Origin: Sphingobacteriales bacterium TSM_CSM
GTDB lineage: Bacteria > Bacteroidota > Bacteroidia > Chitinophagales > UBA2359
DNA length: 64,000 nt
Reading direction: 5' to 3'
Assembly (NCBI GenBank): GCA_002212725.1
Contig: MTCR01000084.1
Location: 1 to 64,000 of the forward strand
The notes beneath the pieces were generated by a model. That model was not told the DNA's origin. It saw nothing but the letters and a program-made list of their open reading frames with translations, and did no database searches. Below are positions 1-64,000 of the stretch, piece after piece (within the stretch, counting starts at the first letter, position 1; every line of letters begins with the position of its first letter). A program made the position numbers and the translations under genes.

Positions 1-1285
1 TAACGGAACTTGTTATCATGTGCCCGAGCGGGTAGCCCTCTGCTGTTTGGTTAGACGTGAAACTATGCCAATGGTTTAGCCATAACTCGCCGGTGCGGGC
101 GCGTGTCCAATACAGGTTTAAAAGCCCGCCCGCAGGTGTGGGATTACAGCCTCGGTTGGTAATTCGCACCCGTAAATAATTAGGGTTTCCCGATGCTTTA
201 TATTCGGGGTCTTCATGTATGGTGCAATTGGGGTCGTTAACGCAGTTCCACAAATCGGGGCTTACCCATATATCTTGCCATCCCAACAAATCATTGGCTA
301 AATAATTGCGTTCCTGCCCTACATCGTACCAGTTGTCTCGCATAACCAAGTCGCCTGCATCTGACAAGTAGCTACGGTAGCCATAATATCCTTGTAATAT
401 GCGGCTGTACTGCTCGTCGGTAAAAGCGTTGAAACTGCCGTATATGCAATAGTTGGGAAACATAATATTGTTATCCAAAGGCGTATAGGTATCTCCGTTG
501 GCATCGCAGCAGTAAGCCATAAACGGGTTGGGATATTGGCAATTTTCTGCTGTACTGTTGGTAATCATAAAAGCAATATCGGCAGGGTCGGCAGGTGTGT
601 CGCAAACCTTATCGCCGGCAGTGGCACAGTTGCTTCCGTTTACCAATTCATCGGTACTACCCGGTAAACCCGGCCCGTTTGTATGGTAAACCCCAAAGAA
701 ATGCGCCATTTCATGGGCTAAATTAAGATTGGGGTAAAGAACCAAATCACCACTTGGTTGATGAGTGGCTACTATTATTCTATCTGCTCCATCTATTGGA
801 GTATATGAAGTATAGGCAATGGCATTATCTTCAAAAATTCTGTTCACAAAATATATATTAATCGCGCCCGAAACATCATAATTGCTACAAAGTGTAAACT
901 CTGATTCATTGCTCTCATATATAATGCCTTCTACATTATAAATATAATTCCTGTCGGCACATTCATAAAAGTGCATGGGTACATTGGCAAAATAGGTATT
1001 CAAGGTGTTCAGGGCATTATTTACCTCTGTTTCGCTAAAGCAGGTTGAAGCAGTAGATCCCGGGCAAACAATATTTATTTGTATGGGTATTTCAATGATT
1101 CCGACCGCCATTCGTTGGGCAGTATTCAGATAATTGCTGTTAACATGTTCGTCTAAAAAGTGTACATCTGCTGTTGTTGCGTGGGTTCCACAGCCCGAAA
1201 CGGCAGATTGGGCTTTTAACCAAAAGCAATTGGTAATTGTGCCGGAAAAAAGCAGCAGAACCATAAAAATGCTTTTTTTATACAA
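1..1285 (-). CDS. Secreted M43-like (pappalysin-type) zinc metalloprotease, C-terminus outside window
   Basis: The reading frame is open from about position 1390 to the left edge, so the C-terminus is missing. The zinc site HEMAHFFGVYH (around 689-718) matches HExxHxxGxxH of metzincins, and the following GSTDELVNGSNC and DKVCDTPADP stretches resemble the M43 cytophagalysin/pappalysin family. Family knowledge: secreted metalloproteases, often with a T9SS sorting tail in Bacteroidota; that part is not visible here. The start is uncertain. TTG at 1285 gives MYKKSIFMVLLLFSG, a good signal peptide; ATG at 1264 gives a shorter one. A further ATG at 1368 lies out of frame behind a 13-G tract. No neighbour suggests an operon. 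Confidence 0.75.
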   Translation of the reverse strand, partial: MYKKSIFMVLLLFSGTITNCFWLKAQSAVSGCGTHATTADVHFLDEHVNSNYLNTAQRMAVGIIEIPIQINIVCPGSTASTCFSETEVNNALNTLNTYFANVPMHFYECADRNYIYNVEGIIYESNESEFTLCSNYDVSGAINIYFVNRIFEDNAIAYTSYTPIDGADRIIVATHQPSGDLVLYPNLNLAHEMAHFFGVYHTNGPGLPGSTDELVNGSNCATAGDKVCDTPADPADIAFMITNSTAENCQYPNPFMAYCCDANGDTYTPLDNNIMFPNYCIYGSFNAFTDEQYSRILQGYYGYRSYLSDAGDLVMRDNWYDVGQERNYLANDLLGWQDIWVSPDLWNCVNDPNCTIHEDPEYKASGNPNYLRVRITNRGCNPTPAGGLLNLYWTRARTGELWLNHWHSFTSNQTAEGYPLGHMITSSV

Positions 1286-1323
1286 ATAAAATAACTTGCT
1301 GCTTACATGGGCACTGTTGCTGT

Positions 1324-1336
1324 GGGGGGGGGGGGG
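1324..1336. repeat. Homopolymer of 13 G (poly-C on the coding strand)
   Basis: Thirteen consecutive G residues lie just upstream of the metalloprotease start. On the minus strand an ATG at 1368 (MKTQNFYLESY...) reads into the tract and stops at once after it. With 14 or 11 C the same ATG would run into the protease frame. Such tracts are prone to slippage and are also a common place for assembly errors. Confidence 0.9.
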
Positions 1337-1369
1337 TAGGATTCTAAATAAAAGTTTTGTGTTTTCATA

Positions 1370-2280
1370 GGGTTGTTTATTTTTTGGGACATAAATACAG
1401 AGTAATACTGCGAAATTATCATAATTTTTCAAAAAAAACAAGAATTTGTTGTGTTTTACCAAATATTTTTACTTGCTAAGTTTAAGTTCTTTGTTTTCAA
1501 TTACTTAGAAAGACATGACAGGTGACATGTTAAGAATAAGCAAGTTTTTTTCTCCTTTTTGCACAAAAATAGCCCTCTTTTTTTGGGCTAAAGAGGGGGT
1601 ATTACCTGCAATTTTACTTAATTCGTTACATTTAATTTCAGTAAGGACGCTTCTATCTTCTTCTTATACAAAATCACTTCCAAAGTTGGCTATGGTTAAT
1701 ATAAATTCAGTCATTCTATTAGATGAATTGGAGTTGAGTCAGGTCTAAGCCCCAAATACCCGCGTGTTGGTTGTGGTATCCAAACAACGGAGCAGAACCA
1801 ATAAACCGGTTTTTAATGTTTGACTATAAGCAGTGAACAATTATTAATATTCAATACCTTTGTCTATACTTATATTCATGAAATTGCAAATTCAACAATC
1901 TGTACAAGCGTTTGGCAAATTTGGACTGGTTTTTGGCGGGTAAAGTAATATTTTAAGTTTTGTAAACAATAGTTGCCCCAACTTACCCAATCATAGGCAA
2001 AAAACCCGAAATTTGAAAAAAAAGCGAGATGGAAACAAAACCACCATATACTATTAGAAGTCTGCTATGAGTTTATATGAAAATCGGTGCAAACCATTGT
2101 GGCGCTGCAAACTTTAAAAGGGGGTGCAGCTATATGCTGTAATTACCTGCTTTACCTGTTTAAAACGCTTATTCAATGCTTTTGCAGAACCTGTTACTAT
2201 TTTTAATCGGGCTAATTCCTACAGCAGGCTTCCTGTTACCTAAATAGTTGCAAAAAAATCATCACTAAAAGTGTCCTGTT
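1370..2280. other. Non-coding region with a microORF and a solitary repeat end
   Basis: No convincing gene. A perfect hairpin CCCTCTTT/AAAGAGGG lies at 1573-1597 without a clear T-run. A consensus -7 box TACCTTTG (1855-1862) stands 15 nt before a 22-codon ORF (1878-1943) that starts MKLQIQQSVQAFGKFG; it could be a relic of a longer gene. At 2235-2251 the sequence ACCTAAATAGTTGC resembles the right terminal repeat of the 172-bp element at 11012-11183, but the rest of that element is absent. Confidence 0.5.
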
Positions 2281-3558
2281 ATGACCGAAGCATTTTTATG
2301 GTATGTTTGGAAAATGCGCCTCTATAAACCCGATGCGCTTGTTACTACCGGCGGCGAGCCAATTATGGTTATTCAGCCCGGTGAACAGCACAACACATCG
2401 GGTCCCGATTTCTTCAATGCCAAAATACGCATTGCCGATACGCTTTGGGCAGGTAACGTAGAGGTACATGTTGCCGCATCGGATTGGCTGAAACACTGGC
2501 ACCAGCATGACGGCGCTTACCAGAACATCATTTTGCATGTGGTTTATGATGCAGATATTCCGCTGGTAAATGGAAATGGAACCCCCATACCTACCCTTGA
2601 ACTGCGCAACCTCATAGACCCCAAACTATACCGGAATTACCTGCTCCTGCTCTCCGACAGCCGTTGGATACCCTGCGAGAAAATGATTGACCAAATTGAC
2701 AGTTTTACCCTGTCTAACTGGACAGACCGCCTGCTCATTGAACGAATGGAACAAAAAGTACAGCCGGTATTGCACACACTGGCGCAAAACCTGAACAACT
2801 GGGACGAAACTTTTTACCAGTTTCTGGCGCGTGGCTTGGGCGCAAAGGTAAATGCCGAACCTTTTGAACAACTGGCCAAATCATTGCCGGCGCTGGTGCT
2901 GGCAAAACACAAAGACCGTTTGTTTCAGGTAGAAGCCTTGTTGTTTGGGCAAGCCGGACTGCTGCCTGCCGAACCCCGCGAGGAGTACCCCGCACAATTA
3001 AGAAAAGAATACCAATTTTTACAACAGAAATACAACCTGCAACCCTTGCCCGGCCATATCTGGAAATTCGGAGGGTTGCGGCCGCCCAATTTCCCCACCA
3101 TCAGGCTGGCACAGTTGGCGCTGCTCATTCATCAATCATCTGAAGGGTTATTTTCGCAAATACTGGAAACCCAAACCATAGAAGGGTACCGAAAGCTGCT
3201 GTCGGCAACGTTGCAGGGATATTGGCAAAACCATTTTGTATTTGGCAAGGAATCAAAACCCGGTGCTAAACAAATGGGTAAAGCGGCAACAGATACCATT
3301 ATTATTAACACCATTGCCCCTATGCTGTTTGTTTATGGTGCCGCCCGCGATATGCCGCAACTGAAAGACCGCGCCCTGCAACTGCTGGAGCAACTGCCAC
3401 CCGAAACCAACAGTATTGTTCAGCACTGGAATGACCTGGGCATTAAGACCGGCAGCGCCTACCAAACGCAAGCCTTTTTGCAACTATACAATAACTATTG
3501 CCGCCATAAACATTGCCTGCATTGTGCCATTGGCAACAAAATGGTGCGAAGCGGTTAA
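2281..3558 (+). CDS. DUF2851 family protein
   Basis: This 425-residue protein opens MTEAFLWYVWKMRLY and carries the stretch GEQHNTSGPDFFNAKIRI followed by GNVEVHVAASDWLKHWH, the conserved N-terminal block of DUF2851, a family largely confined to Bacteroidota and with no established function. No signal peptide or membrane segment is seen, so it is probably cytoplasmic. The C-terminus contains a cysteine/histidine cluster (CRHKHCLHCAIG) that could bind a metal; this is inference. The length is normal for the family. The next gene starts about 100 bp downstream on the same strand. Confidence 0.85.
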   Translation: MTEAFLWYVWKMRLYKPDALVTTGGEPIMVIQPGEQHNTSGPDFFNAKIRIADTLWAGNVEVHVAASDWLKHWHQHDGAYQNIILHVVYDADIPLVNGNGTPIPTLELRNLIDPKLYRNYLLLLSDSRWIPCEKMIDQIDSFTLSNWTDRLLIERMEQKVQPVLHTLAQNLNNWDETFYQFLARGLGAKVNAEPFEQLAKSLPALVLAKHKDRLFQVEALLFGQAGLLPAEPREEYPAQLRKEYQFLQQKYNLQPLPGHIWKFGGLRPPNFPTIRLAQLALLIHQSSEGLFSQILETQTIEGYRKLLSATLQGYWQNHFVFGKESKPGAKQMGKAATDTIIINTIAPMLFVYGAARDMPQLKDRALQLLEQLPPETNSIVQHWNDLGIKTGSAYQTQAFLQLYNNYCRHKHCLHCAIGNKMVRSG

Positions 3559-3660
3559 GCAGGGCAAATGAAAAATAATGCCGGATAGTACAAGGTTCGC
3601 TGCTTTTTGCTTACTTTCACCCCCCGATACCTGTTTACCAACCCCATAAACAATATAGCC

Positions 3661-4392
3661 ATGCTGCCCGGACTGCCCTGGTACATAACTGCCCTGTTTA
3701 TTTTAAGCGTTGTAGGTTCGCTTTATCTTTTAGTTATTGGTATTTGGCAATCGCAACAAATATCGGGCAAAAAGGTGGTGGCGGCTGTTACCGTGGTGGT
3801 GTTGGTGTGGCTGGCGCTTCAGTCGGTATTGGGTTATACGGGGTTTTATCGCCACTACAACAGCATGCCGCCAAGATTTGTGTTGGCTGTTTTGCCTCCG
3901 TTGGCGGTTATTGCGGGCGTGTTTTTGTATAAACCTGCGCGTGACTTTGTAAAAAACATGCCGCTTACCACCTTAAGCTGGCTGCACACCGTGCGCATAT
4001 TGGCAGAAGTGGTGTTGTACTATTGCTTTTTACAGGGTGCATTGCCTCAAATTATGACTTTTGGCGGCAGAAACTTTGATATTATTGCCGGACTTACCGC
4101 ACCGCTGATTGCTTATTACGGGGCGCAAAAAGGCATTTTACAAAAGCAGCACATCATGCTTTGGAACCTTATTTGTTTAGGTTTGCTGTTAAACATAGTA
4201 ATAACCGGGGTGCTTTCGGCTCCGTTTCCGTTTCAGCAGTTTGGGTTTGCACAGCCCAATATTGCCGTATTTTATTTTCCGTTAGTGCTGCTGCCTTCTT
4301 TTGTAGTGCCGGCCGTTTTGTTTTGCCACCTTGCCGCTATAGTCAAACTTAAGGGCAAAGGCAACGAGCCTGCCGAAATTTCTGCCGAATAA
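3661..4392 (+). CDS. Hypothetical polytopic membrane protein
   Basis: About 243 residues from the ATG at 3661; the frame extends up to a TTG at 3607 but the ATG gives the natural membrane-protein N-terminus MLPGLPWYITALFIL. At least six hydrophobic segments are visible (about residues 8-30, 40-62, 75-95, 110-135, 150-170, 180-205, 215-238), with a short charged tail. I recognise no family. It sits 23 bp before an MFS transporter on the same strand, so the two are probably co-transcribed, but no shared function can be named. Confidence 0.6.
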   Translation: MLPGLPWYITALFILSVVGSLYLLVIGIWQSQQISGKKVVAAVTVVVLVWLALQSVLGYTGFYRHYNSMPPRFVLAVLPPLAVIAGVFLYKPARDFVKNMPLTTLSWLHTVRILAEVVLYYCFLQGALPQIMTFGGRNFDIIAGLTAPLIAYYGAQKGILQKQHIMLWNLICLGLLLNIVITGVLSAPFPFQQFGFAQPNIAVFYFPLVLLPSFVVPAVLFCHLAAIVKLKGKGNEPAEISAE

Positions 4393-4415
4393 CCAAACAA
4401 CAACATCCATTTTGC

Positions 4416-5660
4416 ATGAACAGCAAGACTACACATACCACCAACCCGCTCAACATTATTGTAATTGTATCGGCGCTGGGTTATTTTGTTGATATTTACG
4501 ACCTTATTTTGTTTGGCATAGTGCGCAATCCCAGCCTCACCGAGTTGGGTTTTTCGGGCACTGAACTGACCGATAAGGGGTTAATGCTGTTTAACTGGCA
4601 AATGGCCGGCATGCTCCTTGGCGGCATTATTTGGGGGGTGTTGGGCGATGTCCGGGGCAGGGTTTCGGTGCTGTTCGGGTCAATTTTTTTGTATTCTGCA
4701 GCCAATATTGCCAACGGGTTTGTACATGATATTACCACTTATTCTGTGCTTCGGTTTTTAGCCGGTATTGGTCTTGCGGGCGAGCTGGGAGCCGGCATTA
4801 CGCTGGTAAGCGAAACCATGACCAAAGAAACGCGCGGCTATGGCACTATGGTAGTGGTTACTTTTGGTGCTTTGGGCGCTGTTGCCGCCGCGCTCATTGG
4901 CGATTTTTTTACCTGGCGTATTGCCTATTTTGTAGGCGGCGGGCTGGGGTTTGCTTTGTTTGCCCTGCGTATGAGTACCTATGAGTCGGCCATGTTTCAG
5001 CAGGTAATGCAGAATACGGCCATTCGCCGCGGCGATTTTTTTCAGCTATTTACCAATAAAAAACGCGCATTCAGGTACCTTAACTGCATTTTGGTGGGTT
5101 TACCTATTTGGTTTTCTATTGGCTTGCTCATTGTATTGTCGCCCGAGTTTAGCAAAGCCATAGGCGTTGTGGTTAAAGACGGTGGCACGGTAAAGGCAAG
5201 CACGGCCATTATGTTTGCCTACATAGGTTTATCGGTAGGCGATTTTTTTAGCGGTTTTCTGAGCCAGTTGTTAAAAACCCGGCGCAAGGTTGTCATCGGG
5301 TTTTTAATTACCCTGCTTTTTACCATTGCGGTTTATCTGTTTTCGCGCCAGATTTCCTATGGTTTTTATCTTTTTCTGTGTTTTCTGATAGGTGCGGTAT
5401 CGGGGTATTGGGCAATATTTGCCACTATTGCATCAGAGCAGTTTGGCACCAATCTCCGGGCAACGGTTACCACTACGGTTCCTAATTTTGTGCGGGGAGC
5501 GGTGGTGCCTATAACCCTTTCGTTTCAGTGGTTAAAGCCGCAGGTGGGCATTATTTACAGTGCTTTTATTGTGGGTTTGGTTTGCCTGACACTGGCTTTT
5601 GCCGCCATACTAAACCTGCACGAAACCTATGGAAAAGACCTGAATTATGTAGAAGAATAA
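4416..5660 (+). CDS. MFS transporter, metabolite:H+ symporter-like
   Basis: A 414-residue protein with about 12 hydrophobic segments. Between the second and third segments lies GDVRGRVSVLF, the major-facilitator loop motif (GxxxDRxGRR-like), and the first segment contains YFVDIYDL, as in the metabolite:H+ symporter and sugar-porter groups where an Asp sits in TM1. Transport of a small organic solute across the inner membrane follows from the family; the substrate cannot be read from sequence. It ends 13 bp before the next gene, which suggests an operon with the NAD-binding protein downstream. Confidence 0.8.
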   Translation: MNSKTTHTTNPLNIIVIVSALGYFVDIYDLILFGIVRNPSLTELGFSGTELTDKGLMLFNWQMAGMLLGGIIWGVLGDVRGRVSVLFGSIFLYSAANIANGFVHDITTYSVLRFLAGIGLAGELGAGITLVSETMTKETRGYGTMVVVTFGALGAVAAALIGDFFTWRIAYFVGGGLGFALFALRMSTYESAMFQQVMQNTAIRRGDFFQLFTNKKRAFRYLNCILVGLPIWFSIGLLIVLSPEFSKAIGVVVKDGGTVKASTAIMFAYIGLSVGDFFSGFLSQLLKTRRKVVIGFLITLLFTIAVYLFSRQISYGFYLFLCFLIGAVSGYWAIFATIASEQFGTNLRATVTTTVPNFVRGAVVPITLSFQWLKPQVGIIYSAFIVGLVCLTLAFAAILNLHETYGKDLNYVEE

Positions 5661-5673
5661 ACCTGAAATTAAT

Positions 5674-6342
5674 ATGACCGAAGCAAAAACAGCCCTCATT
5701 GCCGGAGCCGGAGGCCTTACCGGCACCTTTTGCCTGCAAATGTTGCTGCAGCACCCGGCCTATAATGCGGTAATTGCATTGGTACGGAAACCGCTGCCTT
5801 TGCAACACCCCAAACTGCAACAGATTCGGGTAGATTTTGATAACCTGCAAACCGTGCCTGCCGCCGATGATGTGTTTTGTTGCCTTGGTACTACCATAAA
5901 AAAAGCCGGCTCGCAAGAAAATTTCCGCAAGGTAGATTACGGGTATGTGGTTGGCGTGGCCAGGGCGGCACTGGCATCGGGCGCAAAAAGGTTTTTATTG
6001 GTTTCATCAATGGGTGCCGGTGCAAAATCGGGCATTTTTTACAGCCGGGTAAAAGGCGAAACCGAAGATGCCGTTATGCAACTGCCCTACGAAGCGGTGC
6101 ATATTTTTCGCCCTTCGTTGCTGTTGGGCAACCGGCAAGAACACCGTTTAGGCGAAAGTTTGGCTATGGCCGCCTTTAAAGTGGTGGGGTTTGTTATGGT
6201 GGGTCCGTTGGCCAAATACCGGGGCATACTTGCTTCTGATGTGGCCAAAGCCATGGTGGCAGTGGCACAGCAAAATACTACCGGCAATCATATTTACCTC
6301 TCCGATGAAATACAGCAAATAGCTTCTTCTGTTGCAGATTAA
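5674..6342 (+). CDS. NAD(P)H-binding, atypical short-chain dehydrogenase-like protein
   Basis: A 222-residue single Rossmann domain. The N-terminus ALIAGAGGLTGTFCLQML carries the glycine-rich nucleotide loop, VFCCLGTTIKKAGSQENF follows at about residues 66-83, and a YSRVKGETEDAV segment supplies the Tyr-x3-Lys-like pair. These features match the HTATIP2/Tsl-type NAD(P)-binding family found in many bacteria. The reaction is not known. It follows the MFS gene by 13 bp and precedes gatB by about 100 bp. Confidence 0.75.
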   Translation: MTEAKTALIAGAGGLTGTFCLQMLLQHPAYNAVIALVRKPLPLQHPKLQQIRVDFDNLQTVPAADDVFCCLGTTIKKAGSQENFRKVDYGYVVGVARAALASGAKRFLLVSSMGAGAKSGIFYSRVKGETEDAVMQLPYEAVHIFRPSLLLGNRQEHRLGESLAMAAFKVVGFVMVGPLAKYRGILASDVAKAMVAVAQQNTTGNHIYLSDEIQQIASSVAD

Positions 6343-6442
6343 AAAGCACAGTTTTGAACAATAGACATATTTGCCGGGTTATTGCATTGCCAAATCCGGT
6401 AGTACAAGGTTTGGTAAAAACAGCAAAAGAACAGCATTAACC

Positions 6443-7903
6443 ATGTCTTCCGCCAACTCAACCAATCAATACGACATAGTAATTGGGCTTGAAGTACATG
6501 CCCAATTAACCACCGAAAGTAAAATTTTTGCGCCCGATGCCACTGCTTTCGGGGCGGCTCCCAATACGCAGGTAAGCTATATTACCCTTGCACACCCCGG
6601 CACGCTGCCTTTTCTAAACCAAAAAGTGCCGGAATATGCCGTTATGCTGGGCTTGGCCACCAACTGTACCATACAGACATACAACGAGTTTTCGCGGAAG
6701 AATTATTTTTATGCCGACTTACCCAAAGGCTATCAGATTTCGCAGTACGACACACCCATTTGCTACAACGGACATCTTGATATAACCGTGAACAATGCGG
6801 TAAAACGCATACGCATTAACCGCATACACATGGAAGAAGATGCCGGAAAAAGCATACACGACCAAAACCCCCAATACTCTTATATTGACCTGAACCGCGC
6901 CGGCGTTCCGTTGCTGGAAATTGTAACCGAACCCGACCTGAACAGCCCCGATGAAGCACAGCAATATGTTGCCCAACTCAGGCAACTGGTTCAGTACTTA
7001 GGTGTTTGTGATGGCAATATGGAAGAAGGCAGCCTTCGGTGCGATGTAAACATTTCGGTAAAACCCAAAGGGCAAACACAATTGGGGCAAAGAGTAGAGG
7101 TAAAAAACCTTAATTCGCTCCGAAATGTGAAACGCGCCATTGAGTTTGAAAGCAACCGGCAAATTGCCCTCCTGCAGCAAGGGCAGTATGTACAGCGCGA
7201 AACCCGAAGTTTTGATGCCAACAACGGCACCACGTTTCCGCTCAGAAGCAAGGAACTGGAGCACGATTACCGCTATTTTCCCGAACCCGACCTGCAACCC
7301 CTCTACATTTCGGAAGCGTATATTGCAGCGGTGAAACACAAAATGCCCCGGCTGCCCAAAGAGTTGGTTGAACAATTTACCGGCACTTTCGGTTTATCTT
7401 TGTACGACGCTACTGTGCTTACCGACAGCAAAGAAACCGCCCTCTTTTACCTGGAAACCATACAACATACCGGCTTGCACAAAGCAGTTGCCAACTGGCT
7501 GATGGGGCCGGTAAAAGCATTTATGAACAACAGCGGCAAAACGGCAGGCAGTTTTCCGGTACCGGCTAAACGGCTGGCACAATTGGTTGAACTGACCGAC
7601 AGCGGCGCCGTGAGTTTTTCGGTGGCGGCACAAGAACTGTTGCCCGCAATGGTGCAACAACCCGAAATACACCCGAAACAATTGGCCGAACAGCTGGAAT
7701 TGCTGGTACAAACAGATAATAATGCCCTGTTAAACCTGATAGAGCAGGTACTGCAACAATATCCCGATAAAGTGAAAGAATACAAAAAAGGGAAAAAAGG
7801 ACTGCTGGGCTTTTTTGTAGGGCAGGTTACCCGTTTAAGCACCACAAAGTTAGACCCGCAGGCGGTAAACAACCTGCTTGCCGAAAGACTGAACAACGCA
7901 TAA
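6443..7903 (+). CDS. gatB: Aspartyl/glutamyl-tRNA(Asn/Gln) amidotransferase subunit B
   Basis: 486 residues from the ATG at 6443; a TTG at 6371 would add 24 residues unlike the family. YDIVIGLEVHAQLTTESKIF near the start and the stretch CDGNMEEGSLRCDVNISV are hallmark GatB sequences. The C-terminal 150 residues form the YqeY-like tRNA-interacting tail. GatB acts with GatA and GatC in the cytoplasm to amidate Glu-tRNA(Gln) or Asp-tRNA(Asn). gatA and gatC are not in this window, which is common in Bacteroidota. Confidence 0.95.
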   Translation: MSSANSTNQYDIVIGLEVHAQLTTESKIFAPDATAFGAAPNTQVSYITLAHPGTLPFLNQKVPEYAVMLGLATNCTIQTYNEFSRKNYFYADLPKGYQISQYDTPICYNGHLDITVNNAVKRIRINRIHMEEDAGKSIHDQNPQYSYIDLNRAGVPLLEIVTEPDLNSPDEAQQYVAQLRQLVQYLGVCDGNMEEGSLRCDVNISVKPKGQTQLGQRVEVKNLNSLRNVKRAIEFESNRQIALLQQGQYVQRETRSFDANNGTTFPLRSKELEHDYRYFPEPDLQPLYISEAYIAAVKHKMPRLPKELVEQFTGTFGLSLYDATVLTDSKETALFYLETIQHTGLHKAVANWLMGPVKAFMNNSGKTAGSFPVPAKRLAQLVELTDSGAVSFSVAAQELLPAMVQQPEIHPKQLAEQLELLVQTDNNALLNLIEQVLQQYPDKVKEYKKGKKGLLGFFVGQVTRLSTTKLDPQAVNNLLAERLNNA

Positions 7904-8002
7904 CAAGCAAAAAATAAACCGGTGTGTGTGTTTTAATATACGGCAGCCCTTAAAATGTGCAACAACCCCTTGAAAGCATATTAATTAACCCGACATTTTT
8001 TG

Positions 8003-8010
8003 TAATTTTG
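8003..8010 (+). promoter_or_regulatory. Putative -7 promoter box of the TlpA-like lipoprotein gene
   Basis: TAATTTTG matches the Bacteroidota -7 consensus TAnnTTTG. It lies 62 nt before the ATG at 8073. No clear TTTG -33 partner is seen. Confidence 0.4.
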
Positions 8011-8072
8011 CCCCCCAAAATTTTCTACCTTCCGAACTTAGTTATAACACAAAAACATAAAATATTTCCACA

Positions 8073-9110
8073 ATGAAAAATGCAGCTATTTTTTCGGCAG
8101 CCATTATGCTTATGCTTACTATGGCCGGATGCGGCACCGGCAAAAGCAGTTTTAACGGCTATGTAATAAAAGGCAAAATTTCTAATGCCAACCCAAACAC
8201 GCAAGTATTTTTAGACGCTTTGGCAACTAAAAATGTTGATGTAATTGACACAGCCACCGTAAGTAAAGACGGCTCTTTTGAACTGAAGGGCAACATAAGC
8301 GAAAAAAAATTAGGACGTCTGCGCATTGGTACCGGGGCGGTAAGTACCTTCATTATTCTTGACAATGTAAAAATGGAGGTAAACATGAACGCCCAAAACC
8401 CCAACGAAATAACCGTTAGCGGCGACCCCGAAACCATGCAGTTAACCAATTTGATAACCCAAATTCGCACCATGCCGGCCGACCAAAGAGAAGGCTACCT
8501 GCAAAAATACGTTGATACCGTAAAAAGCCCCTTGGTGGGGTATATGGCAGTAAGCAACCTGCAAATTGAATCCAACTACGAACTTTACCAAAAGTTTGCC
8601 CAAAAAATGAATCAGCAAATACCCAACAGCCGCATTACCCAGGAGTTTCAGGCTTATGTGGCTTCTATGCAAAACCTCATGAATACGGCAATTGGTAAAG
8701 ATGCACCCGATATTAAACTGCAAACCCCCGATGGCAAAGAAAAATCGCTTTCTGAACTGCGGGGCAAAATTGTGTTAATTGACTTTTGGGCAAGCTGGTG
8801 CGGACCCTGCCGCAGGGAAAACCCCACCGTAGTGGCAGCATATAAAAAATACAACCCCAAAGGTTTTGACATTTACAGCGTTTCGCTCGACCAAAACAAA
8901 GAAAAATGGATAGAAGCCATCAAGAAAGACGGATTGGAATGGAATAGCCATGTAAGCGACCTGGCAGGCTGGAACTCGCAGGCAGCCGCCTTATATGGTG
9001 TTCGCTCTATACCCGCCGCTTTTCTTATTGACAAAGAAGGTAAAATTGTAGCTAAAAACCTGCGCGGCCCCGCTTTAGAAGCTAAATTGGCCGAATTGCT
9101 GGGCGCATAA
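8073..9110 (+). CDS. DUF4369-TlpA-like thioredoxin lipoprotein
   Basis: 345 residues. The N-terminus MKNAAIFSAAIMLMLTMAGCG has a lipobox with Cys20, so the protein should be a lipoprotein. Residues about 25-135 (VIKGKISNANPNTQVFLDAL) look like DUF4369. From about residue 210 a thioredoxin/AhpC fold follows with the active site WCGPC (Cys243, Cys246) in DFWASWCGPCRREN. Periplasmic thiol-disulphide oxidoreductases of this architecture are common in Bacteroidota and act in disulphide reduction or cytochrome c maturation; the partner is unknown. A strong hairpin follows the stop. Confidence 0.88.
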   Translation: MKNAAIFSAAIMLMLTMAGCGTGKSSFNGYVIKGKISNANPNTQVFLDALATKNVDVIDTATVSKDGSFELKGNISEKKLGRLRIGTGAVSTFIILDNVKMEVNMNAQNPNEITVSGDPETMQLTNLITQIRTMPADQREGYLQKYVDTVKSPLVGYMAVSNLQIESNYELYQKFAQKMNQQIPNSRITQEFQAYVASMQNLMNTAIGKDAPDIKLQTPDGKEKSLSELRGKIVLIDFWASWCGPCRRENPTVVAAYKKYNPKGFDIYSVSLDQNKEKWIEAIKKDGLEWNSHVSDLAGWNSQAAALYGVRSIPAAFLIDKEGKIVAKNLRGPALEAKLAELLGA

Positions 9111-9124
9111 ACCGCTTTTTTTTT

Positions 9125-9168
9125 AACGCCCGCCGTTTTAACTTGCATACAAGTAAACGGCGGGCGTT
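9125..9168 (+). terminator. Hairpin terminator after the TlpA-like gene
   Basis: A perfect 14-bp stem, AACGCCCGCCGTTT and its complement, encloses a 16-nt loop starting 14 nt past the stop codon. There is no long T-run after it, so it may act as a factor-assisted terminator or 3' stabiliser. Confidence 0.65.
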
Positions 9169-9302
9169 GCATTTGTTACCCGCAATAGCCGTTTTGTTGC
9201 AGCAAAATGTAAAAATTAACCCGCTAAAACGGGTATGTTACAATAAAACTGCACAGCATAGCGCTACTTAAACAAGCAGGCAATTTGCAAACCGGCAAAA
9301 AG

Positions 9303-9833
9303 GTGAAAATAACCATAAAATACAGGGCAATTAAAATAATGGCGGCGTGGCTATTGCTTGCCATGACGGGGTTATATTATGACAGTTGCCGGCATCCGAA
9401 ACAACTTGTTACACCAATTTCGGAGGAAGGCAGACAACAAGCCGATGCCATTTTAGCCACTGCAAACCGGTTAATGGGCACACCCTATGCCGAAGCCGGA
9501 AACACCCCGCGGGGTTTCGACTGTTCGGGGTTTACCTCCTATGTATTTGCACAGCATGGCATTGACCTTCCGCACAGTTCTAAAGCACAATTGCTGTTGG
9601 GCATACCCATACAACAATGCAATGCCGCCAAAGGCGACCTTATTGTGTTTACCGGCACCAATGCAAAAGTGCGTGAGGCAGGCCATGTAGGTATTGTGGT
9701 AGAAAACAACCACTGCGTTATTACCTTTATTCATGCCTCCTCCTCAAAAAAAGACAGCGGGGTAAAACTAAACACCACCGCCGAAGGCTATTATCAGGAG
9801 CGCTTTTTAGGCGTAAGAAGGGTACTGCGCTAA
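9303..9833 (+). CDS. Exported NlpC/P60 family cysteine peptidase
   Basis: 176 residues from a GTG at 9303, chosen because it gives a basic n-region (MKITIKYRAIKI) before the hydrophobic stretch; TTG 9285 and ATG 9339 are alternatives. The NlpC/P60 catalytic elements are all present: DCSGF with Cys74 as nucleophile, GHVGIV with the catalytic His, and a third polar residue in TFIHAS. The family cleaves peptide bonds in peptidoglycan stems (D-Glu to diamino acid). The protein is short, with no SH3 or LysM domain, and is probably periplasmic or membrane-anchored. It appears to be monocistronic. Confidence 0.8.
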   Translation: MKITIKYRAIKIMAAWLLLAMTGLYYDSCRHPKQLVTPISEEGRQQADAILATANRLMGTPYAEAGNTPRGFDCSGFTSYVFAQHGIDLPHSSKAQLLLGIPIQQCNAAKGDLIVFTGTNAKVREAGHVGIVVENNHCVITFIHASSSKKDSGVKLNTTAEGYYQERFLGVRRVLR

Positions 9834-9990
9834 CTTGTACTGTGCTATAAATCCCCAACAACAAAAAAGAGCTTAAACTTGCATTACCCGGCTCATTCCT
9901 GTAGAAAATATTGCGCTTGTTTGGGTTATTTTTGTAACTTTAGGAGCGTTTTATACTTGCTTCGGATTTACCGGAAAACACCTTTTTGCC

Positions 9991-10962
9991 ATGAAATTAA
10001 AACCGATATCCGTTTACCTTCTGTTGTTGTTGTCAGGGGTAGTTGCACAACAGTTTGCCACAGCACAATCGCGCAGCAACAGCGCTTTGGGCATTGACCT
10101 GTCTGATTATGAACCCGGGCGCAACAATCGTCTTTTAGATACCGGCGATACCATTCGGGATATTATTGTATATGTGCCCAAGTCATACAACCCGAAAACT
10201 CCCGGCGCGCTGGTGCTGGTTTTTCATAATACCGGCAGCGATGGCGAGCAGTTTTTCCATTCATCGGGCTGGGCAGAAATGGCCGAGGCGCAAAATTTTA
10301 TTGCCGTATTTCCTACTGCCTTAGCCTATTGCTATGCTTTTGAAGGTAAAAACATAACCCGTACCCGTTGGAACGACTACACCCTGCAAAATCAACTTTG
10401 CGCGGGGCAGCCGGCAAATGATGTGGCTTTTGCCGGAACATTGCTGCAAGACCTGCAACAAGGGTTAAACATTGACCCCAAACGCATATATGCCGCCGGG
10501 TTTGCGGGTGGAGCAGATTTTGTTGGCAGACTGTCGGTAGAGCTGAACAAGGAAATAGCTGCTTTTGGCATGGTAGGCGGCGGGTTAGCTATTGCAGGCA
10601 ATGCCAAACCGGCGCCGGGCATATACCCGTCGGTTTGCTACCTTTTAGGACAAGCCGACTCCCGCATTTCGGGTACCGAACAACCCTTGCCCATAGATGA
10701 ACGCCGGTTTATAAAAACACCCGTCTGGCAAACTATTGCTAAACTTCCGGCCTTATATCATCTTAAAAACAATTACAAAGTAATTGACCGCAGTAAACAC
10801 CTTACCCTGCTTTTTACCGATAATATTGGCAAGCAAAACAATGAAATGCAACTAACCATTGTTCGCAATTTGCAACAAAGCTACCCCAACGGCAGCAACC
10901 ACCCCGAAAATGCCAATGCCCTATTGTGGAAATTTTTTAATGCCCATTCCAAACCACAATAA
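9991..10962 (+). CDS. Secreted PHB-depolymerase/LpqC-like esterase fold lacking the nucleophile Ser
   Basis: 323 residues with a signal peptide (MKLKPISVYLLLLLSGVVAQ, cleavage near TAQS). The order IIVYVPKSYN, LVLVFHNTGSDGEQF, AEAQNFIAVFPTA, RIYAAGFAGGADF follows the feruloyl-esterase/PHB-depolymerase alpha/beta hydrolase family. Where that family has GxSxG, this protein has GFAGG: Ala172 replaces the catalytic Ser. An Asp in LLGQADSRI and a His in NHPENANALLWKFF are in the places of the other triad members. It may be a non-catalytic binding protein, or use another mechanism; this is inference. Confidence 0.7.
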   Translation: MKLKPISVYLLLLLSGVVAQQFATAQSRSNSALGIDLSDYEPGRNNRLLDTGDTIRDIIVYVPKSYNPKTPGALVLVFHNTGSDGEQFFHSSGWAEMAEAQNFIAVFPTALAYCYAFEGKNITRTRWNDYTLQNQLCAGQPANDVAFAGTLLQDLQQGLNIDPKRIYAAGFAGGADFVGRLSVELNKEIAAFGMVGGGLAIAGNAKPAPGIYPSVCYLLGQADSRISGTEQPLPIDERRFIKTPVWQTIAKLPALYHLKNNYKVIDRSKHLTLLFTDNIGKQNNEMQLTIVRNLQQSYPNGSNHPENANALLWKFFNAHSKPQ

Positions 10963-11003
10963 CAACAATATACAAGCAGCGCTTTGAGGTGATAAAAAAT
11001 TAA

Positions 11004-11191
11004 ATATTGCTGTACTTATTTAGGTTGTACCTTTGTTGGTGATGTTCTTCACTAAATTCCTTTGTTTTACCGCAAAGAACGCAATGTTTTGCACAAAGTT
11101 TTTTTTGCTCTTTGGTCAGTGCTGCAAATCAGCAAGGAACAAGAGAAAATGCCGGGATTTACAGATAGTACCTAAATAGTTACATATTGCT
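11004..11191 (+). mobile_element. MITE-like element, copy A, with perfect 8-bp target duplication
   Basis: The element proper is 11012-11183 (172 bp). Its ends are GTACTTATTTAGGT and, inverted, GTAACTATTTAGGT: a 14-bp terminal inverted repeat with two mismatches. It is flanked on both sides by ATATTGCT (11004-11011 and 11184-11191), a target-site duplication. It has no coding capacity. The interior holds ACCGCAAAGAACGCAA and a stretch CTCTTTGGTCA shared with copies B (35841-36003) and C (41479-41661); the first half also recurs in copy D (about 43630-43778). It fills most of the gap before dprA. Confidence 0.85.
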
Positions 11192-11199
11192 TATCTTTG
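11192..11199 (+). promoter_or_regulatory. Putative -7 promoter box of dprA
   Basis: TATCTTTG fits TAnnTTTG and lies 29 nt before the dprA TTG start. It begins right at the outer edge of the repeat's target duplication, so the element inserted immediately upstream of this promoter. Confidence 0.45.
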
Positions 11200-11228
11200 C
11201 CCCGCTTTCACCAACATAATGTTGCATT

Positions 11229-12344
11229 TTGCCCTCTAAAGAACTCATACACCAAATAGGGTTAACCCTGATTCCCGGCGTGGGAAGCGTTACCGCAAAA
11301 AGCCTCATCAGCTATTGCGGCAGTGTGGAGGCCGTTTTCAGAACCCCCAAAAGCAAACTGCTGAAAATACCCGGAATTGGCGAAAAAGGTGCCGAATCTA
11401 TAAGCAACAGCAGCAGCAATGTCTTGAATCGTGCCGAAGCAGAGGTTGTTTTTTTAGAAAAACACCACATTACACCACTGTTTTTTTTTGATAAAAACTA
11501 CCCGCACCGGCTTAAAAACTGTTCCGATGCGCCCATGATGCTTTATTACCAAGGTAATGCCAACCTGAACCACCCCCGGATAATAAGCATTGTAGGAACC
11601 CGAAAGGCTACCGATTATGGCAAAGACCTCTGCAACAAATTGGTGGAGGGGTTGGTAAAATACAATGTATTGGTGGTAAGCGGGCTGGCTTATGGCATTG
11701 ACCACGCCGCACACCATGCCTGCCTGCATAAAAAAGTGCCTACCGTAGGCGTTTTGGCGCATGGACTTGACCGCATTTACCCGCCCGCACATGAAAAAAT
11801 GGCCAGACAAATGACCACCAACGGCGGCCTGCTGACCGAATTTTTAAGCTACTCCATGCCCGACCGCGAAAATTTTCCGAAACGCAACCGCATTATTGCC
11901 GGCATTGCCGATGCCACCATTGTGGTAGAAACAGCTACCAAAGGCGGCAGCATGATAACCGCTCAATTAGCCGCCATGTATAACCGCGATGTGTTTGCGT
12001 TTCCGGGCAAGATTACCGACAAATACTCGGCCGGCTGCAACAACCTTATTAAAAGCAACACCGCCGCCCTGCTTGTAAGCGCCGAAGATATTGCCTTTCA
12101 ACTTGGTTGGGAAACCGAAACCGCCAAACAGCCGCAAATACAAAAACAACTGTTTATTGAACTTGACCCCGATGAGGAAAAGGTCATGCAAACGCTGCAA
12201 AACACCCCATCGGGCAGTATGCACATTGACCAACTTTGCTATGCCGCCCAACTTAGCCCAAGCGCCACCGCCACCGCCCTGCTTACCCTTGAACTGAAAG
12301 GGCTGGTACGTGCAATGGCCGGCAGCATTTTTAAACTGTGTTAA
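11229..12344 (+). CDS. dprA: DNA-processing protein DprA
   Basis: 371 residues. An N-terminal helix-hairpin-helix-like region (LIPGVGSVTAKSLISYCG and IPGIGEKGAESI) is followed by the DprA Rossmann-like domain with IISIVGTRKATDYGKDLC, VVSGLAYGIDHAAHHACL and FPKRNRIIAGIADATIVVE, and a C-terminal winged-helix segment. DprA loads RecA on incoming single-stranded DNA in natural transformation. The frame has no ATG near the start; TTG at 11229 (MPSKELIHQIGLTLIPG) is the likely start because an upstream ATG at 11219 is in another frame and stops after six codons. Confidence 0.92.
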   Translation: MPSKELIHQIGLTLIPGVGSVTAKSLISYCGSVEAVFRTPKSKLLKIPGIGEKGAESISNSSSNVLNRAEAEVVFLEKHHITPLFFFDKNYPHRLKNCSDAPMMLYYQGNANLNHPRIISIVGTRKATDYGKDLCNKLVEGLVKYNVLVVSGLAYGIDHAAHHACLHKKVPTVGVLAHGLDRIYPPAHEKMARQMTTNGGLLTEFLSYSMPDRENFPKRNRIIAGIADATIVVETATKGGSMITAQLAAMYNRDVFAFPGKITDKYSAGCNNLIKSNTAALLVSAEDIAFQLGWETETAKQPQIQKQLFIELDPDEEKVMQTLQNTPSGSMHIDQLCYAAQLSPSATATALLTLELKGLVRAMAGSIFKLC

Positions 12345-12530
12345 TCACCTTTTGCGCAATGGCTGAAGTTAATTGTTTTTCCGGTTTTTTTGCGCCCTGT
12401 GTTACAAGGGGCTTTGGGTGGTAAAAAGTATGGTTGAAAGATGCAACACCGGCCGGCATAGCGCAAATGCCGTTTTGGAGTGCGCCCAACCTGCTATTGC
12501 TGAAATTGAACATATTTAACCATTTATACC

Positions 12531-13340
12531 ATGCAAAAAATTATTGAACAAGCCTGGAACGACCGCACCCTGCTACAGGCAACCGAAGTACAACATGCCA
12601 TAAGAGCCGTTATTGAAGAATTAGACAAGGGCAGGCTTAGGGTAGCCTCGCCAGATACAAATGGCGGTTGGGTGGTAAATGAGTGGGTGAAAAAGGCGGT
12701 TATCTTGTATTTTCCTGTTGCGCAAATGCAAACCATAGAAGTAGGCCCGTTTGAATTTCATGACAAAATACCCCTTAAACGCCATTATGCGCAGTTGGGT
12801 GTAAGGGTTGTGCCAAATGCCGTTGCGCGCTATGGCGCATATATTGCACCCGGTGCCATACTCATGCCTTCATATGTAAATATTGGCGCTTATGTTGACA
12901 GTGGCACCATGGTAGATACCTGGGCTACAGTGGGTTCATGTGCGCAGGTGGGTAAAAATGTACATTTGAGCGGCGGTGTGGGCATTGGCGGGGTATTGGA
13001 GCCGGTGCAGGCAAGCCCGGTTATTATAGAAGACAATTGTTTTATAGGCTCACGGAGTATTGTGGTAGAGGGGGTTAGGGTAGGAGCCGAAGCCGTTTTA
13101 GGCGCCAACGTGGTTATTACCCAATCTACACCCATTATAGACGTAAGCGGCAGTTCGCCACAGCAATACAAAGGGTATGTACCCCCTGCATCGGTGGTTA
13201 TACCCGGCAGCTATACCAAACAATTTCCGGCGGGCAGCTATCAGGTTCCGTGCGCGCTCATTATTGGAAAGCGCAAAGAAAGTACCGATAAAAAAACCTC
13301 GCTCAACGAGGCCCTGCGCGATTTTAACGTGGCAGTATAA
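12531..13340 (+). CDS. dapD: 2,3,4,5-tetrahydropyridine-2,6-dicarboxylate N-succinyltransferase
   Basis: 269 residues, the usual length. An N-terminal helical domain is followed by left-handed beta-helix hexapeptide repeats with the family signature GAYVDSGTMVDTWATVGSCAQ (abbreviated in the middle of residues 120-145) and LSGGVGIGGVLEP. DapD transfers succinyl from succinyl-CoA in the lysine/meso-diaminopimelate pathway; this fits the MurE in the same window, which has the DAP-type DNPR motif. It stands alone between dprA and the NfeD gene. Confidence 0.95.
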   Translation: MQKIIEQAWNDRTLLQATEVQHAIRAVIEELDKGRLRVASPDTNGGWVVNEWVKKAVILYFPVAQMQTIEVGPFEFHDKIPLKRHYAQLGVRVVPNAVARYGAYIAPGAILMPSYVNIGAYVDSGTMVDTWATVGSCAQVGKNVHLSGGVGIGGVLEPVQASPVIIEDNCFIGSRSIVVEGVRVGAEAVLGANVVITQSTPIIDVSGSSPQQYKGYVPPASVVIPGSYTKQFPAGSYQVPCALIIGKRKESTDKKTSLNEALRDFNVAV

Positions 13341-13469
13341 CCAACCCGCACAGCAGCGGCACAAGTTTTTTATTCCCCGATGGAATTTTTTACCTTCGGG
13401 CAGGGTTTAATTATGAAATAGATTGCTTACCTTACGGGTTCACAATTTTGTTCATTAAACTAACCGCTC

Positions 13470-14045
13470 ATGGATTGGGGTAGTTCTTTAAGTTTAGAAA
13501 TGCAGTTTTTCTGGACAGTTTCCATTGTAGGAACGGTGTTGTTTGTGCTGCAATTGGCCCTCAATTTTATAGGACACGAAATTGGCAATCACGATGTTTC
13601 TTCCGATTTTGAAGCAGCGGCAGAATTCAGCGTATTTTCGGTGCGCAGTGTGCTGGCTTTTTTAACCCTTTTCGGCTGGACAGGCATTGTAATGCTGCAC
13701 AAAGGGTATGTATTGCCTGTGGCAGTGCTGGTATCGGCACTCACCGGACTGGCTGCCATGCTAAGTGTGGCCTACCTTTTTTACCTCTTTTTTAAAATGC
13801 AAGACAGCGGCAGCGTGTTTTACCCCCACGAAGCCCTGGGGCAGGTGGCCGATGTTTACCTTACCATACCGGCGGCTAAACAGGGCATGGGTAAAATACA
13901 TCTTACCCTGGAGGGAAATTTCAGAGAACTGGATGCAGTTACCGAGCAAAACCTGCCTATTGCCACCGGCCAAAAAATACGCATTATAGATGTGCAGGCC
14001 GACAATACCTTAGTAGTAGAACCACTCCGGCAGTTGGAAGATTAA
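13470..14045 (+). CDS. NfeD/YuaF-like membrane protein with C-terminal OB-fold
   Basis: 191 residues. Three hydrophobic segments (about 12-35, 55-75 and 80-105) precede a soluble beta-rich C-terminus (GQVADVYLTIPAAKQGMGKIHLTLEG...KIRIIDVQADNTLVVEP) typical of the NfeD OB-like domain. Such proteins are encoded next to flotillins and assist or anchor them; here the flotillin gene starts 60 bp downstream on the same strand. The partnership is inferred from context and family knowledge. Confidence 0.8.
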   Translation: MDWGSSLSLEMQFFWTVSIVGTVLFVLQLALNFIGHEIGNHDVSSDFEAAAEFSVFSVRSVLAFLTLFGWTGIVMLHKGYVLPVAVLVSALTGLAAMLSVAYLFYLFFKMQDSGSVFYPHEALGQVADVYLTIPAAKQGMGKIHLTLEGNFRELDAVTEQNLPIATGQKIRIIDVQADNTLVVEPLRQLED

Positions 14046-14105
14046 CCCACCCGATAATCAATAATTTTAATTTCTTAACTATACGAACTAAAAAAAACAA
14101 TTTTT

Positions 14106-15710
14106 ATGGATTCTGCTTTCGTTGTTTTGGCCATAGCCGCCTTCCTGCTTTTCGGCATTATCAGTTTTTTAGTTTCGCGGTATAAAAGATGCCCATCGGA
14201 TAAGATTTTGGTAATATATGGTAAGACCGGCCGCAATCAGGCATCGCGCTGCATACACGGCGGCGCGGCTTTTGTAATTCCGGTTTTTCAGGATTATGCA
14301 TTTTTAAACCTTACGCCTATTAGCATAGATGTAGATTTAAAAAGCGCCCTCAGCAAGCAAAACATTCGGGTTGATGTGCCCAGCCGGTTTACCGTAGGGG
14401 TTTCTAAAGAACCGGGTGTAATGGAAAATGCCGCCGACCGCCTGTTGGGGTTAAACATGGACAGCATAAGAACCTTATCGCACGATATTATTGTGGGGCA
14501 AATGCGCCTGGTAATTGCCATGATGGACATTGAAGAAATTAACGCCGACCGCGACAAGTTTGTAGCCAACGTATTTACCAACGTAGGCAGTGAACTAAAA
14601 AAAATAGGGCTTGACCTCATTAACGTAAACGTTACCGATATACAAGACGAATCGGGCTATATTGCTGCATTAGGCAAAGAAGCATCGGCAAAAGCCATTA
14701 ACGAGGCTAAAAAAATTGTGGCCGAAAAAAACCGCGATGGCGCCATTGGCGAATCGAACGCCAAAAAAGACGAGCGCATACAGGTAGCCGAAGCCGAAGC
14801 ACAAGCCAAAATTGGCGAAACCGATGCACAATCGAAAGCCATTAACGAAACCCGTAAAATTGTGGCCGAACGCAACCGCGATGGTTTGATAAACGAAGCC
14901 AATGCCAAACAACAAGAACGCATAAAAATTGCCGAAGCCGAAGCAAAAGCCAAAATTGGCGAAGCCGAAGCCAATGCCGAAACAGTAAAAGGGCAAAACC
15001 TGGCTAAAATTACCATTGCCGTATCTGATGCCGAACGCCGCGAGCGCGAAGCCGAAGCCCTGCGCATAGCCCTTACCGCCGAAAAAGTACAGTCGGCTTT
15101 AGCGCTGGAACAAGCCTATATAGCCCAGCAAAAAGCAGAAATGGCAAGAGTTGAACTGGAAAAAGCCACCCGAATGGCCAACGAAATAGTACAGGCAGAA
15201 ATAGAAAAACAAAAACTGGTTATTGAAGCCGAAGCGCAAGCCGAACAAATACGCCGCATAGCCAACGGCGAGGCCGATGCCATTTTGGCTAAACGCCGCG
15301 CCGAAGCAATGGGTTTTCTGGAAATACTGAGCAAACAGGCGCAGGGGTTTGCAAAAATTGTGGAAGCCGCCAACCAAAACCCCAACCACGCCGTACTGTT
15401 AATGATTGCCGACAAATTGCCCGAATTGGTAAAAATGCAGGTGGACGCCATTAAAAACATTAAAATAGATAAAGTTACCGTTTGGGACAACGCCGGCGGC
15501 AGCGACTCCTCCGATGGCAATGCCACCGCCAAATTTGTTTCGGGGCTGTATAAATCCATTCCGCCCCTGCAAGACCTGTTTAAAATGGCCGGCATGAGCC
15601 TGCCCGCTTACTTAGGAGTCGATGAGAATGAAACAACAACGGCCACCGTTGAAATTCCCGAAACTAAAACCCAACCCGAAAAAGACGGGCAACAGGAGCA
15701 GAATTTGTAA
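14106..15710 (+). CDS. Flotillin-family (SPFH/band 7) membrane scaffold protein
   Basis: 534 residues. An N-terminal membrane segment (residues 2-24) is followed by an SPFH domain (about 30-200; KILVIYGKTGRNQASRCIHGG, VDVPSRFTVGVSKEPGVMENAA) and a long Ala/Glu/Lys coiled coil (about 195-405). Inside it residues 197-244 and 245-292 are a 48-residue tandem duplication (AINEAKKIVAEKNRDG / AINETRKIVAERNRDG). A C-terminal region (about 410-534) ends in an acidic/Gln tail. Flotillins organise membrane microdomains together with NfeD-type partners. Probably co-transcribed with the preceding gene. Confidence 0.88.
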   Translation: MDSAFVVLAIAAFLLFGIISFLVSRYKRCPSDKILVIYGKTGRNQASRCIHGGAAFVIPVFQDYAFLNLTPISIDVDLKSALSKQNIRVDVPSRFTVGVSKEPGVMENAADRLLGLNMDSIRTLSHDIIVGQMRLVIAMMDIEEINADRDKFVANVFTNVGSELKKIGLDLINVNVTDIQDESGYIAALGKEASAKAINEAKKIVAEKNRDGAIGESNAKKDERIQVAEAEAQAKIGETDAQSKAINETRKIVAERNRDGLINEANAKQQERIKIAEAEAKAKIGEAEANAETVKGQNLAKITIAVSDAERREREAEALRIALTAEKVQSALALEQAYIAQQKAEMARVELEKATRMANEIVQAEIEKQKLVIEAEAQAEQIRRIANGEADAILAKRRAEAMGFLEILSKQAQGFAKIVEAANQNPNHAVLLMIADKLPELVKMQVDAIKNIKIDKVTVWDNAGGSDSSDGNATAKFVSGLYKSIPPLQDLFKMAGMSLPAYLGVDENETTTATVEIPETKTQPEKDGQQEQNL

Positions 15711-15814
15711 GAAAAGTTAAATTTTACAAATTTCTGTTTAAACATTCATACTTAAACTGTCGTCTAACTGTTATTGCATCATATTGTTCACAAACAAAAA
15801 CACGGCAATAAAAT

Positions 15815-16240
15815 ATGAAGTTTGTAAAGTTGCTCTCCTTTTTACTGTTGCTTGGCAGCGGTGTTCATTTTGTAAATGCTCAGGATTTGAGCGATTACGG
15901 CATTCCTACCGATTTGTTTCCGGCTGCACCCAGCCAGGAAGAAGCTACCGCAGTGGTAAACTTTAACCTTGACCTTATGGGGCTGAACCCCGGCGCTAAC
16001 CTGTTGCATACCGATGAAGCCAGTAAAGTAAAACTGTATGCCTTTTACAGCCCGTTTATAAAAAAATACGCGCTGTACGCCATTACCGAAGACAACAAAG
16101 ACGTGCCCATTGAAATCATTCCTTCGCAAGACAGAAATGACTGTATTTTTGCCTATATAGGAAACGACTGGGTAAACGTAGTGCTGTCGCAACGGTTTAC
16201 CTACACTACCCTGCAAGAAGCCAAAGAGAGCTTTAAATAA
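15815..16240 (+). CDS. Small secreted hypothetical protein
   Basis: 141 residues with a clear signal peptide (MKFVKLLSFLLLLGSGVHFVNAQ, cleavage after NAQ), leaving a mature protein of about 118 residues. No domain is recognised. The mature part is acidic, rich in aromatic residues and predicted mixed alpha/beta; it has one cysteine. It lies 105 bp after the flotillin gene and ends in a strong terminator, so it may be the last gene of that operon. Function unknown. Confidence 0.65.
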   Translation: MKFVKLLSFLLLLGSGVHFVNAQDLSDYGIPTDLFPAAPSQEEATAVVNFNLDLMGLNPGANLLHTDEASKVKLYAFYSPFIKKYALYAITEDNKDVPIEIIPSQDRNDCIFAYIGNDWVNVVLSQRFTYTTLQEAKESFK

Positions 16241-16302
16241 CCAAACTGCACCAACAAACGGCAATAATCTGCCGGTGTTTGTATTTTTTTGGTAAAATCT
16301 GC

Positions 16303-16342
16303 AAAGAGGACGACGGTTTATACAACCGTTGCCCTCTTTTTG
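16303..16342 (+). terminator. Intrinsic terminator after the small secreted protein
   Basis: A 16-bp stem with one mismatch and one G-T pair (AAAGAGG...ACGGTT against AACCGT...CCTCTTT) and a five-base loop, followed by a T-run. Confidence 0.85.
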
Positions 16343-16386
16343 TGTTTCTCTAATTGCCAATTAAGCAAAAAACAGGCAAAAACTGC

Positions 16387-16394
16387 TAAATTTG
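16387..16394 (+). promoter_or_regulatory. Putative -7 promoter box of the M3 peptidase gene
   Basis: TAAATTTG fits TAnnTTTG and lies 50 nt before the ATG at 16445, directly after the preceding terminator. Confidence 0.4.
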
Positions 16395-16444
16395 CACAGC
16401 AATTCAGCCTTTTTCCACTACTCCTCCCTTAAAAAAAACAGTTT

Positions 16445-18139
16445 ATGAAGTTTGAGAATTTCAGGTACGAACGCCCCAACATGCAGGTTTTTGAAAAAGA
16501 ATTTGACCACCTGCTCAACGAGTTTGAAAATGCCGGCAGCGCCGACGAGCAAAACCTGCTGATGGAACTCATTAACCGTCTTCGGGCCGATTTTGAATCA
16601 ATGGTAAATATTGCCAGCATCCGCTACAGCATAGATGCCACTAACCCCGATTACGAAAAAGAGCAAGAATTTTTTGATACACAGCGCCCTATATTTGCCG
16701 GACACGAAGCGCGTTTTTACCAAGCTATTCTGCAATCAAAATTTCAGAAACAATTACAGGAGCGGTGGGGAAAACACCTCTTCGAAATCGCTTCGGTAAA
16801 AGTACTTACCTTTCACCCCAGCATTATTGAAGACCTGCAAAGAGAAAACCACCTCATCAGCGAATACGACAAACTGCGCGCATCGGCTAAAATTATGTTT
16901 GAAGGCAAGGAACGAAACCTGTCTGACATAGTAGCCTTTGAAACATCGCCCAACCGTGAAGTGCGCAAACACGCATCGGAAGCCAAATGGCAATTTTTTG
17001 CCGATAATGCCAAAGAATTTGACAACATCTTTAACGAACTGGTAGCCCTGCGGCATGATATGGCCGTGCGACTTGGCTTTTCCAACTTTGTGCAACTGGG
17101 CTATAAACGCATGTTAAGAACCGATTACAACCCCTATATGGTGGCCGACTACCGCCGCCAAGTGCTGGAGGTAATTGTGCCCCTGGCGGCCAAACTGCGC
17201 AAGCGGCAGGCACAACGGCTGGGTATTGACGACCTTAAATACTACGACCTGAGCGCCGTGTTTAAATCGGGAAACCCCACGCCAAAAGGAGAACCCGATT
17301 GGATTGTGGACAACGGTGTGCGCATGTATGAAGAACTTTCGCATGAAACCGCCGAGTTTTTCAACTTCATGCTCAACAGCAACCTCATGGATTTGGTGAG
17401 CAAAAAAGGTAAAGTACCCGGCGGATACTGCACCTTTATAGAAAACTACAAAGCGCCGTTTATCTTCTCTAATTTTAACGGCACCTCGCACGATATTAAC
17501 GTACTTACCCATGAGGTAGGACACGCCTTTCAGGTATATATGAGCCGCGATATTGAAACCCCGGAATACCGCTGGCCTACCTACGAAGCCTGCGAAATAC
17601 ACTCCATGAGCATGGAATTTCTTACCTGGCCATGGATGCACATGTTCTTTGGCGAAGATACCGAAAAATTTAAATTTGAACACCTTAGCGGAGCCGTGCT
17701 CTTCTTGCCCTACGGCGTAACCGTAGATGAGTTTCAGCACTATGTGTATGAAAACCCCAAAGCCACCCCCGCCGAACGCAACCGCGCATGGCGGCAGATT
17801 GAACAAAAATACCAGCCCTGGCTCGATTACGACGGCAACGAATACCTTAACAATGGCGGTTTCTGGCAAAAACAGGCACATATTTACGCCAGTCCGTTCT
17901 ATTACATAGATTACACGCTGGCACAGGTATGCGCCTTCCAGTTCTGGAAAAAATCGCTCGAAGACCGCAATCAGGCGCTTACAGATTATATTAACCTCTG
18001 CAAACTGGGCGGCAGTAAACCTTTCCTGCAATTGGTACAATCTGCCAACCTGCACTCACCTTTTGAAGATGGGTGCCTGCAAAGCGTTATACAGCCCGTA
18101 AAACACTACCTGTCTGAAGTAAATGACATGGCTCTGTAA
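16445..18139 (+). CDS. M3 family oligoendopeptidase (PepF-like)
   Basis: 564 residues without a signal peptide, so cytoplasmic. The zinc site HEVGHAF lies in DINVLTHEVGHAFQVYMSRD, with the third ligand Glu in YEACEIHSMSMEFL, as in M3B oligoendopeptidases F. Length and helical composition fit the family, which degrades short peptides. A terminator follows at 18187. It is followed, on the same strand, by two S41 proteases, but the terminator argues against one operon. Confidence 0.9.
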   Translation: MKFENFRYERPNMQVFEKEFDHLLNEFENAGSADEQNLLMELINRLRADFESMVNIASIRYSIDATNPDYEKEQEFFDTQRPIFAGHEARFYQAILQSKFQKQLQERWGKHLFEIASVKVLTFHPSIIEDLQRENHLISEYDKLRASAKIMFEGKERNLSDIVAFETSPNREVRKHASEAKWQFFADNAKEFDNIFNELVALRHDMAVRLGFSNFVQLGYKRMLRTDYNPYMVADYRRQVLEVIVPLAAKLRKRQAQRLGIDDLKYYDLSAVFKSGNPTPKGEPDWIVDNGVRMYEELSHETAEFFNFMLNSNLMDLVSKKGKVPGGYCTFIENYKAPFIFSNFNGTSHDINVLTHEVGHAFQVYMSRDIETPEYRWPTYEACEIHSMSMEFLTWPWMHMFFGEDTEKFKFEHLSGAVLFLPYGVTVDEFQHYVYENPKATPAERNRAWRQIEQKYQPWLDYDGNEYLNNGGFWQKQAHIYASPFYYIDYTLAQVCAFQFWKKSLEDRNQALTDYINLCKLGGSKPFLQLVQSANLHSPFEDGCLQSVIQPVKHYLSEVNDMAL

Positions 18140-18186
18140 ACGCCCGCTGCCCAAACAGGGCAGAAACAAAACTTGCACACTAACAG

Positions 18187-18225
18187 GTTGCCTCCTTGCG
18201 TTTGTACAGGAGGCAACTTTGTTTT
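18187..18225 (+). terminator. Intrinsic terminator after the M3 peptidase gene
   Basis: A perfect 10-bp stem GTTGCCTCCT/AGGAGGCAAC with an 11-nt loop, followed by TTTGTTTTT. Confidence 0.85.
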
Positions 18226-18348
18226 TATACGTTGGCCGTTGTTATTTTCTGTTAAACTTTTAGTAGCTTCGCAACCTAATTGCACTTTTGCAGGTTAGTG
18301 AGAGGCAGAAATGCATTTTAGCATAAAAATTGTGAAAATATATAAAGT

Positions 18349-20001
18349 ATGTTGCAAAAATCGCGCTTGGCAACTTTTACCCTGCTGCTGTTGTTCGGCA
18401 CAGCATCGTATTCATTTATTTACAAGGGCAACCAGTTTGAAATTACTAAAAACCTGGAACTGCTTGCCAACATTTTCAGGGAATTAGATGCCTACTATGT
18501 TGACGAACTTACCCCCGCCAAACTGCTTCGGAGCGGTATAGACGGCATGATGAGTTCTTTAGACCCCTACACCAATTTTATTCCCGAAGAAGAAATGAGC
18601 AGCTACGAGTTGCAAACTACCGGTAAATACGGCGGAATAGGCGCACTCATCAGAAAAACAGGCGATTATGTAATTATAACCGAACCCTACGAAAACAGCC
18701 CGTCGGTAAAGTACGACCTTCGGGCAGGTGATAAAATTCTGAAAATAGACGGCATTTCGGCAAAAGGAAAAAATACCGATGAGGTGAGTAAGTTGCTGAA
18801 GGGCGAACCCAACACACAGGTAAAAATTACCATTGAACGCCCGGGCGAACCCGCCCCTATTGAAAAGGTAATTACCCGCGAAGAAATTGTAATTAAAAAC
18901 GTGCCCTACTACGGCATGTTAGATGCCCAAACCGGCTATATACGCCTGACCGGTTTTACCAACAAATGCAGCCGCGAGGTAACCGATGCCTTGAAAGACC
19001 TCAAAAATAACTATAAAGCTCAATCTGTTGTCTTAGACCTGCGCGACAACCCCGGCGGGCTGCTCAACGAAGCCATTGATGTAGCCAACATTTTTGTAGA
19101 TAAAGACATGGAAATTGTTAGTACCCGAAGCCGGAAACGCGATTGGGATAAAAAATATACTACACACCACCAACCTATTGATACCCAAATGCCCTTGGCC
19201 ATACTCATAGACCGAGGCTCGGCTTCGGCCGCCGAAATTGTATCGGGCGCCATGCAGGATTTAGACCGCGGCGTTATTTTGGGCGACCGCAGCTTTGGTA
19301 AAGGACTGGTGCAAAGTACCAAAGATGTGGGCTATAACTCGCGCATAAAACTTACCACCGCCAAATATTACCTGCCCAGCGGCCGCTGCATCCAGGCCAT
19401 TGATTACTCGGGCGGATATACCGAAAAACTGGAAAAAGTGCCCGACTCGCTGCGCACCGCTTTTAAAACCAAAAACAACCGCACCGTTTACGATGCCGGT
19501 GGCGTTGACCCCGATGTAAAGGTGGAACTGCCCAAATACGCCAATATTTCTAACAGCCTCTATAACAAACAACTTATTTTTGACTATGCCACCCTGTACC
19601 GAACCCAACACCCTCAAATTGCATTGCCCAACCAGTTTGAACTAACCGATGCCGATTTTGAAGCTTTTGCCAAATTTCTGGCAGATAAAGACTATGACTA
19701 TACCTCAAAAAGCGAAGACCTCCTCAAATCGCTCAAAGAAGTAAGCCAAAAAGAAAATTACCAAAGCGCCATAAATGCCGATTTGACACAACTGGAAACC
19801 GCCCTGCACCACGATAAAAAACAAGACCTTCAAAAAAACAAGGACGAAATCAAAAAACTGCTCGAATACGAAATTGTTTTGCGCTACTACCTTCAAAAAG
19901 GACAAATACAGGAATCTCTGGAAGACGACGAAGCCGTAATAAAAGCAAAGGAAATTTTGCAAAACCCTATACAATACAAACAATTTCTTGGCAAACAATA
20001 A
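18349..20001 (+). CDS. S41 family C-terminal processing protease, first of a tandem pair
   Basis: 550 residues. An N-terminal signal/anchor (MLQKSRLATFTLLLLFGTAS) is followed by an N-terminal helical region, a PDZ domain (about 85-175; YGGIGALIRKTGDYVIITEP) and the S41 core. The catalytic Ser is in GSASAAEIVSGA and the Lys in DRSFGKGLVQ. A long charged C-terminal helical tail (about 420-550) follows. CtpA/Prc-type proteases cut periplasmic proteins near their C-termini. About 135 bp separate it from a closely similar gene. Confidence 0.92.
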   Translation: MLQKSRLATFTLLLLFGTASYSFIYKGNQFEITKNLELLANIFRELDAYYVDELTPAKLLRSGIDGMMSSLDPYTNFIPEEEMSSYELQTTGKYGGIGALIRKTGDYVIITEPYENSPSVKYDLRAGDKILKIDGISAKGKNTDEVSKLLKGEPNTQVKITIERPGEPAPIEKVITREEIVIKNVPYYGMLDAQTGYIRLTGFTNKCSREVTDALKDLKNNYKAQSVVLDLRDNPGGLLNEAIDVANIFVDKDMEIVSTRSRKRDWDKKYTTHHQPIDTQMPLAILIDRGSASAAEIVSGAMQDLDRGVILGDRSFGKGLVQSTKDVGYNSRIKLTTAKYYLPSGRCIQAIDYSGGYTEKLEKVPDSLRTAFKTKNNRTVYDAGGVDPDVKVELPKYANISNSLYNKQLIFDYATLYRTQHPQIALPNQFELTDADFEAFAKFLADKDYDYTSKSEDLLKSLKEVSQKENYQSAINADLTQLETALHHDKKQDLQKNKDEIKKLLEYEIVLRYYLQKGQIQESLEDDEAVIKAKEILQNPIQYKQFLGKQ

Positions 20002-20136
20002 TGCCGCCACACCCGAAAACATACACCGGCCAACGCCGCCTTTGCATCACAGGGCTTTGAAATACTGTTTTCGGATACAGGGTTAACCAAATTTAGTTTC
20101 AACAACATTCACAATTTTTGCCCTTTTATATATACA

Positions 20137-21831
20137 ATGAACACCAAAGTAAATATAACCGCTTTTGCTGCCACACTTGCCCTTGGCGGCGCACTTTTGT
20201 TCAGCTACTCCTTTTTAGACAACAGCAAATATTTTGAAATTGCCAAAAATCTGGAGTTATATGCCGATTTGTACCGCGAGCTGGACGAAAGTTATGTAGA
20301 TGAAATTAACCCCGCCGGTTTAATGCGCAAAGGTATTGACTCCATGCTCAAAACCCTTGACCCTTATACCAACTATATAACCGAAGCACAAATTGAGGGG
20401 TTTAGAATGCAGCGAACGGGCGCAGCGGGCAGCATTGGTGTAGATTTGCTGCTCCGGAACAATTATGTTTACCTCTCCGAAGTATATGAAAACCAGCCGG
20501 CACACAAAGCCGGACTCATGGCGGGCGATAAAATAACCGCCATTAATGGCGCCTCTGCCAAAGACCGAACCATTGAAGAAGTACAGCAAATTTTGCAGGG
20601 GCAACCCGGCGCAGAACTTAAAATTACCTACCTGCGCCCCGGCGATAGCACCGAACAAACCGTTGCCGTGGTACGCGACAAGGAAGAGGGCAACAGCGTA
20701 CCGCATTTTTCCATGCTCAACAAAAATACCGGCTACATTAAAATGAAAAGCTTTACCCAAAACTGTACCGCCGAAGTAGCCGAAGCCCTTGAAAAATTGC
20801 AAAAAGACAACGAAGTAAAAAGTCTGGTACTTGACCTGCGCCACAATGGCGGCGGATTGCTTACCGAAGCTATTAATATGGTAAACCTCTTTGTGCCTAA
20901 AGGACAGGTGGTAGTAAGTACCAGCGGTAAAACCGAAGAATGGCAGAAAGAATACAAAACCCCCTCTGACCCCGTAGCGCCCGATTTGCCTCTTGTTATC
21001 CTCATTGACGAAAAATCGGCATCAGCTTCCGAAATCGTATCGGGTACCATACAAGATTTAGACCGCGGCATAGTGGTAGGCGTAAAAAGTTTTGGCAAAG
21101 GATTGGTACAGCAAACCAAAGATATTGGTTACAATGCCAAACTTAAACTCACCGTTTCAAAATACTTTATTCCCAGCGGCCGCTGTGTACAAGCCATTGA
21201 CTACTCCGGACGCTACCTCGACGGCATTTCTACCGTTCCCGACTCTATCAGAAAAACTTTTAAAACCCGTAACGGCAGAACCGTATATGACGGAAGCGGC
21301 GTAACTCCCGATGTTGCAGTGCAACTGCCCAAGTATGCCAATATTACCCAAAGCCTTTTGGATAACTACCTTATTTTTGACTACGCCACCCAATACCGCC
21401 AACAACACGATTCTATTGCCCCGCCCACACAATTTGAACTCGGCAGTGCTGATTTTGAAGATTTTGTAAAATTTTTGGCCGATAAAAATTACGAATACAC
21501 CACCGAAAGCGAAAAAACGCTTAAACAACTGCTTGAAAGTGTGAAAGAGGAAAATTACAGCAGCAATGTAGAGGCGGTTATTACCAAACTTCAAAATACC
21601 ATTAAAGAGGAAAAACAAAAAGACCTCCAAAAATATAAAACCGAAATAACCGAGTTGCTGAAACTCGAAATTATTTCGCGCTATTACTACCAGAAAGGTG
21701 AAATACAGGCCACCTTAAACGATGATGAAAATATTAAACAAGCCCTGCAACTTTTTGCCAATGCTGCCGAGTATGAAAAAATTCTGAAAGGCACCAATAT
21801 GCCGGCGGCTAACCCCAAAGGCAAAAAATAA
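20137..21831 (+). CDS. S41 family C-terminal processing protease, second of a tandem pair
   Basis: 564 residues, collinear with the gene upstream: membrane anchor, PDZ domain (about 90-175; AAGSIGVDLLLRNNYVYLSE), catalytic Ser in KSASASEIVSGT and Lys in VKSFGKGLVQ, then a charged helical tail. The two share long identical stretches (for example EIVSG, QDLDRG, SFGKGLVQ, IPSGRCVQAIDYSG against LPSGRCIQAIDYSG). A tandem duplication is the simple reading. The region between substrate-binding residues of the PDZ domain differs (YGGIGALIRK against AGSIGVDLLL), so specificity may have diverged. Confidence 0.92.
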   Translation: MNTKVNITAFAATLALGGALLFSYSFLDNSKYFEIAKNLELYADLYRELDESYVDEINPAGLMRKGIDSMLKTLDPYTNYITEAQIEGFRMQRTGAAGSIGVDLLLRNNYVYLSEVYENQPAHKAGLMAGDKITAINGASAKDRTIEEVQQILQGQPGAELKITYLRPGDSTEQTVAVVRDKEEGNSVPHFSMLNKNTGYIKMKSFTQNCTAEVAEALEKLQKDNEVKSLVLDLRHNGGGLLTEAINMVNLFVPKGQVVVSTSGKTEEWQKEYKTPSDPVAPDLPLVILIDEKSASASEIVSGTIQDLDRGIVVGVKSFGKGLVQQTKDIGYNAKLKLTVSKYFIPSGRCVQAIDYSGRYLDGISTVPDSIRKTFKTRNGRTVYDGSGVTPDVAVQLPKYANITQSLLDNYLIFDYATQYRQQHDSIAPPTQFELGSADFEDFVKFLADKNYEYTTESEKTLKQLLESVKEENYSSNVEAVITKLQNTIKEEKQKDLQKYKTEITELLKLEIISRYYYQKGEIQATLNDDENIKQALQLFANAAEYEKILKGTNMPAANPKGKK

Positions 21832-21885
21832 AAACACCCCGAACTACTGCCCAACCCGCCCTTGCTTGCTGTTCTTGCCCTTGTT

Positions 21886-22764
21886 TTATGCCAGAAATTT
21901 CGCTATGCCGGCAATGGCATCGGCAGCTTCGGGCAGGAGCGGAAACATAGGCCAGTCGTGAAACAATCCGTTGCCTTCCAGCAACTCAATGCTTCCGCCT
22001 TGTTGCCGCACCATTTGGGTAAAGAGCAGGCAATCGGGGTAAAAAATTTCTTTAGTGCCGCAAAGCAGCAAAACCGGCGGCAGGTTTTCCAGATTGCCGA
22101 AAATGGGCGAAATATAAGGATTGGTAATTGATGTGTTTCCAATGTAAACCGCATGTACAGTTTGCGCTGCCTTTCGGTTTAGCATGGCATCTTGCTGTTC
22201 CAGTGCGTCAATTTCGGGGTTATTGAGCTGTTGGTCTAAGCAGGGCGAAAGTAATACCAATTTTGGCGGCAGAGGCAATTTTTCATTTTTAAGTTTTAAG
22301 GCAGTAACCAAAGCCAGGTTGCCGCCTGCCGAGTCGCCCATAAGTACAGGCGGTGCGCCATACCGGCTTGCCAATTGCCCGTAAAGTTCAAAAAGGGCAT
22401 TTACCGCCGCAGGGTAGGGGTGTTCGGGCGCAAGGGGGTAAATGGGCACCACCACGCGGCATTGGGCAGCGCGGGCAATTTTACCCGCCAAATGCCAGTG
22501 AAACAGGTGTGGCCCGCCAACAAACCCGCCGCCGTGTAAAAACAACACCGTTTTACCACTATCTCTACCGGGTGGTTGCAGGGTATAAACGGGCGTATCG
22601 GCAATTAACTCGTGTGTTATTTTGCAGTTTCCTGCAAGCAGGCGGACAGGACGTTGCAGGTTTAATTCTCTGAACCATTTTACCGATGTTTGAGCCGTAC
22701 TGTTGTCTTTCAGTTTTTTTACTTTAAGTATCAGCCGGTAAAAACTTGCCATTGTGCTGAGCAT
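21886..22764 (-). CDS. Alpha/beta hydrolase of the hormone-sensitive-lipase type
   Basis: 292 residues. HGGG (77-80) forms the oxyanion hole and GDSAGG (143-148) carries the nucleophile Ser145, both diagnostic for the HSL/acetyl-esterase family; the catalytic His is in GLFHDWPMF and an acid lies in the CGTKEIFYPDC segment. There is no signal peptide. The family hydrolyses short acyl esters; the substrate is unknown. It lies 40 bp downstream of the propeller gene on the same strand, so both are probably one transcript. Confidence 0.87.
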   Translation of the reverse strand: MLSTMASFYRLILKVKKLKDNSTAQTSVKWFRELNLQRPVRLLAGNCKITHELIADTPVYTLQPPGRDSGKTVLFLHGGGFVGGPHLFHWHLAGKIARAAQCRVVVPIYPLAPEHPYPAAVNALFELYGQLASRYGAPPVLMGDSAGGNLALVTALKLKNEKLPLPPKLVLLSPCLDQQLNNPEIDALEQQDAMLNRKAAQTVHAVYIGNTSITNPYISPIFGNLENLPPVLLLCGTKEIFYPDCLLFTQMVRQQGGSIELLEGNGLFHDWPMFPLLPEAADAIAGIAKFLA

Positions 22765-22804
22765 AGTACTTGTGTATTGCTGTATGGTTGGTTATAAAAA
22801 CAGG

Positions 22805-24070
22805 TTAATGAATAACATAAAACTTTTGACAAAAAATACATTGTCCGTTTTGCCAAAGTGCCGCAAAATAGTATCCTCCGGGCAGGCAGGCAGTATCTGT
22901 ACAGGGTTGGGTAAACTGTTGCTTCAATACGGTTCTTCCGGTTGTGGCCGCATAAACGGTTAAGGTGAGCGGTGGCGCGGTTGGAACAACCGGGGGCAGG
23001 CAAATTTGTTCGTTGCAGGGGTTTGGAAACAGGTTGCCGGCGGCCAATTTCGGGTTTGTAGTTGCGGGAGCGGCGGTAAAATCCTGGTAAAATTGCAACA
23101 ATCCGCCGGTTTTGGTGCCTGCCCAAATAGTGCCATTGCCGTTAATGCAAAGGGCGGTAATATGGTTATCTGGCAGGCCGGCATTATCGGCATTCAGGGT
23201 TGTCCATAGGTTGGCGGCGGGGTTAAAAATGCTTATCCCGGCGTTGGAAGTGCCAATCCAAATATCGTTGTTATACAGGTTGGCGCAAACATCGGTGGTA
23301 TAGTTGGAGGCAATGCCCGAATTACCGGTTTGGTAAGTATGCCAGTTTAGTCCGTCAAACCGGCCTAAACCGTCCACCACGGTGGTCATCCATTTGGTAT
23401 TTTGCGCATCGGCGGAAATAGCCAGCAGGGTGTTATCGGGTACACCCGAGTTGCTTACCTTATAGGCATACAACTGCTGGTTTTTGGTAAAGGTAACCAG
23501 CCCGCCGTTTACCGTACACACCCAAATATGGTGTTCGGGGTCAAAAACCACATCATTCACGTTATTGAGCAACACGTCGCTGCCAATAGCACTGTAGAAC
23601 ATCCAGTTTGCGCCATCATACATGGCCAGCCCGCCCGACAAACCCAGCCACAGTTTCTGCCCGTTGTCGAAAGCAATGCTTTTTACATAGTTATCGGGTA
23701 AACCCGAACTGCTGCTATTGTACATCTGCCATTCATTGCCATCAAACATTACCAACCCCGATGAAAAGGTGCCAATCCATATACGGCCTGTGGCGTCAAT
23801 GCCCAGTGCGCGTATGTTGTTTTCGGGCAGGGGCGAGTTGCCGGTGGTATAAACCGTCCATTCAGCGCCGTTATAAGCTGCCAGACCATTGGTGGTTCCT
23901 ATCCAGGTTGTGCCGTTGGCATCGGTGGAAATACAGCGTACTTCGTTATCGGGCAGGGGTGAGTTAAGGGTGTTGAACACCGCCGTTAGTGTTTGCGCAA
24001 ATGCTTGTTGCCCGGCCAAACACCCTGCCGCAAAAAAGGCAATCATTAAAAACAGCATTCTTTGTTTCAT
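22805..24070 (-). CDS. Secreted seven-bladed beta-propeller protein with a T9SS-like C-terminus
   Basis: 421 residues with a signal peptide (MKQRMLFLMIAFFAAGCLAGQQAFAQ). Seven repeats of about 43 residues follow, each around N-S-x-L-P-[DE]-N and [WI]-x-G-T-x-x-G-L, as in two-component-regulator propeller (Reg_prop) repeats. Here they stand alone, without kinase or regulator domains. The last 75 residues begin NLFPNPCNEQICLPP and end PGGYYFAALWQNGQ...FYVIH, matching a T9SS type A sorting domain. It is therefore probably a cell-surface binding protein; ligand unknown. Confidence 0.82.
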   Translation of the reverse strand: MKQRMLFLMIAFFAAGCLAGQQAFAQTLTAVFNTLNSPLPDNEVRCISTDANGTTWIGTTNGLAAYNGAEWTVYTTGNSPLPENNIRALGIDATGRIWIGTFSSGLVMFDGNEWQMYNSSSSGLPDNYVKSIAFDNGQKLWLGLSGGLAMYDGANWMFYSAIGSDVLLNNVNDVVFDPEHHIWVCTVNGGLVTFTKNQQLYAYKVSNSGVPDNTLLAISADAQNTKWMTTVVDGLGRFDGLNWHTYQTGNSGIASNYTTDVCANLYNNDIWIGTSNAGISIFNPAANLWTTLNADNAGLPDNHITALCINGNGTIWAGTKTGGLLQFYQDFTAAPATTNPKLAAGNLFPNPCNEQICLPPVVPTAPPLTLTVYAATTGRTVLKQQFTQPCTDTACLPGGYYFAALWQNGQCIFCQKFYVIH

Positions 24071-24390
24071 AGCTTATGAGCGTTGACAACCATTTGCAAA
24101 CTTACAAAAAATGCCGCTATATTTTTGTTAAACGCCTTTAATCCTTTCTTGTAAACCTATGAAAGGTAAAGGTTGTGGTTTTACAAAACCTGTACAAAAA
24201 CCACCCAATTCATAAACAAAAACCGCACAACTTTACACCAGACAATTGCTTTACCGGTTATCAGAATACCATTTTTAGAAAAACAGATTTTTTTCAAAAA
24301 AAAATGCTTTCGGGGAACTGAATGTAGTGGTTTATGGTTAAGAGGTTATAGCAACTAAATTTTATTCCTTACCATACAAAAACCGGAATT
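24071..24390. other. Divergent intergenic region between the propeller and VWA genes
   Basis: About 320 bp separating oppositely transcribed genes, AT-rich and with several A/T runs. It should hold two promoters, but I see no consensus box I would place with confidence, no hairpin and no repeat. Confidence 0.4.
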
Positions 24391-25038
24391 ATGGACAAAC
24401 ATCGTGTTTACAATCTTATTATTTTAGATGAAAGCGGCTCTATGCAAAGCATTAAACATGCCACAATAAGCGGTTTTAATGAGATTGTTCAAACCATAAA
24501 AGAAGTGGAGAAGCAGTTTCCCGAGCAGGAACATTATGTTTCGTTCATAACTTTTAACGGCTTGGGCATTAAAACTTTGCTGGACAAAGCACCGGTTTTG
24601 AAACTTTCCGAAATTAATGCCGATAGTTTTGCGCCCAATGCCAGTACACCATTGTATGATGCTATTGGATTTGCTGCCGGCGCATTAGATAACTTTCTGA
24701 GCGGGCAAACCAATTTTAATGTACTGGTAACCATATTAACCGATGGTGAAGAAAACGCCTCGCGCGAGTTTACGCTTCGCCAAATAACCCAGATGATTAA
24801 CGAGTTAAAATCTAAAGGTTGGACTTTTACCTACATTGGAGCCAATCAGGATGTAGAAAAAGTTGCCGCCTCGCTTAGCATTGAAAATATGATGCAGTTT
24901 GCAGCCAATGATGAAGATATGAAGCGCATGTTTGAAGAAGAAAAAGAATCGCGAATGTTATTCAGCATGAAACTGCGCAACAAGGAAGACGTACAGCGCG
25001 ATTATTTTAACCGCGATAAAGATAAAAACAAAAGCTAA
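24391..25038 (+). CDS. Cytoplasmic von Willebrand factor A-domain protein
   Basis: 215 residues and essentially a single VWA domain. The metal-ion-dependent adhesion site is complete: DESGSMQS near residue 11, a Thr in ASTPLYDAIG and an Asp in TILTDGEENAS. No signal peptide. Stand-alone VWA proteins of this kind (as in tellurium-resistance and toxin-like loci) act in protein-protein binding; no partner gene is adjacent. The tail (about 170-215) is highly charged. A terminator follows. Confidence 0.85.
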   Translation: MDKHRVYNLIILDESGSMQSIKHATISGFNEIVQTIKEVEKQFPEQEHYVSFITFNGLGIKTLLDKAPVLKLSEINADSFAPNASTPLYDAIGFAAGALDNFLSGQTNFNVLVTILTDGEENASREFTLRQITQMINELKSKGWTFTYIGANQDVEKVAASLSIENMMQFAANDEDMKRMFEEEKESRMLFSMKLRNKEDVQRDYFNRDKDKNKS

Positions 25039-25148
25039 AAACACCCTTATACCCTCTGCAATTACAAAAGCCGTGAAAACTACAGTTATGTCGTATTATG
25101 AGGTATAGTTTGTAGTAGATTGCACAGATGATGATACCCCCCTTAATT

Positions 25149-25179
25149 GCCCGCCCCTTGAAAAGGAGGCGGGCTTTTA
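25149..25179 (+). terminator. Intrinsic terminator after the VWA gene
   Basis: Stem GCCCGCC/GGCGGGC with a short, partly paired loop, followed by TTTTAT. It also faces the end of the convergent SIMPL gene. Confidence 0.75.
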
Positions 25180-25189
25180 TGTGGGGAAT

Positions 25190-26164
25190 TTATTCGGTTT
25201 TAATTTGCTTTAAATCTCCGTTTGGGGTAATAAGCCACATTTCTTTTGTGGGCGGCCGTTTCATGAGGTATTTTACTTTCAGGCAGCAGGTATATTGCAC
25301 TACCGGCTCCACAATAACCGGGTTAATAACTATGTGGAAATTTCGGTTGGAAAGCGGCTGATAGTACATGGAAACCGGCTTTTGTGCCTGCGTTACACCC
25401 GATTTCTTTTTAATAGCCTCAATAGAGTTGCTGCTGAAAGCCTGATAACTCGTGTATTGGTCGTTGGGGTAAAAAGCCTCCGAATTTTCCGACACAATAT
25501 GATATTCGGCATCCAGGTTTATGCCTACTTTTTTTAGTTCGGTTACCTGCTCATTTATGAGTGCCAGTGTGGCTTCGCGTAAGGTTTTATATGCCTGTTC
25601 GGGTTTTTCCACACAGTACTCCACCTTTACCAAATCATATACCTCGTATTTGGCGGCAATGGTAATAATTTTATCCAGCAATGCGCTGTCGGTATATTTA
25701 ATGTGCAGGTTTTTTTGCATTTCAAAACCTTTCGGAACCTCGTTATAGGTTTTGCTGAACAACTTTTTTTCTACTTCAATTTCATACACCGGTACCATAG
25801 AGAGCATATCGGCATACATGTCTTTTTTGGCTATGCCCAAAGCCTGTACATCTTTCATAATGTTTTCGAGGCGTTGGTTCATCAGTTCGTCGGCAGTGGC
25901 GGCGGTTTCGCCCAATTGCGAGAGGTTAAAAATTGCCACATACGCATCGGCCTTCACATTGATAAGAGCGTTGGCTTCCAGCAAAATGGTGTTATCGTCG
26001 AGGAAAACTGCATCGGGCAGGTTGTACAGGTCTTTATAAGAGCGGTTATTCCAGTATGATTGGCTTTGTTGTTGTGCATAGTTGGCATTGCCCGACACTT
26101 GTGCTGTTGCCTTGCTACATAAAGCCGTTGCAAGCAGCAGAGAAAGGTAAACAAATGGTTTCAT
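25190..26164 (-). CDS. Exported SIMPL (DUF541) domain protein
   Basis: 324 residues with a signal peptide (MKPFVYLSLLLATALCSKATAQ). The body follows the SIMPL/DUF541 pattern: an early beta strand (ILLEANALINVKADAYVAIF), the helix with NQRLENIMKDVQALGIAKKDMYADMLSMVPVYE (abbreviated), then a second repeat with ALINEQVTELKKVGINLDAEY. The family is periplasmic or outer-membrane associated and of ill-defined role. It ends just past the VWA terminator and lies 137 bp downstream of the next minus-strand gene. Confidence 0.75.
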   Translation of the reverse strand: MKPFVYLSLLLATALCSKATAQVSGNANYAQQQSQSYWNNRSYKDLYNLPDAVFLDDNTILLEANALINVKADAYVAIFNLSQLGETAATADELMNQRLENIMKDVQALGIAKKDMYADMLSMVPVYEIEVEKKLFSKTYNEVPKGFEMQKNLHIKYTDSALLDKIITIAAKYEVYDLVKVEYCVEKPEQAYKTLREATLALINEQVTELKKVGINLDAEYHIVSENSEAFYPNDQYTSYQAFSSNSIEAIKKKSGVTQAQKPVSMYYQPLSNRNFHIVINPVIVEPVVQYTCCLKVKYLMKRPPTKEMWLITPNGDLKQIKTE

Positions 26165-26301
26165 GGTATTTGTGTTTAATGTTGGTGCTAATAAGCAGAA
26201 AGTTACGCATTTTTACCCGAATGCAACAACTGCTTCATTAAAATACCTTACACCCGCCAAACGGCAACTACGGATATGCCGGAAAACCGACCGCTTACAG
26301 G

Positions 26302-27180
26302 CTATTTCTCTTGCTCAACCCGTAAAATGAATTGTTTAATTTGGTTGTTGTAGCGCGCTATTTTTTCATTATTTTTCCTTTTGGTAACTGTTTCGGCGTT
26401 TTCAATACCGCCAAAATAAAAAGCCTGAAACAAAGCCAAACCGGTGCCAAAACCCGTAAGGTAATAGCCCTGCCATATTTCGTACACGCCAAAACCCAGC
26501 AAACCCAATTGCAGCCCAAGGCTAAGCAAACCGGCGCCGGCATTGCCGCCGTAGAGTTGCCCCACGCCGGGCATAAAAGTAGATAGTCGCCGGGCTTTTT
26601 CGGGGTTTTTGAGCCGCGGACGGTGCATAAAGTTGTAATAAGTATTAGCCAGTTCGGGAGGTTGGCCGTTTAGGGCAAGGTATTGGCTGAAGGCGGCTTT
26701 TGCTTCGGGCCATTTTTGCAATTCATTCAAAACCAATATTTTAAGGAAGAGCAGTTGTTGGTTGAAGGCGGCAGAATCGGGGCTGAAATAGGCTAATTGC
26801 TGCAATTGCGATTCGGCATCGGTAAATTGCCCCGAAAGGTAAGCGTTCAGCACAATTTCGTACCCTGTAGCAAGCCGCGCCGAGTCGGTCATTTGGTATA
26901 AATTAATGCGGTACAGGGTTTGCAGCGTTTGGGCAAAATTGCCTTGTGCCTTATAAGCCATTGCTTTTTGCAGCAGTGCGCGGTTTTGCCATTCGGGGTT
27001 GGTATCTTGGCAGGCAAACACGCAGCGCTCATAGGCTAAGGCAGCATCGGCAAAGCGGTTTTGCTGCATCAGGCTGTCGGCAAGGGTAAAGAAACGCTGC
27101 AAAGCGGGTTGCGCATTAGTTTCCGAAAATATTGCGCAAAGGAATATGCAAATCGAATAAAATGCGGTTGTCAATTTCAT
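26302..27180 (-). CDS. Exported TPR-like protein with C-terminal PGxGQxYxG membrane domain (third gene of YidD-like operon)
   Basis: 292 residues. A signal peptide (MKLTTAFYSICIFLCAIFSETNAQ) is followed by helical TPR-like repeats (about 28-180) and a C-terminal hydrophobic domain that begins STFMPGVGQLYGGNAGAG and contains two or three membrane segments (about 205-265), then a basic tail. The PGxGQ[LV]Y[GA]G motif recurs in the gene upstream. The start overlaps the upstream gene's end by 65 bp in another frame, a sign of translational coupling. Function unknown. Confidence 0.7.
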   Translation of the reverse strand: MKLTTAFYSICIFLCAIFSETNAQPALQRFFTLADSLMQQNRFADAALAYERCVFACQDTNPEWQNRALLQKAMAYKAQGNFAQTLQTLYRINLYQMTDSARLATGYEIVLNAYLSGQFTDAESQLQQLAYFSPDSAAFNQQLLFLKILVLNELQKWPEAKAAFSQYLALNGQPPELANTYYNFMHRPRLKNPEKARRLSTFMPGVGQLYGGNAGAGLLSLGLQLGLLGFGVYEIWQGYYLTGFGTGLALFQAFYFGGIENAETVTKRKNNEKIARYNNQIKQFILRVEQEK

Positions 27181-28036
27181 GGTAAATTTCCTGCTGTTTT
27201 ATTTGTACGCTCAACACACTACCCCAAATGTTGCCAACATAGAAAACAGAAAACAAACCGGTATAAAAAATGCTGAAACCGTTTTTAATGCCCCGTTTGT
27301 GTATGTTTTCGAAGGCCTGTAACCCCAAAAGTGCTATGGGAAAAAAGGAGGCAACACCCTGTTTAACTTTACCCGCATACACCTTGCCCAAACCGGGCAC
27401 CACTGCCGATAGCATACCTGCCAAGGCTGGCGACCGGCGTTTTACCTTTTTTAAAGTTGCGGCGTATTGCAGCATGTTTTGCTCTTGTTGTTGTAGTTGA
27501 TAATGGGAAAAAGAATATTTACCCGACAGATGCCCAAACTGTGCAAAATTGCGCTGTAACAGGGCAATACCCGAAAGTTGGAAGAACCGCAATTCTTGTA
27601 ACAGCGAGTCGGAGGGCGGCAGGTACAGGTCGGTTAAAATGCCTTTTGCCGGTGCATACCATTCTTTATGGGTGAGGTTGTAGGCAGCAAAATAACGGGA
27701 GGCATGAAAAAACGGCGAGTTGCCCGAAATCTGCAAAAATTGTTCGGTAGCGGGCAGCAGCAGTTTTTGGTTGTAGCAAGCCCAGCCATGGTAAAAATAC
27801 AGCGAGTCGGTGCGGGAAGGAGCAAGCAGGCTCTTAGTTGCAGTGTCTAACTGGGCAAAAACTTGTTGAGCTTCGGCATATTGTTGGTTGTTGAGCAAGT
27901 AAAGCCCGAAATCCATTTCCTGCCGGAAAACAGAGTCGGAAACCTGTACGGGGTTTTGTGCCAGAACGCATTTGGTTAGCGCCTGCGCCCATAGCAGGCA
28001 AAATAAACACAGTTTGCAAATATTAGCGTTGCTCAT
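27116..28036 (-). CDS. Exported TPR-like protein with C-terminal PGxGKxYxG membrane domain (second gene of YidD-like operon)
   Basis: 306 residues: signal peptide (ending near CVLAQ), a helical repeat region (about 30-190, with YYxLNNQQYAEAQQVFAQL-like TPR spacing), then a membrane domain starting SPALAGMLSAVVPGLGKVYAGK with two or three hydrophobic segments (about 200-285). This layout matches the following gene, so the pair look like diverged paralogues; the domain resembles the DUF5683/TM2-like group. It overlaps both neighbours (14 bp and 65 bp). Function unknown. Confidence 0.7.
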   Translation of the reverse strand: MSNANICKLCLFCLLWAQALTKCVLAQNPVQVSDSVFRQEMDFGLYLLNNQQYAEAQQVFAQLDTATKSLLAPSRTDSLYFYHGWACYNQKLLLPATEQFLQISGNSPFFHASRYFAAYNLTHKEWYAPAKGILTDLYLPPSDSLLQELRFFQLSGIALLQRNFAQFGHLSGKYSFSHYQLQQQEQNMLQYAATLKKVKRRSPALAGMLSAVVPGLGKVYAGKVKQGVASFFPIALLGLQAFENIHKRGIKNGFSIFYTGLFSVFYVGNIWGSVLSVQIKQQEIYHEIDNRILFDLHIPLRNIFGN

Positions 28037-28514
28037 GGTAATGTAGCCGGTATTGACGCGGGAGGTCGGTAAACCGGCCGGATTTGGGGTTAAGGTTGAG
28101 CAGGTTAAGGTCTAAGGCGCTTATCCGGTTGCAGCGCAGCAGGCGGTCGGCGGTTAAAAACACGCCTTTTACCAACCCAAACTCTGCAATGGCCTGTTTG
28201 CTGAAATTAGAGCAGGATGGGTTGTATAAACACTGCCTGCCCATTTGCGCCGACAGCACATTCTGGTATAAGTACATGCTGCCGGTAAGGGCAAGGGTAA
28301 CGGGGTTGTAGCGGGCAAGAGCCGATTGGCTGCGGGTTTTCATGGCTTTTTTATTGTTGGTCAATACCGGCGGGCTATATGGTTGGCCGGGTACAACGTT
28401 TTGCAGCAGCGCCAAATCGGACCGGCGGCTTTGCGCCTGCACAGAACAGGCACAGGATAAAACGCACCACAGCCAAATCAGGGTAAAAAAATAAGCACAA
28501 CGGGCAGGTTTCAT
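28023..28514 (-). CDS. Exported YidD-like (membrane protein insertion efficiency factor) protein
   Basis: 163 residues from the ATG at 28514, chosen because it starts a signal peptide (MKPARCAYFFTLIWLWCVLSCACSVQAQ); the frame is open to 28610. The C-terminal 75 residues are a YidD domain: CLYNPSCSNFSKQAIAEFGL, KGVFLTADRLLRCN. Ordinary YidD is a 70-90-residue amphipathic protein encoded next to rnpA/yidC and acting at the inner face of the membrane. Here it is exported, has an extra 60-residue linker and leads an operon of two TPR/membrane proteins. A cell-envelope role is inferred from this context. Confidence 0.8.
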   Translation of the reverse strand: MKPARCAYFFTLIWLWCVLSCACSVQAQSRRSDLALLQNVVPGQPYSPPVLTNNKKAMKTRSQSALARYNPVTLALTGSMYLYQNVLSAQMGRQCLYNPSCSNFSKQAIAEFGLVKGVFLTADRLLRCNRISALDLNLLNLNPKSGRFTDLPRQYRLHYHEQR

Positions 28515-28798
28515 GTATGGTACGTTATAAAAAAGCGGTTTGGGTAGTTTTACCCCACAAAATACTGTGTTATTCAGTTGCAAATATAGCAAAGGTATGG
28601 GTTTGTGCAAAACTGTTTTCGGGTATCGGGGTTTTGTTTACAGGTTATGGAGTTCTAATTTTGTCAAAAAGCATGTAATTACCTACCTTTAGCACTTTTA
28701 ACCAACCTGCCACATATCTTTACTCCGGTTATATTGCATTGCCGGGGCTGTGAGGCGGGCTAATGTTGTTTTTTAACAGCAAATATTTTTCAAAGCCT

Positions 28799-30637
28799 AT
28801 GTGCGGAATAGCCGGAATTGTTGCCCCCAATGCTGCCCAAATGTTGCCTGCCTTAGAAAAAATGGTGGCAGCCTTGCACCACCGCGGCCCCGACAGCAAT
28901 GGCATTGCCGCCTTTTCGCAATGCCTGTTGGGCAATACCCGGCTTAGTATTATTGATGTGCAGGGCGGAAAACAACCTATTGCATCGGGCTTGTCGGATA
29001 CAGTACTTACCTTTAACGGTGAAATTTACGGTTATCAGCAAATCAGAAACAGGTACAGCAATTGGTATCCTTTTAGCACACATACCGACAGCGAGGTTGT
29101 ATTAGCTTTGTATGAAGAAAAAGGATACCGGTTTATACAACACCTGCCGGGCATGTTTGCCCTTGCTATATGGAACAACGACAAACAAGAGTTGTTGCTT
29201 GCCCGCGACCGCTTTGGTGAAAAACCCCTGTACTATGCACGGCCCGATGCCCAAACCCTGCTCTTTGCCTCCGAAATTAAGGCCTTGCTGGCATCGGGTT
29301 TCATAAAACCGGTGTTAGATACAACGCAGGTGGCTTTTTATCTCAGGCATGGATATGTTTTGCCCGGAAAAAGCATTTACCAAAACATACAGGCAGTGCC
29401 CTCTGCCCATATATTGCTATATGCAAATGGCAGTATAACCCTTGAAAAATACTGGAACCCGCCGGCGGTAAACCATGATATTGCCGAACCCGAAGCCGCC
29501 CCGGTTTTTGCCGCCCTGCTGACACAGGCTGTTGAAAAGCAACTGGTTGCCGATGTTCCTGTAGGTACATTTTTAAGTGGCGGTCTCGACTCAAGTACCA
29601 TTACGGCAATAGCAGCACAACAGCATCCGCACATTAAAACATTTTCTTTTGGGTTTTCCGGCGGTGTGGAAAGCGAACTTCCGTTTGCGCGGCTGGTGGC
29701 GCACCAATACCAAACCCAACACATTGAAATGATAGATGATGATATAGACGTTGCCGGCCTGCTATGGCAAATGCAGCAAATTTATGACGAACCTTTTGCC
29801 GACTCGTCAAACATTCCTACCTGGCTTATTAGTAAACTGGCAAGCCAACATGTAAAAGTTGCCCTTAGTGGCGATGGTGCCGATGAGTTGTTGGGCGGCT
29901 ACTTTTACTGGTCGCGCTACTTGTTTCCCGAACTGCAGAGAACCGCTCCTCCAACGCCGCAACCCATAAAGCGTTTTTGGTTGCAAGATGCTTTGCGCCG
30001 CTTGCAGCAATGGTACCGGCAAATGGGTTTGCTACAGCAGGAAACAACCAATACAAACCAGCCGCCAGCTACCGCAGCAAGGCGGTATTATGGGTTCAGA
30101 AATTATTTTTCAGACCGGGAGTTACAGCAACTGGGTTTGCCTAATGATATTGAAAAGTTTACAGATTATACCAAATACAACACCAACACCCCACATGATG
30201 CCCTGCTGATGGATGTTGACGGTTATTTGTGTGGCGATATATTGGTAAAAACCGACCGCGCTGCTATGGCAAACAGCCTTGAATTGCGAAGTCCGTTTTT
30301 AGATGTAGAATTGGCCGAATTTTGCCTGTCGTTGCCGTTAAGGTACAAGGTAAACCCGGATACCGAAAAGCTGATTTTGCGCAATACTTTTTCAAAACAA
30401 CTTCCTCCACAAATAACCCGGCGCAACAAACAGGGGTTTGGTGCGCCCATACACGTATGGTTGCAGCAACCTGCTGTGCAGGAACTCATACAAACGTTCC
30501 TGTTGCAGAAAAACAGCAAAATTTATTCGGTGTTGAATTTTGAAGCCGTACAACCTTATATTGCACTGCAAAACCAGCAAACCTGGAGCTTTTTAACCCT
30601 GGCTTTGTGGATGGAAACGCATAGTTTTACTCTGTAA
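28799..30637 (+). CDS. asnB: Asparagine synthase (glutamine-hydrolysing), AsnB-type
   Basis: 612 residues from the ATG at 28799; this start leaves MCGIAGIV, so that Cys2 can serve as the glutaminase nucleophile (a longer frame from 28763 would block it). The N-terminal class II amidotransferase domain spans about 2-215, with HHRGPDSNG and FNGEIYGY; the synthetase domain has the ATP loop SGGLDSS at 260-266. It makes asparagine or amidates another carboxylate. It is followed at 48 bp by a membrane prenyltransferase-like gene and glycosyltransferases, a setting in which AsnB-type enzymes often modify surface glycans; that link is inferred. Confidence 0.9.
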   Translation: MCGIAGIVAPNAAQMLPALEKMVAALHHRGPDSNGIAAFSQCLLGNTRLSIIDVQGGKQPIASGLSDTVLTFNGEIYGYQQIRNRYSNWYPFSTHTDSEVVLALYEEKGYRFIQHLPGMFALAIWNNDKQELLLARDRFGEKPLYYARPDAQTLLFASEIKALLASGFIKPVLDTTQVAFYLRHGYVLPGKSIYQNIQAVPSAHILLYANGSITLEKYWNPPAVNHDIAEPEAAPVFAALLTQAVEKQLVADVPVGTFLSGGLDSSTITAIAAQQHPHIKTFSFGFSGGVESELPFARLVAHQYQTQHIEMIDDDIDVAGLLWQMQQIYDEPFADSSNIPTWLISKLASQHVKVALSGDGADELLGGYFYWSRYLFPELQRTAPPTPQPIKRFWLQDALRRLQQWYRQMGLLQQETTNTNQPPATAARRYYGFRNYFSDRELQQLGLPNDIEKFTDYTKYNTNTPHDALLMDVDGYLCGDILVKTDRAAMANSLELRSPFLDVELAEFCLSLPLRYKVNPDTEKLILRNTFSKQLPPQITRRNKQGFGAPIHVWLQQPAVQELIQTFLLQKNSKIYSVLNFEAVQPYIALQNQQTWSFLTLALWMETHSFTL

Positions 30638-30685
30638 CAGGCAGGGTTTGGTGAAGAAAATGTTGCAAACAATACAAATTATAGT

Positions 30686-32482
30686 ATGCCTTTTTCTGCA
30701 GGCTTAAAACTTGGTAAATGGTGGCGCAATAAAATTTTGCCGTTGTCGGGTATAGTATTTTACTGTGCTGCTTTTGCAGGCGTAATGCTTCCATTATGTC
30801 CGGCAATTCTAAATTTGCTACTGTTTTTAATTTCGGCAACAGGTGTTGGTGCCTATGGTTACTTTATGAATGATTGGTTTGATATTGAACAAGATGTCAA
30901 ATCGGGGAAAAATAATATCAGCTTGCAGTTTGGCAAGTATGGGAAAATGTTAATGGTTATTACCCTGTTGACTGCCGGCTGGCTGCCTTGGTTTTATTTG
31001 CCATCTAACCCGACGAATATTTTTTTGCTTGCCGTTCAATGTGTATTACTTGCACTCTATGCCATGCCTCCATTCAGGTTGAAAGAGCGCGGTGTTTTGG
31101 CATGGTTTACCGATTCTGCCTATGCGTTTGTATTGCCGGCTCTCATTACCTTGGCTACCTTTTCGCAACTGTTTGCCACCCAATGGCCGGCAAGGGTTGA
31201 AATTATCACATCGCTTTTTATGCTTTGGGCACTGTTATACGGATTGCGAAGCATTATAGAACATCAAATACAAGATTTTGACAACGACCGGATTGCGGGC
31301 ATAAACACTTGGGTTACAAAAAATGGCACCGGTGATGCCCGAAAAATTACCTCGCGCCTGCTACCCGCCGAAATAGCACTTTTTGCCTTACTGCTCCTCG
31401 TGATGTCACCATGGTTGTTGTTTTTCTGCGCTATAATGCTATTTAATTACCTGAGCGGACGCAACCGCTTCAACCCGGCAGATTTACGTAAGAGCATGAT
31501 GCAACCCCATACTTTTCTCAGCACATTGTACGATACTATTTTTCCGGTTTCTATGTTTTTATTGTTTATTTTGTTGGTTATGGGTATGCCGTTGCCATTA
31601 TTGATAATGCCCGTATTGGTAGCTGATTTTCACCGGTTTAGAGTACACCGCGATTTTGGCATATTGTTTACCTGTTTGTTTGCCGCAGTATATATTCCGT
31701 ATTTGGTAAACACCGTATTGCCACCGTGGTGGGTTACCGTTGCAGTTGTAACCGCGGCTATGGGCTGGCAATGTATATATGATTTGTTTTTACCTGCCAA
31801 AGCTAAGCCCATGAAAAATATACTGTTAACCACCTTTGTCCTTTGTTTGCTGACAGGATGTGTGCTTTTTTATCTATTCCTGAATGCAAGATTTTGGCAA
31901 CAATATACTGCAACCTCATTTGGTGAACATATTGCCTTGTTTGCAGCGGTATGGGGTTGGCTGGGTTGCTGGGGGTTCAGGGAAGTATGGTATATACAAC
32001 TGTGTAAATGCTACCCACAGCTCGAAACCAACCCGCCACAAAATATGTTTCTGCCGGTTGTTGCAAGCCGAATAGCTTTGCCGGCAGAAATGTTACTTTT
32101 TATTTTTGTTTGCAGCCTTGCATATAAGTTCTCCGAATCAATTGTTTTACCCGTTTTTGCAGCCGTTTCGGGTTTAAAAATTATTTATTTACTTTATGCA
32201 CATGCTATTCCTGCACATACGGCACACAATGTAAGGGTAATAACAAGCAGTTTAAACCCGTTTAACCTTAACCCGTTAAGAAATGTGCAAATATTTGGAT
32301 TTGTATTTATGAGCCAGTTTTACAACAAATGGTTGCCAATAATTATTTTTGCAGAAATATTTGCATCATTAAAATTAAACAATTACCTTTGGACTTTGAT
32401 ATTGCCTTTGTTAATCAATGCATTGTCAGACGTAATGTTTTCTGTTAACCTCATAACATATAGTAAAAATGAAAGGCACTAA
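30686..32482 (+). CDS. Oversized UbiA-type prenyltransferase-like membrane protein
   Basis: 598 residues with about 16-18 hydrophobic segments. The N-terminal half (about 1-290) is UbiA-like: NDWFDIEQDVKSGK matches the first Asp-rich NDxxDxxxD motif and QDFDNDRIAGINTW the second. The C-terminal half (about 300-598) is a second membrane block that I do not recognise and that has no obvious Asp motif. Usual UbiA proteins have about 300 residues, so this is twice the normal length, either a fusion or a degenerate duplication. It overlaps the glycosyltransferase downstream by 14 bp. It may attach a polyprenyl group to a sugar or ring acceptor; inference only. Confidence 0.7.
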   Translation: MPFSAGLKLGKWWRNKILPLSGIVFYCAAFAGVMLPLCPAILNLLLFLISATGVGAYGYFMNDWFDIEQDVKSGKNNISLQFGKYGKMLMVITLLTAGWLPWFYLPSNPTNIFLLAVQCVLLALYAMPPFRLKERGVLAWFTDSAYAFVLPALITLATFSQLFATQWPARVEIITSLFMLWALLYGLRSIIEHQIQDFDNDRIAGINTWVTKNGTGDARKITSRLLPAEIALFALLLLVMSPWLLFFCAIMLFNYLSGRNRFNPADLRKSMMQPHTFLSTLYDTIFPVSMFLLFILLVMGMPLPLLIMPVLVADFHRFRVHRDFGILFTCLFAAVYIPYLVNTVLPPWWVTVAVVTAAMGWQCIYDLFLPAKAKPMKNILLTTFVLCLLTGCVLFYLFLNARFWQQYTATSFGEHIALFAAVWGWLGCWGFREVWYIQLCKCYPQLETNPPQNMFLPVVASRIALPAEMLLFIFVCSLAYKFSESIVLPVFAAVSGLKIIYLLYAHAIPAHTAHNVRVITSSLNPFNLNPLRNVQIFGFVFMSQFYNKWLPIIIFAEIFASLKLNNYLWTLILPLLINALSDVMFSVNLITYSKNERH

Positions 32483-33482
32483 AAATGCATTTGTATATGT
32501 GGTTTGTGGAAGTCGGAAACACATTGACACCCTGCACAGGTCAATAAAATGGCTCGAATGGAACGCCAATTCCGATATTATGGTGGTGACCGATATATAC
32601 CGGAATGAAATTCCTGTTAAACACCGTCATGTTATTCATGTAGAAACACCTGCTCATTTTAACCATCACCAGGCAAGTATTTACCTTAAAACATCGCTGC
32701 ACCGCCATGTGCCCCAGAATTATGAAAAATACTGCTATCTTGACAGCGATGTGCTGGCCATTAATAATGGAGCAGACCAGGTTTTTTCGCTATTTACGCC
32801 GCCGGTTACTTTTGCGCCGGATTTACCTGTTGCCGAAAACAATGTAAGCCGTTTTAGCCCTTGGGCGGTAAACTGCCCCTGCACCGGCCTGCATGATACG
32901 GCCAGTTGCGGGCATCTTGTAGCTGCCATTCAACAAAAATTCGGGTTGCAGGTTGCATCTGATTGGGTTCACTGGAACGGGGGCGTTTTTGTTTTTAACC
33001 CCCATCATTCTGCCGATTTTATGGAGCGGTGGCACCAAAATACCATGCAAATATTGGAAGAACCCTATTGGCAAACCCGCGACCAGGGAACCCTGATAGT
33101 AACCGTTTGGCAAAAGGGATTGCAAAATCACCCGGTACTGCCCCAGAAATTTAATTTTATTGCCGATTTAAATAATGCCTTTTTATGTTTTCTGCCCGAC
33201 GAAGGGTATGCCTTACACCCCGATTTACCTAAAATCAATCCCGTTTTCCTGCATCTCTTTCATTCAAACCTGGAAAACCCCGACTGGAGCCTGAAGGCAG
33301 ATGTGGAAGAACCTTTAATGTCCCGAAACCGGATTTGGACCACTGTTAATAAAACGGACGCAAAAGAAGAGCACTGGTTTACGCAACATTTCAGGCAACA
33401 TGGCATTGTTAACGGCATGTTGCCGCTTTTTAAACGCATAGCCGCCCAACTTGCGTTTATGTGGCAGCATAACAAAGCCTGA
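32469..33482 (+). CDS. GT8-like glycosyltransferase, first of two paralogues
   Basis: 337 residues, no signal peptide. Opens NAFVYVVCGSRKHIDTLHRS, then HHQASIYLKTSLHR, YCYLDSDVLA with a DxD metal/nucleotide-sugar motif, DWVHWNGGVFVFN and TRDQGTLIVTVW: the order seen in GT-A fold enzymes of the GT8 type. The ATG lies inside the end of the UbiA-like gene (14-bp overlap), so translation is coupled. A closely related enzyme is encoded at 34767-35744. Substrates are unknown. Confidence 0.75.
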   Translation: MKGTKNAFVYVVCGSRKHIDTLHRSIKWLEWNANSDIMVVTDIYRNEIPVKHRHVIHVETPAHFNHHQASIYLKTSLHRHVPQNYEKYCYLDSDVLAINNGADQVFSLFTPPVTFAPDLPVAENNVSRFSPWAVNCPCTGLHDTASCGHLVAAIQQKFGLQVASDWVHWNGGVFVFNPHHSADFMERWHQNTMQILEEPYWQTRDQGTLIVTVWQKGLQNHPVLPQKFNFIADLNNAFLCFLPDEGYALHPDLPKINPVFLHLFHSNLENPDWSLKADVEEPLMSRNRIWTTVNKTDAKEEHWFTQHFRQHGIVNGMLPLFKRIAAQLAFMWQHNKA

Positions 33483-33631
33483 CAGGCGGCAAGGATTTGG
33501 TACAACAAATGCAACACGCACAACCTGTTATATCCTAACTCAAAGCTCAAAAAATATTTCCTGTCTTGCAGCGCTATCATGCTGCCCCTGCCCGCAATAC
33601 AACCCGTTGATTTCCATACCTTTTTTCGGTT

Positions 33632-33647
33632 TAACTTTGTATATTTG
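33632..33647 (+). promoter_or_regulatory. Two tandem -7-like boxes before the sugar epimerase gene
   Basis: TAACTTTG (33632-33639) is directly followed by TATATTTG (33640-33647); both fit TAnnTTTG. The ATG of the epimerase is 60 nt downstream, and a 225-bp gap precedes the gene, so it probably has its own promoter within the cluster. Confidence 0.4.
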
Positions 33648-33707
33648 TGCCCCTTATCTATACAGGTAACAGACAAAAGCAGTTTTGTAGCTGCAAAAAC
33701 GCACTAA

Positions 33708-34727
33708 ATGCCCCATGTACTAATAACCGGCGCTGCCGGCTTTGTTGGAATGCACCTTGCGCTGCACCTGGCTCAACAGGGTTATGCTGTTACCGGATTA
33801 GATGCGGTAACCCCCTTTTTTACCCCGCTTAAATTTGAACGACTGAAAGCGCAGGGTTTTAACCCCGATGATGTTTTATACAACAAACAACTTATTTCGG
33901 GTATATATGCCAATCTTTCCTTCATTCAGCTCGATTTAACCGATTTTCATGCACTCGAGAAATTTTTTCGGCATAACCGGTTTGATGTTTTGGTACATCT
34001 GGCAGCACAAACAGGGGTGCGTTATTCGGTAGAAAACCCGCAAATTTATGTGCAAAACAACATTTTATCTACGGTAAACCTGTTTGAATGTTGCAGACAA
34101 TATTCCGAAACAGCACATGTATTGTATGCATCAAGTTCATCGGTGTACGGGGCAACCGAAACCCAGGCGGCATTTGCCGAAACCATTGACACCAACAAAC
34201 CATTGTCTGTTTATGCCGCAACAAAAAAAAGCTCCGAACTGTTGGCTCATGTATATGCGCATAATTATGGTATTGCTTTTACCGGTATGCGGTTTTTTAC
34301 CGTTTACGGACCGTACCCCCGCCCCGATATGGCCGCCTACCTTTTTACTAAAGCTATAATGGAAGAACGCCCCATAAAAGTTTTTAATTATGGACATCAG
34401 GACCGCGACTTTACCTATATTGCCGATATTGTACAAGCCATTACTGCCCTTATAAAACTGCCACCTCCAAAACAAACTGCCCCGCACAGGGTAGTAAATA
34501 TTGGCAACGAACACCCGGTACAACTGTTGCAATTTATTGAATGCCTGCAAAATGCCATTGGAAAAAAAGCCATACTGGAATTATTGCCCGCGCAGGCAGG
34601 AGATGTGAGTCATACTTTTGCCGACACCACCCAACTTTACCGCCTTACCGGTTTTAAACCCTTTACCCCCTTAGAAACAGGAATTAAACAATTGGTGGCA
34701 TGGTGCAAACAATATCCGCATTTATGA
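33708..34727 (+). CDS. NAD-dependent sugar epimerase/dehydratase (UDP-glucuronate 4-epimerase-like)
   Basis: 339 residues of the extended SDR family. GAAGFVGMHLALHL is the NAD loop, LVHLAAQTGVRYSVENPQIYVQNN and YASSSSVYG hold the catalytic Ser, and YAATKKSSE the Tyr-x3-Lys pair. FFTVYGPYPRPDMAAYLF and the long N-terminal loop are as in UDP-glucuronate 4-epimerases (CapI/WbnF type). It makes an activated sugar, probably for the flanking glycosyltransferases. Cytoplasmic; length normal. Confidence 0.85.
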   Translation: MPHVLITGAAGFVGMHLALHLAQQGYAVTGLDAVTPFFTPLKFERLKAQGFNPDDVLYNKQLISGIYANLSFIQLDLTDFHALEKFFRHNRFDVLVHLAAQTGVRYSVENPQIYVQNNILSTVNLFECCRQYSETAHVLYASSSSVYGATETQAAFAETIDTNKPLSVYAATKKSSELLAHVYAHNYGIAFTGMRFFTVYGPYPRPDMAAYLFTKAIMEERPIKVFNYGHQDRDFTYIADIVQAITALIKLPPPKQTAPHRVVNIGNEHPVQLLQFIECLQNAIGKKAILELLPAQAGDVSHTFADTTQLYRLTGFKPFTPLETGIKQLVAWCKQYPHL

Positions 34728-34766
34728 AACTGCTCTTTACTGCTTACCCAATATTGCCCGGTAACT

Positions 34767-35744
34767 ATGCCCGATAATGTATTTGTATATGTGGTTTGTG
34801 GCAGTGCAGAGCATATTGAAACGCTGCATTACTCACTGCAATTTATTCAAAAATACTCCAAATGTAAGGTAGTGGTAGTTACCGACCTTAGCCGAAACCA
34901 ATTGCCCATCCGGCATCATGCGGTAATTGATATACCTACACCCGCCCAATACAACAACCACCAGGCAAGTATTTACCTTAAAACCGGCCTGCACCGCTTT
35001 TTAAACCTTGAGCATAATTACTGCTACATTGATACCGATGTAATTGCCAACAGCACCAAAATTGACCAGATATTTCAGCATCAATATGGGCCGGTTACCT
35101 TTGCCAAAGATTATACCCACCAAAAAAGCAATATCAGCACCTTTAGCCCCTGGGCGCTCAACTGCGGTTGCCTCGAAAAAGGTATTTCAAACCAATGTTT
35201 ACATTTGGCACAGGCTATCGGGCAGCAATACCATATTCAAATTCCACCCGATTGGGTGCATTGGAACGGTGGGGTTTTTTTGTTTAACCGCCATTCAGTG
35301 GAATTTATGCAAACATGGCACCAGCTAACCCTGCATACCTTTGATTTGCCGCTGTGGCGTACCCGCGACCAGGGAACTCTTATTGTAACTGTTTGGAAGT
35401 TTGGACTGCAAAACCAAAAATGCCTCCCCCAGCAGTTTAATTTTATTGCCGATTTAAATAATGCCGATTTAACCATTACCCGAACCGGAACCTATGCCTT
35501 GCACCCCGATTTACCCAAAATTAAACCGCATTTTCTGCACCTGTACAGCAGCCCCCTGCACCAAAAAGGCTGGAACCTGGAAAAAGACCTGCAAAATGTG
35601 GTAATACAACGAAACCGGCAGCAACGCCGTTTGTTAAACCGGCGGTATATTAAACAAACCCGTATCTACAAAACCCTCGACTACCTGCGGCTCATTGCGC
35701 TTGAGTTGCAATTGAAATACCGCCGCTTTACCGGTAAAGTATAA
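34767..35744 (+). CDS. GT8-like glycosyltransferase, second of two paralogues
   Basis: 325 residues, collinear with the protein at 32469-33482: NVFVYVVCGSAEHIETLHYS, NHQASIYLKTGLHRF, CYIDTDVIA (DxD), DWVHWNGGVFLFN, TRDQGTLIVTVW. Identity is high in these blocks but the C-terminal 45 residues differ (basic, RQQRRLLNRRYIKQTR). The epimerase gene lies between the two paralogues. It probably adds a different residue to the same glycan; inference. Starts 39 bp after the epimerase stop. Confidence 0.75.
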   Translation: MPDNVFVYVVCGSAEHIETLHYSLQFIQKYSKCKVVVVTDLSRNQLPIRHHAVIDIPTPAQYNNHQASIYLKTGLHRFLNLEHNYCYIDTDVIANSTKIDQIFQHQYGPVTFAKDYTHQKSNISTFSPWALNCGCLEKGISNQCLHLAQAIGQQYHIQIPPDWVHWNGGVFLFNRHSVEFMQTWHQLTLHTFDLPLWRTRDQGTLIVTVWKFGLQNQKCLPQQFNFIADLNNADLTITRTGTYALHPDLPKIKPHFLHLYSSPLHQKGWNLEKDLQNVVIQRNRQQRRLLNRRYIKQTRIYKTLDYLRLIALELQLKYRRFTGKV

Positions 35745-36141
35745 CTTTATGCCCACCGCCGCTGTGCCGGTTGCCGGAAAATAAAAATGGATAAGGTACT
35801 GTTAACGGCTGTATGAAAAGTAGCTGTTGCTACGTTTTGTGCTAATGTTTTAGGTTGTACCTTATGTTCTTAACTAAATTCCTTTCATTTTACCGCAAAG
35901 AACGCAAAGTTCCGCAAGGTTTTTTTGCTCTTTGGTCAATGTTTCAAATCAGCAAGGAACAAGAGAAAATGCCGGGATTTACAGGCAGCACCTAAATAGT
36001 TACATGTTTTCTATTTAGTGCTTTGTGTTCCGCGTGTTTTTCGGATAAAATATTATTTTAACCGCAAAGAACGCAAAGTTTTGCGCAAAACTCGCAAAGG
36101 AATTAGCGCTCATCTGCAAGTAATATGTGCCGATTTCGCTT
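35745..36141. other. Repeat-filled intergenic region
   Basis: Holds copy B of the short mobile element (35841-36003) and, at about 36055-36141, a second block (ACCGCAAAGAACGCAAAG, TTGCGCAAAACTCGCAAAG, GGAATTAGC) that recurs inverted inside copy D at about 43630-43700. The similarity runs up to the end of the doc pseudogene. No gene is seen. Confidence 0.6.
35841..36003 (+). mobile_element. MITE-like element, copy B
   Basis: About 163 bp, same orientation as copy A and alike over most of its length (TTTAGGTTGTACCTT, ACCGCAAAGAACGCAAAG, GAACAAGAGAAAATGCCGGG, CACCTAAATAGTTAC). The left terminal repeat is eroded. ATGTTTT occurs at 35845-35851 and again right after the right end (36004-36010), but this may be chance. 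Confidence 0.75.
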
Positions 36142-36519
36142 TTATTTGTTCGTAGTTCGTTGCTTTATCCAAGTTACAATTTGCTGAAAGTCAAGTTGTC
36201 CCGATGCAACGGAAATAACAAAGTCGTACTTTTCGTCTTGTGTGGCTTGTATGTCCTTGCCAAAGTTCATCAAAACCAAACGCATCAAAACGTAACCTGT
36301 TCTTTTGTTGCCGTCTATAAAAGGGTGGTTCTTGACTATGCTTTACAAAATTGCACCTGCTTTTTCTTCTGGGGTTGAGTAAAACTCTGTTTCGCTAAAA
36401 CCACTAAAAGGTCGTTCAAGTGCTGATTTTAGCCCGTTTTCATCTCTCACACCCTGCGAACCGCCAAACTCTCGTATCAAAACTTGATGAATTTCAAGAA
36501 CTTCTTGGTAGGCTATCAT
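36142..36519 (-). pseudogene. Doc/Fic-family toxin gene with an in-frame stop
   Basis: Translating the minus strand gives MIAYQEVLEIHQVLIREFGG..., then codon 59 is TAA (36343-36345), then the frame continues SIVKNHPFIDGNKRTGYVLM to a stop at 36142. The total of 125 codons is the length of Doc (death-on-curing) proteins, and HPFIDGNKRTG is an intact Fic motif (His65 in the full count). Doc-type enzymes phosphorylate or AMPylate translation factors. One base change (for example TAT to TAA) explains the stop. It could be a disabled toxin or a sequencing error. The ATG overlaps the stop of the antitoxin-like gene (ATGA). Confidence 0.82.
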
Positions 36520-36695
36520 TTCGCCAATTTTTCAAGTAGTTCTCGGTCTTCTGTCAAAATTGTGTTTAGGTTGAGTGAAAGACGCATTTTTTCCGCAGTA
36601 GTTTTTTCTACTTGGCGAAGGTACTGCAAAAGTTCTCCCAACACTTCGTTTGGCAACTTATTTACAATTTGTACTATTTCTTGTTTTGGTTCCAC
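36516..36695 (-). CDS. Probable antitoxin partner of the Doc-like toxin
   Basis: 59 residues from a GTG at 36695 (an in-frame stop lies 9 codons upstream). The sequence has the shape of small toxin-antitoxin partners: QEIVQIVNKLPNEVLGELL, a short amphipathic N-terminal domain as in DUF2281-like antitoxins, then a charged helix ending LTEDRELLEKLAK. Its TGA overlaps the toxin's ATG by four bases (ATGA), the classical arrangement. The reading frame is intact although the toxin is not. Identity as antitoxin rests mainly on context. Confidence 0.6.
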   Translation of the reverse strand: MEPKQEIVQIVNKLPNEVLGELLQYLRQVEKTTAEKMRLSLNLNTILTEDRELLEKLAK

Positions 36696-36840
36696 TTCCC
36701 ACCTGATTATTTTGTTTTTCTATCTAACGTTACTTGGGGTTACTTGGTTCGTTTTGATGTTTTCTTTTTATGCTTGCGTGCCAACTTCTGATTTGCCGGC
36801 GATTCTGTTTTTATCTTTTAGTTTTGGGGTTTTTGGCGGT

Positions 36841-38463
36841 TTACTTCATTCGGTTCATGCGTATTTTGCGCCCTTTGTAGGTGCGTCCGTCTATGGCGCG
36901 TACCATTTGGTTGACAATACTTTGCTCTACTTCAACCACGCTGTGTATTGACCGCAGGTCAATATTTCCCAAAACATCTTTTTTAAGACCGCTCAGGTCT
37001 AAGATAAATTGCAGGAAACTGGCTTTGTAAAACCCGTCTTTTGTGCCTAAGTTTACAAACAGCGGCGTATATTGGCGGTCGGCGCCAAAAGTGCGCCCTT
37101 TGGTATCGCGCCCGGTTTTTTTGTCTTTTCGTGTTTCGGTTCTTATGTTCAGGTCTTCGGCGTTTTCGTAGTAGCGCAAAAAACGGTCAAACTCAAGGGC
37201 TGCCAGGCGTTTCAGTATTTCGGTTTTGCTCATGTTCGCTACTTTTTCTTCCAGCATGGGCACATAGGTTTCGTAATCGCCGTGGCTTATATCGGTTTGC
37301 AACATTCTGTCCATAAAATGAAAAAACTGTTTCCGGCAAACGTCTTTACCGCCGGGTATTTCCAATTTATGAAAAGGCGCCTGCACAAAACGCTCGGCTT
37401 GTATAAGGCGGTTTTTATCTTTTGGGCAAACAATAGACATACACACGCCGGTAAGTCCGGCCCGGCCGGTGCGTCCGCTGCGGTGGGTATATACTTCGGG
37501 GTCATCGGGCAGTTCATAGTTAATTACGTGGGTAATTCCCTGCACATCAATTCCGCGTGCGGCAACATCGGTGGCAATAAGCAGTTGCAGGCTTTTTTCT
37601 CTAAACTCCTGCATTACCTTGTCGCGTTGTGCCTGGCTAAGGTCGCCGTGCAGGGCATCAACATCATAGCCTTCGCGCACAAGGCGGGCGGTTATATCCT
37701 GCACATCGGCGCGGGTACGGGCAAAAATAAGGGCGTACATACCCGGGTGAAAATCTATAAGGCGTTTAAGGGTTTCGTACCGGTGCTGATGAGAGGTGAG
37801 GTAATACTGGTGGTCAATATTTACATTGGCGGTGTTTATTTTACCAATGGTAATTTCCAACGGCTTGTGCATAAACTGCCGGCTTACCTGTTTTACTTCG
37901 GGGGGCATGGTGGCGCTGAACAGCCAGGTGCATTGCCGCTGCGGTGTGTGTTTAAGTACAAACTCAATGTCTTCTCTAAAGCCCATGTTCAGCATTTCAT
38001 CGGCCTCGTCCAATACAACGTATTGTATGTTTTGCAGGTTAATGGCCTGGCGTTCAATAAGGTCAATAAGCCGGCCGGGCGTGGCGGTTACCAATTGCAC
38101 ACCGGCTTTAATGTCTTTTATTTGGGTGTAAATAGGGGCGCCGCCATATACGGCAACGGTTTTAACCTGTGGTAAAAAACGGCTGAACTGTTCCAGGTCT
38201 TTTACAATTTGCATGCACAACTCGCGGGTAGGGCAAATAATGAGCGCCTGCGGATAGCGCAAATCGGGGTTTACCATTTGCAGCAATGGCAACCCGAAGG
38301 CAGCCGTTTTTCCGGTTCCGGTTTGTGCCAGTCCTACCAAATCGCAATTGCCTTGCAACACAGCCGGAATAGTTTGTTCTTGTATGGGGGTAGGTTGGGT
38401 AAAGCCAAGCGCTTTTACCGCCTTTAAAAGTGGCTCAGATAAGCCTAAATGGTCAAATGTCAT
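36841..38463 (-). CDS. DEAD-box RNA helicase with DbpA-type RNA-binding domain
   Basis: 540 residues. GFTQPTPIQEQTIP (Q motif), AQTGTGKTAAF (motif I), TPGRLIDL, VLDEADEMLN (DEAD), FSATMPPEV, then ATDVAARGIDVQGITHVINYE and HRSGRTGRAG (motifs V-VI). The C-terminus (about 455-540; LFVNLGTKDGFYKASFLQFI) is a DbpA RNA-binding domain. Such CsdA/DeaD-like helicases act in ribosome assembly and RNA decay, often in the cold. The gene is monocistronic with its own promoter box. Confidence 0.93.
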   Translation of the reverse strand: MTFDHLGLSEPLLKAVKALGFTQPTPIQEQTIPAVLQGNCDLVGLAQTGTGKTAAFGLPLLQMVNPDLRYPQALIICPTRELCMQIVKDLEQFSRFLPQVKTVAVYGGAPIYTQIKDIKAGVQLVTATPGRLIDLIERQAINLQNIQYVVLDEADEMLNMGFREDIEFVLKHTPQRQCTWLFSATMPPEVKQVSRQFMHKPLEITIGKINTANVNIDHQYYLTSHQHRYETLKRLIDFHPGMYALIFARTRADVQDITARLVREGYDVDALHGDLSQAQRDKVMQEFREKSLQLLIATDVAARGIDVQGITHVINYELPDDPEVYTHRSGRTGRAGLTGVCMSIVCPKDKNRLIQAERFVQAPFHKLEIPGGKDVCRKQFFHFMDRMLQTDISHGDYETYVPMLEEKVANMSKTEILKRLAALEFDRFLRYYENAEDLNIRTETRKDKKTGRDTKGRTFGADRQYTPLFVNLGTKDGFYKASFLQFILDLSGLKKDVLGNIDLRSIHSVVEVEQSIVNQMVRAIDGRTYKGRKIRMNRMK

Positions 38464-38484
38464 TGTAATTAGTTAAAATTTTCG

Positions 38485-38492
38485 CAAAGGTA
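38485..38492 (-). promoter_or_regulatory. Putative -7 promoter box of the DEAD-box helicase gene
   Basis: On the minus strand TACCTTTG, an exact TAnnTTTG match, 21 nt before the ATG. Confidence 0.5.
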
Positions 38493-38642
38493 CGCATATT
38501 TTGCCGCAATTTGGTTTTTTGCGCCATTGTTCTAAGGTTATGCCATAATTATTGGTCAATTTTTGATGCGGGCATGGGGTAGGGGTAGATGTTTGCCCGC
38601 CAAATACTGTATATTTGCCTTTCTGTTTTGTGATTTACAAAA

Positions 38643-39119
38643 ATGCCTTATGTTATGAAAATGCACTTTACCTCTTTATACCAATACAACCATTGGGCAA
38701 ACCGCCAAATTTTTGAGGCCATGCAGCAAACGGGCAACAACCTGCCACCCGATATTACCCTGCTTGCCTCGCATATTATAGAAGCCCAGGAAATATGGCT
38801 GCAAAGAATTGTGCCGGTAAGCAACCCCGTTTCCGGCGTGTGGGACCCCCTGCCGCTTGATGTGCTCATGCAGCGCGAGGCAGAAAACAGCGCCCTTTGG
38901 CTGCAATTTATAGCCGACCAAAACCCCGATACCGACTGGTACCGCCCCATTACCTACACCAACACACAGGGCAAAGCATTCCGCAATCAATTGGCGCATG
39001 TTATGACCCACGTGGTAAACCATGCCACCTACCACCGCGGGCAAATTAACATGCGGCTGCGGCAATTGGGTTTTACCCCCACTACAACCGATTTTATTGC
39101 CTATGCACGCCTGCTGTAA
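38643..39119 (+). CDS. DinB family protein
   Basis: 158 residues. LYQYNHWANRQIFEAMQQ at the N-terminus, a His in LASHIIEAQEIWL and HVVNHATYHRGQINMRLRQLG near the C-terminus supply the three-histidine metal site of the DinB/YfiT-like four-helix bundle. Start at 38643 or at the ATG at 38655. A TATATTTG box lies at 38610-38617. DinB proteins are putative metal-dependent hydrolases or thiol transferases; the substrate is unknown. Confidence 0.85.
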   Translation: MPYVMKMHFTSLYQYNHWANRQIFEAMQQTGNNLPPDITLLASHIIEAQEIWLQRIVPVSNPVSGVWDPLPLDVLMQREAENSALWLQFIADQNPDTDWYRPITYTNTQGKAFRNQLAHVMTHVVNHATYHRGQINMRLRQLGFTPTTTDFIAYARLL

Positions 39120-39196
39120 CCATTAGCGCCGCCTGCCTGCTGCCGGCTTGCAAACCCCGCGCCGTTTTTTTATCTCATCTTTAAACTTTTTAAACC

Positions 39197-40069
39197 ATGA
39201 TACTTCGATATTTTTTGATTATTGCCGCACTTTTTACCACACTTGTTTTTGCCGCCATGACCGATAAAGCCGCCTACCGCATTTTTAACAAAGAGGGTAA
39301 ACCCGATGAGTACAATAGCTTGCTGAAAGCTGCCCAAAATGCCGATGTTGTACTGTTTGGCGAGTTGCACAACAACCCCATTGCCCATTGGCTGCAATTA
39401 GAACTTACCCAAGACCTGTACCAAACCGCCAAAAACAACCTGGTTTTGGGTGCCGAAATGTTTGAAGCCGATAACCAATTGCTGCTTACCGAGTACCTTG
39501 CCGGACAAATAAGCCAAAAAAGTTTTGAAGACGAAGCCCGCCTGTGGAAAAACTATGCCACCGATTATAAACCATTAGTAGAATTTGCCAAAACAAACGG
39601 GTTGCCCTTTATTGCCACCAATATACCCCGAAGGTATGCTTCGGCAGTTTTTAAGGGCGGAACCGAAGCGCTCGACTCTTTAAGTCCCGAAGCACAACGG
39701 TATATTGTCCCTCTGCCCATTTCCATAGATTTAACCCTGCCCGGCTACCAGGCTATGCTTGAAATGGGCGCACACAGCGGCGGAAACCCCCAAAACATGC
39801 CCAAAGCGCAGGCGGTAAAAGATGCAACCATGGCCCATTTTATACTTAAAAACCTGCAAAAAGGCAAACAGTTTATTCATTACAACGGAGCTTACCACTC
39901 CAACAACTACGAGGGCATTGTTTGGTATTTGAAAAAACAAAACCCCAAACTCAACATACTTACCATTTCTTTTGCCGAACAGCAAAACCTGCAGCAGTTA
40001 GACGAAGAAAGTAAAAACCTGGCCGATTTTATTATTTGCACTCCCGAAAACATGACCAAAACCCATTAA
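39197..40069 (+). CDS. ChaN-like haem-binding uptake (Tiki-fold) protein, exported
   Basis: 290 residues with a signal peptide (MILRYFLIIAALFTTLVFA). ADVVLFGELHNNPIAHWLQLEL and VLGAEMFEADNQ correspond to the conserved core of ChaN/DUF399, which carries haem-coordinating or metal-binding residues, and GKQFIHYNGAYHSNNYEGI gives the later His motif. The family is linked to haem or iron uptake in some bacteria; here no iron genes are adjacent, so the role is uncertain. It converges on pyrD 48 bp downstream. Confidence 0.8.
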   Translation: MILRYFLIIAALFTTLVFAAMTDKAAYRIFNKEGKPDEYNSLLKAAQNADVVLFGELHNNPIAHWLQLELTQDLYQTAKNNLVLGAEMFEADNQLLLTEYLAGQISQKSFEDEARLWKNYATDYKPLVEFAKTNGLPFIATNIPRRYASAVFKGGTEALDSLSPEAQRYIVPLPISIDLTLPGYQAMLEMGAHSGGNPQNMPKAQAVKDATMAHFILKNLQKGKQFIHYNGAYHSNNYEGIVWYLKKQNPKLNILTISFAEQQNLQQLDEESKNLADFIICTPENMTKTH

Positions 40070-40117
40070 CCCTATGTATGGGGCGTAAATGGGCTTAACC
40101 GGCAGCCAATACCCGTT

Positions 40118-41071
40118 CTACAGATACCTGAGTTTACCCCTGAAATCTTCCAATCGGGTGTACCCTTTTTGCTGCATAATTGTTTGCAGTTCATAGGCAA
40201 TGCGGGCAAAAACCGGCATATCTTCGCGCATGAGTTGTGTGCCAATTTGTACGGCAACAGCGCCGCATAAAATATGCTCAAAGGCATCTTGCCCGGTTTT
40301 AACCCCGCCGCAACCTATAACCCCAATTTCGGGCCGCAACAGGCGGTAAAACGCATGTACATTGGCTAAAGCTGTCGGTTTTACATAATCTCCCCCCAAG
40401 CCGCCAAAGCCGTTTTTAGGTTTAATAACCACCGTTTCGGTATGGGCATCAATAACCAGGCCGTTGCCCACGCTGTTTATGCAAGTAACAAAGGCAAGCG
40501 GATAACGGTTAAGAATTGCAGCCATTTGTTCAAAATGAACAATATCAAAATAAGGCGGCAGTTTTACCCCCAACGGCTGCTTTGCCAAGGGGCAAACAGC
40601 ATCTAACACATGCTGCACTTGCTCAAAATCGTAACCCGTTTGCGGCTTACCCGGCAAATTGGGGCACGACAGGTTTAGCTCTATGGCATCTATACCCGCC
40701 GCCTCATTATAAAAACCAATTAAAGACACGTTCTCCTCCAAACTTAACCCCGATACCGATACTATATATGGCTTGCCGCTTTGCAGCGCTGCATGTACCT
40801 GCGCATGCTGCCCATAAAACTCATGCCCCAAATTAGGCAGCCCCATAGAGTTAATGCTGCCCAGTGTAGTTTCGTAATAGCGCGGCGCCGGGTTGCCCTC
40901 TCTGAATTGCATGGTGCTGCTTTTTGACAGTACCGCACCCGCCCCGCTTTGAGCAAGCGCCAGCAGGTCTTGCGCTGTGGTACAGCGCGCTCCCGATGCA
41001 TTGTATAAACAAACCGGCAACGCCACCCTGCCAATTTGTGTGCTTAAAGAAACCGTTGTGCTGTTTTCCAT
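40118..41071 (-). CDS. pyrD: Dihydroorotate dehydrogenase, class 1A-like
   Basis: 317 residues from the ATG at 41071; a TTG 12 nt further up lies inside a promoter box. The flavin-binding barrel has PVCLYNASGARC, SMGLPNLGHEFYG, IELNLSCPNLPGKPQTGYD (active-site region with Cys in NLSCPN as catalytic base) and VIGCGGVKTGQDAFEHI. No membrane domain, so it is the soluble fumarate-type class 1A rather than the quinone class 2. It catalyses the fourth step of UMP synthesis; steps five and six are encoded 2.9 kb away as a fusion. Confidence 0.9.
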   Translation of the reverse strand: MENSTTVSLSTQIGRVALPVCLYNASGARCTTAQDLLALAQSGAGAVLSKSSTMQFREGNPAPRYYETTLGSINSMGLPNLGHEFYGQHAQVHAALQSGKPYIVSVSGLSLEENVSLIGFYNEAAGIDAIELNLSCPNLPGKPQTGYDFEQVQHVLDAVCPLAKQPLGVKLPPYFDIVHFEQMAAILNRYPLAFVTCINSVGNGLVIDAHTETVVIKPKNGFGGLGGDYVKPTALANVHAFYRLLRPEIGVIGCGGVKTGQDAFEHILCGAVAVQIGTQLMREDMPVFARIAYELQTIMQQKGYTRLEDFRGKLRYL

Positions 41072-41080
41072 ACCTACCGG

Positions 41081-41088
41081 CAAAGATA
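41081..41088 (-). promoter_or_regulatory. Putative -7 promoter box of pyrD
   Basis: On the minus strand TATCTTTG, consensus TAnnTTTG, only 9 nt before the ATG at 41071. Transcription would start almost at the ATG, giving a leaderless or very short-leader mRNA. Confidence 0.5.
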
Positions 41089-41226
41089 GGGTAAAACCGC
41101 TAAATATTGCGCTGCAAAACAGTATTGCTATAGTTAAATATGCCTGCTGCCCTGCCTGCTTGCCTGTACCCGTTTACCCAAACATTTACCCCCGCACTCC
41201 AACCGATTAAGCAAAAAACGGCAATA

Positions 41227-41460
41227 TTTAACCGTTTGGTTAAAGTATTTAACAATTTGCTTAAAATATTTAACCGTTTGGTTAAAAGTTTAACTGTTTT
41301 ATTAAATAATTCAACTTAATTGTTAAAATATTTAACATTTTAATTAAAATATTTAACCAGAATGTTGAAATATTAACCTGTTTTCTAAAAATTTTAACTA
41401 TTTAATTTAAAGGTTCAACAACTTTATTAAAACATTTAACGTTTTTGTTAAAAAACCAAC
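41227..41460. repeat. Array of about 11 TTTAAC-N6-GTTAAA dyads at a 20-21 bp period
   Basis: The hexamer TTTAAC or a one-base variant starts at 41227, 41248, 41269, 41289, 41310, 41331, 41352, 41372, 41393, 41414 and 41435, with a degenerate twelfth at about 41455. Most are followed after about six bases by GTTAAA or a close variant, so each unit is an inverted repeat. The 21-bp period is two turns of DNA. It lies 140-375 bp upstream of the pyrD promoter box and beside mobile-element copy C. It could be an operator array, a curved-DNA or binding locus, or a decayed satellite. Confidence 0.85.
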
Positions 41461-41478
41461 TCTATGCCTTGTTTTTTG

Positions 41479-41661
41479 GTAACTGTTTAGGTACTATCTG
41501 TAAATCATGGCATTTTCTCTTGTTCCTTACTGATTTGAAGCATTGACCAAAGAGAAAAAAAAACATTGCGGAACTTTGCGCAAAACTTTGCGTTCTTTGC
41601 GGTAAAATGAAAGGAATTCAGTTAAGAACAGCGCCAACAAAGGTTCAACTTAAATAAGTAC
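41479..41661 (-). mobile_element. MITE-like element, copy C
   Basis: About 183 bp, inverted relative to copies A and B. Read on the minus strand it runs GTACTTATTTAAGTTGAACC ... ACCGCAAAGAACGCAAAG ... GAACAAGAGAAAATGCC ... ACCTAAACAGTTAC. Terminal repeats GTACTTATTTAAGT and GTAACTGTTTAGGT remain recognisable. No target duplication is left. It abuts the start of the hydrolase pseudogene. Confidence 0.8.
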
Positions 41662-41681
41662 AAATAAATTTCAGAAACGCA

Positions 41682-42533
41682 ATGACCAATCACACCAATA
41701 TTAAAATACCCTGTGCAGGCAGCCTTGAAGTAGCTGCAACAATTTTTATTCCCCAGAATTTAAAAGGTGCAATCATGATAGCCCCGGCAACCGGCATAAA
41801 AAGGCAGTTTTATTTCTCATTTGCCAGCTTTCTTGCACATAATGGTTACGGGGTAATAACATATGACAACCAAGGAATAGGCGACTCGCTAAACGGCAAT
41901 CTCAAACAATCAAACGCAGATTTAATCAGTTGGGGGCAAAAAGACATGACCTGTGTTTTTGATGAGTTAAAGACGCATTTTCCACATACAAAATACCATG
42001 TTATAGGGCATAGCGCAGGGGGGCAGTTGTTGGGTTTAATGAACGGCGCAACCGAAGTGGCTTCTGTGTTTAACTTTGCCTGTTCATCGGGTAGCCTGAA
42101 AAACATGAAGTATCCATTTAAATTTACCGCCCTTTTTTTCATGAATGCTTTTATTCCCGTTAATAATTTGCTTTTGGGCTTTACCAATGCTACATGGATT
42201 GGCATGGCGAACCATTGCCCAAAAGTGTGCCATAACAATGGGCAGCGTGGTGCAATAAAACAGGTTATATAAAAAGCTACCCGTATGCAAATTCAATAAC
42301 ACATTATAACTACAACCTGAAATACCCGTTAATGTGGGTAAACGCTACCGATGACGAAATGGCCAACTACAAAAATGTAGAAGATATGCTGCGGGTTTAC
42401 CCAAATTTACAGAGTAAAGGGCTTGCCCTTAAACCGGCAGTTATGCATTAAGAGAAACAGGACACATGGAGTTTTTGAGCAAGCAAAACAAAAGCCTTTG
42501 GACATTAGCAGAGATTGGTTTAAACAACAATAA
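41682..42533 (+). pseudogene. Alpha/beta hydrolase pseudogene (several frameshifts and a stop)
   Basis: The intact 5' part (41682-42200) reads MTNHTNIKIPCAGSLEVAAT..., with YDNQGIGDSLNG and a nucleophile elbow GHSAGGQ (GxSxG). After WIGMA the frame is lost: the next frame gives EPLPKSVP, a TAA, then QWAAWCNKTGYIKSYPYAN ... NATDDEMANYKNVEDMLRVY, and yet another frame gives ETGHMEFLSKQNKSLWTLA before the final stop near 42533. At least two indels and one stop are needed to explain this. The only 196-residue frame (to 42272) ends in a frameshifted tail and is not a whole enzyme. Confidence 0.82.
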
Positions 42534-43020
42534 AAATGCCCGAAAAAACACCTTGAGCAAACCCGTTTCGCTAAATAGTAGCGCTCTTTTTGCCATTTAC
42601 CTTAAAAAAACCAAAGCAATACTGCTCTTTACGGTGCAAGTTTGAAAATAGAACCGGCAAAAAGTTGCAAAAATTTGAAAAATATTTGTCAAACCGGAAC
42701 AGGTGCTTTAAATTTGTACCGAAAACAAATTTAATCTCATTTCATATAACGTCTTCAATCATTTTTCTGCCTCATTGTCCAAATGAAGGTAAACAGGCAT
42801 TCTCTTCCTGCACAACGGCGAGGTGGAACGGGTGAGGCAATTCACTTTTGTTAAGTACTGCAACAGGATACAACCACTTAAGAGCAGCCGCACCACACAA
42901 CAGTCAAAAACCCTTTACGAAGTTGCTGTTGGAAAAAACAAACAACAAACGTGTTCAAATAGCACAACAAGTTTATATGAGGCACATTGTATTCAGGAAA
43001 CAGTAAAAACTACTATCGCC
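42534..43020. other. Intergenic region without a supported gene
   Basis: 487 bp between the hydrolase pseudogene and the DinB-like gene. Frames of 81 codons (42590-42835) and an upstream extension of the DinB-like frame (from 42823) are open but have unusual Cys/Lys/Thr-rich composition and no family match. I see no repeat or hairpin that stands out. Confidence 0.4.
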
Positions 43021-43563
43021 ATGATAAGTTCACTAAAACCAGCGTTTGACAAGCTTGAAAAGCAATTAGATGATTTACTGCAAACGGTGAAACCACTTAG
43101 TAGCGAGCAACAAAATTTTAAGCCCGACGCACACACATGGAGCATACTCCAAGTTTTCAGGCACATGATGCAGTCTGAAGGACAAATTATTAAATATCTG
43201 CAAAAAAAGATTTTGGGAGTGGCAACTACCAGAAAAGCAAGCATAAGAGCTTTTTTCCGGTCAGCGCTTTTGAATTTAGCCATGCGCCTGCCAATTAAAT
43301 ATAAAGTACCCAATGTAATCATGGTTGATTTTGAAGAAAAATATGATTTTGGGCAATTGTCGGCCGATTGGAAATTATTGCGAAAGGAGATAAGGGATTT
43401 TCTGGAAAACATTGACGAGCAAACCTCTCAAAAAGAAATCTTTCGGCATCCGGTGGTAGGGCGTATGAGCCTTTTGCAAGGGCTTACTTTTATGCAAGAG
43501 CACTTAGAAAGGCATACCAGGCAGGTTGAAGGCATTATGCAGCATGCTGATTTTCCTAAATAA
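43021..43563 (+). CDS. DinB superfamily protein (second, divergent)
   Basis: 180 residues from the ATG at 43021; the frame extends upstream to 42823 but the extra 66 residues are not DinB-like. LKPAFDKLEKQLDDLL opens a four-helix bundle, AHTWSILQVFRHMMQSEGQII carries the first His and LTFMQEHLERHTRQVEGIM the last pair, as in DinB_2-type proteins. It is unlike the DinB protein at 38643 apart from the fold. Codon use and base content are somewhat more AT-rich than in the core genes, consistent with its place in the accessory region. Confidence 0.72.
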   Translation: MISSLKPAFDKLEKQLDDLLQTVKPLSSEQQNFKPDAHTWSILQVFRHMMQSEGQIIKYLQKKILGVATTRKASIRAFFRSALLNLAMRLPIKYKVPNVIMVDFEEKYDFGQLSADWKLLRKEIRDFLENIDEQTSQKEIFRHPVVGRMSLLQGLTFMQEHLERHTRQVEGIMQHADFPK

Positions 43564-43629
43564 AGGCTCTTACGGAGCAATGTATTTAAATATTATAAAT
43601 GCTTGTTGCCGGCAAAGCTTTAAGAAGCC

Positions 43630-43778
43630 GTACAAAAAGTGAAATTAGCACATCTTCACTTGCAGTTGAGTGCTAATTCCTTTGCGAGCTTTGCGAAAAA
43701 CCTTGCGAATTTTGCGGGTAAAATGAAAGGAATTTAGGTAAGAACATCACCAACAAAGGTACAATCTAAATAAGTGCC
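43630..43778 (-). mobile_element. MITE-like element, copy D (chimeric or partial)
   Basis: Read on the minus strand: GCACTTATTTAGATTGTACC, TTTGTTGGTGATGTTCTTA, AATTCCTTTCATTTTACC match the first half of copy A; the second half instead matches the block at 36055-36141 (CTCGCAAAGGAATTAGC, CTGCAAGT, ATGTGC). The right terminal repeat of copy A is missing. Confidence 0.65.
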
Positions 43779-43909
43779 ATCAAACTAAGGTAACACCCAA
43801 TATAACAGAAAGGCAAGCAAAAACGGCCAAAGGCATATATGCAATTACAAGGGCAATAAACCGGCAGGAGGGGGTAAAATAAAAAAGCCGCTTTTTACCC
43901 GATTTTTAC

Positions 43910-43917
43910 TACATTTG
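43910..43917 (+). promoter_or_regulatory. Putative -7 promoter box of the pyrE-pyrF fusion
   Basis: TACATTTG fits TAnnTTTG, 27 nt before the ATG at 43945. Confidence 0.45.
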
Positions 43918-43944
43918 CGGTCAAACCAAGGCAAGTACCCCTTT

Positions 43945-45348
43945 ATGAACAACCGAAACCTTATTTTACGTCTATTTGAAATTAATGCCGTACAGTTTGG
44001 CGAGTTCCAGTTGCGCACCGGCATCATGTCGCCGTTTTACCTCGATTTTCGCAAAATTGTGTCATATCCCAGCCTTATGCGGGCGGTATGTGCCAAGTTA
44101 TCGCACCTGTTGGAAGATATTGCATTTGACTACTTGTGCGGCGTGCCCTATGCTGCCCTCTCTTTTGCTACCGGCGTGGCCATTACCCACGATGCGCCGC
44201 TGGTGGTAAAACGCAAAGACAGGAAAGAACACGGAACCAAAAAACTGGTAGAGGGCGATTTTACCCCCGGCGCTACCTGCGTGGTGGTTGAAGATATTGT
44301 TACCAGCGGCACCAGTATTCTGGAAACCATTGAAGCGCTTGAAAACGAAGGATTGGTGGTGCAGCATGCCATTGCCATAGTTGACCGCAAACAGGGCGGA
44401 ACCGATATTTTAGCCCGAATGGGCTACACGGTTCATACCTTGTTTACCATACAAGAAATTTTTGATGTGCTGTTGCAGGCCGGTAAAATTGACAGGGCTG
44501 CCTATGAAAGTTCGCTCAATTTTGTGAAGGAACACGTTAGCGCCGATTTGCCGCTCAAAAAAAACCAACCCCGAAAACCCCTTACCTATGCCCAACGCAT
44601 GGAGGTAAGCCGCCACCCGGTTAGCAAACGCCTGCTGCAAATTGCGCAAGACAAGCAAAGCAACCTTATTTTATCGGCCGATGTGGACACTGCCGCCGAA
44701 CTGCTGCATATTGCCAACCTTACCGGACCATATATTTGTATGCTTAAAACCCATGCCGATATTTTACCCGATTTTACCTCCGATACCATTGACCAACTGA
44801 AAAAACTGGCACAAGAGCACAATTTCCTGCTGTTTGAAGACCGCAAATTTGCCGATATTGGCAATACCGTACAAAAACAGTTTACGGCCGGTTTGTTTAA
44901 CCTGCCCCATTGGGCCGATGTGCTTACCGTTCACGTAATTGCCGGTGCCAGCAGCATCGTTGCCCTTAAAGAAACGGGATTAATGGAAGATAAAGGATTG
45001 GTAATTATTGCCCAAATGTCAACCGCCGATACGCTTACCGATGAAAACTACATACAAAAAGCTACCAAAATTGGCGAGGCTAACAAAGACCTGGTTATAG
45101 GCTTTGTGGCGCAGCAACCTATGAGTACCGATGCCGGTTTGTTGCAGTTTACCCCCGGCGTACACCTGGCCTCTAAAGGCGATGATAAAGGGCAAACCTA
45201 CAACAGCCCCCGAAACGCCCTGTTGCAGCGCGGCGCCGATTTTATTATTGTAGGGCGCGGCATTTACCAAAATCCCAATCCGCAGCAGGCAGCCATATTG
45301 TATAAAGAAGCCGGCTGGCAGGCCTATTTGCAAAAAACGGCAGAGTAA
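43945..45348 (+). CDS. pyrEF: Bifunctional orotate phosphoribosyltransferase / orotidine-5'-phosphate decarboxylase (UMP synthase-like)
   Basis: 467 residues from the ATG at 43945. Residues 1 to about 200 are an OPRT with the PRPP loop VVVEDIVTSGTSILET (around 113-128). Residues about 210-467 are an OMP decarboxylase with the catalytic Asp/Lys set FEDRKFADIGNT (297-308). This N-OPRT/C-ODC order is that of eukaryotic UMP synthase, and stretches such as EDRKFADIGNTV, LTPGV-like FTPGVHL and YNSPRNAL look much closer to the eukaryotic enzyme than to usual bacterial PyrF. It performs the last two steps of UMP synthesis. pyrD is nearby on the other strand. Confidence 0.92.
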   Translation: MNNRNLILRLFEINAVQFGEFQLRTGIMSPFYLDFRKIVSYPSLMRAVCAKLSHLLEDIAFDYLCGVPYAALSFATGVAITHDAPLVVKRKDRKEHGTKKLVEGDFTPGATCVVVEDIVTSGTSILETIEALENEGLVVQHAIAIVDRKQGGTDILARMGYTVHTLFTIQEIFDVLLQAGKIDRAAYESSLNFVKEHVSADLPLKKNQPRKPLTYAQRMEVSRHPVSKRLLQIAQDKQSNLILSADVDTAAELLHIANLTGPYICMLKTHADILPDFTSDTIDQLKKLAQEHNFLLFEDRKFADIGNTVQKQFTAGLFNLPHWADVLTVHVIAGASSIVALKETGLMEDKGLVIIAQMSTADTLTDENYIQKATKIGEANKDLVIGFVAQQPMSTDAGLLQFTPGVHLASKGDDKGQTYNSPRNALLQRGADFIIVGRGIYQNPNPQQAAILYKEAGWQAYLQKTAE

Positions 45349-45591
45349 CTCCCCCTTGGGTTGCCTGTAAAATTTCGGGTTACAGATTAGCTCTTGTATA
45401 GCTTGGCTTTTTTGTCGCAAAGAGCGCAGGGTATTCGCAAAGAGCGCAAATATATATTTGCATCACTTAGCCATCCTCAAAGGCAGCAGACAACTATTGA
45501 GTTGAATATTTCCTTTCGGCAGACAGATAACAAAGTGACGGGTAAATAGAACAGTGAGTTTTAGCACCCTTTCAGAATGGGCTAAAGACAT

Positions 45592-45620
45592 ATTCCAAAT
45601 GATGACTTTTGGAATTTTTT
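45592..45620 (+). terminator. Intrinsic terminator downstream of pyrE-pyrF
   Basis: Perfect 8-bp stem ATTCCAAA/TTTGGAAT with an 8-nt loop, followed by a run of six T. It lies about 245 bp after the stop of the fusion gene, so it may belong to a small transcript in this region instead. Confidence 0.7.
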
Positions 45621-45663
45621 ATTTAACCGGCTAATGCCGGATTAGGTCTTGTACCCAAACATA

Positions 45664-45740
45664 AATTGCCCCGATTTGCTTGAATTGCCACCAGATTTAT
45701 CTGGTGGACATAAAAAAGCCAATACTAAAAGGCTTTAGCC
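45664..45740 (+). repeat. Hairpin repeat, copy 1
   Basis: Shares about 55 almost identical bases with copy 2 (45958-46040). Core is the palindrome CCACCAGATTTATCTGGTGG (two 9-base arms), then ACATAAAAAAGCCAATA and a second small stem AAGCC/GGCTT. Confidence 0.8.
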
Positions 45741-45936
45741 GAAATATTGAGAGGAACTTTTGCTAAGGAACTACAGGCAATACATAAAAACAAACAAAAA
45801 CACAACCGGCTTTGTCAGCACTTGTGTTTCACCTTTTTCCATAAGCGGCACCCTATGCAAAGTGTTTTGTGTGCTATGTGGTTAAATTTTTACCGCAAAA
45901 AGCGCAAATGTTTAATTAATGCAATTTTGCTTACCC

Positions 45937-46040
45937 GAATTGCCCCCCGATTTACCTGAATTGCCCCCCGATTTGCTTGAATTGCCACCAGATTTATCTG
46001 GTGGACATAAAAAAGCCAATACAACTAAAAGGCTTTAGCT
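45937..46040 (+). repeat. Hairpin repeat, copy 2, preceded by 21-bp tandem units
   Basis: Three tandem 21-base units start at 45937, 45958 and 45979, each opening GAATTGCC and containing GATTT. The third has changed so that with the next bases it forms the palindrome CCACCAGATTTATCTGGTGG; copy 1 has the second and third units only. The AAGCC/GGCTT stem follows. Confidence 0.8.
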
Positions 46041-46070
46041 AACCAACTCAAGGCAGCCTGGGTTTAAACA

Positions 46071-46104
46071 AAAACCCGCAGGAAGATTGCCTTTCTGCGG
46101 GTTT
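46071..46104. terminator. Bidirectional terminator downstream of the M36 peptidase gene
   Basis: Stem AAAACCCGCAG/CTGCGGGTTTT with a 12-13-nt loop. T-rich on both strands, it ends the minus-strand M36 gene (stop at 46131). Confidence 0.75.
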
Positions 46105-46130
46105 TGTTTTGGTAAAACAAGCATTTTTGC

Positions 46131-49076
46131 TTACCTGTTCACCATCACTTTTTGTTGCAAGGTTTGGTTGTTTTGAGTTGCCTGCAACAGGTAAACGCCC
46201 TGCGGCAGTGCGGTGGTGTTAATGCGCAGGGTTTGCCCTCCGTTTTGGTTATTTGCTGCATACACCTGTTGCCCCAAAGCATTAAACATGGTTACCTGTG
46301 CATTGCCGTTTTGCGGCAGCTGCACCATTAGAAAATCATTAGCCGGGTTGGGGTACACCTGCATAGCGGCGCTATTGAAGTTGTTAATGCCGGTTTGAGT
46401 TTCATCGGCCTGTTCATACAGCACAAAATCGTCAATTGCGGCTTCTACCAGACTTCCGCCTTCGTAATCTAAGCCGGGAATGAGGTTGTCTGAAGCTACA
46501 AAGCGCAGGCGCACATCGGGGCTAAGCGTTACATAGTCCAGCACGCGCAGGGCAAACAGCCGCCAGCTATGGTCGGCCACATTGGTATTTTCTACCGGAA
46601 CCCAGGTTGTACCGCCATTGTTAGAAATATACACTTCCCAATTATCGTTGCCGGGGTTGGCCCCTTGGTCGTTGCTGTACCAGCGGTAGAACGAAAAAGC
46701 GGGGTTATCGTACTGCATCAGATTAAACGGTTTGGTGGTGAGGGTGGTTTTACCATCGTCCACATCGTTTACGCCTGCGGCACCGCCACTTGTGTCGTTT
46801 CCGGTAAAAGCGCATTGGTTATTGCCATCGGGGGTGTTATCGGTGCCGGTTTGCACCATGCTTACATCGTTTACATAAGATTCGATGGGCGAGCCAATTG
46901 TCCACATACCGGTAGTGGCATCATCACCGGGCGCGCCTAATGTCCAGTTGGCAGCAGTACCGAAGAGGTTGTCTTCGGCAAGGGTTTCGTAGCCTACCAG
47001 CATTTGAAATGGTATGTTGGGGTTGCTTGCGCGGTTGGCTAAGTAAGGCTCCGATAGTGGTACACCGCCCACGTTGTCTTCCAGTTCCAGGTAGTAATCA
47101 ACAATGGTTCCGGCAGTAAGGAACGGTATAAAACCGGTGTAAGTGCTGCCACCCGTAAGGGCTACTGCATTGGTATAGGTGAAAGGTTGTGTGCGGTCTG
47201 TACGGTACCAAAGCCCTACGCCTTCAACAAAAGGCAGGTAGTTAAAATCTATACCAAGGGTAAAGTTAATCTGTGCAAGGTCGGTGGGAGCAATAACGGG
47301 GTACTCGGCATGTACAATATCGGCGCTAATTTGCAGGTAAATGCCGTGCAGGGCAAAGTTATCTATAATGGCAATGCTGTTTGGGGTTCCGTCAGACAGG
47401 TTGCCGTTATCGTCATCGGCAATAAGTGCTTCAAACAAAATATCGCTGTACAGGGTACCTTCGTCGCCGTCAGGTCGCATGGGCACGCCTTCGTGCGAGT
47501 TAATGAAGATGGTAAACATGTTTTGCAGTCCTATTTGTTGCCCCAAATCCCACCAGGCGCCGGCAATAATTTCGCCGTTGTCATGCACTTCGCCGGTAAG
47601 GTCTTGCGGGTAAACTTTGGGGTTTTGGTCGTAGCGGCGTATGAAAGAATTAATAGCACCCACATTAAAGCCTTGCGACAAAATGGGGTTTTCGGTATGT
47701 GCAAAAGCCCATACATCGGCATAACCCTCGCCCAAAGAGCCGTTATCAAAATTGCCGCCTTTGTAATCGTAGAAATAATAGTTTATACCATGTCCGTATT
47801 CGTGGAAAATAATATCAGAGAACAGGGAGGTTGCAAAACAGCCGCCGCCTTGGGCATAAAAGTTTACGCCGCCGTCATAAAAGGCGTTGCAGTTGCCGTC
47901 GTTGCGGTCAACGCGGGTAATAATGGGAAAATCCATGGTAGTGAGGCCCGGAATCCAGCTTTTCATAAACTGGTGTTGTTTTACCACATGGTAAAAGCCC
48001 GATATTTGGGAGGAGGTAACAGAATTGGGCACGGTAATTTCTGAGCCGCCCGGCACTATGCTTACCGGAAACGAGGGGGTGGTACTGCCTGTTGCGCCGT
48101 TATACACACGGCAGAAAGGGCCATCGAGGTAGGCGGTTCCGTTTGCGGTGGCAGGTATTCCGGGCGGAAAAGCATAGTCAAGGTGTCCGTCGGCATCGGT
48201 ATAGTAGTCGGTAGCGCCTACGCGTATGCGCATGTGCGGAATGGTAACGGCTTGCGGGGCAAAGTTGGGGTTGGGTGTTACCTGTCCGTTCAGCGCATAG
48301 AGCGATTGAGCTTCTTCGGCATCAAAGCTGCACACCATGTTATAGCGGTAGTAAATAGTTCCGTTGTGGGCATCCATCCAAATTCGGAAATTTACCGGTT
48401 CGGTTTGTGTGCCGATGTTGCCTTTAATGGTAAAATCATAAACCAATTTATATTCATATCCCGATGGTGTAGGCACCGGCAATACTTTAAGGGCAGGTGT
48501 GGAGTGTTGAGGGTAATTTCCCGGCACATCGGCAACCGAGAGTTGCAGTGCTTGTTCGGGGGTAATGGCGGGTTGCGTATTTACCGCTATGTTGTTAAAC
48601 ACATCGGCGGTAAAGGCCACTACCTGTTTGCTGTTATTCAGCCTTATGCTTAGTCCGTTTCCCAATACAGGCAGCCCTTGGTAGAATTGGGTAAACTGTA
48701 CATAGTTAAGGCTGCGCCCGTTGTTAATGCGGTTTAGCTGAAAAGATGCAGCGGGCAGATTAAAGGCTTTGAGTTCGGAATTTACAAAGTACATGGCCAG
48801 GTCGGCATCGGAACCCGATGTGTTGAGTGTTACCGGCGTTCCGGCAGCGCGCATAGGCAGTTTGGTAAGCGTATTAAACTCGGCATACCAGGGGCCGTTT
48901 CGGTGTGCAAATTGTTGCCAGGCGGTTTGGTGGCGCAAACCGGCTTGTAGGCTTGGTTCGTCAATCCGAATTTGATCTTTAAAAACCGAAATGTTGTACT
49001 TTTGGTCGTTGCCGGCATACAAATTGGTTATTGCCGGCACTAATACACAGGCAAGCAGCAGGAAAACATGTTTCAT
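46131..49076 (-). CDS. Secreted M36 fungalysin-like metalloprotease with T9SS sorting domain
   Basis: 981 residues. Signal peptide (MKHVFLLLACVLVPAITNLYAG), an FTP-type propeptide (about 110-240; LNYVQFTQFYQGLPVLGNGL), then the M36 catalytic domain with HEYGHG (His425, Glu426, His429) and the third ligand Glu in GSLGEGYADVWAFAH. A beta-rich region (about 600-890) looks like a proprotein-convertase P or jelly-roll domain, and the last 80 residues (VYPNPANDFLMVQLPQNG ... LPQGVYLLQA) are a T9SS type A sorting domain. Expected on the cell surface or outside the cell, digesting protein. Monocistronic. Confidence 0.92.
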   Translation of the reverse strand: MKHVFLLLACVLVPAITNLYAGNDQKYNISVFKDQIRIDEPSLQAGLRHQTAWQQFAHRNGPWYAEFNTLTKLPMRAAGTPVTLNTSGSDADLAMYFVNSELKAFNLPAASFQLNRINNGRSLNYVQFTQFYQGLPVLGNGLSIRLNNSKQVVAFTADVFNNIAVNTQPAITPEQALQLSVADVPGNYPQHSTPALKVLPVPTPSGYEYKLVYDFTIKGNIGTQTEPVNFRIWMDAHNGTIYYRYNMVCSFDAEEAQSLYALNGQVTPNPNFAPQAVTIPHMRIRVGATDYYTDADGHLDYAFPPGIPATANGTAYLDGPFCRVYNGATGSTTPSFPVSIVPGGSEITVPNSVTSSQISGFYHVVKQHQFMKSWIPGLTTMDFPIITRVDRNDGNCNAFYDGGVNFYAQGGGCFATSLFSDIIFHEYGHGINYYFYDYKGGNFDNGSLGEGYADVWAFAHTENPILSQGFNVGAINSFIRRYDQNPKVYPQDLTGEVHDNGEIIAGAWWDLGQQIGLQNMFTIFINSHEGVPMRPDGDEGTLYSDILFEALIADDDNGNLSDGTPNSIAIIDNFALHGIYLQISADIVHAEYPVIAPTDLAQINFTLGIDFNYLPFVEGVGLWYRTDRTQPFTYTNAVALTGGSTYTGFIPFLTAGTIVDYYLELEDNVGGVPLSEPYLANRASNPNIPFQMLVGYETLAEDNLFGTAANWTLGAPGDDATTGMWTIGSPIESYVNDVSMVQTGTDNTPDGNNQCAFTGNDTSGGAAGVNDVDDGKTTLTTKPFNLMQYDNPAFSFYRWYSNDQGANPGNDNWEVYISNNGGTTWVPVENTNVADHSWRLFALRVLDYVTLSPDVRLRFVASDNLIPGLDYEGGSLVEAAIDDFVLYEQADETQTGINNFNSAAMQVYPNPANDFLMVQLPQNGNAQVTMFNALGQQVYAANNQNGGQTLRINTTALPQGVYLLQATQNNQTLQQKVMVNR

Positions 49077-49283
49077 ACGTACAAGTTAAAGGGGTAATTT
49101 TGATGGTGTGATATGCTAACAGAAAAAAAGAAAATTTGTTTTATCTCTTACAATTAAAGCCACCTTAAAGATACGTACAAACTAAATTAGTTGGCATACC
49201 AATATGGTTGTTTGTTCGGTTTTTTACAAAAAAATGGTGCATGAGGGTGTTTTTTTCATAAATTATTACAAATAACCCCAAGG

Positions 49284-49581
49284 TTGATTATTGTTGTTGC
49301 GAAAGTGAAGGAACACCGGCCACCAAACACCAAAATGCAGGAGCATGACTATAGCCGGGTTCATGAACGGCGCACACATAGGGTTGTTTACCTTACTAAT
49401 GCAACAAGGGTATTGGAAATTATTTTCGGTTACCGGACAAACTCAATGATGCTGCTTGCAGATGATTTACATGGTTTTGCATGTGTGTATTAGCATTGCC
49501 ATGTTTGCTTATTTTGTTGCAAGATGTTTTTCTGAAACGGCAAAATATGCTTTCAGTAAAGAAAAACTGGTTGTGTTTTAG
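49284..49581 (+). pseudogene. Remnant of a cation-diffusion-facilitator (CDF) transporter gene
   Basis: One frame (49284-49493) reads HERRTHRVVYLTNATRVLEI and IFGYRTNSMMLLADDLH, which matches the first membrane segment and the TNSxALLADAxH motif of CDF zinc/cation exporters. After a frame change near 49475 the next frame continues CISIAMFAYFVARCFSETAK and YAFSKEKLVVF to a stop at 49579-49581, matching the second segment and the following loop. The remaining 200 or more residues of a CDF protein are absent. So this is a truncated, frameshifted relic. Assignment is by eye. Confidence 0.6.
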
Positions 49582-49741
49582 GGTTATACAAGTGCGGCAG
49601 AGTTTAAAATGACAATTTTTGCAGGCAAAAAGACGCGGGCAACAAAGCGTTTACGCACGGAAGAACCGCGTTCAAAAAATAATTCAGCCCACATCGGGTT
49701 GCTGTAAAACCGGGTAAAAATGTTGCTGCAGGCGGGAGGCA

Positions 49742-50677
49742 TTACCGGTAGTTTTCCAGCATTTTTTCCAGTTTTTTGGGCATTCTCAGCATTACCTGTC
49801 CATCGTTGCCGGTATGGAGCGGAAACATTTCTATATGATGTTGGTAATACCAGTAAAAGTTGCTGCTAATATTGCCTTCGTTTTCGTTGTAGTAGTGCAT
49901 AATCAGGGGGGCAATTGCGGCAGCAACAGCCATAACACCATAGTTGTTTATAGGGTGAGCCAATGCGGCGCCTTTGGTGGGTATGGCCACTAAAGCGCCC
50001 AGATTGCCTACGGCATTGGGGGCGTTGGTTTCTAAATCAAGGACATAACATGCGGCAAAATTGGCGTCCAGAAACAGGTAAACCGGGTGTTCGTTAAAAT
50101 CGCCGTTCATTACCGACACTTTTTCCTGTGCAATATTTTGCAGGGCAATGGTAAAAAGGTCGCTAACCGGCGTTTCCCATTCTTTAATTTCGTCCCACAT
50201 TAAAAAGCGGAACTGTTCTTCAAAATCCAGTATGAGCATGGTACAGGTTTCGGGAAAATCAACGCGGTGTACCATTTTATTCATAAAATCGGCTCTTATG
50301 AAATTCCGGTCTTTAATCAGCACTTTCAGAAAGCGGCTGGCAAATTCAAGGTCTTTGAGCAGGTAGGTGTAGGCCGATTTATGGTCTTGTTGCAGTTTGT
50401 TGTAATGGTCATATATAATAGAAGTCCATTTTTCTTTTTCGGCTCTCATTACCTTTCTTACTAAGTTATCGAGGCCAAACTGCACTTCTTCCTCTTTTTT
50501 TTCCAATGATGCTTTTATAATGCCGTTTTCTATGGCATGTATGAACATGCGTTTTTCATTAAAGTATTGAACCGAAATGCTGATGAGTTGTTCGTAGTCT
50601 TGCTGCGAAATGAGATGGGTAAACACTTCGGGCAACAGGTAACTGTTTGCAGAAAGTTTGTTTTGTATAAAGTTCAT
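49742..50677 (-). CDS. Hypothetical cytoplasmic protein
   Basis: 311 residues, no signal peptide or membrane segment. The first half is helical and charged (EKKEEEVQFGLDNLVRKVMR); the second half is mixed alpha/beta with a hydrophobic Ala-rich stretch AHPINNYGVMAVAAAIAPLI. The phrase LGALVAIPTKGAALAHPINN is faintly like DUF1444-type proteins, but I would not assign it. Probably follows the TPR gene upstream (128 bp) in one transcript. Function unknown. Confidence 0.6.
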   Translation of the reverse strand: MNFIQNKLSANSYLLPEVFTHLISQQDYEQLISISVQYFNEKRMFIHAIENGIIKASLEKKEEEVQFGLDNLVRKVMRAEKEKWTSIIYDHYNKLQQDHKSAYTYLLKDLEFASRFLKVLIKDRNFIRADFMNKMVHRVDFPETCTMLILDFEEQFRFLMWDEIKEWETPVSDLFTIALQNIAQEKVSVMNGDFNEHPVYLFLDANFAACYVLDLETNAPNAVGNLGALVAIPTKGAALAHPINNYGVMAVAAAIAPLIMHYYNENEGNISSNFYWYYQHHIEMFPLHTGNDGQVMLRMPKKLEKMLENYR

Positions 50678-50805
50678 GCGGCAAAGAAGGTTAGTAGCCG
50701 GTTTATGGTTGTGCGTGCAATATATTGGTTTTGGCGAACATTGAGAGGTGTTTTGTCAAAAAATATTTGGCACAGCCTTATTGCCGTTGATGCAGCCTTC
50801 TTTGG

Positions 50806-51963
50806 TTAGCGGCAGTATTCTTTAATATCAAAATAAGCCTGACGCACGTTTAACTGGTAGGCGCGGTCAAAATCGGAGCAGCCTTTGTAGGGTTGGTTGA
50901 GGCTTATGTAGGCTAACCCGCGGTAGTAGTACGACATTCCGTCGGTTGGTTGCAGCTCTATTACTGCGGTAAAATCGTTAATGGCATCATCGTAGCGGCG
51001 CAACAAACCTTTTGCTACCCCGCGGCCTTTAAGTGCGGCAATAAAGAGCGGGTTTTGGTCTAATGCCAGGCTGTAATCTTCTATGGCACCGTCGTAATCG
51101 CCTTTCAGGGTTTTGGCCGATGCTCTGCCTTGCAGGGCATACACATAATCGGGCTTGTACTGAACCGCTTTGTTAAAAGTTTCAACAGCATCATCAAATT
51201 TACCCATTTTAATGAGTGTGCTGCCTTTGTTATATTGCAGTATCGGGTCTTTAGAGTCGAGTTTTATGGCTTTGTTGTAGTCTTTTATGGCGAGTTTAAA
51301 TTTTTTCATTTCGGTGTAACAGTTGGCACGCATTTGCAATACATCTTTATTGGCGGGGTCGCGGGCAATGCACTTGTTCAGCAGTTCTACGGCAGCTTCG
51401 TAGTCGTTATTGTTTACTTTCATAACTGCCTGATTGTAGTAATATTTAACATCTTCCTGCGCCTTAAAGCTAATTTGCGGGGTTTCAATGCGTTTATCCT
51501 GCACAATAACAGTATCGGTAAAATTAACCTGATAGAGCACGTCTAAGTTAAGGTTAATAATATCGGTATCACCACTGTTATTGGCTGCAACATCTTTGTT
51601 TTTTTTATCTTTTTTGGCCTTTGCTGTTTTTTGGGCATTTTTTTCGGGTATTTCCAATGGAGCAGGTTGTTCCGACGGAGGGGTATCTGTTTCGGGTTGT
51701 ACAGGAGCCGAAGGTTCGCTTCCATACATTTCAAAACCCGATGGATTTTGCAGCACCCCGCCCGATTCCTGGTTTTCGTCGCCGTAAGGCTGTACTGCGG
51801 GTTCTTTCTTTTTCTTCTTTTTCTTTTTTTGCTTGGATGGCTGAAGCAGAGAGGTATCTTCAGCGCCGTAGTAATTGAAATCCTGGGCAATAGCAACATT
51901 TCCGGCGCAAACGCTCAAAACAAACAACAGCGTTATGCAGAGCAGCGTATATGTTTTAAACAT
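50806..51963 (-). CDS. Exported tetratricopeptide-repeat protein
   Basis: 385 residues. A signal peptide (MFKTYTLLCITLLFVLSVCAG) is followed by a low-complexity Pro/Glu/Lys linker with a run of eight lysines and a KKDKKNK patch (about 45-130), then five to six TPR units from about residue 170 (YYYNQAVMKVNNNDYEAAVE, AIKDYNKAIKLDSKDPILQY, AVETFNKAVQYKPDYVYALQ, AIEDYSLALDQNPLFIAALK, AINDFTAVIELQPTDGMSYY). Likely a periplasmic or outer-membrane-associated scaffold. No partner can be named. Confidence 0.8.
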   Translation of the reverse strand: MFKTYTLLCITLLFVLSVCAGNVAIAQDFNYYGAEDTSLLQPSKQKKKKKKKKEPAVQPYGDENQESGGVLQNPSGFEMYGSEPSAPVQPETDTPPSEQPAPLEIPEKNAQKTAKAKKDKKNKDVAANNSGDTDIINLNLDVLYQVNFTDTVIVQDKRIETPQISFKAQEDVKYYYNQAVMKVNNNDYEAAVELLNKCIARDPANKDVLQMRANCYTEMKKFKLAIKDYNKAIKLDSKDPILQYNKGSTLIKMGKFDDAVETFNKAVQYKPDYVYALQGRASAKTLKGDYDGAIEDYSLALDQNPLFIAALKGRGVAKGLLRRYDDAINDFTAVIELQPTDGMSYYYRGLAYISLNQPYKGCSDFDRAYQLNVRQAYFDIKEYCR

Positions 51964-52113
51964 GTATTTTTATTGGTGTTTAATTTAAATCTGACAGGTT
52001 TGAAAACGGGGCAAGCCGGATAGTTATTATGCTGCTGCCGGATAAATGCCCCTTGTAGCCCCTTAAAAGCGGCAGTTGGTTAGTGCCGGTTGTTAACCCA
52101 TGCCAAATGACCG

Positions 52114-52410
52114 CTATCTGAAAGCAACTTCTTTAATGTGTTCTTCACCTATGCGCTTATTCATGAGTTGTATTATTTTTTCGCGGTTGTAATATAATTC
52201 CTGTTTAAGCGGGGCAGAGGTGATACTCAGATATAAAACGCCGTTTTTTACCTGTAAATTGCCTGTATGGCGCGCAATGGTCTTACCCATTACCTCTTCC
52301 CAATAGGTTTGCACACGGGCATTGTTCATTTTGGTGTTGAGCTGAAAAAGGGTAAAAAATTCGCGCAGCGCTTCTTTTAGCGTTTGTTCGTTGTGGTTGC
52401 GGATTGACAT
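52114..52410 (-). CDS. DUF721 (DciA-like) protein
   Basis: 98 residues: LKEALREFFTLFQLNTKMNN, then YWEEVMGKTIARHTGNLQVKN and GVLYLSITSAPLKQELYYN, the conserved blocks of DUF721. In many bacteria DUF721 proteins (DciA) help load the replicative helicase; Bacteroidota members are shorter and that role is inferred. A minus-strand TAACTTTG box (52456-52463) lies 46 nt upstream of the ATG. Confidence 0.83.
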   Translation of the reverse strand: MSIRNHNEQTLKEALREFFTLFQLNTKMNNARVQTYWEEVMGKTIARHTGNLQVKNGVLYLSITSAPLKQELYYNREKIIQLMNKRIGEEHIKEVAFR

Positions 52411-52724
52411 AAAACAGGCGGTTTTACTTTATTGTACTGTACAATTACCAACTCACAAAGTTACTGGTTTTTTTGATTAAAATGTGCCTTGTTTTGCAAA
52501 TATCCGATTGCCTTGCCTGCGCAAGGCTTTACCCTTGTATAGCGGTTGTTGGCATGCTGCCTCATGCAGCATTAGACTGCGCAAGGGCGTTATTTGAAAA
52601 AAACGAGTGATTTTGCCGGCAAAAGCAACACCCGCAATTGCTCTTTGTTGCAAATATACCGGTTTATTGCAAAGTTGGTTTCATCAAAAGAAAAGGCTTA
52701 TCTTTGTGATGAAATTAGCAGAAA
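52411..52724. other. Intergenic region upstream of the PD-(D/E)XK nuclease gene
   Basis: Divergent promoters. It contains GCCTGCGCAAG (52515-52525), which recurs at 53599-53609 on the other side of the nuclease gene, a related CTGCGCAAG (about 52577), a hairpin ATGCTGC/GCAGCAT (about 52553-52571) and the nuclease promoter box TATCTTTG (52699-52706). Confidence 0.55.
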
Positions 52725-53582
52725 ATGAGTGAAATAAGAGAAAAATATGTCAATCCCTTTACCGATTTTGGGTTCAAGAAATTGTTTGGTGAAGAACCCA
52801 ACAAAGACCTGCTTCTGGATTTTCTGAATGAGTTGTTGCGCGAGCAGGAAGGGGAGATAAAAGAACTGACCTACCTCAAAAATGAACACCTTGGTGCGGG
52901 CGATGCAGACCGGAGAGCCATTTTTGACCTTTATTGCGAGAATGAAAATGGTGAGAAGTTTATTGTAGAATTACAAAAATCGAAGCAACAGTTTTTTAAA
53001 GACCGGACCTTATATTATGCTACATTTCCGATACAGGAGCAGGCAAAGCGGGCTGACTGGAACTATGAGTTAAAGGCGGTATATACGGTAGCCATTCTGG
53101 ATTTTGTGTTTGATGAGGACAGGTCGGAAGCGCAAAAATACCGCTATGATGTAAAACTGACGGATATAGCGACATGCAAAGTGTTTTACGACAAACTGAT
53201 GTTTATCTACTTAGAACTGCCCAAATTTGACAAAGAGGTGGAAGAACTGGAAACCCGGTTTGAGAAGTGGCTTTATGTGTTAAAGAATTTGAACCGATTG
53301 GAGCACATACCCGACCGTTTGCGGGAGCGCATATTTGAGCGTTTGTTTGAGGTGGCAGAGGTGGCCAAGTTAAGCAGGGAGGAATTGCTGTCTTATGAAG
53401 ACAGTTTGAAGTATTACCGCGACCTGAAAAACTCATTAGACACTGCTTTTGAAGAAGGCAGGCTGGAAGGTTTAATCAAAGTAATTAAAAATGGCATTGC
53501 CGCCGGAATGGACGTAAAAACATTAGCAAAGCTCACCGGTTTATCGGAAGAAGAGGTGAACAGGGTTATAGGCGGATTCTGA
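52725..53582 (+). CDS. Rpn/PD-(D/E)XK transposase-family nuclease
   Basis: 285 residues. The N-terminus YVNPFTDFGFKKLFGEEPNK is the signature of the PDDEXK_2 (Rpn-like, recombination-promoting nuclease) family. The active-site residues are visible as Asp in RRAIFDLYCENENG and the E-x-Q of KFIVELQKSKQ. The C-terminus ends AGMDVKTLAKLTGLSEEEVN, a small helical DNA-binding-like tail common in this family. Members are scattered, multi-copy and associated with horizontal movement or phage defence. Convergent with ligA, 48 bp away. Confidence 0.88.
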   Translation: MSEIREKYVNPFTDFGFKKLFGEEPNKDLLLDFLNELLREQEGEIKELTYLKNEHLGAGDADRRAIFDLYCENENGEKFIVELQKSKQQFFKDRTLYYATFPIQEQAKRADWNYELKAVYTVAILDFVFDEDRSEAQKYRYDVKLTDIATCKVFYDKLMFIYLELPKFDKEVEELETRFEKWLYVLKNLNRLEHIPDRLRERIFERLFEVAEVAKLSREELLSYEDSLKYYRDLKNSLDTAFEEGRLEGLIKVIKNGIAAGMDVKTLAKLTGLSEEEVNRVIGGF

Positions 53583-53630
53583 TACGGGTTTCCTTTTTGC
53601 CTGCGCAAGAGTTGGGTTGGTAAACAACAC

Positions 53631-55772
53631 TTAACCGATGTTTTGCAGGAGTTCAAAAAAAGCCTCTTCGGTTAATATTTGAATGGCGGGTATTTTGCGG
53701 GCCTTGTCTAATTTTGAGCCCGGTTCTGCGCCTACTACCAAACAATTCAGGTTTTTGCTTACCGAACTCAAAATACTGCCGCCGTTTTTCTCTACCAGTT
53801 TTTCGGCTTCGCTGCGTTTAAGCCGTTGCAGTGAGCCGGTAAACAAAAAAGTTTTACCACTGAAAATGCCACCCTCTGCGGGCATATCGGCTTCGGTTTT
53901 CTGAGTGTTTACCCCCAACTGTTGCAGGGCTGCTATGAGTTGCAGGTTTTGAGGTTCGGCAAAAAAGCCGGCTATGTTTTCGGCAACTTTAGGGCCAATA
54001 TCGGGCAGTTGGGTAAGTTGTTCGGGGGTAAAATGCAGCAGGTCAAACACAGAGGTAACGGCTTTTGCCAAGGTTTGCGCGGTAGCATTGCCAACATCGC
54101 GAATGCCCAGCCCAATGATGAGTTGTTGCAGGGGGCGGTTTTTTGATGCTTCAATACTTGCGCGGAGGTTATCGGCCGATTTTTGCCCCCAACCATCGAG
54201 GCGAGCTATTTCCTGGTAATTGAGGCGGTAAATATCTTCAAGGGTGTGCAGCCAGCCCAGCTGGAAAAAACGGCGAATAATTTCTACGCCTAATCCGCGA
54301 ATATCCATGGCATCTTTTGAGGCAAAATGAATAATGCGTTCTTCTACCTGTGCGGGGCAATCGGCGTTAATACAGCGCCAAACGCTTTCGCCATCGGGTT
54401 TTACCAACTTGCTACCGCACGAGGGGCAGTTTTCGGGAAAAATAATGGGTTTCTCGTCGCCGGTTCTTTCACCGGTTACTACTTCCACAATGTACGGAAT
54501 AACATCTCCGGCGCGTTCCAGCACCACCTTATCGCCAATGCGAATATCTTTTTCGGCTATGAAATCCTGGTTATGGAGCGATGCGTTGGAAATATTAGCT
54601 CCCGAAAGGTTTACCGTTTGCAGTTTGGCTACCGGTGTAACAGCGCCGGTGCGCCCCACCTGAAACTCAACCCGTTCCAGTATGGTAATGGCTTGCCGTG
54701 CATCAAACTTGTATGCTATTGCCCAGCGCGGGTGGTGTGTGGTAGCGCCGCAGCGGTCTTGCAATTGCAGGTCGTTTACCTTTATTACCAGCCCGTCTAT
54801 TTCGTAGGCATAATCTTTCCGGTGTTGTTTCCAGTGGTTGCAGTAGGCAATAACCTCCTCTATGTTGGCGCAAATATGCACACTTTCGTCGCGGGTTTTA
54901 AGCGGTGTTTTAAAGCCAAGGTCGTACATAAGGCTCATGCCGTTGGTATGCTTTTGCAGCAGGGGTATGGTTATGTCGGTTCCGTTGTTGTCAAAGGCAA
55001 TGCCCAGTTGAAAAACAAAGGCCTCCAGTTTGCGCTCGCCCACTTTGGAGGCATCTTTCAGGCGCAGTCCGCCGGCGGCCGAGTTACGGGGGTTAGAGAG
55101 CAGGGTTTCGCCCTTTTGTGCGCGAAGTTGGTTGATTTGTTCAAATTTAAGTTTATCAATTACCACTTCGCCCCGCACTTCGGCGCGGTAAATGCCTTTT
55201 GCCGAAAAAGCGGCTTTAAGCGGTATGGTGGGTATGGTTTTAAGGTTGTTGGTAATATCTTCGCCTTCGTTGCCGTTGCCGCGGGTGGCGCCGCGCACCA
55301 GCAGGTCATTTTCATATACCAGCGCAATGCTGGAGCCGTCAAATTTTGGCTCTACCGAGTATTCTACCTGCTCGCGTTCGGTTATTTTTTTTACAGCGGT
55401 ATCCCAGTTCAGCAGGTCAGCTTCGGTATAGGCTTTGTCTAAAGAGAGCATGGGTACCAAATGCGTAACGGCGGCAAACTCGGTGCTTAACCCGCGTGCT
55501 ACGCGTTGTGTGGGCGAATCGGGGGTTTGCAGTTCGGGGTGTTGCTGCTCAAGGGTTTTCAGCAGGTCAAAAAGGTAATCGTAGTCCACGTCGGGTATTA
55601 CCTGCATGGACTGCACATAGTATTGCCAGTCGTAATAATTAATGGCGGTACGCAGTTCTTCGGCCAGCACTGCTGTTTGCATAGGATTTAGGTCGGCAAG
55701 CCGGTTTCGTTTGGTTTGCAGCAGGCGGGCAGTGAGTTGCTCAATTTGTTGGCTTTCTTGTGTTGTGTACAT
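53631..55772 (-). CDS. ligA: NAD-dependent DNA ligase LigA
   Basis: 713 residues. An Ia domain (YDWQYYVQ... YDYLFDLLK), the adenylation motif EPKFDG with the nucleotide-accepting Lys, the OB domain, a four-Cys zinc finger (CPSCGSKL ... CINADC), helix-hairpin-helix repeats and a C-terminal BRCT domain (GIFSGKTFLFTGSLQRLKR) are all present. It seals nicks in replication and repair. It starts 30 bp after the saccharopine-reductase-like gene, so it is probably the last gene of a pdxH-initiated operon. Confidence 0.97.
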   Translation of the reverse strand: MYTTQESQQIEQLTARLLQTKRNRLADLNPMQTAVLAEELRTAINYYDWQYYVQSMQVIPDVDYDYLFDLLKTLEQQHPELQTPDSPTQRVARGLSTEFAAVTHLVPMLSLDKAYTEADLLNWDTAVKKITEREQVEYSVEPKFDGSSIALVYENDLLVRGATRGNGNEGEDITNNLKTIPTIPLKAAFSAKGIYRAEVRGEVVIDKLKFEQINQLRAQKGETLLSNPRNSAAGGLRLKDASKVGERKLEAFVFQLGIAFDNNGTDITIPLLQKHTNGMSLMYDLGFKTPLKTRDESVHICANIEEVIAYCNHWKQHRKDYAYEIDGLVIKVNDLQLQDRCGATTHHPRWAIAYKFDARQAITILERVEFQVGRTGAVTPVAKLQTVNLSGANISNASLHNQDFIAEKDIRIGDKVVLERAGDVIPYIVEVVTGERTGDEKPIIFPENCPSCGSKLVKPDGESVWRCINADCPAQVEERIIHFASKDAMDIRGLGVEIIRRFFQLGWLHTLEDIYRLNYQEIARLDGWGQKSADNLRASIEASKNRPLQQLIIGLGIRDVGNATAQTLAKAVTSVFDLLHFTPEQLTQLPDIGPKVAENIAGFFAEPQNLQLIAALQQLGVNTQKTEADMPAEGGIFSGKTFLFTGSLQRLKRSEAEKLVEKNGGSILSSVSKNLNCLVVGAEPGSKLDKARKIPAIQILTEEAFFELLQNIG

Positions 55773-55802
55773 AGGTTGTTCGGTTGGCAGGATAGGGGGT
55801 GG

Positions 55803-57146
55803 TTATACGGCTTCGTCGGTGTTGGTAAAGGTAATGCCGTAGTTTTGCAGTTCGGTTAAAATGGGTTCATACACCTGTGGCATTACGGGTATTTGTACGC
55901 CGGTGAGTTGTATGGAATTGGTCAGCGCCAGTTTGGTCATTATAGCCATTGGCAGCCCCACGGTGGCGGCAATGGCGGTATTATCGGCGTCGGCACCGGT
56001 AACTACCATTACAGAGGTGTGCGCGCGGTGGGCGCCATGCATTTGGTAGTTTACCTTATGCAGCATTACAATCATGTCTTTATCGTCGGGTTCCAGTTTC
56101 CATTTTTCCGAAAGCAGGTGCAACAAGGCCTGTGCCGGCGTTTGAGGGTTGTTTTTAAGCGGAATGTCTGAGAATAGCCCCAGCCAGTTGAGGCGGTACA
56201 TAATTTCAGATTGAGGGTGTATGCCCAGGAAGGCGGCTGTTTTTTGGGGCAAAGACCCGGGTTCGGTGGTGTTGGCAGGCAGAAACGCTTCGGTTAAACC
56301 GGCATAGGTTAAGGCGGCGGGGTTGGTTAGTTGCAGTTGGTTATCGGTAAGTCCCAGGGTAACCAATGCTTGCCAGGCATTGCAAAAGCCGCCTTTTCGC
56401 AGGGTTCCGCGCAGCAGGGTGGGCACATCTTCAATTTGGTAAATATGCCGGTATGGTATAGAGTCGCGGTTGGCATAGGCTTCAAAAGCACCGTAGCCGG
56501 GCACTTCATATACCTCATGCTGGGCAAACAGGCGGTTGTAGGGTATATAACGGGGGCTGCCGTTTTGCAGGTATTGGGCGGTTCCGCCTTGTCCGGCCAG
56601 TACCACGTTCATAGGCGCCCAGGTAAATTTGTAGTGCCAAGGGTTGTTGTCAGATTCGGGGGCAATAAGAGCGCCGCAGTAGGAGCGAACCTGTGTGATT
56701 TGGGCGTTTTGGCTGCGCAGATGATGTATCATTTTCATCAGGCTCATGTGGTCAATGCCCGGGTCAAGGCCAATTTCGCCCATAAACAGCAGTCCGGCGT
56801 TTTTAAAATCGGCATCTAAAGCGCGCTCCTGTGCCGACACATAAGACGGGGTAATAAGGTGTTTGCCAAACCGCAGGCAATCATGTGCCACCAGAATATG
56901 AAAGGCAGCCGGCAACACCGAAGCCACAATATCGGCCGTGTAAATATAATTGGCACGGGCATCGGTATCATGCACATCAAAAAAAACGGCTTTGCCGCGC
57001 GGGTGGTTGTTCACTTTTTTGAGGGCAGTTTGCACATCGTAATCGCCTACGGTAACAAACCAGTCATATTGTGAGGCATAATTTAAAAGATAAGCAATTA
57101 AATCGGTGGCAGATTTACCTGCACCCAGTACCAAAATGTTTTTCAT
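55803..57146 (-). CDS. Saccharopine dehydrogenase-family oxidoreductase
   Basis: 447 residues. MKNILVLGAGKSATDLIAYLL is the Rossmann nucleotide loop; VASVLPAAFHILVAHDCL and GEIGLDPGIDHMSLMKMIHHL match the saccharopine reductase/dehydrogenase family, as does the YRLNWLGLFSD segment of the C-terminal domain. Members interconvert saccharopine with glutamate and an aminoadipate semialdehyde or act on related compounds. In a DAP-using bacterium the role is more likely in lysine breakdown; inference. Lies between pdxH and ligA. Confidence 0.85.
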   Translation of the reverse strand: MKNILVLGAGKSATDLIAYLLNYASQYDWFVTVGDYDVQTALKKVNNHPRGKAVFFDVHDTDARANYIYTADIVASVLPAAFHILVAHDCLRFGKHLITPSYVSAQERALDADFKNAGLLFMGEIGLDPGIDHMSLMKMIHHLRSQNAQITQVRSYCGALIAPESDNNPWHYKFTWAPMNVVLAGQGGTAQYLQNGSPRYIPYNRLFAQHEVYEVPGYGAFEAYANRDSIPYRHIYQIEDVPTLLRGTLRKGGFCNAWQALVTLGLTDNQLQLTNPAALTYAGLTEAFLPANTTEPGSLPQKTAAFLGIHPQSEIMYRLNWLGLFSDIPLKNNPQTPAQALLHLLSEKWKLEPDDKDMIVMLHKVNYQMHGAHRAHTSVMVVTGADADNTAIAATVGLPMAIMTKLALTNSIQLTGVQIPVMPQVYEPILTELQNYGITFTNTDEAV

Positions 57147-57208
57147 TGAGTTATAAAGGTTAATTATTTAAAAGATAATGTAATGATTGGCGCAGTATGT
57201 ACCGTGAA

Positions 57209-57868
57209 TTACGGTGCCAGCCGCTCAATAAGCCAGTTGCCCGATGGCTGAAGGGTGTATCTTATGCGGTCGTGCAGGCGGTTGCTGCGGCCTTGCCAAA
57301 ACTCAAAAGCCGATGGTTGCAGCAGGTAACCGCCCCAGTGTTCGGGTCGTTTGAGGGTGTGGGGGGTGGCGGCAACTTCTTCCATGAGTTGAGCTACTTT
57401 ATCGTCTAATTCTTTACGTGAGGCAATAACGCTGCTTTGAGGCGAGGCTAAAGCGCCAATACGGCTACCTTCGGGACGCGAGTCAAAATAGGCATCAGAT
57501 TCTATGTCGGGTACTTTTTCAATGCTGCCTTCAATTCGCACCTGTTGTTGCAGTTTATCCCAGTAAAAGAGCAGGGCGGCATGTGGGTTGGCGGCAATTT
57601 CGTGCCCTTTTCGGCTGTGGTAATTGGTAAAAAAGGTAAACCCTTTGTGCGAAAAACCCTTCAGCAATACTGTGCGCACCGATGGTTTACCATCGGGCGT
57701 GGCGGTGGCTAAAAACATGGCGTTGGGTTCGGCAAAACCGGCGCTCATTACGGCTTCAAACCAATGTTCAAATTGCTCAAACGGGTTTTGCCTTACCGAT
57801 TGCCTGCCCAATTTACCCGCCTCGTAATTAAGGCGCAGGTTGTGTACTTCGTGCAGTTTGTTTTTCAT
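57209..57868 (-). CDS. pdxH: Pyridoxamine 5'-phosphate oxidase
   Basis: 219 residues from the ATG at 57868, the usual length; the frame is open 39 codons further but that part is not family-like. NPFEQFEHWFEAVMSAG, NAMFLATATPDGKPSVRTVLLKG (central part abbreviated) and FFTNYHSRKGHEIAANPHAA are the FMN-binding and substrate blocks, and WGGYLLQPSAFEFWQGRSNRLHDR closes it. It oxidises pyridoxamine/pyridoxine phosphate to pyridoxal phosphate with FMN. First gene of the minus-strand operon with ligA. Confidence 0.94.
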   Translation of the reverse strand: MKNKLHEVHNLRLNYEAGKLGRQSVRQNPFEQFEHWFEAVMSAGFAEPNAMFLATATPDGKPSVRTVLLKGFSHKGFTFFTNYHSRKGHEIAANPHAALLFYWDKLQQQVRIEGSIEKVPDIESDAYFDSRPEGSRIGALASPQSSVIASRKELDDKVAQLMEEVAATPHTLKRPEHWGGYLLQPSAFEFWQGRSNRLHDRIRYTLQPSGNWLIERLAP

Positions 57869-57938
57869 GGCGCTATATGTTTTAACATGACACTGCCGGT
57901 ACAGGCAGCAAACAGTATTGGGGTTAAAAAAACTACCG

Positions 57939-57946
57939 CAAAGGTA
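57939..57946 (-). promoter_or_regulatory. Putative -7 promoter box of the pdxH operon
   Basis: Minus-strand TACCTTTG, exact TAnnTTTG, 70 nt before the pdxH ATG; flanked by CTACC...GGTAG inverted repeats. Confidence 0.45.
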
Positions 57947-58052
57947 GCAAAAAGCCGCTTTAACCCCGCCAATATTTTTGACCAATCACATTGCCCAACT
58001 CTTGCAATACCCTAAAATGAACAGGTTTTGCTTTTTTTCATCAATTTTTTTT

Positions 58053-58094
58053 TATTTTTGTGGTAAAAAGTGGTAGAAAGTGGAAAAATGTGGT
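58053..58094 (+). promoter_or_regulatory. mraZ promoter with four MraZ-box repeats
   Basis: TATTTTTG (58053-58060) fits the -7 box. Four GTGG[T/A] repeats start at exactly 10-bp intervals, at 58060, 58070, 58080 and 58090, with A-rich spacers. Known MraZ operators are three or four such repeats at this spacing. The first repeat overlaps the -7 box, which fits autorepression of the dcw cluster. Confidence 0.85.
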
Positions 58095-58138
58095 AACTTT
58101 ACCCAATTATTTGCGTTTACGTAGGTAAAGCATCATTC

Positions 58139-58612
58139 ATGCACGGATTTTTAGGCGAAATAGAATGTAAGTTAGACCCCAAAGGCAGGCTGGCAATGCC
58201 GGGCCGGTTCTTAAAACAAATGCCCCCCGATAACAATGGCGGCTTTGTGGTGAACCGCGGTATTGAAAAATGCCTTACCCTCTATACGCTGCCCGAATGG
58301 GACAGGGTGTCGAAGGAATTGGAAACGCTTAACCTCTACGACGCCGCCCAACGACTTTTTCTGCGGCAGTTTTTCAGGGGTGCTACCGAGGTTATGTTTG
58401 ACAGCAACAACCGCATTCTGCTGCCCAAACGCCTGTTGGATTATGCCGGCATTGAAACCGATGTAGTATTGCTTGGCTATTTTAACCGCATTGAAATATG
58501 GGCAACCCAAGTATATGATGAGGTAATGGAGGTAGATGCCGCCAATTTTGCCAACCTGGCAAACCAGGTAATGGGCAAGCAACACCACCCCGCTTCACTA
58601 AACCCCGAATAA
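58139..58612 (+). CDS. mraZ: Transcriptional regulator MraZ
   Basis: 157 residues, with two AbrB-like halves: FLGEIECKLDPKGRLAMPGR at the N-terminus and FDSNNRILLPKRLLDYAGI in the second half. The positive DPKGR / DSNNR patches bind the repeated boxes upstream. MraZ represses the dcw operon including itself. It is the first gene of the cluster; rsmH starts 36 bp after. Confidence 0.94.
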   Translation: MHGFLGEIECKLDPKGRLAMPGRFLKQMPPDNNGGFVVNRGIEKCLTLYTLPEWDRVSKELETLNLYDAAQRLFLRQFFRGATEVMFDSNNRILLPKRLLDYAGIETDVVLLGYFNRIEIWATQVYDEVMEVDAANFANLANQVMGKQHHPASLNPE

Positions 58613-58648
58613 AACAAACTGTGTATTACCCGCTAACCCATTATAGTA

Positions 58649-59563
58649 ATGACCGGCAACAACCAATATCACCAGGCGGTGCTGCTTTCGGAAGCAGTGG
58701 AAGCATTAAACATAATGCCCAACGGCATATATGTAGATGCTACTTTTGGCGGCGGCAGTCATTCGCGGGCAATATTGGCAGCATTGCAACAAGGTGGTAA
58801 ACTGTTTGCGTTTGACCAGGACGAAGACGCCCGGCAAAACATACCTGCCAGCGATGCACGCTTTGTATTTGTTGCCCAAAATTTTAAACATCTTAAACGC
58901 TTTTTGCGCCTGCACGGTGTTAGCCGCGTTAACGGCATTCTGGCAGATTTGGGCGTGTCGTGGCATCAGTTTAACACGCCTGAACGCGGTTTTTCCATCA
59001 GGTTTAACAGCGAACTGTTGGATATGCGCATGAGCGCCGAAGCACCGCAAACAGCCGCCGAAATACTGAACCACTACCCGGTTGCCCAATTAACCGAAAT
59101 GTTTAAAAACTACGGCGATTTACCCAACGCCCGCAAAATAGCAGAAGCCATTGCCGCCGCAAGACAAAAACACCAAATAGAAACCGTACAGCAACTAAAG
59201 GGCATTACCGCCCCTTTTGCCATTGGCAAACTGCCGCAGTTTTATGCCCGCGTGTTTCAGGCGGTGCGCATGGAAGTAAACAATGAGGAAGAAGCCCTGG
59301 AACAACTGCTGCAACAAAGCGCACAGGTATTGGAAAAAGGCGGGCGGCTGGTAATTATTGCCTACCACTCGGTAGAAGACCGCATGGTAAAAAATTTTAT
59401 TAAAACAGGCAATACCGGCGGTGTTGAACAGAAAGATTTTTTCGGAAACACCGAAAAACCGTTTAAGCCGGTGAATAAAAAAATAATTACCCCATCGCAA
59501 ACCGAAATTAAAGAAAACCCCAAAGCAGCAAGCGCCAAAATGCGCATTGCCGAAAAAATATAA
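58649..59563 (+). CDS. rsmH: 16S rRNA (cytosine-1402-N4)-methyltransferase RsmH
   Basis: 304 residues. YVDATFGGGSHSRAIL is the SAM loop, GILADLGVSWHQFNTPERGF and the later VIIAYHSVEDRMVKNFIK are family signatures. It methylates N4 of C1402 in 16S rRNA. Second gene of dcw; usual length. Confidence 0.95.
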   Translation: MTGNNQYHQAVLLSEAVEALNIMPNGIYVDATFGGGSHSRAILAALQQGGKLFAFDQDEDARQNIPASDARFVFVAQNFKHLKRFLRLHGVSRVNGILADLGVSWHQFNTPERGFSIRFNSELLDMRMSAEAPQTAAEILNHYPVAQLTEMFKNYGDLPNARKIAEAIAAARQKHQIETVQQLKGITAPFAIGKLPQFYARVFQAVRMEVNNEEEALEQLLQQSAQVLEKGGRLVIIAYHSVEDRMVKNFIKTGNTGGVEQKDFFGNTEKPFKPVNKKIITPSQTEIKENPKAASAKMRIAEKI

Positions 59564-59636
59564 ATACCTCTCAATTGAAACTTACAGAATACTGATTAAC
59601 CAACAATAAATTGTTAAAAAAGCAAACGTTCAAACC

Positions 59637-59987
59637 GTGTTCAGGGAATTGGTAAAGTTAATGAAGGTTTTTACCTACCGCATTAAAACGGCCATTTTAA
59701 GCGGCGAGGAGTTTGACGAGCGTAAAATGCTTGCCAATAACCTGCGGTTTATCTTGTTTCTGGCGCTGCTGGCAGTGTTTTACATTGCCAATACCCGGTA
59801 TGCCGAGCGCAACATGCGGCAAATAAACAACCTTAACCAAAACCTGAAAGAGCTTCGGTGGCAATACATGACCGCAAAATCAAAACTTATGTTCCGGAGC
59901 AAGCAAAGTGAAGTGGCAAAAATGGTAAAACCCCTTGGGCTGGAAGAGTTGAACGAACCTCCCAAAAAAATAGTCATCGGGCAGTAG
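59637..59987 (+). CDS. ftsL: FtsL-like cell division protein
   Basis: 116 residues from a GTG at 59637. A basic cytoplasmic N-terminus is followed by one membrane segment (FILFLALLAVFYIANT, about 37-52) and a periplasmic coiled coil (RNMRQINNLNQNLKELRWQY). This is the layout and place of FtsL, a divisome bitopic protein; Bacteroidota members share little sequence with E. coli FtsL. The assignment rests on topology and synteny between rsmH and ftsI. Confidence 0.85.
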   Translation: MFRELVKLMKVFTYRIKTAILSGEEFDERKMLANNLRFILFLALLAVFYIANTRYAERNMRQINNLNQNLKELRWQYMTAKSKLMFRSKQSEVAKMVKPLGLEELNEPPKKIVIGQ

Positions 59988-60093
59988 CACCCAACCGGGT
60001 TATTAACCCGTGCATTTTTATCCGAAAATAAACCTTTTTTAAAAGCAAATTAGCAGCAACATTCTACCTGAAAAAACATAGCCATCTATTAAA

Positions 60094-62190
60094 ATGAGTA
60101 TAAAACGCGACATAAGCTGGCGCATTAACCTTGTTTTCCTGCTGCTGTGCGGCATGGGTGTACTCATTTTTGGTAAAGCGCTCAAAATTCAGGTAATGGA
60201 GGGCGATTTCTGGCGAAAACAAGGTGCAAGCACCACCCGCATAGATACCATAGAGGGCGACAGGGGCAATATTTATTCCGAAGACGGGCGGCTGCTGGCT
60301 ACCTCACTGCCTATTTTTGAACTGCGTATGGACATGCGCGTATTAGACGACAGTTTGGTAGGGCAACTCGATACCCTGGCTGCCTGCCTTGCCGGGTATT
60401 TTAAAGACCGCAGTAAAGAAGAATACTACCAACGGTTTCAGAAAGGGCTGGAAGAACCGGTAAATGCCTATTTGTTTATTAAGGGCGATGTAAATTACGA
60501 CGACCTGCCGGTAGTGCGCAACTTTCCGGTGTTGAAATATGGCAAGTTTAAAGGCGGCCTTATTATAGAAACCAAAAACAAGCGCGAACAACCCTTTGGT
60601 ATGCTTGCCCGGCGTACCATTGGCTACATGCGGGAAAATGCGCAACCTATTGGTATTGAAGCCACCTACGATGCCTACCTTAGAGGAACGCAGGTGCCGC
60701 GCTCCATGTACCGCGTGGGGGTAAATACCTGGGTGCCGCTTTTCGACCAGTTTGATACCGAGCCGCAAAACGGCAAAGATGTTTATACTACCATAGATGT
60801 TAACCTGCAGGATATTGTAGAAACCTCATTGCGTCAGGCGTTGCAATTGCACGGAGCCGACCACGGCTGCGCTGTTGTAATGGAAGTGAAGACCGGTAAA
60901 GTTAAAGCCATTGCCAACCTTGGATTAAACGAACAAGGCCAATACACCGAAGATTTTAACTATGCCATAGGCGAAAAAGGCGACCCCGGCAGCACCTTTA
61001 AAATTGCTGCCCTTGCTGCCCTGCTCGATGCCGGTTTTGTGAATGATACCACATTGGTAGATATTGAGGGCGGTAAAAAGAAATACTACGACCAGTGGAT
61101 GCAAGATGCCTCGTGGTATCCGTATGATACCATTACCCTGGCAAGGGTTATACAAATATCGTCAAACGTGGGTATTTCCAAACTGGTTGACCAATTTTAC
61201 CGGAAAGCCCCGGGCGAGTTTATTGACGCCTTGCAACGCATGGGCATTACCGAACCAACCGGCATTGACGTACAGGGCGAACCTAAACCTTTGGTTAAAA
61301 AACCCGAAGACAAAGACTGGAGCGGCATTTCGCTCACCCAAATGTCTATAGGGTATGAGGTAGAATTAACCCCGCTGCAACTGCTTACCTTCTTTAATGC
61401 CATTGCCAACGACGGAACCATGATGCGCCCCTACCTGGTAAACAGCATTAAAGACCTTAACACCGAAGTGCTGCATTTTAAACCCACTGTGCTTAAAAGG
61501 CAAATTTGCAAAAAACCCACCGCCCGCAAGGTGCGCGAAATTATGAAAAGCGTGGTAGAGGCAGGAACAGCCAAAAGCATTTATAACCCCAAATTTTCTA
61601 TGGCCTGCAAAACCGGCACTGCCCGTATTGCCAAAGAAGACCAAGGGTACAGACCTGTTTATCAGGCTTCTATTGCCGGGTTTTTTCCGGCAGAAGAACC
61701 CGAATACTCCTGCATTGTGGTAATTAAATCGCCCACATCGGGGCAGTACTACGGCGGCACGGTGGCAGCACCTGTGTTCAGAGATATTGTAGAAAAATAT
61801 TACTCCTCTAAAACAAAATCGCACAAAGCTATAAACCAAACGCCTAAAGAAGAAATGGCGCAGGTAAAACTGCCGCCCGTTAAAAACGGCTACCGCACCG
61901 ATTTAACCGCCATTTTTAACCAACTGGCATTTAACCAAAAATCAACTGCCGAAAACAGCGATTGGGCTGTGCCCGAGGGCGAAACCGATACCATGAAACT
62001 GTTCAGCATGAAAGTAATAGATAACCTTGTTCCCAATGTAACCGGTATGGGACTGCGCGATGCCATTTACCTCCTCGAAAGCCAGGGGCTTAAAGTGCGG
62101 TTTTCGGGGCAGGGGCAGGTGGTTGACCAATCGCCGTTGTACGGCAGCCGGTGCAAAAAGGGCGATGTGGTTTCGCTCAATTTAAATTAA
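60094..62190 (+). CDS. ftsI: Division-specific transpeptidase FtsI (PBP3-type) with PASTA domain
   Basis: 698 residues. N-terminal membrane anchor (about 10-30), pedestal domain, then transpeptidase with the three penicillin-binding motifs: SxxK at Ser300-Lys303 (GSTFK), SxN at Ser356-Asn358 (SSN) and KTG at 506-508. The last 60 residues (NLVPNVTGMGLRDAIYLLES) are a PASTA domain, absent from E. coli FtsI but common in Bacteroidota. It cross-links septal peptidoglycan. The stop lies 26 bp before the likely murE start. Confidence 0.95.
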   Translation: MSIKRDISWRINLVFLLLCGMGVLIFGKALKIQVMEGDFWRKQGASTTRIDTIEGDRGNIYSEDGRLLATSLPIFELRMDMRVLDDSLVGQLDTLAACLAGYFKDRSKEEYYQRFQKGLEEPVNAYLFIKGDVNYDDLPVVRNFPVLKYGKFKGGLIIETKNKREQPFGMLARRTIGYMRENAQPIGIEATYDAYLRGTQVPRSMYRVGVNTWVPLFDQFDTEPQNGKDVYTTIDVNLQDIVETSLRQALQLHGADHGCAVVMEVKTGKVKAIANLGLNEQGQYTEDFNYAIGEKGDPGSTFKIAALAALLDAGFVNDTTLVDIEGGKKKYYDQWMQDASWYPYDTITLARVIQISSNVGISKLVDQFYRKAPGEFIDALQRMGITEPTGIDVQGEPKPLVKKPEDKDWSGISLTQMSIGYEVELTPLQLLTFFNAIANDGTMMRPYLVNSIKDLNTEVLHFKPTVLKRQICKKPTARKVREIMKSVVEAGTAKSIYNPKFSMACKTGTARIAKEDQGYRPVYQASIAGFFPAEEPEYSCIVVIKSPTSGQYYGGTVAAPVFRDIVEKYYSSKTKSHKAINQTPKEEMAQVKLPPVKNGYRTDLTAIFNQLAFNQKSTAENSDWAVPEGETDTMKLFSMKVIDNLVPNVTGMGLRDAIYLLESQGLKVRFSGQGQVVDQSPLYGSRCKKGDVVSLNLN

Positions 62191-62216
62191 GTAACCCAAA
62201 AAATAAACCAAATAAA

Positions 62217-63689
62217 TTGGCTCTGTTACGCGACATATTATATAAGGTATCTCTGTTGGAAGTGAACGGCACTACCGACCTGCCGGTGGCAAAAATCTGC
62301 TCCGATTCCAGGCAGGTAATACCCGGTTCTTTGTTTGCTGCCGTCAGCGGCACCCAAACCAACGGACACCTGTTTGTTGATAAAGCCATTGTAAACGGTG
62401 CCACGGCAATACTTTGTGAGGAAATGCCCCCAACCCTGCAAAACGGTGTTACCTATATAAAAGTAGAAAACGCCGCCCGCCAATTGGGTATTGTTGCCTC
62501 CAATTTTTACGGCAATCCATCGGGCAGGTTAAAGTTAGTGGGTGTTACGGGTACCAACGGTAAAACCACTACAGCCACCCTGCTTTTTAAACTGTTCAGA
62601 AAGCTGGGCTACAGCGTGGGGTTAATTTCTACCATCAGGTATTATATTAACGACCGGCAAGCAGAGGAAGCCACACATACCACGCCCGATGCCATTAAAC
62701 TTAACCAACTGCTGCAGGAAATGGTAAATGCCGGTTGTACCCATTGTTTTATGGAGGTAAGTTCACATGCTATGGCGCAACATCGGGTTAGCGGCATAAC
62801 CTTTACCGGCGGCATTTTTACCAATATTACCCACGACCACCTCGATTTTCACGGCACGTTTGAAAACTACCTCAAAGCTAAAAAATCGTTTTTTGATATG
62901 CTGCCCGCTGGCGCTTTTGCCCTTACCAATGCCGATGACCGAAACGGCAAGGTAATGTTGCAAAACACCGCTGCAATTACCCGGAGCTATGCCCTTAAAA
63001 CGCCCGCCGATTTTAAAGCCAAAATACTGGAAAACTCCTTTAGCGGGCTAACCTTGCTGGTTGACGGACAGGAAGTGCATACCCTGCTCATTGGCGAGTT
63101 TAATGCCTATAACCTTATGGCCGTGTATGGCGCCGCCTGCCTGCTTGACGAGGATAAACAAGAAATCCTGACCCATCTTAGCGCACTTACCGCAGCAGAC
63201 GGAAGGTTTGACTACGTTTCAGACAGGGAACGAAATATAACCGGCATTGTTGATTATGCCCATACCCCCGATGCCTTGCTGAAAGTATTGACCACCATTA
63301 ACCACCTGCGCACCAAAAACGAACAGCTTATTACCGTAGTGGGTTGTGGCGGCAACCGCGACCGCACTAAACGACCCTTGATGGCGAAACTGGCCTGCGA
63401 ACTGAGCGATAAGGTTATCCTTACCTCTGACAATCCCCGAAACGAAGACCCCGATGCCATTATTGCCGAAATGAAAACCGGTATTCCGCCACAACTGGCA
63501 GGCAAAACTATTGCTATTACCAACCGCCGCGAAGCCATTAAAACCGCCTGTATGCTGGCAAATAAAAATGATATTATTCTGGTGGCCGGTAAAGGACATG
63601 AAACATACCAGGAAATAAACGGCATAAAACACCACTTTGACGATAAGGAAGAACTGATTAACGCTTTAAAACCACCCGTAGCCCCATAA
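62217..63689 (+). CDS. murE: UDP-MurNAc-L-Ala-D-Glu:meso-diaminopimelate ligase
   Basis: 490 residues from TTG at 62217 (MALLRDILYKVSLLEVNGTT); a GTG at 62151 inside ftsI is open but adds 22 residues unlike the family. GVTGTNGKTTTATLLF is the ATP loop; DNPRNEDP near residue 400 is the motif that selects meso-diaminopimelate rather than lysine. Adds the third residue of the stem peptide in the cytoplasm. In agreement, dapD is in the window. Confidence 0.94.
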   Translation: MALLRDILYKVSLLEVNGTTDLPVAKICSDSRQVIPGSLFAAVSGTQTNGHLFVDKAIVNGATAILCEEMPPTLQNGVTYIKVENAARQLGIVASNFYGNPSGRLKLVGVTGTNGKTTTATLLFKLFRKLGYSVGLISTIRYYINDRQAEEATHTTPDAIKLNQLLQEMVNAGCTHCFMEVSSHAMAQHRVSGITFTGGIFTNITHDHLDFHGTFENYLKAKKSFFDMLPAGAFALTNADDRNGKVMLQNTAAITRSYALKTPADFKAKILENSFSGLTLLVDGQEVHTLLIGEFNAYNLMAVYGAACLLDEDKQEILTHLSALTAADGRFDYVSDRERNITGIVDYAHTPDALLKVLTTINHLRTKNEQLITVVGCGGNRDRTKRPLMAKLACELSDKVILTSDNPRNEDPDAIIAEMKTGIPPQLAGKTIAITNRREAIKTACMLANKNDIILVAGKGHETYQEINGIKHHFDDKEELINALKPPVAP

Positions 63690-63747
63690 TTATAAACAGC
63701 CGTAACCTGCCGATATGCTTTTGTAAACCTTACAAAACTAACCAAAA

Positions 63748-64000
63748 GTGCTTTATTATCTTTTTGACTACTTAGACCAATACGATATTGCCGGAGCAGG
63801 ATTGTTTAAATACATCTCGTTCAGGGCGGGCATTGCCATCATTATTTCGCTGGTAATAACCATTGTATTTGGAGAACGCCTCATTAAAAAACTGCATACC
63901 ATGCAGGTGAGCGATGAGATACGTAACCTGGGGCTGGCCGGTGAAGAGAAAAAGCACGGAACTCCTACCATGGGCGGGTTAATTATTTTGGCAGCTATAC
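63748..64000 (+). CDS. mraY: Phospho-MurNAc-pentapeptide transferase MraY, N-terminal part
   Basis: 84 codons from a GTG at 63748 up to the right edge, so the rest is outside. LYYLFDYLDQYDIAGAGLFK and YISFRAGIAIIISLVITIVF give the first membrane segment, and EEKKHGTPTMGGLIIL contains the KxGTPTMGG signature of MraY. It makes lipid I from undecaprenyl phosphate. Follows murE by 58 bp in the dcw order. Confidence 0.95.
   Translation, partial: MLYYLFDYLDQYDIAGAGLFKYISFRAGIAIIISLVITIVFGERLIKKLHTMQVSDEIRNLGLAGEEKKHGTPTMGGLIILAAI

Follow-up and report, generated by a model that had tools for sequence, protein, structure and literature searches.

The question raised by this locus is whether a 172-bp segment without a gene, lying between two identical 8-bp sequences, is a transposable element that moved in this genome and, if so, which kind of transposase moved it. 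The window, i.e. the whole stretch of DNA that was analysed, is 64,000 nucleotides long, and its features are listed in Table 1. The initial annotation described the segment (copy A) as a non-autonomous transposable element with 14-bp terminal inverted repeats, a perfect 8-bp duplication of ATATTGCT and dispersed relatives, and left its source family open. It proposed a search of the genome with the element, an alignment of all copies with their flanks, a comparison with empty sites in related strains, and a search for a full-length insertion sequence with the same ends.

Structure and genome-wide copies

Direct reading of copy A agrees exactly with this description of its length, repeats and duplication. 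Its two ends (GTACTTATTTAGGT / GTAACTATTTAGGT) are imperfect inverted repeats that differ at 2 of 14 positions, and ORFs of at least 100 aa are absent inside the MITE.

Table 1. Coordinates of the MITE copies and associated features in the window
Feature	Position	Strand	Observation
Possible solitary right end GCAACTATTTAGGT	2238-2251	-	Exact 14-bp match; nothing alike beyond
Left target duplication ATATTGCT	11004-11011	.	Read directly; single copy ATATTGTT at uninterrupted G002 site
MITE copy A, 172 bp, no gene	11012-11183	+	Read directly; genome-wide relatives
Left terminal inverted repeat GTACTTATTTAGGT	11012-11025	+	88 left ends genome-wide
GCAAAG array	11070-11115		
Right terminal inverted repeat GTAACTATTTAGGT	11170-11183	-	With next 3 bases, 5' end of IS66-type remnants
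Right target duplication ATATTGCT	11184-11191	.	Read directly; G002 uninterrupted site
Second MITE, ends GAGGCTGTATGAAAAGT / GAAGCTGTACGAAAAGT	35807-36143	+	Interrupted by copy B; right end worn; uninterrupted G002 relatives L224, L225
Copy B duplication ATGTTTT, left	35845-35851		
Copy B of MITE, first 10 bp missing	35852-36003	+	Nested in second MITE
Copy B duplication ATGTTTT, right	36004-36010		
GCAAAG array	36050-36130		
Copy C of MITE, 183 bp	41479-41661	-	No recognisable duplication (1/8)
Copy D, chimera of MITE left half and second-MITE right half	43624-43778	-	Joined at GCAAAG array
GCAAAG array	43660-43730		

The draft assembly of the genome to which the window belongs (G000) is fragmented, with 4.92 Mb spread over 178 contigs, and is 88% complete. 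At least 40 near-complete matches to copy A were found in it, the best of which are 85-91% identical. The ends themselves were searched genome-wide (at most 3 mismatches in 25 bases), which gave 88 left and 85 right ends, and reversed control patterns gave 0 matches in the same search. Ends lying 107-186 bp apart form 69 pairs; from the loci, 78 distinct end-paired copies were extracted, with lengths of 151-186 bp and a single exception of 107 bp, and the genome holds at least 78 copies. The unpaired ends that were examined belong to worn, truncated or interrupted MITE copies, some of them at contig ends. Identity to the consensus averages 91% across copies (range 81-97%), and the central GCAAAG array is the one part that departs from conservation over the whole length of the element. 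Several MITE copies (L059, L075, L078) are bordered or cut short by another repeat, which contains TTTTAATTAAGTTCATAAAATTAAATGGATAAAACACTAG.

In a rough count based on the longest ORFs, without a gene finder, 50 of 63 copies lie outside ORFs of at least 100 codons, in DNA that is about 84% coding. The 13 copies counted as inside are all no more than about 120 bases from the edge of an ORF, and the same rough count (n = 63) gave no clear preference of gene orientation around the copies. Among 398 genomes of the order, the end pattern is present only in G000 and in its sister species (G002); the same kind of pattern gave 13 candidate matches in species genomes. Plasmid and phage records contain no match to the MITE. 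Five matches of the end pattern in viral contigs were rejected: a second end was missing from all of them, and they resembled coding sequence or chance matches.

Evidence for transposition

Target duplications were assessed on the flanks of the 78 copies. At length 8 and offset 0 the mean agreement between the two flanks is 6.24 of 8 bases; at offsets 3-8 it is about 2.5, and every length other than 8 gives a lower value. The duplication is perfect in 33 copies and has one mismatch in 19, so that 52 of 78 copies match at 7-8 of 8 bases; when right flanks were shuffled among copies, a mean of 1.1 copies (maximum 4) had at least 7 matches. The element is therefore flanked by a duplication of fixed length, 8 bp. 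Targets are AT-rich (73% versus 58% in the flanks).

The orthologous site beside dprA is uninterrupted in G002, where a gap-free alignment of 241 bases (87% identity) is obtained with the flanks of copy A plus one ATATTGCT. The comparison shows copy A as an insertion in the G000 lineage; a precise loss in G002 is less likely. Because of the duplications, the multi-copy dispersal and the uninterrupted orthologous site, the element is a MITE family that transposed in this genome, and the initial reading of copy A, as one of several dispersed, non-autonomous transposable elements that make an 8-bp duplication, is upheld. It is a real, well-supported and ordinary MITE family of a well-documented kind.

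Copy A is inserted immediately upstream of TATCTTTG at 11192-11199 (TACCTTTG in G002), which may be the -7 box of the dprA promoter, so that expression of dprA may have been altered. An inward-reading TACCTTTG box is also present in the MITE left end (11028-11035, and in the left ends of other copies) and perhaps remains from the promoter of the parent transposase.

Relatives in the window, a second MITE and the GCAAAG array

The relatives reported earlier within the window proved to be of several kinds. Copy C is a genuine relative at the place given (84% identical to copy A in a window search). The relative placed at 35841-36003 (+) is likewise real, with 85% identity to copy A over 35849-36008 (+), but it is not a plain copy: it has lost its first 10 bp and is nested in a second MITE, since the sequences on its two sides run continuous in several dispersed G002 copies. 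The copy given as partial at 43630-43778 (-) resembles copy A in its left half only (86% over 87 bp, 43689-43775, minus strand) and is a chimera with the second MITE. As for the solitary end given at 2235-2251, the 14-bp end is exact, but as a solitary end it is unproven.

The second MITE is unrelated to the first, is about 180-190 bp long (loci L163, L224, L225, L070 and L029) and has 3-bp duplications of TNA type (TTA, TTA, TAA, TGA; read by eye) in 4 of 5 copies; we take it to be perhaps of IS5 (IS1031-like) type. In L070, an end of the first family lies inside an element of the second, a junction of the same kind as that of copy D. As both junctions fall within the GCAAAG array common to the two MITE families, recombination at the array is the simplest reading of how they were made.

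The spacing of the GCAAAG units is mostly 9, 10 or 12 bp, and longer length classes contain more units; variation in unit number probably explains most length classes. Outside the first MITE, the array is also present at loci in G001 and G050, which are other genomes of the order, and no paper on it was found in the open-access literature, which is weak evidence of absence. That the array is a functional module (a binding site or recombination point), repeatedly captured and spread by MITEs and giving rise to chimeras like copy D by recombination there, is a speculative proposal that we hold to be rather unlikely.

Assignment to a transposase family

IS66 was chosen for testing, since elements of this family make 8-bp duplications and have ends that start with GTAA. 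G005, a genome from the same bacterial family, contains an IS66 element of 1.5 kb that is intact (L044), with GTAACTATTCAG at both ends, a duplication AATAGTTT, and a single gene whose 491-aa product scores 317 bits against NCBIfam IS66 (cut-off 180) and also passes Pfam DDE_Tnp_IS66. Its 12 end bases are all those of a variant of the MITE right end, and it shares the 8-bp duplication; unlike the MITE it is autonomous, its next two bases are TC instead of GT, and it belongs to a different genus.

With the G005 protein as a query, N-terminal transposase remnants were found in G000 (C90, C21, C15) and G002 (C160, C68, C72). The 5' end of four of them (C21 of G000 and three in G002) is GTAACTATTTAGGTACT, 17 bases identical to the MITE right end, after which the identity stops. 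In these same four places a transposase N-terminus related to the G005 protein (34-46% identity in one comparison, 43-50% in another) follows about 200 bp after the GTAACTATTTAGGTACT end. The remnants are IS66-like only by this similarity and by their N-terminal DUF6444 region, a domain common to the G002-type N-terminus and the intact G005 transposase. All remnants of the genus break off before the catalytic domain and the 3' end, two of those in G002 at a contig end, so that an intact parent in G002 could be hidden by the assembly.

By profile search, Pfam DDE_Tnp_IS66 is absent from G000, G001 and G002 and present in relatives; a PF03050 search of G000 gave no match, because only N-terminal pieces survive. 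No intact transposase was found in G000, G001 or G002. The search for a full-length insertion sequence with the same ends yielded none in the 88%-complete G000 assembly, the intact element of G005 being the one recovered with GTAACTATTCAG ends. Phylum IS66-type proteins related to the N-terminus of the genus had no ends with an 8-bp duplication within the loci examined. G000 contigs C90 and C15 (L157, L158) start inside a palindrome CCCCGAGTACTCGGGG within IS66-type remnants (C21 is also listed), which is probably an assembly break.

A GTAA-type end in the strict sense is found at the right end of the MITE only, the left end GTACTTATT beginning with GTAC. Compared with a single autonomous element, the right end is matched and the left end is without a partner, as the remnants lack a 3' end. 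The 8-bp duplication agrees with that of IS66 elements, including the ISBst12 group. The mobiliser was, on these sequence likenesses, very probably an IS66-family transposase of ISBst12 type, which answers at the family level the question of source left by the initial annotation. The exact parent would be a full-length element with ends GTACTTATTYAGGT and GTAACTATTYAGGTACT around an IS66 transposase; its second end is not in the sequences.

Alternative explanations

Movement by another family with 8-bp duplications (e.g. IS6, ISL3, IS1595, IS256), the IS66-like ends being a coincidence, would fit the missing second end of the parent and the failure to find an intact transposase in the genus. 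Such families are generally known to have other end sequences, and coincidence would also have to account for the 17 bases identical to IS66-type remnants. It would further have to cover the GTAACTATTCAG ends of the intact G005 element and the similar published ends of ISDge4 (PMC12898284), which makes this explanation improbable beside an IS66-type mobiliser.

Still less probable is an intergenic repeat under selection for a regulatory or structural role (an RNA or a protein-binding array) that merely resembles a transposon. The conserved interior with its GCAAAG array, the occurrence of this array outside the MITE and the intergenic position of most copies in the rough ORF count speak for such a repeat, but as an origin it is refuted by the target duplications and the precise uninterrupted site, and gene orientation lacks a clear preference. 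An RNA element is not supported, as no Rfam family matches at gathering score and folding is barely better than that of shuffles (z -1.6). A function of the GCAAAG array itself is possible. The fragmented state of the 178-contig draft could suggest chance similarity or an assembly artefact; this is refuted by the absence of control matches in the same genome and by copies that are 3-19% off the consensus with flanks that differ, and is scarcely conceivable.

Proposed mechanism and comparison with known systems

Under the preferred reading, an ISBst12-type IS66 transposase would have recognised ends of the form GTA(A/C)(C/T)TATT(T/C)AGGT and made an 8-bp staggered cut at AT-rich, mostly intergenic targets, leaving 8-bp duplications. 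Presumably it was this IS66-type transposase, not another with the same ends, that did the moving, and the MITE left end would match the other end of the parent. As only broken transposase pieces are present in the assembly, we infer that the family is now stranded; the MITE has apparently outlasted its transposase.

The nearest known kind is the ISBst12 group of IS66, whose elements have one gene. Its members ISDge4 and ISBst12 share with the MITE ends of GTAACT(A/G)(C/T)T(C/T)AG type, imperfect inverted repeats of about 14 bp and an 8-bp duplication; unlike them, the MITE is gene-free and only 151-186 bp in length, and its identity with the IS66-type remnants of the genus ends after 17 bases. 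ISDge4 has ends GTGACTACTCAGCA / GTAACTGCTCAGCA, an 8-bp repeat and a single gene, and its transposition was observed (PMC12898284); the same paper places the first report of active transposition in this group in 2026; the reference duplication length of IS66 elements is 8 (PMC3281130; PMC12898284). MITEAba12 (PMC6382973) and a Cardinium MITE (PMC9769881) are likewise short and non-autonomous with insertion-sequence ends and, as far as described in the parts of these sources consulted, are not IS66-derived. No paper on a MITE of IS66 type in Bacteroidota was found in the open-access literature, which is weak evidence of absence.

The worth of the finding lies in the ISBst12 link, which ties an orphan high-copy bacterial MITE to a little-studied group of IS66, and in the unexplained GCAAAG array. 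The insertions, together with the uninterrupted sites of the sister species, provide a datable set beside housekeeping genes.

A MITE set of its own (L086-L099) is present in G001, a third species of this genus; the ends are GTAACTACTTAGGT (also given as GTAACTACTTAGGTACTG) and the interiors are very variable. One copy read by eye (L096) has an exact 8-bp duplication GTTTCATA and GTATCTACTTACCC as its other end.
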